From a virus: a stretch of DNA of 29,047 nt. The translations under genes were made by a program, and so were the position numbers. The stretch lies in the IMG/VR virus record IMGVR_UViG_3300017742_000075, positions 1 through 29,047 of that record; one strand, 5' to 3'. Shown here in pieces: positions 1 through 29,047 of the stretch (position 1 is its first letter; every line of letters starts with the position of its first letter). The notes under the pieces are model-generated. The model did no database searches, had not been told where the DNA came from, and worked only from the letters and a program-made list of their open reading frames with translations.

Positions 1-1047
1 GATGCATACACAAAAACAGAAGTAGATAATTTAACAACAACACTGGATGGTGATCTTACAGGTTCAGTATTTGGAGATGATTCAACTTTACTTGTAGATG
101 GCAACAACAATAAAATTGTTGGTGCAGTAGATACAACAAGTTTAAGAACAAGTGATGAAACAATTGCACTTGGTTCTCAGGCAGGTAGAACAAGTCAAAG
201 TAACAGTGCAGTAGCAATAGGTAATCTCGCAGGCGTAACAACTCAAGGTGCAAGTTCAATAGCAATTGGTCCTCAGGCAGGTATGTCTGACCAAGGTGAC
301 AGGGCAGTGGCAATTGGGTCTGCCGGGGGAGCAACAACTCAAGGTGAAAAAGCAGTTGCAATTGGATTTACTGCTGGTCAAACAACTCAAGGCGCTAATG
401 CAGTAGCAATTGGAAATATGGCTGGTGTAACAACTCAAGGTGCGGCGGCAGTAGCAATTGGCGAAGAAGCAGGTAAAACTACACAAGGCAGTGATGCAAT
501 AGCCATTGGAGAACAAGCAGGTGAAGTGAACCAAGGTGCAGATGGAATAGCAATTGGTGACGAAGCAGGTCAAACAAACCAAGGTGCAGAATCAGTAGCA
601 ATTGGTTTCTTGGCTGGTGAAACGACCCAAGCGGCATCATCAATAGCAATTGGTTCCAAGGCAGGTAACACTGATCAACTTGGAGGCTCTGTTGCAATTG
701 GCTTTCAAGCAGGATTTACTACACAAGCCGAAGAAGCAGTAGCAATCGGTTATCAAGCAGGTGAAACAAACCAGGCGGCATCATCGATAGCAATTGGTGA
801 CGAAGCAGGTCAAACAAATCAAGGCGGAAATACAATAGCAATTGGTGAAAGAGCCGGTCATGCAAATCAACACGCAAACACAATTGTGATTAACGCCCAA
901 ACAGAGACTGCATTAGACACAACTCAAACAGGTGAGTTTTTAGTTAAACCGGTTAGACAAGTATCAGGCGGTACATTACCAACAGGATTTAAAACAGTAG
1001 GATACAATCCAACAACAGGTGAATTTATATACCTAGCAGGAGTATAG
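1..1047 (+). CDS. Tail fibre protein with YadA-like head repeats (5' end outside window)
   Basis: The reading frame is open from the first base, so the N-terminus lies upstream of the window; an internal ATG at 283 is not a credible start because the repeats run straight through it. The visible part starts with a short region (TKTEVDN, then a GSVFGDDSTLLVDG segment) typical of marine phage fibres. Fifteen 16-residue repeats of the form xIAIGxxAGxTxQGxx follow, resembling the YadA/Hep_Hag head repeats of trimeric adhesins. A non-repetitive C-terminal part (about 65 residues) ends the protein. The likely role is a trimeric beta-helical fibre in host recognition. The family assignment is by repeat pattern; the trimer and the receptor role are inferred. 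It is followed 16 nt later by another fibre gene. Confidence 0.8.
   Translation, partial: DAYTKTEVDNLTTTLDGDLTGSVFGDDSTLLVDGNNNKIVGAVDTTSLRTSDETIALGSQAGRTSQSNSAVAIGNLAGVTTQGASSIAIGPQAGMSDQGDRAVAIGSAGGATTQGEKAVAIGFTAGQTTQGANAVAIGNMAGVTTQGAAAVAIGEEAGKTTQGSDAIAIGEQAGEVNQGADGIAIGDEAGQTNQGAESVAIGFLAGETTQAASSIAIGSKAGNTDQLGGSVAIGFQAGFTTQAEEAVAIGYQAGETNQAASSIAIGDEAGQTNQGGNTIAIGERAGHANQHANTIVINAQTETALDTTQTGEFLVKPVRQVSGGTLPTGFKTVGYNPTTGEFIYLAGV
160..879 (+). repeat. Fifteen in-phase 48-nt repeats encoding 16-residue YadA-like units
   Basis: Units begin at 160, 208, 256 and every 48 nt up to 832, with a decayed unit at 880. Each encodes (A/S/T)-(V/I)-A-I-G-x-x-A-G-x-T-x-Q-x-x-x. The period is kept with no insertion or deletion, while the variable positions (after AIG and after Q) differ between units. 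Confidence 0.9.
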
Positions 1048-1063
1048 GAGTTAAATAATTAAT

Positions 1064-3958
1064 ATGGCAAACAGGATACCTTTAATAGTAGACACAACAG
1101 ACGGCAACAAGATAAAAGAATTACCGGTCAATGATAATCTTGATCTTACAAATTCTAATCTTGTCGGTGTTAATTCTGTTCAAACACAAACATTAAGTAT
1201 TGCTGGAACACCATTTTCATTACAATACAGCGAACTACAAGGCACACCCACAATACCAGCAGATATTTCAGATTTAACAGACACACAAAGTTTATTAGGA
1301 CAAGGTGGCGGTGGTGGAAATGTTACCATTCAAGGTGGTGGCGGATTAATTGTTACAGCAGATGATTCTGTGGCAAGAACTATATTGCCAGGCAACACAT
1401 TAAAAATTCAAGGTGCAGGTGATGTTACCACAGCACTTACAGAAGTAAATGGCACAGACATATTAACTATCACACACACTGGTTCAGGTGGTGGTGATGG
1501 AATAGACACAAATACCACTTACACATTGACTGGTGCAGATGGTGATGATGCCAACAGTAAAAAATTAAGATTAAGAGATAGTTCAGATGCTATTCAAGAT
1601 ATCACATTGGTTGCAGGATCAAATGTAGGTATCACAAGAGATTCCAATTCATTAACATTCACAAGTACGGATACTGATACAACCTACGGTATAGCAAGTG
1701 CTCAAGACGGAGATGGTGATCAAGTTTTAAGATTACAAAGTTCATCAGGAGCAACAGATGATGTTAAAATAAAAGCAGGTACAAATGTATCTGTAACAAG
1801 AACAGATGAAAATTCAATCACTATTAATAACACACAAACATTGTCCAATGCATTTGGCACAGTAAGAGTAGGTATTACAGATGTGGTAGCAGATTCTAGC
1901 AATGACACATTGACTCTAGTACCTGGTACAGGCATTGTGATTACACCTAATGCTGGCAATGACACTATTCAAATTGATAGTTCTATCACAGAGCCAAATG
2001 TTTTTCAAACTATAGGTTCAGATTCAGGAAATAAAACAGCAGGCACTACAACTGATACTTTGAATGTTGTGGGTGGATCATCTATTTCTACAAGTATTGT
2101 GGGAAGTACATTAACAATCAACTACACAGGTAACGTAGGTGGTGAAGCCAACAACTTTGAAATTGTTGCTATAGGTACTCCAGGAGATAATGTTGAATTA
2201 ATAGCAGACGATCCTAACGATGTGTTGTACATAGGCAGTGGATCAGGAATCACTGTAAGTGCTACCGGAACCGGTACAGGACCTGGTGGTGCAGTTGACC
2301 AAGTGTTAATAACAAACTCAGCACCTAACGTAGATCAAAATATTTTTTACAAAGTGGCAGATGATACTGATACATTAATTACTGCTTCAAGCATCACAGA
2401 CACATTGAGTATTGTGGGTGGAGCAGACATTTCAACTTCTGTGGTTGCTGGCAAATTACAAATTGCATACACAGGAGCCAACAACAATTTCAATGTATCT
2501 GATAACTTTGCTTACAAAACTATTGCAATAACACCATCAGGTGGATCAACAACTGCAAATTCAAACGTAGACACATTAAACTTCCAATCAGGCAATGGAA
2601 TTTCAATGACTGCTACAAATGATTTAATCACAATCACAAACACTGCACCAAATGTTGATCAAAACATATTTCAAAATGTATTAGCAGGTGGAGTAACAAT
2701 CACAGCAGATACATCTACAGACACATTGGCATTCGTGGCAGGCACAGGTATTACTGTCACTGGAGATGCTACAGGTGATCAAGTAACAATCACAAACTCA
2801 GCACCCAATGTGGATCAAAATATTTTTGCTTCTGTAGTATATGGTGCCACTTCTATAACTCCTGCTACTTCAAGTCAAGCATTGACATTGGTAAATGGTG
2901 GAGGAGTTGATTTTACTTTAAATAATACAGGTAAATCATTAACAATCGCCAACACATCTCCAAATGTGGATCAAAATATTTTCAACACTGTTAGAGTTTC
3001 AGGACAAACAGATGTAACCACTGCTTCAGTAAATGGTGTATTAACTTTTGTGGCAGGCACAAACACAACATTAACAACAGACAATACAGGCAAATCTGTA
3101 ACAATAAATTCTTCAGGTTCAACACAAAATTTATTCTCAACTATAGATGCTGAAACAGGCAGTGCCACAGCATCAAGTGCCACTGATACATTTACAATCA
3201 ATGGTGATCCTTTATCTGGAATACAAACTGCGATTGCTGGAAACGTATTAACAATTACAAATACAAATCCAGCCTCAAATCAAAATTTATTTGAAACTAT
3301 TAATGCTGATTCAGGCACTCCATACCAGGCGGCTTCGGCAGTTGATGAATTAACTTTTCAAGGTGGTACAGATATATCAACCACTGTTGGTGCTAACGGA
3401 TTAATCACTATCAGTTACACAGGTGGTGGTGGTGGAGGTAGTCAGAATTTGTGGTCAACCATTACAGGTGATTCTGGATTTACCACAGCAAACACAACCA
3501 CAGACAATTTGACTATTGCTGGTGGTACAGGTATCACATCAGCAGTGACAGGTGACACATTAACAATAAGTTCAGATATAGGCACAAGAGGCACAGTGGC
3601 AGGCACAACAAGTTCTATTGCCAACAACGCATCTACTAATTTAGATATCACTGGACACAAAGGTTACTTCTTGTACAAGATTCAAACATCGGCGGCGGCA
3701 TGGGTTAGAATTTATTCAAGTGCTTCTGTTAGAACATCAGATTCAGCAAGAAGTGAAACATCTGATCCTACACCAGGTTCAGGAGTGATAGCAGAAGCAA
3801 TCACAACAGGTGCTCAAACAGTTTTGATTACACCGTTTGCAGGTGGCTTTAATGATGAAAATCCGGTGACAACTACTATTCCATGTGCTGTAACTAACAA
3901 AAGTGGATCCACGCAAACAATCACAGTAACATTGACAGTAGTACCAGTAGAGGTATAA
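1064..3958 (+). CDS. Large repetitive tail fibre protein
   Basis: This 964-residue protein is rich in Gly, Thr, Ser, Asn and Asp and poor in Lys and Cys, as in beta-structured phage fibres. Residues from about 310 to 837 hold around ten degenerate repeats of about 50-55 residues. Each begins near N-(V/L)-(D/F)-QN-(I/L)-F, continues to a DTL-x-(I/V)-x-GG-x-x-I core and ends in ITNT or similar. The last roughly 110 residues form a non-repeated domain beginning near GHKGYFLYK that looks like a globular tip. The start ATG follows a GGAG 13 nt upstream. It lies between another fibre gene and a subtilisin-like protease. Which fibre of the T4 plan it corresponds to cannot be told from the sequence. 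Confidence 0.8.
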   Translation: MANRIPLIVDTTDGNKIKELPVNDNLDLTNSNLVGVNSVQTQTLSIAGTPFSLQYSELQGTPTIPADISDLTDTQSLLGQGGGGGNVTIQGGGGLIVTADDSVARTILPGNTLKIQGAGDVTTALTEVNGTDILTITHTGSGGGDGIDTNTTYTLTGADGDDANSKKLRLRDSSDAIQDITLVAGSNVGITRDSNSLTFTSTDTDTTYGIASAQDGDGDQVLRLQSSSGATDDVKIKAGTNVSVTRTDENSITINNTQTLSNAFGTVRVGITDVVADSSNDTLTLVPGTGIVITPNAGNDTIQIDSSITEPNVFQTIGSDSGNKTAGTTTDTLNVVGGSSISTSIVGSTLTINYTGNVGGEANNFEIVAIGTPGDNVELIADDPNDVLYIGSGSGITVSATGTGTGPGGAVDQVLITNSAPNVDQNIFYKVADDTDTLITASSITDTLSIVGGADISTSVVAGKLQIAYTGANNNFNVSDNFAYKTIAITPSGGSTTANSNVDTLNFQSGNGISMTATNDLITITNTAPNVDQNIFQNVLAGGVTITADTSTDTLAFVAGTGITVTGDATGDQVTITNSAPNVDQNIFASVVYGATSITPATSSQALTLVNGGGVDFTLNNTGKSLTIANTSPNVDQNIFNTVRVSGQTDVTTASVNGVLTFVAGTNTTLTTDNTGKSVTINSSGSTQNLFSTIDAETGSATASSATDTFTINGDPLSGIQTAIAGNVLTITNTNPASNQNLFETINADSGTPYQAASAVDELTFQGGTDISTTVGANGLITISYTGGGGGGSQNLWSTITGDSGFTTANTTTDNLTIAGGTGITSAVTGDTLTISSDIGTRGTVAGTTSSIANNASTNLDITGHKGYFLYKIQTSAAAWVRIYSSASVRTSDSARSETSDPTPGSGVIAEAITTGAQTVLITPFAGGFNDENPVTTTIPCAVTNKSGSTQTITVTLTVVPVEV
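1997..3574 (+). repeat. About ten degenerate 50-55-residue fibre repeats
   Basis: The NVDQNIF-type motif recurs in the 964-residue fibre, including four near-identical PNVDQNIF copies and related EPNVF, QNLF and SQNLW starts. DNA identity between units is patchy, so the repeat is best seen in the protein. Confidence 0.75.
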
Positions 3959-3959
3959 T

Positions 3960-5639
3960 ATGTCAGACACTCTTAAAGAGTATATAGTAACACTTCATAA
4001 CTTTGAAAATTTAGATTCTTTCTATAATGACATGGAAACTCCTGGTGGAGACCTTTATATTCCCAACAGATCAGTAGATGTCAAGCATAGAAGAAACATA
4101 AGCAGAAACACTCACTATATGCTTAATGATGCAGAAGCAGAAACTTTACGAAATGATTCAAGAGTTCTAGCAGTAGAACAACCACCTTCAGCATTAGGTA
4201 TACAAAAAATTGCACATTGGGAACAAACTTCCAATTTTGAAAAAGATAATAGCATATTCGGAAATTTTAATAATACTGATAAAAATTGGGGATTATTAAG
4301 AGTAACAGAAGGATCTAATTTAGCCAATTGGGGAACTAACGGTTCATTTACACAAACCAATCAAACAGTAAAAACAACAAGCAGTGGCAAAAATGTTGAC
4401 GTGGTGATGGTTGATTCACATATTAAAACTGATCACCCTGAATTTGCAGTTAATTCAGACGGATCAGGAGGATCAAGAGTGCAACAATTTAATTGGTTGA
4501 GTTTAAATTCTCAACTGGGAATCAATGCAGGATCAAGCAACTATGATTATTCTGATATAAGTAGCAACCATGGCACACACACAACAGGCACAGTGGCAGG
4601 CAATACTCAAGGTTGGGCAAGAGATGCCAACATTTATTATATGGAATTTAGTTACACAGGAACATTCACTCCAGGTAATTGGGAACTTTACCTTTATGAT
4701 TACATTAGAGAGTGGCACAAAACAAAAGCAGTTAATCCTGTAACAGGTAGAAGAAATCCTACTGTGTGTAATAATAGTTGGGGGTACAGTTACGGTGATA
4801 TTCCTCTTTCAGGTATTAACGGTCATACCTACAGAGGAACATTTACTGATATTTCAGGTCAACCAGATGCAACCAAAAAAACATCACTGGAAACATATGG
4901 TGTGCCGGTTCCTGCAAGTACATACCTATTTCGTATGCCGGCAGTATCGGCGGGAGTTGATGCTGATGTGGTAGACGCCATTGCAGACGGAGTAATAATG
5001 GTAGGCTCTGCTGGTAACAGTTATTGGCCTTGTGTAAAAAATGCCAATGCAAATTATAACAATAGTATAAGATTTGGTGTGAGTGATTATGTTCACTCAC
5101 AAGGATCAAGTCCTGCAAGAGTAATGATATGTGTCGGCAATGCTGGCACAAAAACTCAACAATATAAAGATACAAGCAGTAATTATGGAGACAGAGTCGA
5201 CATCTGGGCGCCTGGAGAAAACATTATTTCTGCAGTTTATAACGGTCCCGGAGATGAAACACCTACTCCTTACACTAATACATTGACCGATACAAGGGAC
5301 AGTAATTATTATATCGCATCTATATCAGGAACAAGTATGAGTGGTCCACAAGTCGCAGGTGTATTGGCTAGTAGAGCAGAACAAGATCCTAACATGACTC
5401 ATGCCGAAGCATTAGATTATTTGATTGATAATTCAACATCAGGAGACATAAGCAGTACTGGTAGTGATTATGGGGACAGTGAATGGTTAGGTGATGGATC
5501 AATTAATGATCAAAACAAATATTTGAGATACATTTATCATAGACCATTAAACGGAACAGCATTTCCACATCAAGATCATAAAAAAAGACCAGTATCAGGG
5601 TCGGTATATCCAAGAAATAAGGTTAGACATAAAGGATAA
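3960..5639 (+). CDS. Subtilisin-like serine protease (peptidase S8) in the fibre cluster
   Basis: The 559-residue protein carries a full S8 triad. Asp152 lies in VVMVDSHIKTDHPEF, His204 in NHGTHTTGTVAG and Ser459 in SGTSMSGPQVAG. Asn353 in GSAGNS is the expected oxyanion-hole residue. Residues 1-75 (EYIVTL, YIPNRSVDV, RVLAVEQ) look like an inhibitor-I9-type propeptide region, although there is no secretion signal. The start is the ATG 1 nt after the fibre stop, with a GAGG Shine-Dalgarno about 7 nt upstream. Its place between fibre genes suggests a virion-associated enzyme that matures fibres or cuts host-surface proteins; which one cannot be told from sequence. The residues that define the family are all present, so the enzyme call is firm. 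Confidence 0.92.
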   Translation: MSDTLKEYIVTLHNFENLDSFYNDMETPGGDLYIPNRSVDVKHRRNISRNTHYMLNDAEAETLRNDSRVLAVEQPPSALGIQKIAHWEQTSNFEKDNSIFGNFNNTDKNWGLLRVTEGSNLANWGTNGSFTQTNQTVKTTSSGKNVDVVMVDSHIKTDHPEFAVNSDGSGGSRVQQFNWLSLNSQLGINAGSSNYDYSDISSNHGTHTTGTVAGNTQGWARDANIYYMEFSYTGTFTPGNWELYLYDYIREWHKTKAVNPVTGRRNPTVCNNSWGYSYGDIPLSGINGHTYRGTFTDISGQPDATKKTSLETYGVPVPASTYLFRMPAVSAGVDADVVDAIADGVIMVGSAGNSYWPCVKNANANYNNSIRFGVSDYVHSQGSSPARVMICVGNAGTKTQQYKDTSSNYGDRVDIWAPGENIISAVYNGPGDETPTPYTNTLTDTRDSNYYIASISGTSMSGPQVAGVLASRAEQDPNMTHAEALDYLIDNSTSGDISSTGSDYGDSEWLGDGSINDQNKYLRYIYHRPLNGTAFPHQDHKKRPVSGSVYPRNKVRHKG

Positions 5640-5642
5640 ATA
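5635..5642 (+). promoter_or_regulatory. T4-late-type motif GATAAATA (weak candidate)
   Basis: GATAAATA covers the stop codon of the protease gene and ends only 5 nt before the next ATG. It matches the other late motifs here, but a start site placed as in T4 would fall at or near the ATG, so it may be a chance product of the stop codon. Confidence 0.4.
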
Positions 5643-5647
5643 TTGTT

Positions 5648-6325
5648 ATGGCAATCAGCACAATCAACATAGGAACACTAGCAAACGACGGTACAGGTGA
5701 TGATCTGAGAGAAGCCTTTGTTAAGGTTAATAACAACTTCACTGAACTAGACGCTCGTCAGGCAGAAAACACAACAGCATCTAATAAATTAGCAGATGAT
5801 GGTACAACAAAAGGTGTGTTTGCCGCAAAAACTAATGATAATTTAAGTTTTAAAAATTTAAAAGCAGGACCTAATGTTTCATTAAGTGCTGATAACAATC
5901 AAATTACAATTACATCATCAGGTATTGTGAGCATATTGTTCACAACTGATGTAGGTTCTTTAACACCAATTGGTTCTCAAGGTCAAGTTACTGTGCTAGG
6001 TACAGGTGGAACAACCACTGCAGGTAGTGGATCAAACATTACAATAAATTCAGCACTAGCAAACGAAACTTCACCCACACTATCAGCAACTTTAAATGCT
6101 GGTGGAAACAATTTTACAAACGTTGGCACAATAACAGGAAACAATTTTAACGGTTTAGTTAAAGGTGTAGACATCGATGACTTAGACAGTCTTGTTGGAT
6201 TTGATTTTGGCGGTGTACAAAATCCTGTAAACAACTTGTTACAATGGCTTGAATCTTTCAATCCAGTGAATATGGGCACGATAGCGTCGCCTACAGCAAC
6301 TGGCATTGACTTTGGATCTATCTAA
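5648..6325 (+). CDS. Fibre/baseplate-associated structural protein
   Basis: This 225-residue protein begins with an INIGTLANDGTGDDLREAF segment followed by VNNNFTELD, an N-terminal module that I recall as common in structural proteins of T4-like cyanophages and pelagiphages. The rest is Gly/Thr/Asn-rich with short beta-like segments (VTVLGTGGTTTAGSGSNI) similar in style to the neighbouring fibres. The final part (from about residue 170) is less repetitive. A related N-terminal pattern (GxDNxSxGFRDNFN) occurs in the protein starting at 9485, so the two may attach to the same part of the virion. The exact T4 counterpart is unknown. Confidence 0.6.
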   Translation: MAISTINIGTLANDGTGDDLREAFVKVNNNFTELDARQAENTTASNKLADDGTTKGVFAAKTNDNLSFKNLKAGPNVSLSADNNQITITSSGIVSILFTTDVGSLTPIGSQGQVTVLGTGGTTTAGSGSNITINSALANETSPTLSATLNAGGNNFTNVGTITGNNFNGLVKGVDIDDLDSLVGFDFGGVQNPVNNLLQWLESFNPVNMGTIASPTATGIDFGSI

Positions 6326-6339
6326 GCATTTTACAACTC

Positions 6340-6348
6340 GATAAATAC
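6340..6348 (+). promoter_or_regulatory. T4-late-type promoter motif GATAAATAC
   Basis: GATAAATAC lies in the 30-nt gap before the ATG at 6356, ending 8 nt upstream of it. T4 late promoters have only a TATAAATA -10 element recognised by the late sigma gp55. No -35 element is apparent here. Confidence 0.65.
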
Positions 6349-6355
6349 ATATATC

Positions 6356-9300
6356 ATGCATGATTTATGGACAGTTCAAACCGGTTATAATTTAGGTACA
6401 TATCAAGAAAGAGTACCAGCAACAATCACATTACCTATTTCAGGTGCTGATTCAATTGTAACAATAGCAGGCACAATACCTCCTGGATTAAGATTAGAAG
6501 GTCAAACTCTGATAGGAACACCATTTCAAGTCAGTAGATCAACACAATTTGAATTTTGTTTAAGAGCCAAACACGATACAAGAATTCAAGATAGAACTTT
6601 CACAGTTAATATTGAAGGTGCCGATGCACCAACATGGATTACACCATCAGGTACACTTCCAATTGGAGCAGACAGCCAACTGTTTATCTTGGACAGTTCA
6701 TATGTAGACTTTCAACTAGAGGCTCAAGATGCTGATTTAAGTGCCAACACAGTTTTAGAATATTATATTCCAGAAGGTGGTGGAGAATTACCACCAGGAT
6801 TAACATTAAGTCAGTCAGGTAAAATTTCTGGGTTAGTGGATCCTATCAAAGCACTTGATATTTTATCCAGCACAGGCTATTATGATTCCAACGATTATGC
6901 ATCAGCACCGTTTGACTTTGGATTACAAGGATCAATTGCAAATAAAAGTTTTTATTTTGATGTGCAAGAGTTTTCAGACTTGTACAATCAACAAGTAAGT
7001 AACAGGAATCAAAGAAAATTAAATCGCTTTTATAATTTTACAGTGAATGTGACTGACGGTGATTCAACTATAAGTAGAATATTCAAAATATTTGTAGTAG
7101 GTGACGACTTTTTAAGAGCAGACAATACGATTATGCAGATAGGAACAGGCATATTCACATCAGATGGAACATTTTTAAGAACTCCGCAATGGTTAACACC
7201 ATCGGACTTAGGTTTTAAAAGAGCCAATAACTATGTTACAATATTTTTAGAACTGTATGATCCAAACACAGTGCCTGGAACTATCAGTTATATTTTAGAA
7301 AGCACAAACAGTGATAATTCTACTTCTACTATACCACCAGGTATGACTTTGGATCCCATCACAGGAGAAATAGCAGGTAGAGTTCCTTACCAACCTGCTG
7401 TAACCAAAGAATATAAATTTACAGTAAGTGCAGTTAGAGCCGGAACAGGCAGTGATTTAGTCACAGTGGTTATTACTCCATACGAAGACCAACAACAAGG
7501 TGGAGATAAATTAAAAATACAAAAATTACCAGTAGGTCTAGCAGATGGATTAGATGATTTAGAAAGTTTAGTTGGTAAAAAGATAACAATTAACAAAGAA
7601 GAATACACAATCTTAGGAGTAGATGGAGCAGATCAAGATTATGAAGTGCTTACATTGAATAGAAATCTTACAGCATCTGATTTAAAAGTTTATACTGGTA
7701 CAGTGTACGATCCTAATGATTATAAAAACGGAATTCAAACAACAATAACAAGAGCAAACAATGAAATATTTGTTTACAATAGAATATCTAAAGACAACTA
7801 CAAAGGTAGAACATTAAGAATTGGTTCTAATGAATATATTATTTCAGACATACAGTCTTTACTAGCAGAAGGTGAACCTGCATTACAAGGAATTGCTAAT
7901 GCCACAGCAATGGAAAAATTAGTTTTAAATATTCCTTTAGTGGACAGTTTTGTTAATGAACAAAATATTAGTATAGCGGCATTTCAAAATGTGCCATACA
8001 GCAAAAACTTTTTATTAAACAGCACAGACACTCAACCCACAGCAACAAAGACATTTACTGTCAAGGTGTTGGGCGAAGTGGACAGTACACTGACATGGAA
8101 CACTGCATCAGCATTGGGAACGTTAAAAGCAAACCTAACAAGCCATTTAAAGTTAGAAGCAACTAGCACAGTCGCAGATGCTAAAATGAAATACTTATTA
8201 ATGAGTGGTTCTTTGCCTCCAGGATTAAGTCTATCGTTGGATGGAGAAATTGTAGGAAATGTTAGATTGTACAGTGAAAATTCTTTACCGGGTATAACAT
8301 CATTTGATAACAATTTGTTAATACTTGATGGCGGAACAACCACAGTGGATGAAAGTTATTCATTTACAGTAAGAGCTCAAGATAGATTTGGATTTAGTTC
8401 TGTTGAACGTACATTTAATTTAATAATAAACACAGATGTTACAAAAACATTTACAGATTTATATGCTCAACCATTATTAAAATCATCACAACGAAGTTAT
8501 TTCAAAGATTTTATCAGTAATACAAACATATTTGAAATAGACAAAATTTATAGACCCAATGATCCAGATTTTGGGTTACAAAAAAATATGCGTATGCTGG
8601 TTTATTCAGGAATAGAAAAGAAAGTTGTTGGTAATTATGTGACAGCAGTGTCAAAAAATCATAAACGTTCTAGATTTAACTTTGGAGATATAAAAACAGC
8701 AGTGGCAAAGTATCCTGGAACTAACAATATTGCCTACGAATTAGTGTATGCTGATGTTATAGACGTTAGAGATTCAAAAAGTTTAAGCACAAGAACATCA
8801 TTCAAAATAAATCCACAAACTACATTCAAAGTTAATCAAACTCAGTTGGAAGTTACAGATGATTCAACGAAATTAAATGTTGGAGGTTCTGCTTACACTA
8901 TTTTTGCTCAAGCAAATTCAAGTTTATCTATTTCAGGTGTAGGAACTAGTTTAGAAATATTTGCAAGAACAGGTAGATTGCTAGTTGATGTACCTAATGG
9001 AGAATTATTAATAGATATGCAGTCAGGACCTGATTTAGTAGTAGGAACTGTGGAACAAATAACTGGAGATCCATTTAGATTTAGACCAAAAAATTCTGTA
9101 ATCAAAGTGGACAGTGATTTATTGACAGCAAGTATGAGCAATGATGAAATAAGATACATCAGTAACATTTCTAATATGAGAGACAATATCAAATCGTTAG
9201 GCACAACTGAAGGAGGATTATTACCTCTTTGGATGCGTACAGCACAGACTGGTAATCAAGCATTAGGATATACCACAGCAGTACCATTGTGTTATTGTAA

Positions 9301-9457
9301 AGAAGGAACTAGTCAAAATATCGCTCTAGCAGTGAAAAACAGCGGATTTGATATTAAAAATATTAATTTTGAAATTGATAGATACATCGTGGCAGGAACA
9401 GAGGGCAATAGTGCTGATCAATACATACTCTTTCCTAACTATCAATATAATGTATAA
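6356..9457 (+). CDS. Large virion protein with Ig-like (He_PIG) motifs
   Basis: This is a 1033-residue structural protein. Four copies of the putative-Ig (He_PIG) signature (I/L)PPG(L/M)-x-L...G-x-(I/L)-x-G occur near residues 41-54, 145-159, 326-340 and 620-634. Each is followed by a strand-rich region ending in a Y/F-x-F-x-V pattern such as YKFTVSA. The N-terminus (MHDLWTVQTGYNLGTYQE) has no signal peptide. The C-terminal half is less repetitive and ends in a compact region with one Cys pair (LCYCKEG). It sits between late-type motifs and among fibre genes, so it is probably a baseplate or fibre component. The Ig-like motifs are visible; the location in the virion is inferred from context. 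Confidence 0.7.
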   Translation: MHDLWTVQTGYNLGTYQERVPATITLPISGADSIVTIAGTIPPGLRLEGQTLIGTPFQVSRSTQFEFCLRAKHDTRIQDRTFTVNIEGADAPTWITPSGTLPIGADSQLFILDSSYVDFQLEAQDADLSANTVLEYYIPEGGGELPPGLTLSQSGKISGLVDPIKALDILSSTGYYDSNDYASAPFDFGLQGSIANKSFYFDVQEFSDLYNQQVSNRNQRKLNRFYNFTVNVTDGDSTISRIFKIFVVGDDFLRADNTIMQIGTGIFTSDGTFLRTPQWLTPSDLGFKRANNYVTIFLELYDPNTVPGTISYILESTNSDNSTSTIPPGMTLDPITGEIAGRVPYQPAVTKEYKFTVSAVRAGTGSDLVTVVITPYEDQQQGGDKLKIQKLPVGLADGLDDLESLVGKKITINKEEYTILGVDGADQDYEVLTLNRNLTASDLKVYTGTVYDPNDYKNGIQTTITRANNEIFVYNRISKDNYKGRTLRIGSNEYIISDIQSLLAEGEPALQGIANATAMEKLVLNIPLVDSFVNEQNISIAAFQNVPYSKNFLLNSTDTQPTATKTFTVKVLGEVDSTLTWNTASALGTLKANLTSHLKLEATSTVADAKMKYLLMSGSLPPGLSLSLDGEIVGNVRLYSENSLPGITSFDNNLLILDGGTTTVDESYSFTVRAQDRFGFSSVERTFNLIINTDVTKTFTDLYAQPLLKSSQRSYFKDFISNTNIFEIDKIYRPNDPDFGLQKNMRMLVYSGIEKKVVGNYVTAVSKNHKRSRFNFGDIKTAVAKYPGTNNIAYELVYADVIDVRDSKSLSTRTSFKINPQTTFKVNQTQLEVTDDSTKLNVGGSAYTIFAQANSSLSISGVGTSLEIFARTGRLLVDVPNGELLIDMQSGPDLVVGTVEQITGDPFRFRPKNSVIKVDSDLLTASMSNDEIRYISNISNMRDNIKSLGTTEGGLLPLWMRTAQTGNQALGYTTAVPLCYCKEGTSQNIALAVKNSGFDIKNINFEIDRYIVAGTEGNSADQYILFPNYQYNV

Positions 9458-9465
9458 GATAAATA
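9458..9465 (+). promoter_or_regulatory. T4-late-type promoter motif GATAAATA
   Basis: GATAAATA starts immediately after the stop codon of the 1033-residue gene and ends 19 nt before the ATG at 9485. An AGGA Shine-Dalgarno lies between them (9471-9474), which is the expected layout for a late transcript with a short leader. Confidence 0.7.
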
Positions 9466-9484
9466 ACAGTAGGAAACAACTATT

Positions 9485-10039
9485 ATGAGTAATATAGATT
9501 CAACAAGTATAGACGCAACATATCCTGTAGCAGGGCAAGATAACAATAGCCAAGGTTTTAGAGATAATTTCAACACAATCAAAAGCAATTTTGCCACAGC
9601 AAAAACAGAAATCACTAGTTTAGAAACTGACACAGCAAAACTAAACGCAACCAACAACTTTGCAGGCAATGAAGTTAGTGGTGCTTTATTCAAAGGTAAC
9701 TTTACAAAAAGTCATAGTGCTGGCACAGTTAGTACTGATCAAAACATCAGTTTGTCTAATGGTAATTTTCAAACAATCACTGTGGGAGCAAATGTTACAT
9801 TAACATTGGCTGACTGGAGTTCACAAGCAAATGCATTAGAAAGCATTGTGGTACAGATTGTAAAATCAGGTGGAGACAGAACGGTTACTTGGGCATCAAA
9901 CGGTGGAACAATTAAAACAGCATCTGGATTTCCTACTCCATTTGTAGTTGACAGCACAACCAATCCTTTGGTAGTAGAATTTTATACTTACGACAACGGA
10001 GTGACTGTGTTCGCCAGATATATTGGTCAATTCAGTTAA
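9485..10039 (+). CDS. Small fibre-like structural protein
   Basis: This 184-residue protein has an N-terminal module (YPVAGQDNNSQGFRDNFNTI followed by a short helical stretch of Lys/Glu/Thr) that resembles the attachment module of the protein at 5648. The C-terminal two thirds (from about residue 80) are strand-rich (FQTITVGANVTLTLADW, IVVQIVKSGGDRTVTW) and end in a compact ARYIGQFS. This fits a small fibre or appendage subunit. It has its own late-type motif and Shine-Dalgarno. I do not recognise a specific T4 homologue. Confidence 0.6.
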   Translation: MSNIDSTSIDATYPVAGQDNNSQGFRDNFNTIKSNFATAKTEITSLETDTAKLNATNNFAGNEVSGALFKGNFTKSHSAGTVSTDQNISLSNGNFQTITVGANVTLTLADWSSQANALESIVVQIVKSGGDRTVTWASNGGTIKTASGFPTPFVVDSTTNPLVVEFYTYDNGVTVFARYIGQFS

Positions 10040-10045
10040 TATTTT

Positions 10046-10279
10046 ATGTTCCATCCATTGGACAAAGACTACAAAGACATTCCAACTCAAGAATTAGAAA
10101 ACAAACTCACAGAGTTGCGTACCAAATATTTGAGAGCAACCAATCCACAAGTACGCAATCAAATCAATATGTTCATCGCAGGTTACACAGAAGAATTGAA
10201 AATGCGTTGGTACCAAGAGCAAAAAGAAATAGACAAAAATTCTGGTAAAGATATAGATGATTTAATCAAAGTAGATTAA
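10046..10279 (+). CDS. Conserved hypothetical small helical protein
   Basis: The protein has 77 residues, is highly charged and predicted helical (PTQELENKLTELRTKYL, then QINMFIAGYTEELKMRWYQ), with no membrane segment or metal motif. It starts 6 nt after the preceding stop and is the last gene before a sigma70-like promoter, so it probably ends the late structural unit. I cannot name a function. Confidence 0.6.
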   Translation: MFHPLDKDYKDIPTQELENKLTELRTKYLRATNPQVRNQINMFIAGYTEELKMRWYQEQKEIDKNSGKDIDDLIKVD

Positions 10280-10282
10280 TCA

Positions 10283-10311
10283 TTGACTTTTTGAGTTAAA
10301 TCACATATAAT
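10283..10311 (+). promoter_or_regulatory. Sigma70-like promoter predicting a leaderless mRNA
   Basis: TTGACT (10283-10288), a 17-nt spacer and TATAAT (10306-10311) precede the ATG at 10318 by exactly 6 nt, so the predicted +1 is at or next to the A of the start codon. No Shine-Dalgarno is present. The spacer end TCACATATAAT is nearly repeated at 11621. Confidence 0.75.
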
Positions 10312-10317
10312 ACACTT

Positions 10318-10839
10318 ATGAAAATTGACACTTTAGGTTTGCCGAAGTACGGTGTAGAAGATTGTATGGATCTTATATACAAAGGCAAATTGGATACACT
10401 GTTCAAAGTGTATGTGGAAAAAAATTCAGAAACTGAACAATTTAATCTGTCTATCAAAGAAACAGGTGACGGACAAATGCTAAAGTTCTATGAGCCATTA
10501 GACATCAGTTTGAAAGATTTTGACAATCTTTTACAATCAGAATGGTTTATGCCAAACAGTTACAAGCAGTTTGATATTGAAAAATTTTTGATAGCACAGT
10601 GTCCAGACAAACCAGAAGCAAAAGCAAGAGTTATTGAAGAATTAAACAAGTTCAAAGAATTAGGACATCTAAATTTATTGAAGTTTTTACATTTTTTGGT
10701 AACATTTATGAAAGAAAACAAGATTGTGTGGGGTGTAGGCAGAGGCAGTTCGGTAGCAAGTTACGTATTGTATCTATTGGGCATACACAAAATTGATTCG
10801 ATCCAGTATCGACTAGACTGGAAGGAATTCATCAGATAA
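10318..10839 (+). CDS. Truncated DNA polymerase III alpha (DnaE)-like protein
   Basis: This 173-residue protein resembles one stretch of bacterial C-family polymerases. A helical region (RVIEELNKFKELGHLNLLKF) leads into VWGVGRGSSVASYVLYLLGI and ends with an IDSIQYRLDWKEFI segment. This parallels the DnaE palm segment VGPGRGSxAGSLVAYxLGIT followed by IDPLxYxLLFERF. It stops just before the place where DnaE has its DFDxD catalytic aspartates, so it cannot be a polymerase by itself. The N-terminal part (to about residue 80) has no clear match. It has its own sigma70-like promoter, and the next late motif overlaps its stop codon. The resemblance is a motif-level reading; function (clamp or nucleotide binding, interference with host DnaE) is open. 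Confidence 0.6.
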   Translation: MKIDTLGLPKYGVEDCMDLIYKGKLDTLFKVYVEKNSETEQFNLSIKETGDGQMLKFYEPLDISLKDFDNLLQSEWFMPNSYKQFDIEKFLIAQCPDKPEAKARVIEELNKFKELGHLNLLKFLHFLVTFMKENKIVWGVGRGSSVASYVLYLLGIHKIDSIQYRLDWKEFIR

Positions 10840-10842
10840 ATA
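10835..10842 (+). promoter_or_regulatory. T4-late-type promoter motif GATAAATA
   Basis: GATAAATAC overlaps the end of the DnaE-like gene and lies 23 nt before the ATG at 10866, with a good AGGAG Shine-Dalgarno at 10853-10857. It probably drives the following gene and the GroES-like gene late. Confidence 0.7.
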
Positions 10843-10865
10843 CACATATAATAGGAGAATAGAAA

Positions 10866-11219
10866 ATGGCAGTAAAACAAACAGGCAAAAAAGTTTATAA
10901 GACCATGCAGGGTAAAACCGTGGACATGGATCTTTTGAGAAAAAGAAATGAATTAACTCCAGCAGTTGGCAATGCCAAAGTAAATGCTAGAGGTGACGAA
11001 TTAGGAGCAGGTGGCAAAATCATCAAAAAAAGAGAAGATGTTTTAGCAGATTATTACAGAGATCATCCTGAGACCGTTTCTCATAAAGAACAAACTGCAG
11101 AGCCTGTAGAACAATCAGTTGTAGAAGAACCTGTTGCAGAAGCACCAGTAGAAGAAACTTCAAATGACGATTGGGTTGAAGATGCAGACGGAAATTTTGT
11201 TAAAAAAGAACAAAAATAA
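10866..11219 (+). CDS. Conserved T4-like marine phage protein, possibly virion-associated
   Basis: The 117-residue protein has a basic N-terminal half with a strongly patterned segment (RKRNELTPAVGNAKVNARGD, then ELGAGGKIIKKREDVL) that I recall from T4-like cyanophages. The C-terminal tail is acidic and low in complexity (repeated EEPVAEAPVEE) and ends with DWVEDADGNFVKKEQK. It has a late-type motif and a strong Shine-Dalgarno. Its stop overlaps the start of the GroES-like gene by 1 nt (TAATG), so the two are probably co-translated. A structural or assembly role is inferred from late expression and linkage to the co-chaperonin; I know of no demonstrated function. Confidence 0.6.
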   Translation: MAVKQTGKKVYKTMQGKTVDMDLLRKRNELTPAVGNAKVNARGDELGAGGKIIKKREDVLADYYRDHPETVSHKEQTAEPVEQSVVEEPVAEAPVEETSNDDWVEDADGNFVKKEQK

Positions 11220-11599
11220 TGTCATCATCAAAAATCTACAAAGGAACACTCACTCCAATACATAACAGAGTAATAGTTACTGATATGGAATTCGGCGAGC
11301 AAAAAACTGCTGGCGGAATTATCATTGCATCAGATGACGGACAAGCAAGAGGTATTCATCCACGTTGGGGGAAAGTTTTTGCTATTGGTCATGAGAACGA
11401 TGACGATTACGAAATAGGTGATTGGATTTTGGTTGAACATGGCAGATGGAGTAGAGGTGTTACTATGGAAGATGAAAATGGTATCAAAACTGTTGTTCGT
11501 GTTGTAGAAGCAGAATCTATTCTAGGAACTTCCAAAGAAAAACCAGCAGATGTATTGTCCAGAAGAGTAGACAACGATGCATCATATTTGACTGAATAA
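11219..11599 (+). CDS. 31: GroES-like co-chaperonin (T4 gp31 type)
   Basis: This 126-residue protein has the GroES beta-barrel pattern. The start PIHNRVIVTDMEF is followed by a mobile loop containing AGGIIIASDDG (residues 31-41), where the hydrophobic GGIII corresponds to the GroEL-contacting tripeptide of GroES. A GKVFAIGHE strand, a GDWILVEHGRW strand and a C-terminal extension of about 25 residues follow. T4 gp31 replaces GroES on host GroEL to fold the major capsid protein, and the same role is likely here. The RGIHPRWGKV segment is what I recall from cyanophage gp31 homologues. It is translationally coupled to the preceding gene. Confidence 0.85.
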   Translation: MSSSKIYKGTLTPIHNRVIVTDMEFGEQKTAGGIIIASDDGQARGIHPRWGKVFAIGHENDDDYEIGDWILVEHGRWSRGVTMEDENGIKTVVRVVEAESILGTSKEKPADVLSRRVDNDASYLTE

Positions 11600-11602
11600 T
11601 AC

Positions 11603-11631
11603 TTGACAAATTGCAGTATATCACATATACT
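11603..11631 (+). promoter_or_regulatory. Sigma70-like promoter predicting a leaderless mRNA
   Basis: TTGACA (11603-11608), a 17-nt spacer and TATACT (11626-11631) end exactly 6 nt before the ATG at 11638. The -10 region TCACATATACT closely matches TCACATATAAT of the promoter at 10283. The geometry favours the ATG at 11638 over the upstream in-frame ATG at 11611, which lies inside the promoter. Confidence 0.75.
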
Positions 11632-11637
11632 GTACGA

Positions 11638-11805
11638 ATGAAACTTCCAGTAATACAATCTAAAGGATTAAACACAACCGGAGTAACTGGTATTGTGTTA
11701 ATGACATTACATCTAACAAACACCATCACAGGTTGGGGTTGGCCCGTTCTGTATATCATTTTAATATTAAGTGGTATGGGACAAGAATATATGAGGAGAG
11801 ACTAG
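11638..11805 (+). CDS. Small membrane protein upstream of the clamp loader
   Basis: This 55-residue protein has two hydrophobic stretches (GVTGIVLMTLHL and WPVLYIILILSGM) separated by a short polar loop, and a basic C-terminus. An in-frame ATG at 11611 is unlikely because it lies within the promoter. The stop codon overlaps the GTG start of the clamp-loader gene by 1 nt (TAGTG), so reading through this ORF probably helps translate it. I do not recognise a family. Confidence 0.6.
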   Translation: MKLPVIQSKGLNTTGVTGIVLMTLHLTNTITGWGWPVLYIILILSGMGQEYMRRD

Positions 11806-12719
11806 TGAAAGACTTATGGGTAGAAAAATATAGACCTAAAACATTAAGTGAATATGTTTTTAGAGATGATCATCAACGTAAACAAGTAGAACAATGGGTA
11901 AAAGAAAAAACTATTCCTCATTTACTATTCAGCGGTAATGCAGGTATAGGTAAAACTACATTGGCAAAAGTATTATTCAATGAACTTGAAGTAAATGATT
12001 TAGATATATTAGAAATAAATGCAAGTAGAACAAACAGTGTAGATGATATAAGAAATACAATCATTAACTTTGTACAAATGATTCCTTTTGGTGACTTTAA
12101 AATTGTACTACTAGATGAAGCAGATTATCTATCACCTAATGCACAGGCGGCATTGCGTGGTGTGATGGAAGAATATCACACAACAAGTAGATTTATTTTA
12201 ACTTGTAACTATCCCAACAGAATTATTCCTGCACTGCACAGCAGATGTCAAGGTTTTCATATAGAACGTATTGACCAAACAGAATTTACCACAAGAGTTG
12301 CTAAAATTTTAATGGATGAAGGCGTAACTCCGGACTTAGATATATTAGACACATATGTAAAAGCAACATATCCAGATTTAAGAAAATGTATTAACACTGT
12401 GCAAATGAATTCACAAGAAGGCACACTGATTGCTCCTGCGAATGCAGACAAAGGCGAAGCAGATTATAAATTAGAAATGACCGAATTGTTCAAAGCAGGC
12501 AAGATCACTGAAGCAAGAAAACTAGTGTGTAGTCAAGCACGTCCAGATGAGATTGAAGACATTTACAAATGGTTGTATGATAACATTACATTGTTCGGTG
12601 ACGAAGCACGTCAAGAAAAAGCAATATTGGTTATCAAACAAGGATTAGTAGATCACACATTAGTTGCTGATCCAGAAATAAATCTTGCGGCTACAATGAT
12701 TAAACTACAAAATATTTAA
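11805..12719 (+). CDS. 44: Sliding-clamp loader large subunit (T4 gp44 type AAA+ ATPase)
   Basis: The 304-residue protein matches the gp44/RFC clamp-loader family: it opens the sliding clamp and loads it onto primed DNA. After an N-terminal LWVEKYRPKTL (typical of RFC subunits) come Walker A GNAGIGKTT (residues 44-52), Walker B VLLDEAD (101-107) and the SRC motif with the arginine finger (146-148), followed by the lid and C-terminal collar helices. T4 gp44 is 319 residues. I chose the GTG at 11805 because AGGAG lies 6 nt upstream and the LWVEKYRP start then falls at the N-terminus; a longer reading from 11733 would add residues unrelated to the family. The partner gp62 and clamp gp45 are not in this window. 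Confidence 0.93.
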   Translation: MKDLWVEKYRPKTLSEYVFRDDHQRKQVEQWVKEKTIPHLLFSGNAGIGKTTLAKVLFNELEVNDLDILEINASRTNSVDDIRNTIINFVQMIPFGDFKIVLLDEADYLSPNAQAALRGVMEEYHTTSRFILTCNYPNRIIPALHSRCQGFHIERIDQTEFTTRVAKILMDEGVTPDLDILDTYVKATYPDLRKCINTVQMNSQEGTLIAPANADKGEADYKLEMTELFKAGKITEARKLVCSQARPDEIEDIYKWLYDNITLFGDEARQEKAILVIKQGLVDHTLVADPEINLAATMIKLQNI

Positions 12720-12720
12720 A

Positions 12721-12891
12721 ATGCGTAATTGGTTCAAAGTTTGGTTATATGCTCTCGGCAGTTTTTCAGATAAGAAAACTAAACCTTACGACAAACAAGT
12801 TGCTCTAGTAAGAACTTTTTGGGTAGTGCTACACATATTAACTTGCACTATGATAATTGTAGGCAATGGTAGAATATTAGGTTGGTGGTAA
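12721..12891 (+). CDS. Small membrane protein
   Basis: This 56-residue ORF starts 1 nt after the clamp-loader stop. It has a basic/aromatic N-terminus (MRNWFKVWLYALGSFSDKK) and one membrane segment near residues 31-48 (VVLHILTCTMIIVG), ending RILGWW. Similar small proteins occur near this place in marine T4-like phages in my recollection. The tight packing supports a real gene; its function is unknown. Confidence 0.6.
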   Translation: MRNWFKVWLYALGSFSDKKTKPYDKQVALVRTFWVVLHILTCTMIIVGNGRILGWW

Positions 12892-12892
12892 A

Positions 12893-13138
12893 ATGAAAAT
12901 TAGATATTACAAAAATATTGATGGTTGGAGATGGTTAGGTTTTATACTAGCGATGGTGAGTGCTTTCTTATTAAGCAGTGGTCAATCAGAAATACAATGG
13001 ATAGGTTGGGCTGTTGCTTGTTTCAGTTGCAGTATATGGATTAGAATGGGAATGAAAGATAAAGACACACCAAGAGCATTAATGGAGTTAATGTATTTGC
13101 TTTTAGCAATAAGAGGTGTGTGGAACTGGTTGTCATAA
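12893..13138 (+). CDS. Small membrane protein with 2-3 hydrophobic segments
   Basis: The protein has 81 residues. Hydrophobic stretches lie at about 14-28 ([15 protein letters not shown]), 36-50 ([15 protein letters not shown]) and 65-75 ([11 protein letters not shown]), separated by short charged loops. It starts 1 nt after the preceding stop, and its own stop overlaps the ferredoxin start (TAATG). It is probably a phage membrane protein. No family is recognised and no function can be given. Confidence 0.6.
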
Positions 13139-13461
13139 TGACTTATGTGGTTAATGATAAATGCATCATGTGTAAACACACTACCTGTGTGTCCGTTTGC
13201 CCTGTAGATTGCTTCTATGAGGGCGACAATATGCTGGTTATTAAACCCGACGAGTGTATTGATTGTGGTGTGTGTGAACCAGAATGTCCTGAAGATGCCA
13301 TCAAAGCAGACACAGATCCTGAGGGAGAAGGTTGGGTAGAGTTTAATAGACAATGGGCAGAAGCATGGCAAGTATTAGACACACAAAAAGAACCAATGCC
13401 AGGCTACGAAAAGCATTCAGGCGAAGCAGACAAATTAAAGAAATATTTTAAAGACAAATGA
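13138..13461 (+). CDS. fdxA: Seven-iron ferredoxin (FdxA type, 3Fe-4S plus 4Fe-4S)
   Basis: Counting from the ATG at 13138 this 107-residue protein has the full FdxA pattern. Cys9, Cys17 and Cys50 fit the [3Fe-4S] ligands, and Cys21, Cys40, Cys43 and Cys46 the [4Fe-4S] ligands. The conserved [10 protein letters not shown] and [15 protein letters not shown] segments are present, and the tail ([12 protein letters not shown], then KKYFKD) also matches. The spacing matches Azotobacter FdI (shifted by one). In-frame ATG 13120 is less likely because FdxA proteins start MTYVV. It would carry electrons in the infected cell. Plausible partners are ThyX-linked flavin chemistry or the 2OG-Fe(II) enzyme, but this is speculative. 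It looks host-derived, and its start overlaps the preceding gene. Confidence 0.93.
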
Positions 13462-14087
13462 TCGTAGAACTAGTAGACAAAATGGGTACAGACTTATCTG
13501 TGGTGAATGCCGCAAGAGTAAGTTACAGTAAAAACAAAGAAACATTTGAAGCATCAGATGAAAAATTAATCAAGTATCTCGCTGAACACAATCACTGGTC
13601 TCCTTTTGCTCATGCATCATTACAATTTAGAATCAAAGCACCAATATTTGTAGCAAGACAACTTGTGAAACATCAAGTTGGTTTAGTATGGAATGAAGTA
13701 TCAAGACGATACGTTGACTTTCCGCCTGAATTATACAGCACAAAAACATGGAGAGGTAGACCACAAAATTCTAAACAAGGCAGTGCTGGCGAAATTGATT
13801 TAGATCCCACAATGAAACATATGATGGAAACAACAATGGAAAGTTGTCTAATTTTATACAATGCATTGATACAAAAAGGTGTAGCACCAGAACAAGCACG
13901 TATGGTTTTACCACAAAATATGATGACCGAATGGTATTGGTCAGGCACACTATATGCCTTTGCTAGAGTTTGCAATCTACGTTGTGCTAAAGATACTCAA
14001 GAAGAAACACGTGATGTAGCAGATAGAATACATAATATTTGTAAAGAGGAGTTTCCAGCAAGTTGGAAGTATTTAAAAAATGAGTAG
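13458..14087 (+). CDS. thyX: Flavin-dependent thymidylate synthase ThyX
   Basis: The 209-residue protein has the ThyX framework: HWSPFAHA (46-53), the signature region [21 protein letters not shown] (65-85) and the C-terminal [10 protein letters not shown] and [14 protein letters not shown] segments. It makes dTMP from dUMP using FAD and methylenetetrahydrofolate, supplying thymidine for phage DNA. The signature differs from the classical RHRxxSxNExSxRY. The first three residues are KHQ and one residue appears inserted before NE, a form I recall in other marine phage ThyX proteins. Its ATG overlaps the ferredoxin stop (ATGA) and its end overlaps the parvulin gene by 8 nt. Activity should be checked because of the altered signature. 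Confidence 0.88.
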
Positions 14088-14421
14088 ATGTAGTCACATA
14101 TTAATTGCACACGAAGACGCAACAAGAAGTCAACGAAATGTATCAAGAGAAGAAGCATTATTTTTAATTGCTGATATTCAAAAAAAGATGTTGGACAACG
14201 AATTAACATTCGAACAAGCCGCAAAAATGTACAGCGATTGTCCAAGCGGAAAAGCCAATGGTGGTGATCTAGGAATAATAAAACGTGAACAGATGGATAA
14301 AGATTTTATGATTTACCTAGACGGATTACAGCCTGGTGACACCAGCGGTATTTGTTGTACAGCATTTGGTTTCCACATTATTCGTAGAAATCAAGATGTA
14401 ACTATAAATCAGTCTCCGTAA
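14080..14421 (+). CDS. Parvulin-type peptidyl-prolyl isomerase
   Basis: This 113-residue protein matches single-domain parvulins (PpiC-type rotamases). It has CSHILIAHEDA at the N-terminus, a helical part (FEQAAKMYSDCPSG), then GGDLGIIKREQM and the terminal GFHIIRR strand. It would speed cis-trans isomerisation of X-Pro bonds, in the cytosol since there is no signal peptide. Its start lies inside the end of thyX (8-nt overlap), so it is probably translated by coupling. Its end overlaps the convergent phoH gene by 13 nt. Its use to the phage, perhaps in folding virion proteins, is inferred. Confidence 0.85.
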   Translation: MSRCSHILIAHEDATRSQRNVSREEALFLIADIQKKMLDNELTFEQAAKMYSDCPSGKANGGDLGIIKREQMDKDFMIYLDGLQPGDTSGICCTAFGFHIIRRNQDVTINQSP

Positions 14422-15122
14422 ATACTTAATACTTCTTTGACTGCTTCGTGCCGTTGAACATCACTTTTAACAAAATTAACCAAATCAATTAAATTACTTG
14501 ATTGATGATTAAGTCTTTCAATGAAGTCAGACAATCCATTGTCATTGGGTCTATCTGTCTGAGCGAGATCTCCAGTTACTGCTAATTTGCTTCGACTGCC
14601 TATTCTCGTTAACAACATCTTCATTTGATTTGCAGAGGCGTTTTGCATTTCATCTGCCACTATGTAACAATTATGAAAAGTTCTACCACGCATAAAAGCC
14701 AATGGAGATATTTCAATTACACCTTCGAACAGCATATTTTGTATGTCTGCTGTGGTAAAGTATAATTTAAACACATCGAATATAGGTATGGTCCATGGAG
14801 CCATCTTTTCCTCTAAATTACCTGGAAGGAAACCTATGTCTTCATCAACACTTACTACTGGACGTGTTACTACTATCTTATTGACTTGTTTTTCTTTGAA
14901 CATTTTGATAGCCACCTGAACAGCAATCAACGTCTTTCCAGTACCTGCTGGTCCTACACCAAAGACAATGTCTTTGCTTGGACTTAACAGTTTAAGAAGA
15001 TAAGATTCCTGATTAACGTTTCTAGGAACGATCTTAACATCTTGTGGTTTTTCTGGAAGGTATTGTTTGATTGGCAGGACGTTTGCCCTGTTCTGGCGCT
15101 TTCTGGACGTTTTTTTACCCAT
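14409..15122 (-). CDS. phoH: PhoH-family ATPase
   Basis: This is the only clear minus-strand gene. The 237-residue protein has the PhoH core: Walker A GVGPAGTGKT (55-64), a TRPVVSVDEDIGFLPG block (86-101), Walker B VADEMQNA (155-162) and TGDLAQTD (183-190). The first 25 residues are basic (GKKTSRKRQNR). I start it at the ATG at 15122, which has AGGAG 5 nt upstream (15128-15132); the GTG at 15128 would overlap that Shine-Dalgarno. PhoH is an NTP-binding protein widespread in marine phages; its molecular role is not settled. The gene converges with and overlaps the parvulin gene. Confidence 0.92.
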   Translation of the reverse strand: MGKKTSRKRQNRANVLPIKQYLPEKPQDVKIVPRNVNQESYLLKLLSPSKDIVFGVGPAGTGKTLIAVQVAIKMFKEKQVNKIVVTRPVVSVDEDIGFLPGNLEEKMAPWTIPIFDVFKLYFTTADIQNMLFEGVIEISPLAFMRGRTFHNCYIVADEMQNASANQMKMLLTRIGSRSKLAVTGDLAQTDRPNDNGLSDFIERLNHQSSNLIDLVNFVKSDVQRHEAVKEVLSIYGD

Positions 15123-15167
15123 TAGCACTCCTTTGTTTATTAAGCAAAATATTTGTTTGCATACTAT

Positions 15168-15175
15168 TATTTACG
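15168..15175 (-). promoter_or_regulatory. Possible late-type motif upstream of phoH
   Basis: The minus strand reads CGTAAATA, differing from GATAAATA at two positions, about 45 nt upstream of the phoH ATG. It is the best motif in the 125-nt divergent gap but is weak. Confidence 0.25.
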
Positions 15176-15202
15176 GTATATCATAGGAGACATAAATGCT
15201 CA

Positions 15203-15220
15203 CATAAGTTTGACCTTATG
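15203..15220. repeat. Perfect 6-bp inverted repeat in the phoH divergent region
   Basis: CATAAG (15203-15208) and CTTATG (15215-15220) flank a 6-nt loop (TTTGAC). The right arm runs into the late motif at 15220. It is too AT-rich for a strong terminator and could be an operator or chance. Confidence 0.35.
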
Positions 15221-15227
15221 ATAAATA
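15220..15227 (+). promoter_or_regulatory. T4-late-type promoter motif GATAAATA
   Basis: GATAAATAC lies 20 nt before the ATG at 15248, with AAAGGT as a possible Shine-Dalgarno between them. It would start the rightward unit beginning with the gene at 15248. Confidence 0.65.
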
Positions 15228-15247
15228 CATAAAAAAGGTATCATTCA

Positions 15248-15760
15248 ATGCAAGACATAAAAGACGTTATAAAAACCATAGAAAATGTGTACGATAACGA
15301 CACAGCATTCACTATTCTTAAAGATTTTGAACGTGTGCTAGATGAATTAAATCTATACGTTTATGACAATTGGCAAGATGGTGAATTAGCAGAAGGACCT
15401 CAAATTTTAAGACATTTTGTAACTTGCACGTTCATGTGGCCTAGAGACAAAATGCCAGATCCAGATGGTGGCAAAAGACTTACAGATTATGGTTGCAAAG
15501 TTTTTTATAAAAAAGACGTATATGTGTATCCAAGACAAGTGCTACAATCAAATGATTTTAGACCAGGCACTAAAAAAGGTAAACTAGATCAAATGCCAAT
15601 ATGGTTGGTAACTATCAGAATGCCTAAAGATTTAATCAGAACAATATACAGCGGATACGAAGTAGAACAGGAATACAACAAAGAACCTGCCAATGCAGAA
15701 ATAGTTGACGGCAGTCAATCTGTTGAAGCCGCAGACGAAGTTGCACCAGAAGGTTTATAA
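15248..15760 (+). CDS. Conserved T4-like marine phage protein of unknown function
   Basis: This 170-residue protein carries a strongly patterned middle (VYDNWQDGELAEGP, TCTFMWPRDKMPDPDGGKRL, GCKVFYKKDVYVYPR) that I recall from T4-like cyanophages, and an acidic C-terminal tail (residues 140-170). There is no membrane segment and no catalytic motif that I recognise. It follows a late-type motif, and its stop overlaps the start of the next gene (TAATG), so the pair is probably co-translated. A virion or assembly role is suggested only by late-type control. Confidence 0.65.
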   Translation: MQDIKDVIKTIENVYDNDTAFTILKDFERVLDELNLYVYDNWQDGELAEGPQILRHFVTCTFMWPRDKMPDPDGGKRLTDYGCKVFYKKDVYVYPRQVLQSNDFRPGTKKGKLDQMPIWLVTIRMPKDLIRTIYSGYEVEQEYNKEPANAEIVDGSQSVEAADEVAPEGL

Positions 15761-16485
15761 TGGGTTTAAGACAGAACGATTTAGAATATACAATCGATAA
15801 CGTTTTTGAAATTGATTCTTACAAATCAAAAATGGGTGACGATGCAGATATTGTTACATTAAGTTTTGCTGTGAAAGGCGATCAACCTTCAGAAGATTTA
15901 GTAAAGTTTATTGAAACAGGTTATGACTTTGTACTAGATGCTGATAAAACATCAGGCGAACAATCAGATGGAAAATACAGAGTATTTGTTGAAATTGAAC
16001 GTTCAAAAAAATCTCCAGATCAAATAATAGAAATTTTAGATGGTATAAAAAAGATTTCAAATCAACAAGATTTACGTTTTAGATATTACAAAAATTTTAG
16101 AAGTCATACAGCAGATGAATCTAGCATCAATGAACAATTGCCGTTGGATCCAGGAGCATATGATATCAAAACTAATGAAACGCAGATGGAGAACTACAAG
16201 AACTTCTTTGCTGATAGTTATATTGATGAAGTGTATATGGAAAACAACACTGTAATTTTAACCAAAAAATATGCTGATACACTGATGTTTGAATTTGTAG
16301 ATATGGGATTCAAAACACAAATAATTGAAAGTATAGAGGAGTCGATCCAAATCGAAGCCTTTCCAGAAGTGATTTTCTTAAGTAAGTATGTAGGTGATTA
16401 CAACATTACTAAATTTGGTAACAAATTGGTATTTGAAAATAAAGGTCACTGCGTAGTACTGGAGAAAAAATATGCGACTATCTAA
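15760..16485 (+). CDS. Conserved T4-like marine phage protein of unknown function
   Basis: The 241-residue protein begins GLRQNDLEYTIDNVFEIDSY, then has KSKMGDDADIVTLSF, an ATP-grasp-free mixed alpha/beta pattern (DGKYRVFVEIERSKK, LRFRYYKNFRSH) and a repeated-looking C-terminal part in which short VILTKKYA and CVVLEKKYA strands recur. I recall the N-terminal segment as conserved in marine T4-like phages, paired with the preceding gene, but know no function. It overlaps the M15 peptidase start by 14 nt. Confidence 0.65.
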   Translation: MGLRQNDLEYTIDNVFEIDSYKSKMGDDADIVTLSFAVKGDQPSEDLVKFIETGYDFVLDADKTSGEQSDGKYRVFVEIERSKKSPDQIIEILDGIKKISNQQDLRFRYYKNFRSHTADESSINEQLPLDPGAYDIKTNETQMENYKNFFADSYIDEVYMENNTVILTKKYADTLMFEFVDMGFKTQIIESIEESIQIEAFPEVIFLSKYVGDYNITKFGNKLVFENKGHCVVLEKKYATI

Positions 16486-16933
16486 AAATTTTACATTAGC
16501 AGAATTCACAAAAAGCCAAACAGCAACACGAAAAGGTCTTGATAACACACCCAATGAAGAACATCTAGCCAATGCGGCGGCACTGTTTGAAAATGTGGTA
16601 CAGAAAGTCAGAGAGAACTTTGGCGTTACAGTAATCAATTCAGGATACAGAGGACCAGCACTCAACGAAGCAGTAGGCGGTTCAAGTAAATCACAACACT
16701 GCAAAGGCGAAGCAGTTGATATTGAATGTCCAGGCACAGGCAATTATGATGTATCCAAATGGATTGAAGCCAATTGTGACTTCGATCAATTGATATTAGA
16801 ATTTTATACTCCAGGCATACCAGATTCAGGTTGGGTACACGTTTCATACAAGTCAGAAGGCAACAGAAAAAGTGTGCTTACTGCCATGAAGGAAAACGGA
16901 AAAACTGTTTACAAGCCTGGTTTAATAGAATGA
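16472..16933 (+). CDS. M15-family zinc peptidase, probable endolysin
   Basis: This 153-residue protein has the fold pattern of the M15A D-Ala-D-Ala carboxypeptidase group. INSGYRGPALNEAVGGS leads to SQHCKGEAVDIE, giving zinc ligands His76 and Asp83. The WVHVSY segment supplies His123, and Glu110 in LILEFY is a candidate catalytic residue. Such enzymes cut peptidoglycan peptides, and a short single-domain protein fits an endolysin. GGAG lies 7 nt upstream of the ATG. There is no signal peptide, so it would need a holin to reach the wall. Spanin-like and holin-like genes follow within 4 kb. A tail-associated wall peptidase is the alternative. Confidence 0.85.
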   Translation: MRLSKNFTLAEFTKSQTATRKGLDNTPNEEHLANAAALFENVVQKVRENFGVTVINSGYRGPALNEAVGGSSKSQHCKGEAVDIECPGTGNYDVSKWIEANCDFDQLILEFYTPGIPDSGWVHVSYKSEGNRKSVLTAMKENGKTVYKPGLIE

Positions 16934-17439
16934 AGACTGAACAATTCATCACAGCATTTCATCACGAAGATTTAGAACCAAACATTGAGTTAGAAAATCA
17001 CTGTAAAGAAAAAAATTTAGAAGACGTAAAAGAACACAACACATCTTTCTTTGAAGAAAATCAAGAACAATTAGCAAAATTATTCATTCCTGTGGTAAAA
17101 GACTTTTGGAAAGAAGTTGGAATCATGCACGGGTACACCAGTTTTAGATTGAAACATCTCTGGATACAACAATACAATCCAGGACATTCTCATAGATTAC
17201 ATATACACAGTCCACTCAAAAACGAATGGTCATTTGTGTACTATGTAGATTGCAATGAAGATTCAGCAAATACAGTGTTTTACAATTTTGGATATCCATA
17301 TGTAGATCACCATCACTTTAAAATCAAGCCTAAAAAGGGCAGATGTGTGCTGTTTCCAGGAGCATTACCCCATGAAGCCGAGCCAAATGTTGAAAACAGC
17401 AGATTGGTAATAAGTGGCAACATGGCATTTGATAAATAG
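16930..17439 (+). CDS. 2-oxoglutarate/Fe(II)-dependent oxygenase
   Basis: The 169-residue protein starts at the ATG overlapping the peptidase stop (ATGA); an upstream in-frame start at 16831 would run far back into that gene. It matches phage 2OG-Fe(II) oxygenases of the double-stranded beta-helix fold. HSHRLHIHSP supplies candidate iron ligands around His91/His93 and leads into EWSFVYYVD. RCVLFPGALPHEAEPN supplies the distal His148, and SRLVISGN supplies Arg158 for 2-oxoglutarate. It hydroxylates or otherwise oxidises an unknown substrate. These enzymes are common in T4-like marine phages. The site inside the lysis region need not mean a lysis role. Confidence 0.85.
   Translation: MKTEQFITAFHHEDLEPNIELENHCKEKNLEDVKEHNTSFFEENQEQLAKLFIPVVKDFWKEVGIMHGYTSFRLKHLWIQQYNPGHSHRLHIHSPLKNEWSFVYYVDCNEDSANTVFYNFGYPYVDHHHFKIKPKKGRCVLFPGALPHEAEPNVENSRLVISGNMAFDK
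17431..17438 (+). promoter_or_regulatory. T4-late-type promoter motif GATAAATA
   Basis: GATAAATA overlaps the oxygenase stop codon and ends 15 nt before the ATG at 17454. It would start the spanin-containing unit. The overlap with the stop (aaa tag) makes chance possible. Confidence 0.5.
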
Positions 17440-17453
17440 TAGCATATAACATT

Positions 17454-17603
17454 ATGGCTACAGATACCAAAAAATACTGTCTAAACTGTGGATATGAAGC
17501 TCATAGCGAGCCTTTGTATAGAACAGAGAAAGACTACGATGGAAGAGAATACAAAATTGAGGTGTGTAGACACAGTCGTAGTGGAGAATTGGAAACAGAA
17601 TGA
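17454..17603 (+). CDS. 49-residue zinc-ribbon-like microprotein
   Basis: The ORF encodes 49 residues with Cys9-x2-Cys12 (YCLNCGYEAH) and Cys38-x-His40 (VCRHSRSG), a spacing compatible with a small zinc-binding site. Its stop overlaps the next ATG (ATGA), and a late-type motif lies just upstream, so it is probably a real gene. I know no named family and no function. Confidence 0.6.
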   Translation: MATDTKKYCLNCGYEAHSEPLYRTEKDYDGREYKIEVCRHSRSGELETE

Positions 17604-18076
17604 TATTTGGACAAATAAAAATGATGATCACAATCTTGCTAATCACAGGAATAGCAGGAGCAGGTATCTATGTGATGAAATTGAGAGCAGACAATGCCAC
17701 ACTCAAAGCAAATCAAATTAAATTAGAAACAGCAGTTGAAGAACAGAACAAAGTGTTGGAGCAACAAAAAGAAGATTTCACAGCAATATTGGAAAGCAAC
17801 AAAAAACTTAATGTGTTAATCAACACATTTAAAAAAGATTTACAAGACCTAGACAAAAGATTCACAAAGAAAAATAGAGACATCGGCAAACTGGCACTAG
17901 AAAGAACAGAATCAATTGAAAGAATTGTCAACGGTGGTGGTAAGAATGCCGCAAGATGTATCGAGTTGGCATCAGGTGCAGAACACACTGAAGAAGAATT
18001 AAAAGCAACATTGAAATCAGAAATTAACCCAGAGTGCCCGGCACTTGCAAATCCAAACTATGTACCATTTAAATAA
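17600..18076 (+). CDS. Probable inner-membrane spanin (Rz-like)
   Basis: The 158-residue protein has an N-terminal membrane anchor (about residues 8-25, MMITILLITGIAGAGIYV) followed by a long charged coiled-coil region (to about residue 115). A short C-terminal part with two Cys (ARCIELAS, NPECPAL) completes it. This is the architecture of an i-spanin, which joins an outer-membrane lipoprotein to span the periplasm and fuse membranes at lysis. The next gene is a lipoprotein overlapping its end, as expected for Rz/Rz1 pairs. There is no sequence-level family match that I can assert; the call rests on topology and gene order. Confidence 0.65.
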   Translation: MIFGQIKMMITILLITGIAGAGIYVMKLRADNATLKANQIKLETAVEEQNKVLEQQKEDFTAILESNKKLNVLINTFKKDLQDLDKRFTKKNRDIGKLALERTESIERIVNGGGKNAARCIELASGAEHTEEELKATLKSEINPECPALANPNYVPFK

Positions 18077-18416
18077 AATATTAGCAGTAGCATTTATAGT
18101 ATTACTAACAGGTTGTAGTATAGGTGGCGAAAAGAAAATTAAAATTTTCTCTGTTGAACAGCCAAGAGAGAAATTAGATTATCCATTACCAACACCTTTG
18201 CAAATGGAAGAGATCTACTGGCACATCATTACAAGTGAAAATGCAGAAGAAGTATTTAAAAAATTAGAAGAAGCAGGCATAGACCCTGTGTTGTTTGGAA
18301 TAACAGACAAGGATTTTCAAGTACTTGCTAGAAACTTTGCACAAATAAGACAGAAGTTGCAAGAAACAAATAACTTGTTACAAGAATATCAAAAATATTA
18401 CGAGGGTGATGAATAA
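18060..18416 (+). CDS. Probable outer-membrane spanin lipoprotein (Rz1-like)
   Basis: From the ATG at 18060 the 118-residue protein has a type-II signal peptide: a basic/hydrophobic N-terminus (MYHLNKILAVAFIVLLTGCS) with lipobox L-T-G-C and lipidated Cys19. A mature part of 99 residues follows, mostly helical (EEVFKKLEEAGIDP, FAQIRQKLQETNNLLQEY). A TTG at 18045 is an alternative start but less likely. It overlaps the preceding i-spanin-like gene by 17 nt in another frame, the classic spanin arrangement. The mature part is longer and less Pro-rich than lambda Rz1, so another lipoprotein role is possible. Confidence 0.65.
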   Translation: MYHLNKILAVAFIVLLTGCSIGGEKKIKIFSVEQPREKLDYPLPTPLQMEEIYWHIITSENAEEVFKKLEEAGIDPVLFGITDKDFQVLARNFAQIRQKLQETNNLLQEYQKYYEGDE

Positions 18417-18871
18417 TGAAAAGATTAGATTTAAGCGATCAAACAGCAATCAGTATGCCAATGAAAAATTTGATATCCATAGTGGCGGCAGTCGCAGTTG
18501 GAGTATGGGGATATTTTGGTCTAGTAGAAAGACTTACACTTTTGGAAATGCAAAACGCATCACTAACAAAAGATCTAGAACACGCAGAACAAAAACTTAC
18601 AGCAGACATTGAGAAGAATAACGAATTCAGAATTAAATATCCAAGAGGTGAGTTAGGACAGAGCTCACAGGACATAGAACAGTTTATGCTAATAGAAGAC
18701 CTTTACACTACTGTGGATAGAATGCAAAAGCATCTAGACAGTATGTCTAACAACAAAATTAACATAGAGTTTCTTAACAAGCAAATGGAAAAAGCACAGG
18801 CAAACATCGAAGCACTCAAAGACGCTGACAGAGAAATTGTATACAAAAATGGTAATGGAGACTCACACTAA
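18416..18871 (+). CDS. Membrane-anchored coiled-coil protein
   Basis: The 151-residue protein has one membrane segment (about residues 19-36, LISIVAAVAVGVWGYFGL) followed by helices rich in Glu, Lys and Gln. A FRIKYPRGELGQ motif and an EQFMLIEDLYTTVDRM segment, which I recall as conserved in T4-like cyanophages, are also present. The start overlaps the preceding stop (TAATG). It probably works with the adjacent spanin-like genes or as a further lysis/membrane factor, but its function is unknown. Confidence 0.6.
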   Translation: MKRLDLSDQTAISMPMKNLISIVAAVAVGVWGYFGLVERLTLLEMQNASLTKDLEHAEQKLTADIEKNNEFRIKYPRGELGQSSQDIEQFMLIEDLYTTVDRMQKHLDSMSNNKINIEFLNKQMEKAQANIEALKDADREIVYKNGNGDSH

Positions 18872-19083
18872 TGATAGAAACCGTTGTAGCATTGTTGATG
18901 ATTATAAATGGTGAGATTAAAGAACATCGTATCCAAGACAACATGGCGGCTTGCCTAAGAGGTAAACGTACAGCAGAAAGAAGTTACAGTTCTGGAACCA
19001 AATATCAATGTCTCAAAGTAAAAGCAGAACTTGAGTCCAACATAGACGGTAGTAGATCAATTAAGAAAATCATACTGGAGTAA
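18871..19083 (+). CDS. Small conserved protein with a hydrophobic N-terminus
   Basis: The 70-residue protein begins with a short hydrophobic stretch (METVVALLMII-like, residues 2-13), then has two Cys (MAACLRGK and YQCLKVK) and a basic, charged C-terminus (DGSRSIKKIIL). The hydrophobic start may be a signal or anchor. It overlaps the preceding gene's stop (TAATGA), and I recall similar proteins in marine T4-like phages. Function unknown. Confidence 0.6.
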   Translation: MIETVVALLMIINGEIKEHRIQDNMAACLRGKRTAERSYSSGTKYQCLKVKAELESNIDGSRSIKKIILE

Positions 19084-19091
19084 GATAAATA
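19084..19091 (+). promoter_or_regulatory. T4-late-type promoter motif GATAAATA
   Basis: GATAAATAC starts just after the preceding stop codon and ends 25 nt before the ATG at 19117. AAGGAAA at 19108-19114 serves as the Shine-Dalgarno. Confidence 0.7.
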
Positions 19092-19116
19092 CTACCAGTT
19101 AAAGAAAAGGAAACAT

Positions 19117-19710
19117 ATGGAATTAAGTATAGTAGGACTAGCAATGAAATTTTGGCAATGGACAGTGTTAATCGCTGTTGTTATTGTTGCCGCGATAATC
19201 AACTTCACAGACAAGAGAGCAAAAACAAAATTAAAATTCAATTACAAAGGAATGCCTAAATTACAACCTGTACCAATAGCAACTAAAGGAAAAGGTTTTT
19301 GGAAAGGTATTGTGATGTGGTTACTTTCTACAAGAAATTGGGTATTAACTGATGACTGGAAATACAACATAGACGGAGAAGAATATGTGATCCCAGCAGG
19401 TTTCCAATTTGATGGTGCTAGTATTCCCAAGTTTCTAAGAACTTTCTTTTCACCAGTTGGTGTATTGTTAATAGGTGGACTTGTTCATGACTATGCATAC
19501 AAATACAAAACACTTTTAAAGAAAAACAAAAAAGACACAATGGGTGAACTTACACAAAAAAGAGCAGATGAAATTTTTAGAGACATCAACATAATTGTAA
19601 ACGGATTCTACACAATGAACAGACTTGCATATTGGTCATTGAGAATAGGTGGCTTTGTTGCTTGGAACGGACACAGAAAAAGAAACGCAAAAATTAAAGG
19701 TGTAAAATAA
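19117..19710 (+). CDS. DUF1353-family phage protein
   Basis: The 197-residue protein has an N-terminal membrane segment (about 10-28) and then the DUF1353 pattern WVLTDDWKYNIDGEEYVIPA, GFQFDGASIP and GGLVHDYAYKYK (ending near residue 130). A basic C-terminus closes it. DUF1353 proteins are widespread in tailed phages and often sit near lysis genes, but the function is not known. Conserved His/Asp in HDYAY could be catalytic. It is followed by a holin-like gene with overlapping stop/start (TAATG). Confidence 0.8.
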   Translation: MELSIVGLAMKFWQWTVLIAVVIVAAIINFTDKRAKTKLKFNYKGMPKLQPVPIATKGKGFWKGIVMWLLSTRNWVLTDDWKYNIDGEEYVIPAGFQFDGASIPKFLRTFFSPVGVLLIGGLVHDYAYKYKTLLKKNKKDTMGELTQKRADEIFRDINIIVNGFYTMNRLAYWSLRIGGFVAWNGHRKRNAKIKGVK

Positions 19711-20048
19711 TGGCTGAGCAATTAAAAGAAGATAAATTGGTAGTACCAGCAGACAAAGAAACTGCAAAGAAAAAAGTTAAAGTTGAATTGGAAGTAGATA
19801 CTTCTGTAAAAGATTTAGGGCCAAATCCATATGCGAAATTGATTCATCTAGCAAGAGCAATTGATGCCTGGAGAATATTCCCAAGAGTTTTCATTACAAC
19901 ATACATCATTCTTTTATACAAATGTGTAATTTGGTATATGAATTTACCAAGTCCTAGCATGGAACAATCAGGTTTAATATCTATTGTTGTTGGTGCGGGT
20001 GCGGCATGGTTTGGTTTGTATACTGGATCAAGAGCAAAATCCAAATAA
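19710..20048 (+). CDS. Holin-like small membrane protein
   Basis: The 112-residue protein has a charged N-terminal 45 residues (EDKLVVPADKETAKKK), then two hydrophobic segments (about 57-76, RVFITTYIILLYKCVIW, and 88-105, ISIVVGAGAAWFGLYTGS) joined by a short loop. The VVGAGAAWFGLY block resembles holins of other marine phages in my recollection. The holin makes the inner-membrane lesion that lets the endolysin reach the wall. The position at the end of the lysis region supports this. A general membrane protein is the alternative. Confidence 0.6.
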   Translation: MAEQLKEDKLVVPADKETAKKKVKVELEVDTSVKDLGPNPYAKLIHLARAIDAWRIFPRVFITTYIILLYKCVIWYMNLPSPSMEQSGLISIVVGAGAAWFGLYTGSRAKSK

Positions 20049-20053
20049 TATCG

Positions 20054-20082
20054 TTGACTTTTAAACCAAAATCCTATACAAT
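20054..20082 (+). promoter_or_regulatory. Upstream sigma70-like promoter before dnaJ (distal)
   Basis: TTGACT (20054-20059), a 17-nt spacer and TACAAT (20077-20082) lie about 65 nt upstream of the dnaJ ATG. Six nt after the -10 there is a GTG, followed by ACT TTT AAA TAT TAA, a possible 5-codon leaderless ORF. TTGACTTTTAAA recurs in altered form at 20089 and 20113. Confidence 0.45.
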
Positions 20083-20112
20083 ATAGTTGTGACTTTTAAA
20101 TATTAAATACTA

Positions 20113-20140
20113 TTGACATTTAAAAAAGAATTACTATATT
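20113..20140 (+). promoter_or_regulatory. Sigma70-like promoter of dnaJ, predicting a leaderless mRNA
   Basis: TTGACA (20113-20118), a 16-nt spacer and TATATT (20135-20140) precede the ATG at 20147 by exactly 6 nt. There is no Shine-Dalgarno. The geometry matches the promoters at 10283, 11603 and 27460. Confidence 0.7.
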
Positions 20141-20146
20141 AAACAC

Positions 20147-20992
20147 ATGGATTATTATAAAACACTAGGCGTAAATCGAAACGCATCCGAATCAGAAATC
20201 AAACAGGCATATAAAAAACAAGCCATGAAACACCACCCTGATAAAGGCGGTGATAGTTCTCAATTTCAAAAAGTCAATGAAGCATACGACACACTTAAAA
20301 ATCCACAAAAGAAAACACACTATGATAGATTTGGTACTAGTCCTGGAATGAATCAAGGAGGAAATCGTTCTTATGAATTTAGAACAGATGACTTTCCGCA
20401 GGATATAGGAGATGTGTTTAATCAGTTCTTTGGCGGAGGTGGTAGTCCATTTAGAAGACAGCAACAAAGAAAAAATAGAGACATCATAATAGAAGCACAA
20501 ATAGAATTGGAAGATGTTTTGAAAGGTAAAGAATTAGTTGCTTCATACAGATTAACTAATGGTCGTGAGCAGAGTGTTAACTTAACATTACCTAAAGGTA
20601 TTGAAAACAACAGCACAATTAAATTTCCTTCATTAGGAGATGATTTACAAAAGCACTTACCTAGAGGCGATTTACTTGTAAGAGTAAAAATTAGACCCCA
20701 TGCCAAATGGGCAAGAGATGGTATAAACTTACACGGTATTGAAAGAGTAAATGTTTTCGATTTAATGTTGGGCACAAAACAAACTGTTAAAACACTAGAA
20801 GGAAGAAATTTAGCAATTACGGTTCCTAAAGGCACACAACCTGGAACTGTATTAAGTATTAGTGAACAAGGTCTTCCAACAAGAGGTGGTGGCAGAGGCA
20901 ACATTTATTTGACAATACAAGCAGACATACCTTCAGTAAGCAAACAAGAATGGGTAGAAACACTAACAAAGTTACGCAATGAAATTAATTAA
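20147..20992 (+). CDS. dnaJ: DnaJ/CbpA-type J-domain co-chaperone
   Basis: The 281-residue protein starts with a J-domain with the HPD motif at 30-32, flanked by the expected helices (ESEIKQAYKKQAMKHHPDK). A Gly/Phe-rich linker (about 62-105) comes next. Two beta-rich C-terminal substrate-binding domains follow from about 108, with the usual GDLLVRVKI and GRNLAITVPKGT segments. There is no CxxCxGxG zinc domain, so it is the CbpA type (type II, shorter than E. coli DnaJ at 376). It would recruit host DnaK. Its end overlaps def by 14 nt, making an operon with def and clpA. Confidence 0.93.
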   Translation: MDYYKTLGVNRNASESEIKQAYKKQAMKHHPDKGGDSSQFQKVNEAYDTLKNPQKKTHYDRFGTSPGMNQGGNRSYEFRTDDFPQDIGDVFNQFFGGGGSPFRRQQQRKNRDIIIEAQIELEDVLKGKELVASYRLTNGREQSVNLTLPKGIENNSTIKFPSLGDDLQKHLPRGDLLVRVKIRPHAKWARDGINLHGIERVNVFDLMLGTKQTVKTLEGRNLAITVPKGTQPGTVLSISEQGLPTRGGGRGNIYLTIQADIPSVSKQEWVETLTKLRNEIN

Positions 20993-21470
20993 AGCACCAG
21001 ACGAATTTTTAGAAAAAAAAGTTAATGATTTTGACTTTACAAAAATGGATGCAGAAAAGATATCTTCTGAAATGTTTAATATTATGAAAAAATATGAAGG
21101 TGTAGGACTAGCCGCAAACCAAGTAGGAATAGATGCACAAATTTTTATTATGGGTGAAGATAAACCTATGACCATTATCAATCCTTTGGTAACTGAAGTA
21201 AGTACTAACCAAGTGGAAATGATGGAAGGTTGTTTAAGTTTTCCTGGGCTGTTTATGAAAGTCAAAAGACCAGACACAGTGGGAGTAAAATACCTTGACA
21301 TACAGCAAAAAGAATGTATAATTAAGTTAGTAGGATTTCATGCAAGAGTTTTCCTACACGAATACGACCATCTTCAAGGCATTACCTTTGATCAAAGAGT
21401 TTCAAAAATGCGTTTGGATATGGCAAAAAAGAAACAAGAAAAAATATTAAAAGGATTTATTAATGGTTGA
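20979..21470 (+). CDS. def: Peptide deformylase
   Basis: This 163-residue protein has all three deformylase motifs: GVGLAANQVG (41-50), EGCLSFPG (83-90) and FLHEYDHLQG (125-134). The metal ligands are Cys85, His127 and His131, and Glu128 is the catalytic residue. It removes N-terminal formyl groups from nascent proteins at the ribosome exit. The usual Ile before DH is Tyr. It overlaps dnaJ upstream (14 nt) and clpA downstream (8 nt), so the three genes are translated as one unit. Phage-encoded deformylases are known in marine phages. Confidence 0.95.
   Translation: MKLIKAPDEFLEKKVNDFDFTKMDAEKISSEMFNIMKKYEGVGLAANQVGIDAQIFIMGEDKPMTIINPLVTEVSTNQVEMMEGCLSFPGLFMKVKRPDTVGVKYLDIQQKECIIKLVGFHARVFLHEYDHLQGITFDQRVSKMRLDMAKKKQEKILKGFING
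21295..21322 (+). promoter_or_regulatory. Perfect consensus sigma70 promoter inside def
   Basis: TTGACA (21295-21300) and TATAAT (21317-21322) with a 16-nt spacer lie inside def, about 140 nt upstream of clpA. It could give clpA extra early expression, but a chance match inside AT-rich coding sequence is possible and no ATG sits 6 nt downstream. Confidence 0.35.
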
Positions 21471-23712
21471 ACCTAGTGGTGCTTTACAAAGTGTTTTCGA
21501 TAGAGCAGTAAAGTTATCTAAATCTTACACGCACGAATATGTTACTCTTGAACATATGTTGTTTGCTATGTGCGAAGATCAAAAATTTTGCGATATCTTA
21601 AAAGGTTATGGTACTGATGTAGACAGTTTAAAATCACATTTGATAACTTATTTGGATAACAAACTAGATGGCATCAAAGTAAAAGTAGCCAAGTATAAAC
21701 CAAAGAAAACTATAAGTGTTGAAAGAGTGCTTAACAGAGCATTTACTCAAGTGTTGTTCAGTGGTAGAACTAATATTGATTTAACAGATGTATTTTTAAG
21801 TTTAATGAGCGAAACAAAAAGTTGGGCATACTATTATCTAGTTGAAGCAAAAGTTGATAAAGATAAGTTTATGGATTATCTACACAGCGAAATTGAAGAA
21901 ATATATGAAGATGAAGTTGATCAAAGTGAAACTAAAAGAGCACTTAACAAATACACATCAAACTTAAATGCTGAAGTTAAGAAGAAAAAAATTGATCCTG
22001 TAATAGGAAGAATTGATGAGTTAAATCAGATAGCATTAACCATTGGACGTAGAATGAAAAACAATGTTATCCTAGTAGGTGATCCTGGAGTTGGTAAAAC
22101 TGCTATTGCTGAAGGACTTGCATTTAATATAGTCAACGAAACTTGTCCAGACTTTTTAAAAGGATATGAGGTTTACAATTTAGATATAGGTGCGATGTTG
22201 GCTGGATCTAAATACCGAGGTGATTTTGAAGAACGATTCAAAATGGTTTTAAATGGTTTAAAGAAAAAAGGTAAAGCAATCTGTTTTATAGATGAAGCAC
22301 ACAATATTTCAGGTGCTGGAGCAGGTGGTGGCGGAAATACTGCAAACGACTTGGCTAATCTTTTAAAACCAGTATTAACAAAAGGTGAATTAAAAGTAGT
22401 TGCTTCTACTACTTGGGAAGAATACAGAAAGTATTTTGAAAAAGATAGAGCATTAATGAGACGTTTTGCTAGAATAACTGTGGACGAACCAGACAAAGCA
22501 ACCACATTAGAAATATTACATGGTCTTAAAAAATACTACGAAGAATATCACAATGCAACTATAACAGATGATGCGATTACTTCTGCTGTAAAATTAAGTA
22601 TAAAATATCAAACAGATAAAAAATTACCGGATAAAGCAATAGACTTAATTGATTTGGCTTGTTCACGATTTAATTTAAAAGACAAACAGTCTGACAGAAC
22701 TGTAAACGACGAAGCAATTCAATTTGAATTATCTAAACTAGTGAAAATGCCTGTAGAAAATATTGCTGAAAAAGAATCCAGCAACCTTGCTAATTTATCT
22801 AAGAATATGAAAGCCAATGTGTACGGACAAGATGATGCAATAGATATGGTCGTAGACAAAGTACTTGTTGCTCAAGCAGGTTTAAAACGTGATAACAAAC
22901 CTATTGGATCATTTGTATTCATGGGTCCAACAGGTTGTGGTAAAACTGAAACTGCCAAACAGTTGTCTGAACAACTAGGAGTTAAATTAATAAGATTTGA
23001 TATGTCAGAATATCAAGAAAAACACGCAGTGGCAAAACTGATAGGATCACCTCCAGGTTATGTTGGGTTTGAAGAAAACACAGGATTATTGGTTACAAAA
23101 CTACAAGAGAATCCTAATTGTGTTTTATTGTTAGATGAAATAGAAAAAGCCCATCCAGATGTTTCACAGATATTGTTACAGATTATGGACGAAGGATCAA
23201 TTCAAGGTAATAATGGTAAAACAGCAAGTGCTAAAAACATAGTGCTGATTTTAACTACAAACCTTGGTGCTGAAGAAAATGAAAAAAATGTAATGGGATT
23301 CGGTGCAGTGAAAGATTCTACATATGATACTAAGGATATTAAACGTTATTTTGCTCCTGAATTTAGAAATAGATTAGATGGCACAGTGGTATTCAAAAAA
23401 CTTGCTAAAGAAGTATTGATTAAAATTGTTGGCAAGTTTATGTTGGAATTAAAAACACAACTAAAAGAAAAAGATGTAGCATTAGAACTTACAGATGAAG
23501 CAATAGATTATCTAGTAGAAAATGGTTATGATGCTAAAATGGGTGCAAGACCTATGCAAAGATTAATTGATAATAAGATTAAGAAAGACCTTTCAAAAGA
23601 ATTACTGTTTGGATCGCTTAAAAATGGCGGTACAGTGAAGGTTACAGTGAAGGATAAAGAATTGGTTTTAGACGTCGGTGACGGTGTTAAACTGCTTGAA
23701 AAACAAGCCTAA
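21463..23712 (+). CDS. clpA: ClpA-type AAA+ unfoldase
   Basis: The 749-residue protein matches ClpA (E. coli 758). It has an N-terminal Clp-repeat domain (1-140) and a first AAA+ domain with Walker A GDPGVGKT (206-213), pore loop KYRGDFEER (250-258) and Walker B CFIDEAH (274-280). A second AAA+ domain has Walker A GPTGCGKT (488-495), pore loop GYVGF (532-536) and Walker B LLLDEIEKAH (555-564). It has no ClpB middle domain. The hydrophobic loop that docks on ClpP (IGL/IGF in bacteria) is MGF at 611-613. It would unfold proteins for host or phage ClpP; no clpP lies in this window. It overlaps def by 8 nt. Confidence 0.95.
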   Translation: MVEPSGALQSVFDRAVKLSKSYTHEYVTLEHMLFAMCEDQKFCDILKGYGTDVDSLKSHLITYLDNKLDGIKVKVAKYKPKKTISVERVLNRAFTQVLFSGRTNIDLTDVFLSLMSETKSWAYYYLVEAKVDKDKFMDYLHSEIEEIYEDEVDQSETKRALNKYTSNLNAEVKKKKIDPVIGRIDELNQIALTIGRRMKNNVILVGDPGVGKTAIAEGLAFNIVNETCPDFLKGYEVYNLDIGAMLAGSKYRGDFEERFKMVLNGLKKKGKAICFIDEAHNISGAGAGGGGNTANDLANLLKPVLTKGELKVVASTTWEEYRKYFEKDRALMRRFARITVDEPDKATTLEILHGLKKYYEEYHNATITDDAITSAVKLSIKYQTDKKLPDKAIDLIDLACSRFNLKDKQSDRTVNDEAIQFELSKLVKMPVENIAEKESSNLANLSKNMKANVYGQDDAIDMVVDKVLVAQAGLKRDNKPIGSFVFMGPTGCGKTETAKQLSEQLGVKLIRFDMSEYQEKHAVAKLIGSPPGYVGFEENTGLLVTKLQENPNCVLLLDEIEKAHPDVSQILLQIMDEGSIQGNNGKTASAKNIVLILTTNLGAEENEKNVMGFGAVKDSTYDTKDIKRYFAPEFRNRLDGTVVFKKLAKEVLIKIVGKFMLELKTQLKEKDVALELTDEAIDYLVENGYDAKMGARPMQRLIDNKIKKDLSKELLFGSLKNGGTVKVTVKDKELVLDVGDGVKLLEKQA

Positions 23713-23731
23713 CACTCAAACTGCCCAATAG

Positions 23732-23739
23732 GCTAAATA
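23732..23739 (+). promoter_or_regulatory. Late-type motif GCTAAATA
   Basis: GCTAAATA differs from GATAAATA at one position and lies in the 34-nt gap between clpA and the ATG at 23747. It probably marks the switch from the proteostasis operon to late virion genes. Confidence 0.45.
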
Positions 23740-23746
23740 TACACAT

Positions 23747-24100
23747 ATGCCAGCAACAAGCGAAATAATGTTATCAGCAACAACACATCCGGGCGATAGT
23801 ACGGTTGAAACAGTTGTAAGTGGAGAATTTAAAGGTGACGGATACTACGGTAGATCCGACGGTTTCCACACTGTGCAGATTAATGTTAACGGCATTTCAG
23901 GAACAATACAAATGCAAGGTACACTAGCAACAACACCAGCAACTGCTGATTGGTTCAATATTGATGGTACTTTATATGACAGTACAACTGCCGGTAAAGA
24001 CGGTGCTTTCGTGTACAATTTTACAGGAAACTTTGTGTGGTTAAGAGCAAGTATTTCCTACACAGATGGAACAATTAACAGTATATTATTAAATCATTAA
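23747..24100 (+). CDS. Small strand-rich structural protein
   Basis: The 117-residue protein is made of Thr/Gly/Asn-rich strands (ETVVSGEFKGDGYYG, HTVQINVNGISGTIQMQG, FVYNFTGNFVWLRASISY) and looks like a compact beta-sandwich of the type found in phage tail or fibre-tip proteins. It has a late-type motif upstream but no clear Shine-Dalgarno. I recall similar small proteins in pelagiphages and cyanophages. A structural role is likely; its position in the virion is not known. Confidence 0.6.
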   Translation: MPATSEIMLSATTHPGDSTVETVVSGEFKGDGYYGRSDGFHTVQINVNGISGTIQMQGTLATTPATADWFNIDGTLYDSTTAGKDGAFVYNFTGNFVWLRASISYTDGTINSILLNH

Positions 24101-24103
24101 ACT

Positions 24104-24691
24104 ATGCATCACTATATAAACATAATTAAAGACACGCCTTTTACAGAAGACGAAATTAACACAGCAGTCAATTTAAGCACAATTGGTTTGTTGGAAGATG
24201 AAACAAAATATCTTACATATGAAAACACTGACGGACAACACGTATTGACTGTTGAGTTACACAGACAATTAGATGTTGAAGAATCAGATGACTTTGTTGA
24301 AGACTTAGAATTAGTTTACAATAAACAAGGATTGAAAGACTACGTTGTTGAAGTAAGTGATAATGACCCAATGGAAGAAACTTACAATGGTGATGATTTC
24401 TTTGAAGCATACGGTGATATGTGGTTCAGCGAAGATGAAACATTAGATGAAGCAGAATACAGAGGTAGAAAAGTTTCACTTGGTAAGCCTATGCAAGGAG
24501 ATGTTAAAAAGTTTAAAGTATATGTTCGTGATCCAAAAACAAAAAATATTAAAAAAGTAAACTTTGGTGATCCGAATATGAGAATTAAAAAATCTAATCC
24601 AGCAAGACGTAGATCATTTAGAGCAAGACACAACTGTGCTAATCCAGGACCTAGAACAAAAGCAAGATATTGGAGTTGCAGAAAATGGTAA
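24104..24691 (+). CDS. Two-part protein: acidic N-terminal half, basic Cys-containing C-terminal module
   Basis: The 195-residue protein has a strongly acidic N-terminal part (to about 118, e.g. DVEESDDFVEDLEL) and a basic C-terminal module (about 120-195). The latter contains RKVSLGKPMQGDVKKFKVYV, a KVNFGDPNMRIKK segment and the end motif RARHNCANPGPRTKARYWSC. I recall this C-terminal module from other T4-like marine phage proteins. The Cys/His pattern could bind a metal, and the basic charge fits nucleic acid or an acidic partner. Late context suggests a virion protein; function unknown. Confidence 0.65.
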   Translation: MHHYINIIKDTPFTEDEINTAVNLSTIGLLEDETKYLTYENTDGQHVLTVELHRQLDVEESDDFVEDLELVYNKQGLKDYVVEVSDNDPMEETYNGDDFFEAYGDMWFSEDETLDEAEYRGRKVSLGKPMQGDVKKFKVYVRDPKTKNIKKVNFGDPNMRIKKSNPARRRSFRARHNCANPGPRTKARYWSCRKW

Positions 24692-24990
24692 GACTAAACG
24701 AATTCAATCAGATAGAACAAGAACCTACTTTAGATTATGATCTATTAGATGATATGTACTTTTACATGATTAACGATGATGAGTTTTATAGAAAAAATTA
24801 TTATCCCACAATGAACAAGTGCAAACAAACAGGCGATAACGAAGCAGTTATGCCTTTAATAGATTCATGCATCAAAGAATATTGTACAAAGTACAAGATT
24901 CCAAAACAGATAGCAGATCAAATAACTACACAAGACAAAACTTTGCTTATGCAAAGAATGATGGATGCTGAAAAAGAAGATGAGAAGTAA
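24685..24990 (+). CDS. Conserved acidic late protein
   Basis: The 101-residue protein starts at the ATG at 24685, which has GGAG 9 nt upstream and overlaps the previous stop by 7 nt; a TTG at 24670 is less likely. The N-terminus MVRLNEFNQIEQE and the rest (DYDLLDDMYFYMINDDEFY, MPLIDSCIKEYCTKY) are acidic and helical. I recall related proteins in marine T4-like phages but know no function. Confidence 0.6.
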   Translation: MVRLNEFNQIEQEPTLDYDLLDDMYFYMINDDEFYRKNYYPTMNKCKQTGDNEAVMPLIDSCIKEYCTKYKIPKQIADQITTQDKTLLMQRMMDAEKEDEK

Positions 24991-24992
24991 TC

Positions 24993-25568
24993 ATGCTGAT
25001 CACGGAGATACTAGAAGCACCAAATAAGACTGCTGTATTCGCCTTTGGAAGAATGAATCCTCCAACAGCAGGACACAAAAAAATAGGTGAAGTTATCAAA
25101 GCACAACCTGGTGACCCTTTTATTTTTGTAACACACACTCAAAACGCAAAAACAGATCCATTAACATTTTCACAAAAATTAACCTTTGCTCAAAAAATGT
25201 TTCCAATGATAAAAGTTGGTGACAAAGCAGTAAGAACATGGGTACAAGCCATGCAGAAATTAGAACAAATGGGTTACACGAATATCATATATGTGGCAGG
25301 TTCTGATAGAGTAAATCAATTCAATGAATTATTAAACAAGTACAATGGTAAAGAATATAACTTTAATTCAGTAAAAGTAGTGAGTGCAGGCGAACGTGAT
25401 CCTGATGCACAAGGTCTTGAAGGCATGAGTGCTTCAAAAATGCGTGATTTAGCCGCTCGTGGAGACAAAAGCACTTTTATAAATGCTGTACCTATAGACC
25501 CTAAAACAGCAGAAGAAATGTATAATCAAGTGAGAACAGGACTTAAATTAAATCCTGTGACAGTATAA
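24993..25568 (+). CDS. Nicotinamide-nucleotide adenylyltransferase-like nucleotidyltransferase
   Basis: The 191-residue protein belongs to the nucleotidyltransferase alpha/beta-phosphodiesterase superfamily. AFGRMNPPTAGHKKI (17-31) has the (T/H)xGH active-site motif as TAGH (25-28). SASKMR (146-151) is the ISSTxxR-type motif that binds the ATP phosphates. It resembles NadM/NadR-like enzymes making NAD from NMN, or a CTP-using relative; the substrate cannot be read from sequence. The N-terminus MLITEILEA before the core resembles the short leader of T4 Alt, raising the idea of packaging in the capsid. It begins 3 nt after the preceding stop. Confidence 0.75.
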   Translation: MLITEILEAPNKTAVFAFGRMNPPTAGHKKIGEVIKAQPGDPFIFVTHTQNAKTDPLTFSQKLTFAQKMFPMIKVGDKAVRTWVQAMQKLEQMGYTNIIYVAGSDRVNQFNELLNKYNGKEYNFNSVKVVSAGERDPDAQGLEGMSASKMRDLAARGDKSTFINAVPIDPKTAEEMYNQVRTGLKLNPVTV

Positions 25569-25570
25569 AT

Positions 25571-25780
25571 ATGAACATAAGCGATTTAAAACGTTTAGCC
25601 GGCATTGGCACAGAGAGTAATGAACCTTCTATGGGAGAGAACATTAGTCAAACTGCTACTGCTTTGAGAAAAAAGGAAAGAAAACTAGGCTTAAAACCAG
25701 GTGATCCAGATTGGTTTAAATTATGGTTCTCAAAACCATACATGACTGGACCTGTACAGTTTAGGAGTAGAAAGAAATGA
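25571..25780 (+). CDS. Small conserved late protein
   Basis: This 69-residue protein starts MNISDLKRLAGIG and contains ISQTATALRKKERKLGLKPG, with WFKLWFSKPYMTGPVQF near the end, before a basic tail RSRKK. I recall this C-terminal pattern from T4-like marine phages. It overlaps the next gene by 4 nt (ATGA). A virion role is inferred from its neighbours only. Confidence 0.6.
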   Translation: MNISDLKRLAGIGTESNEPSMGENISQTATALRKKERKLGLKPGDPDWFKLWFSKPYMTGPVQFRSRKK

Positions 25781-27432
25781 AATTAAGAGATTTATTTGTA
25801 GTAGAATTTAAAATAGCAAATCAACCTGATCCAAAAGACAGAGATGATTACAAAGCCAAAATGGCTTCATTACAAGACATTCAAAAAGATCCTAGAATGA
25901 ATGATGCTAGAACGCAGGCTGTGATAGCCAAAAGAAAAGAAGAATTACGTAGATGGGCTGAGAAAAATTTAAGAACAGAAGACAATGTTCAAGAAAGAAT
26001 GCCAGCATCAGTTATCAAAAGCAAACAAAGATATGCTGATATGACTGACCAAGAACTTGCAGATAGATTTAAAGATTCAGATGAAAAAACTTTAAGACAG
26101 ATGGCTTGGAGACACGGCTACGGCAATATGAGTTCACACTATTTTGATAGAGTTCAAAAAGGCAAATCTCAAACAGAAGATGGTGTACAGCCTACAGATA
26201 TGAAAAGAGTAGGAGCAATGGGTAAAACTTTATATGTTCACAAAGATGGTAAAACAATTATGATTCCAGCAGAACGTGAAAAAGATTTTATTCAAAAAGG
26301 ATTTAAAAGATCAGCATTAAGAACAGAAGAAACTAACGAAGGCGAAATGCGTTTAGACAAATCAGCATTTGTTCAAATGTTAGCAGACAAAATTAAAGAA
26401 CCTCAAAAAGGACATGGCAGACCAGAATATGATAATAGACTGTTGGCAAAGATGTACAAATTAATTACAGGTAAAGATGTAGATTTCGAAGGCAACAAGT
26501 TTACAATCACAATGAATAAACAAACATCTGAAGGAACTTATCTGGATGAAGGTTGGTTAGACACTTTAAAAGCGGCAGGCAGAAAAATTGTACCAGATCA
26601 AGTCAGAGCATTGTATGATCCAGCAACAGCGGCAAAAGTTCAAGCAGATGATCAAGCAAAAGTTCAAATGGATACTTTATTCAAAGACATTAACACCGTG
26701 GCAGGTTTAAATCAAACAGATGTGTCTCAGGGATATCCTGCAGATTTAGTAGTAGCATATTTGAGAAAATATGTTGCTCCGAGACATCCTGATGCTTTTA
26801 AAAGAATGGATGCTCAAGGTGATTTAAAGAAAATGTTTGCACCAGGATCAAAAGTCTCAGCAGGTACATTAAAAGGAAATTTAAATAAAATTGCTATTGA
26901 ACTTGGTAAAGTAAATTTAAGTCCTGACCAAGAACCTGCACAACAAACTGGACAACAAACTGGACAACAACCTCAACCACAGTTGACTTCTATAGACAAT
27001 GACGATTCAGTTAAAGAAGGTGCATCAATGATTCCTTATTTTAAAACTGAAAAAGATTTTGATGGAGAGAAAACTACTGTGTATGAATTTCCAATGGCTT
27101 GGGCAAAAGATAAAGAGTTGGATACTCCTTACTTGAGTAATGCCAGCATGAGAGAATTTCTAACTGGATTAGGTTACAGCGGAGATTTTGAAAATATGAG
27201 TGCTGTACCTGTAGATGAATTTATTGGTGTTTCAACACAATGGTTGAAAAAGAATATTGGTAAACAATCTCCAGAAGAACCTACAACAATAGATAAAAAT
27301 CCTGATGGTCCTACAATGATATCAGGTGGCAAACCTGAAGGATATATGAACCAACAGGTTAAACTGCACAACGAACTTGCCAGAAAAATCAAATCAAAAT
27401 ACCCAGAAGTTACACATTTAGGTTTCAATTAA
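25777..27432 (+). CDS. Large multi-block late protein with leader-like N-terminus, probable internal or head-associated virion protein
   Basis: The 551-residue protein begins MKLRDLFVVEF, resembling other N-termini in this region and the capsid-targeting leaders of T4. It reads as several blocks. The first (to about 189) contains RMPASVIKSKQRYADMTDQE and an AWRHGYG motif known to me from marine T4-like phages. The second runs to a YLDEGW at 255-260, the third to SVKEGAS at 411-417 with a QQTGQQTGQQPQPQ linker before it, and the last runs to the end. The L-D-E-G at 256-259 fits the T4 gp21 prohead-protease cleavage consensus (L/I)-x-E before G/A/S. AGGAG lies 9 nt upstream of the start. Its homologues have no function that I know. 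Confidence 0.65.
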   Translation: MKLRDLFVVEFKIANQPDPKDRDDYKAKMASLQDIQKDPRMNDARTQAVIAKRKEELRRWAEKNLRTEDNVQERMPASVIKSKQRYADMTDQELADRFKDSDEKTLRQMAWRHGYGNMSSHYFDRVQKGKSQTEDGVQPTDMKRVGAMGKTLYVHKDGKTIMIPAEREKDFIQKGFKRSALRTEETNEGEMRLDKSAFVQMLADKIKEPQKGHGRPEYDNRLLAKMYKLITGKDVDFEGNKFTITMNKQTSEGTYLDEGWLDTLKAAGRKIVPDQVRALYDPATAAKVQADDQAKVQMDTLFKDINTVAGLNQTDVSQGYPADLVVAYLRKYVAPRHPDAFKRMDAQGDLKKMFAPGSKVSAGTLKGNLNKIAIELGKVNLSPDQEPAQQTGQQTGQQPQPQLTSIDNDDSVKEGASMIPYFKTEKDFDGEKTTVYEFPMAWAKDKELDTPYLSNASMREFLTGLGYSGDFENMSAVPVDEFIGVSTQWLKKNIGKQSPEEPTTIDKNPDGPTMISGGKPEGYMNQQVKLHNELARKIKSKYPEVTHLGFN

Positions 27433-28157
27433 TGCGTATTTTGGACTTAGAATCCAATATTGACAAATACAACAAAAAGTTGTATAATGAAGATATGGAA
27501 ACTAAACCAATTGTATATTTAGACATGGACGGAGTTATGGCTGACTTCTTCGGTGGTATTGAAAAACTTTATGGTGTTAAACACTGGAAAGAACTTACAT
27601 CAGATAGAACTAAAGATTTAAAAGCAGAAGTAATTGAAAAAATTACTGGCACAAACTTTTTTGAAACTTTGCCAAAATTTACAAGTGCAGATCAATTAAT
27701 TGACTTGGTTAAAAAATTTACAGGTGGAACGTTCAGTATTTGTTCTTCACCATTAAGAGGCGACAATGCCAATTCAGCCAAATGGAAAAAAGTATGGATC
27801 AGCAAAAACATTGAACAGCCTGCAGAAACAATTATCACTGGTAGAAAAGAATCTTATGCTATCAACAAACAAACTAAACAGCCTAATATTTTAATAGATG
27901 ATAGACCAATCAATATACAAAAATGGAACAGTGCAGGTGGCTTTGGAATATTGTATCAAGCAAATAGGGATTCATTAAGCAAAATTAAATCAGAATTAGA
28001 AACATACACAAAGCAACATCAATCAAAACAAGAAGGTGTTGGAATTATTACAAAACAAAATACAACCGCAGATGTAAAGCCAGGCGAAACACAACGTCAA
28101 GCGGCAAAGTTTGGATTTAAAATAGACAAAAAAGGTAACCCACCTAGACTAAGATGA
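27432..28157 (+). CDS. HAD-family 5'(3')-deoxyribonucleotidase-like phosphatase with two possible starts
   Basis: The frame runs from ATG 27432 (241 residues), with an internal ATG at 27495 (220 residues). From the internal start the protein begins METKPIVYLDMDGV. Motif I is DMDG (Asp10, Asp12), motif II is SICSSP (81-86) and motif IV is LIDDRP (Asp135, Asp136), as in 5'-nucleotidases of the NT5C type. The C-terminal tail (residues 181-220, with a KQNTTADVKPGETQRQAAKF segment) is a separate module I recall from other marine phage proteins. A consensus promoter lies 6 nt before the internal ATG, while the upstream ATG overlaps the preceding stop (TAATG) and adds 21 residues starting MRILDLES. 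Both starts may be used. Confidence 0.8.
   Translation: MRILDLESNIDKYNKKLYNEDMETKPIVYLDMDGVMADFFGGIEKLYGVKHWKELTSDRTKDLKAEVIEKITGTNFFETLPKFTSADQLIDLVKKFTGGTFSICSSPLRGDNANSAKWKKVWISKNIEQPAETIITGRKESYAINKQTKQPNILIDDRPINIQKWNSAGGFGILYQANRDSLSKIKSELETYTKQHQSKQEGVGIITKQNTTADVKPGETQRQAAKFGFKIDKKGNPPRLR
27460..27488 (+). promoter_or_regulatory. Consensus sigma70 promoter inside the nucleotidase leader, predicting a leaderless mRNA
   Basis: TTGACA (27460-27465), a 17-nt spacer and TATAAT (27483-27488) match the consensus exactly and end 6 nt before the internal ATG at 27495. They lie inside codons 10-19 of the longer reading frame. Confidence 0.75.
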
Positions 28158-28468
28158 AAATAAGAGACGTCATTGCTGATTGGATTATCATGCCTCAAAC
28201 TATCAAGCCACAAGGCTTAATACATAAAAAAGGCACAGGTCCTAATAATAGATTTGGTTTCAAAAATGTGGGCAATAATAAAGCCAACGAAAACTTTGCA
28301 GACGGCAAGAAAAAAGGTAAAAGCAGACCAGGTAGAGTGAAAAAAGCAGGGGCCAGTTGCAATGGTAGTGTATCATCATTGCGTACAAAAGCCAAAAAAT
28401 ACGGTGGAGAAAAGGGTAAAATGTATCATTGGTGTGCTAATATGAAGTCTGGCAGAAGCAAATCTTAA
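28154..28468 (+). CDS. Small basic late protein with leader-like N-terminus
   Basis: The 104-residue protein starts MKIRDVIADW, overlapping the previous stop (ATGA). It is very basic in its second half (DGKKKGKSRPGRVKKAGASC) and contains SVSSLRTKAKKYGGEKGKMY followed by a HWCANMKSGRSKS end. I recall this C-terminal module from marine T4-like phage proteins. The charge fits DNA or acidic-scaffold contact. Together with its N-terminus this makes it a candidate internal virion protein, which is an inference. Confidence 0.6.
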   Translation: MKIRDVIADWIIMPQTIKPQGLIHKKGTGPNNRFGFKNVGNNKANENFADGKKKGKSRPGRVKKAGASCNGSVSSLRTKAKKYGGEKGKMYHWCANMKSGRSKS

Positions 28469-28474
28469 TAAATA
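28467..28474 (+). promoter_or_regulatory. Late-type motif AATAAATA
   Basis: AATAAATAC overlaps the preceding stop and ends 24 nt before the ATG at 28499, with AGAGG at 28486-28490 as Shine-Dalgarno. It differs from GATAAATA at the first position. Confidence 0.6.
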
Positions 28475-28498
28475 CATTATAACAAAGAGGAATAAACA

Positions 28499-28741
28499 AT
28501 GGCTGAATTTTTAGATAGATTAGTAAATGCTCGTGATTCAAGAACAGGTTGGGTCAAAGAAACAGCATCATCATTATTATCATTAAAAACTAGATTTGAA
28601 TCTGGTGACATCACAGAATCAAAATACGTAGAAGGTTTAGAAGCATTAACATCGGGCTCCGGTGAAGTTGGATCTGGTGGTAGTTATGAAGAAAGAGCAA
28701 TTATAGACAACGGTATTATAATGCTAAAAAAATTATTGTAA
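28499..28741 (+). CDS. Small conserved late protein
   Basis: The 80-residue protein is helical at both ends (EFLDRLVNARDSRTGWVKET and ERAIIDNGIIMLKKLL) with a Gly/Ser-rich stretch (SGSGEVGSGGS) in the middle. It has a late-type motif and a Shine-Dalgarno. There is no motif I recognise. It heads a tight run of very small genes. Confidence 0.6.
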   Translation: MAEFLDRLVNARDSRTGWVKETASSLLSLKTRFESGDITESKYVEGLEALTSGSGEVGSGGSYEERAIIDNGIIMLKKLL

Positions 28742-28742
28742 T

Positions 28743-28835
28743 ATGTGGAAGAAAGCAAAAAAGAAGTTGAAAACGTGGTACACTTGTTCTAAAGTAAGTT
28801 TACTTGTAGACAAAATTAAGAAAAAATTCAAGTAG
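28743..28835 (+). CDS. Lysine-rich 30-residue microprotein
   Basis: This ORF starts 1 nt after the previous stop and ends 1 nt before the next ATG, so it fills the gap exactly. It encodes 30 residues, 12 of them lysine, with one Cys and two Trp, in an amphipathic pattern (KKAKKKLKTWYTC ... DKIKKKFK). It could bind DNA or a membrane. The perfect packing supports a real gene; its small size leaves doubt. Confidence 0.45.
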   Translation: MWKKAKKKLKTWYTCSKVSLLVDKIKKKFK

Positions 28836-28836
28836 T

Positions 28837-29019
28837 ATGCGTTATAAGGATTTCAAAATGGTAGAAGCCCGTGTGGACTATCATTATGGATTGGATCCTG
28901 AAATGCTGGTATACACGCACAAATTGGGCGACATATACGGTAAAAAGAACCTCAAAGTACCACACGCAAAATACACCACATCTAAACGTGTTAAAAATTT
29001 ACATAAAGGCGGTAAATAA
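28837..29019 (+). CDS. Small basic late protein with a T4-internal-protein-like N-terminus
   Basis: The 60-residue protein begins MRYKDFKMVEARVDYHYG, close in pattern to the T4 IPIII leader MKTYQEFIAEARVG as I remember it. A basic region rich in Lys and Tyr (HKLGDIYGKKNLKVPHAKYT) follows. It starts 1 nt after the preceding microprotein's stop. An internal head protein is a reasonable guess, unproven. Confidence 0.6.
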   Translation: MRYKDFKMVEARVDYHYGLDPEMLVYTHKLGDIYGKKNLKVPHAKYTTSKRVKNLHKGGK

Positions 29020-29023
29020 CATT

Positions 29024-29047
29024 ATGCGTATCAGAGACATTATATCA
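29024..29047 (+). CDS. Start of another leader-bearing late gene (3' end outside window)
   Basis: Only eight codons are visible, MRIRDIIS, starting 4 nt after the preceding stop. The similarity to MKIRDVI and MKLRDLF in this region argues for a real start. Nothing more can be said. Confidence 0.5.

Follow-up and report, generated by a model that had tools for sequence, protein, structure and literature searches.

Why should a phage carry a J-domain co-chaperone, a peptide deformylase and a ClpA-type unfoldase as overlapping genes of one operon? The question is raised by a sequence of 29,047 nucleotides from a marine virus of bacteria (IMG/VR record IMGVR_UViG_3300017742_000075; the whole stretch is called the window below). 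An earlier note had proposed that five protein-folding or processing genes within 12.5 kb link deformylation, DnaK recruitment and unfolding, perhaps to reshape the proteome of a host with few spare chaperones. All five genes lie where that note had placed them, between positions 11219 and 23712, each with support from profile HMMs (Table 1), and dnaJ, def and clpA are intact and overlapping (14 bp for dnaJ/def, 8 bp for def/clpA) behind two tandem sigma70-like promoters.

The explanation towards which we lean is that the trio forms half of a conserved two-locus Clp/chaperone quality-control system of phages. One locus would be dnaJ-(def)-clpA with a virion-protein gene behind it, and the other hsp20-(dnaK or tk)-clpS, found in relatives beyond the limits of the window, with ClpP genes elsewhere. 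DnaJ, together with Hsp20, would hold unfolded or aggregated chains and hand them to an Hsp70. A ClpA hexamer, with or without guidance from ClpS, would thread chains through its pore, towards refolding or a docked ClpP barrel. Def would strip N-formyl groups, allowing phage proteins to mature, or their N termini to be read, during the burst of synthesis. As a net effect, large virion proteins would keep folding, and selected host proteins or failed phage proteins would be destroyed. From the genes, their order, their intact motifs, the purifying selection on them and the partners that co-occur in relatives, we infer that such complexes may form, with a putative ClpP partner, and that their substrates, timing and benefit may be of this kind. 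Single phage Clp and chaperone genes are already published and their role is unclear; the ordered set of dnaJ-(def)-clpA, hsp20-clpS and ClpP makes a testable system, and suggests phages that handle the folding and turnover of proteins by themselves, possibly in hosts too streamlined for that.

Table 1. Positions of the features discussed, in window coordinates
Feature	Position	Strand	Remarks
GroES/gp31-like co-chaperonin	11219..11599	+	PF00166 9e-8; phrog_931 'head morphogenesis'
Parvulin (PPIC) peptidyl-prolyl isomerase	14080..14421	+	PF00639 1.8e-20
PhoH	14409..15128	-	upstream, opposite strand as in PA5oct; 51% identity
Homologue of PA5oct gp189 virion structural protein	15248..15760	+	38%
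Homologue of PA5oct gp188 virion structural protein	15760..16485	+	28%
Tandem sigma70-like promoters of the operon	20054..20140	+	TTGACT-17-TACAAT 20054-20082; TTGACA-16-TATATT 20113-20140
dnaJ	20147..20992	+	281 aa, class B (predicted); PF00226 8.5e-22, PF01556 2.8e-30
def (peptide deformylase)	20979..21470	+	163 aa; PF01327 5.5e-42
Perfect sigma70-like site inside def	21295..21322	+	TTGACA-16-TATAAT
clpA	21463..23712	+	749 aa; TIGR02639 1.1e-263, 877 bits
Virion-protein homologue, beta-rich domain	23747..24100	+	homologue of PA5oct gp185, follows clpA

The DnaJ of the window has a J domain with the HPD motif and a C-terminal substrate domain, and lacks a zinc finger, a predicted class B (CbpA-like) architecture; it scores 200 bits against the class A bacterial equivalog TIGR02349, whose cut-off is 377 bits. 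HPD is present in all 24 aligned members of the family, and CxxCxGxG in none. Def lies above the TIGR00079 cut-off (126.2 bits against 103.95) and, with the three deformylase motifs GVGLAANQ, EGCLS and HEYDH in its translation, is predicted to be an enzyme. ClpA contains a Clp N domain and two AAA+ rings with Walker A/B motifs, pore loops and Arg fingers all intact; residues 14 to 733 align with E. coli ClpA, with no large insertion and no ClpB-type M domain. At 877 bits it misses the TIGR02639 equivalog cut-off (993 bits), and is a divergent ClpA-type protein, short of the NCBIfam equivalog standard. The GroES-like protein passes the Pfam cut-off for Cpn10 (32.5 bits against 21.1), and is far under the NCBIfam GroES cut-offs.

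The earlier note would have been refuted by an order unique to this genome, with degraded genes in relatives; we found instead that the order recurs in distant phages and that the genes are under purifying selection. Between the window and three relatives (L008, L026 and L001), dN/dS is 0.07-0.14 for DnaJ, 0.06-0.11 for Def and 0.04-0.07 for ClpA, low values that leave recent decay unsupported. A J-domain gene lies 5' of clpA, directly or with def between, in 40/40 viral ClpA loci with enough upstream sequence, 30 of which were found by searching with ClpA. Its product is 34-45% identical to the window's DnaJ in 29 of these loci. Eight of the 45 ClpA-query loci, which start inside clpA (L046, L049, L050, L052-L056), and three loci with less than 450 bp upstream (L035, L044, L057) were excluded from this count, and L060-L063, ClpB-like loci (32-33%) without a J gene, were dropped. 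The linkage is also found in three distant isolate lineages, those of Sinorhizobium phage Phosso, Atu_ph07 and PA5oct. The pair is not obligatory, since six of nine isolate ClpA neighbourhoods are without an annotated dnaJ (RaK2, XaC1, 121Q, BF, Vibrio 2.275 and SCTP-2; 'solo' ClpAs below). The motif used to scan beside these six would miss the J protein of PA5oct, and the tblastn search with the window's DnaJ covered four of the six phages (RaK2, XaC1, Vibrio 2.275 and SCTP-2). The gene def separates the J gene from clpA in 21 of the 40 loci and is absent in 19; among the matches listed, it also occurs in phages without clpA, such as cyanophages and Pelagibacter phage Mosig. Of the trio, dnaJ-clpA is the stable pair and def an optional member. 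On a ClpA tree (L019 left out), the dnaJ-linked label needs two changes, and only one in 27% of bootstrap trees, with PA5oct on a long branch whose placement is weak; the tree is compatible with one origin of the pair as well as with more than one.

The second-locus genes are absent from the 29-kb window itself, and a ClpSAP set cannot be judged from it alone. A 148-kb relative, G001 (the contig of L008, 216 ORFs), has a ClpA 93% identical to the window's and encodes ClpS beside Hsp20, two ClpP-like proteins, GroEL, DnaK, a GroES-like protein and tmRNA. Its ClpS retains the ND..TPM and H residues, in an alignment for which the SAR11 ClpS rows were not used. Among 65 viral contigs, hsp20 is found upstream of clpS in 63, and dnaK accompanies them in 10; the genes hsp20 and clpS are also close together in PA5oct, Phosso and Atu_ph07. 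ClpS, ClpA and ClpP occur in one genome in G001, Phosso and Atu_ph07; overall, ClpP was found in 7/31 records and ClpS in 3/10, many records being short fragments. Contamination by host DNA as the source of the G001 dnaK is ruled out by 13 other loci that carry the gene in phage gene order (L091-L098, L105, L144, L160, L163 and L166), each sharing 17-30 G001 genes; L091, L092 and L105 look like near-copies, and L163 matches G001 without a difference along its whole length. There, groEL precedes dnaK in six (L091-L094, L105, L163) and is absent from that place in the other seven. Because G001 encodes DnaK, the recruitment of a host DnaK envisaged in the earlier note becomes just one option. A complete phage N-degron pathway was sought and not found: neither the L/F-transferase gene aat, which the host could supply, nor an M24 aminopeptidase was detected in the 10 records searched. 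GrpE was not found in 14. Taken together, the gene sets suggest that these viruses themselves supply the host cell with much of the machinery for protein folding and degradation.

The ClpP-docking tripeptide (IGL/IGF-type) is MGF in the window's ClpA and [IMV]GF in 24/24 aligned dnaJ-linked phage ClpAs (23 and PA5oct). The docking loop is not special to the module, since the solo ClpAs also keep a hydrophobic-G-hydrophobic tripeptide (RaK2 IGV, XaC1 VGF, 121Q IGM, BF VGM, Vibrio 2.275 IGV, SCTP-2 IGY). Both ClpP-like genes of G001 have Ser-His-Asp intact. At the positions that we take to form the docking pocket, ClpP1 has the changes L48N, Y60T, F82A, L114T and L189E, and ClpP2 is changed in part. 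As most of these presumed pocket residues are lost, the partner of the phage ClpA may be the host ClpP; the canonical ClpPs of Atu_ph07 and Phosso retain most of them. The proteome remodelling of the earlier note fits a ClpA with a docking tripeptide and relatives that encode ClpS, ClpP, DnaK and GroEL.

Several known systems can be set beside the window. Phosso (PV764938) has the exact dnaJ-def-clpA order, hsp20-tk-clpS and a ClpP1-like protein 56% identical to that of G001; it differs in its 469 kb, its soil alphaproteobacterial host, an extra canonical ClpP and the absence of a DnaK match. Being a cultured phage of Sinorhizobium, it makes the dnaJ-(def)-clpA system testable. Agrobacterium phage Atu_ph07 (Attai 2018, PMC6102473) has dnaJ directly 5' of clpA, ClpP and ClpS, hsp20-tk-clpS, and the virion-protein homologue two genes past clpA. 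It is, however, a 490-kb jumbo phage without def between dnaJ and clpA and without a DnaK match, its ClpP is canonical, and its ClpS has altered degron-pocket residues; in the passages available, Attai 2018 treats its Clp genes singly and not as a conserved unit. PA5oct (NC_071039), a Pseudomonas phage, shares the larger gene order described below and hsp20-clpS, and is unlike the window in its short divergent J protein, the absence of def from the cluster, and the annotation of ClpX and FtsH close to clpS. Moraphages (PMC12619734) are likewise large aquatic phages with ClpA among their core groups and, in some, DnaK, DnaJ and Hsp20, whereas their predicted hosts are mostly Bacteroidota; 'deformylase' is absent from the main text of that paper, and the passages available give no gene order with ClpA. 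Compared with E. coli ClpS-ClpA-ClpP, the phage ClpA can be aligned along almost all of its length and has AAA+ motifs and docking loop intact, but phage clpA is preceded by a J gene instead of clpS, and aat, close to clpA in E. coli, has no counterpart in 10 phage records searched. Among openly licensed PMC papers, we found no description of the paired dnaJ-(def)-clpA and hsp20-clpS loci.

The promoters bear on timing. The window has two exact copies, and no more, of the extended element TTGACWTTTAAA, each just 5' of dnaJ, and two copies arose in 0/100 shuffles (mean 0.09); a third copy with one mismatch, at 20089, is a -35-like repeat. Allowing two mismatches gave no enrichment (24 found, 21.9 expected), and sigma70-like sites over 19-25 kb are not in excess (23, against 25.5 in shuffles). 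Both tandem promoters are present in L001-L007, and only the last one in L008, L009, L026 and L058. As the -10 of this last promoter ends 6 nt 5' of the dnaJ ATG and dnaJ lacks a visible Shine-Dalgarno (-0.9 kcal), its mRNA may be leaderless. The site inside def, with both hexamers kept in the window and in 5/5 relatives inspected, may be an internal clpA promoter or a coding coincidence. In a sister clade, a late-type NATAA[AG]TA lies 4-5 nt before dnaJ in 9/11 loci scanned (10/11 if L037 is read from a downstream ATG) and 5 nt 5' of the virion-protein gene in 11/11, both counts being without a shuffle control; in the window, CTAAATA lies 7 nt upstream of the ATG of the virion-protein homologue. 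The window's clade has early-type promoters, as the earlier note described, and early timing is not general, because the sister-clade dnaJ is preceded by a late-type element.

The surroundings of the block call for other explanations to be weighed. The window and PA5oct are collinear over PhoH (on the minus strand), two virion proteins, dnaJ, clpA and a virion protein. A homologue of this last protein, which in PA5oct (gp185) is marked ESI-MS/MS in its record, lies 3' of clpA in the window and in the Phosso, PA5oct and Atu_ph07 lineages; a structure model of the virion protein matched nothing in the PDB down to an E of 0.001. In RaK2, XaC1, 121Q and BF, the solo ClpA likewise has tail sheath and virion genes beside it. 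DnaJ and ClpA might thus be a dedicated unfoldase/foldase for large tail, fibre and baseplate proteins, with degradation secondary or absent, a role in virion assembly that a passage of Iyer 2021 proposes for ClpA, and with which the late-type elements of the sister clade (9/11 and 11/11, as above, without shuffle control) agree. However, an unfoldase for assembly only would have no need of the ClpP-docking tripeptide that is kept, ClpS co-occurs, and the window's clade has early-type promoters; we regard this explanation as tenable, if rather unlikely.

A quality-control system also has to be distinguished from counter-defence, in which phage DnaJ and DnaK would titrate or replace infection-sensing host chaperones, and a Clp protease would remove defence proteins or spare antitoxins. 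SAR11-like genome-reduced hosts have few defences, which counts against this idea if the phage host is such, and we judge it improbable; the lead towards it comes from the moraphage paper (PMC12619734), which discusses bNACHT25 sensing that depends on DnaJ and a possible counter-defence by heat shock proteins of phages. Finally, three useful but unrelated auxiliary genes might travel together with no joint function, as the absence of def from 19/40 loci and its presence in phages without clpA among the matches listed could indicate. An adjacency of dnaJ and clpA that holds in 40/40 viral loci and three distant isolate lineages, and at DnaJ identities of just 34-45% in 29/40, makes such chance company hard to believe.

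For the quality-control reading, the host matters. Of the 118 SAR11-family genomes, 16 have a full-length ClpA above the cut-off and 17 a ClpS above it, and SAR11 as a candidate host would fit the idea of few spare chaperones. A speculative extension, which we consider unlikely in its entirety, is that the phages introduce an almost self-sufficient network for proteostasis (DnaJ, Def, ClpA, ClpS, ClpP, Hsp20, DnaK, GroEL, GroES-like protein, parvulin and tmRNA) into genome-reduced marine alphaproteobacteria mostly without ClpA and ClpS. The infected cell would gain a lost regulated proteolysis, in which phage tmRNA tags failed chains and phage ClpSAP destroys them along with chosen host proteins. 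Assignment of a host through DnaK failed: among the best 80 of at least 551 bacterial loci matching the G001 protein, Pelagibacteraceae reach 75% and Nitratireductor 74%. Close kinship to SAR11 phage HTVC008M was also rejected, with 38/216 G001 ORFs matching at 1e-5 (median identity 37%) and no significant match in G001 to the HTVC008M capsid, portal, terminase, sheath or prohead protease; its Hsp20 and a tail-assembly-chaperone-like protein do match. Of 11 panel genes, Hsp20 alone matched HTVC008M, a search that can miss divergent copies, since a passage of the pelagimyophage paper reports deformylase in all such phages.

The parvulin of the window had zero tblastn matches at 1e-5 across 50,697 phage records. 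It matches a single PHROG family (phrog_16409, 1.5e-12), and copies 94-98% identical to it are present in L001, L007 and L008.

The clustering of five protein-folding or processing genes within 12.5 kb, described in the earlier note, is confirmed: an intact trio, dnaJ-def-clpA, whose coding regions overlap one another, is accompanied by GroES/gp31-like and parvulin genes (see table). In DnaJ, HPD is kept and the zinc finger is absent, as in all 24 aligned family members. The alignment of ClpA to E. coli ClpA spans residue 14 to 733, and two Walker A and B sets, pore loops and arginine fingers are all intact. Pairwise dN/dS for the trio, between the window and three relatives, is about 0.04 to 0.14, indicating that these genes are maintained. 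As to parvulin, its gene is retained in near relatives of the window phage; it had no tblastn match at 1e-5 among 50,697 phage records, and one PHROG family does match it. In the ClpA gene of one viral locus (L051, 6001-9315), about 370 codons are inserted in frame into the first Walker A motif; with LAGLIDADG-like stretches and HN at its end, the insertion looks like an intein.

Features of the window: the trio, other folding genes and the virion-protein neighbour
Feature	Position	Strand	State
GroES/gp31-like gene	11219-11599		
Parvulin gene	14080-14421		
dnaJ, class B	20147-20992	same as def, clpA	intact
def, peptide deformylase	20979-21470	same as dnaJ, clpA	intact
clpA	21463-23712	same as dnaJ, def	intact
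Virion-protein homologue after clpA	23747-24100		

Gene order was surveyed around the ClpA-type genes of 47 viral loci. A J-domain gene lies immediately 5' of clpA, or is separated from it by def, in 40 of them (def is present between the two in 21 and absent there in 19); the remaining seven comprise three loci with too short an upstream sequence and four ClpB-like outgroups without a J gene. Because ten of the 40 (L010-L019) were retrieved via DnaJ alone, the unbiased figure is that of the loci reached via ClpA, 30/30 with the J gene upstream, it being noted that eight more ClpA-query loci start inside clpA and were left out of the adjacency count, and that many surveyed contigs are near copies of each other. 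The dnaJ-(def)-clpA order is shared by three of the nine annotated neighbourhoods from isolates: Sinorhizobium phage Phosso, with def in between as in the window, and Agrobacterium phage Atu_ph07 and Pseudomonas phage PA5oct, with dnaJ directly 5' of clpA and no def between (the J domain of the PA5oct protein was confirmed). No dnaJ is annotated by clpA in the other six (RaK2, XaC1, Vibrio 2.275, 121Q, BF and SCTP-2).

Partner genes are encoded by relatives. G001, the nearest long relative (a linear, possibly partial IMG/VR contig of 148,056 bases, ClpA 93% identical), encodes a pair of ClpP-family proteins (102 and 97 bits), ClpS (PF02617, 102 bits) just 3' of Hsp20, DnaK (PF00012, 903 bits) with the GroEL gene directly 5' of it, a GroES-like protein (29 bits against a cut-off of 21) and parvulin. 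Host contamination as the source of this dnaK is ruled out by dnaK in the phage gene order of other contigs: groEL (86-88%) and dnaK (89-92%) occur in G001-type order in L091-L094 and L105, and dnaK, without groEL there, in L095-L098, L144 and L160. More generally, of 65 viral contigs with clpS, 63 have hsp20 ahead of it at a distance of at most 3 kb, and 10 of the 65 have dnaK there. hsp20 also adjoins clpS in PA5oct, and a single thymidine-kinase gene separates the two in Phosso and Atu_ph07 (Hsp20, TK and ClpS Pfam-confirmed), both of which encode ClpP as well as ClpS. ClpP was detected in 7/31 records searched and ClpS in 3/10, most others being fragments. The first ClpP-like gene lies about 23-24 kb from dnaJ in three closer, fragmentary relatives (G007, G008, G010), so that the equivalent position would fall past the window end. 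G001 also has a tmRNA of the alphaproteobacterial permuted type (RF01849, 92 bits; L083, 3211-3562, minus strand), with the tag peptide ADAELVAA according to ARAGORN.

The simplest reading of this gene set would be that the J protein and an adaptor feed a ClpA-type unfoldase working with a ClpP. All 23 phage ClpAs aligned have the docking tripeptide [IMV]GF (16 IGF, 4 MGF, 3 VGF) with variable flanks, that of PA5oct being IGF. Where dnaJ is lacking, the tripeptide of the six ClpAs is hydrophobic as well (IGV, VGF, IGV, IGM, VGM, IGY). The final F of the tripeptide is present in 24/24 dnaJ-linked phage ClpAs versus 1/6 of those without dnaJ (V, M or Y in the others). In ClpS, the residues of the degron pocket are kept in G001 and partly gone in Atu_ph07. 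Both ClpP-like proteins of G001 have an intact Ser-His-Asp triad; residues of the presumed ClpA-docking pocket are mostly lost in ClpP1 and partly in ClpP2. Given these losses, and since GrpE, L/F-transferase and M24 aminopeptidase were not found in the records searched, a fully phage-encoded machine is disfavoured, and the ClpP partner may be that of the host.

Alternatively, DnaJ and ClpA may serve virion morphogenesis, a scenario that we regard as rather unlikely, and which draws on the constant company of virion genes around clpA. The virion protein that comes after clpA in the window (23747-24100) has a homologue immediately after clpA in PA5oct (gp185, ESI-MS/MS in the record), two genes past clpA in Atu_ph07 and five in Phosso. 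In PA5oct the whole block is collinear with that of the window, starting with PhoH, which is encoded on the opposite strand, and going on with two virion-protein genes, dnaJ, clpA and a further virion-protein gene. The predicted fold of the window homologue is beta-rich (mean pLDDT 83.7), its best named match among viral models being a structural protein of Serratia phage BF, with no PDB match at E 0.001 or better. As a separate observation, viral contigs commonly carry members of a divergent ClpP-like family in which the catalytic triad is intact and the docking pocket altered (361 relatives; L064 and L065 in G001, L168-L247). Since no member of the S77 prohead protease family was detected in G001, a maturation-protease role is possible for this ClpP-like family.

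Regarding expression, the region 5' of dnaJ contains a pair of sigma70-like promoters, along with a third -35-like repeat. The extended element TTGACWTTTAAA has exactly two copies in the window, both 5' of dnaJ (two copies in 0/100 shuffles); with two mismatches permitted it is not enriched in the window, and between 19 and 25 kb sigma70-like sites are, taken together, as frequent as expected by chance. The last -10 ends 6 nt 5' of the dnaJ ATG and no Shine-Dalgarno is visible at this start, which suggests a leaderless mRNA. A second window gene (10318-10839) likewise has an early-type promoter, with its -10 ending 5-7 nt before the start, and no visible Shine-Dalgarno; the mRNAs at 10318-10839 and 20147 are probably leaderless. 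Of the 216 ORFs of G001, 19 are preceded within 100 bp by a site with 11/12 matches or more (shuffles, 0.4), and 8 of these 19 strong promoters end 5-7 nt ahead of the start codon. Inside def, a perfect sigma70 consensus (21295-21322), kept in 5/5 relatives looked at, is a possible internal promoter for clpA. In G001 (L008, between 9011 and 10001), the place of the window's tandem promoters is taken by a 295-aa ORF, which has a strong promoter of its own and separates the upstream gene from dnaJ; the L009 sequence 5' of dnaJ is similar.

In a sister clade, whose ClpA shares 60-66% identity with that of the window, NATAA[AG]TA, which we liken to the T4 late promoter, stands 4-5 nt before dnaJ in 9/11 loci scanned (10/11 when L037 is read from a downstream ATG). 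In a scan without shuffle control, all 11 also had an element of the same type 5 nt ahead of the virion-protein gene that lies downstream. The earlier note had seen early-type promoters and proposed a reshaping of the host proteome; this view holds in part, as the promoters are present 5' of dnaJ in the window, the order recurs and the genes are maintained, but the early signal is not family-wide. Expression timing may therefore have been switched between clades.

Phage-encoded proteostasis genes are already known. Attai 2018 (PMC6102473) lists seven Clp proteins, ClpS and DnaJ for Atu_ph07, and proposes that they take part in clearing aggregates, in virion assembly and in replication; Iyer 2021 describes scattered ClpP, ClpS, ClpA, DnaJ and Hsp20 in jumbo phages; in moraphages (PMC12619734), ClpA belongs to the core groups and DnaK, DnaJ and Hsp20 are also reported; and deformylase is a core gene in pelagimyophages. 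In the openly licensed PMC literature, peptide deformylase, DnaJ, ClpA and phage combined returned Ehrlichia work only, and searches there for phage-encoded DnaK, and for ClpS with ClpA and ClpP in a bacteriophage genome, returned no paper; within these searches we saw no description of the conserved locus pair or of the set assembled in one lineage. Phosso offers a way to test the claim that the trio and its partners work as one system.

DnaK of G001 points to no single host, as Pelagibacteraceae (75%) and Nitratireductor (74%) are nearly tied among the matches listed. Within the SAR11 family, 118 genomes requested at a completeness of at least 80% yielded full-length ClpA over the cut-off in 16 and ClpS in 17; if the host belongs to SAR11, the phage would bring in something that few genomes of that family encode.
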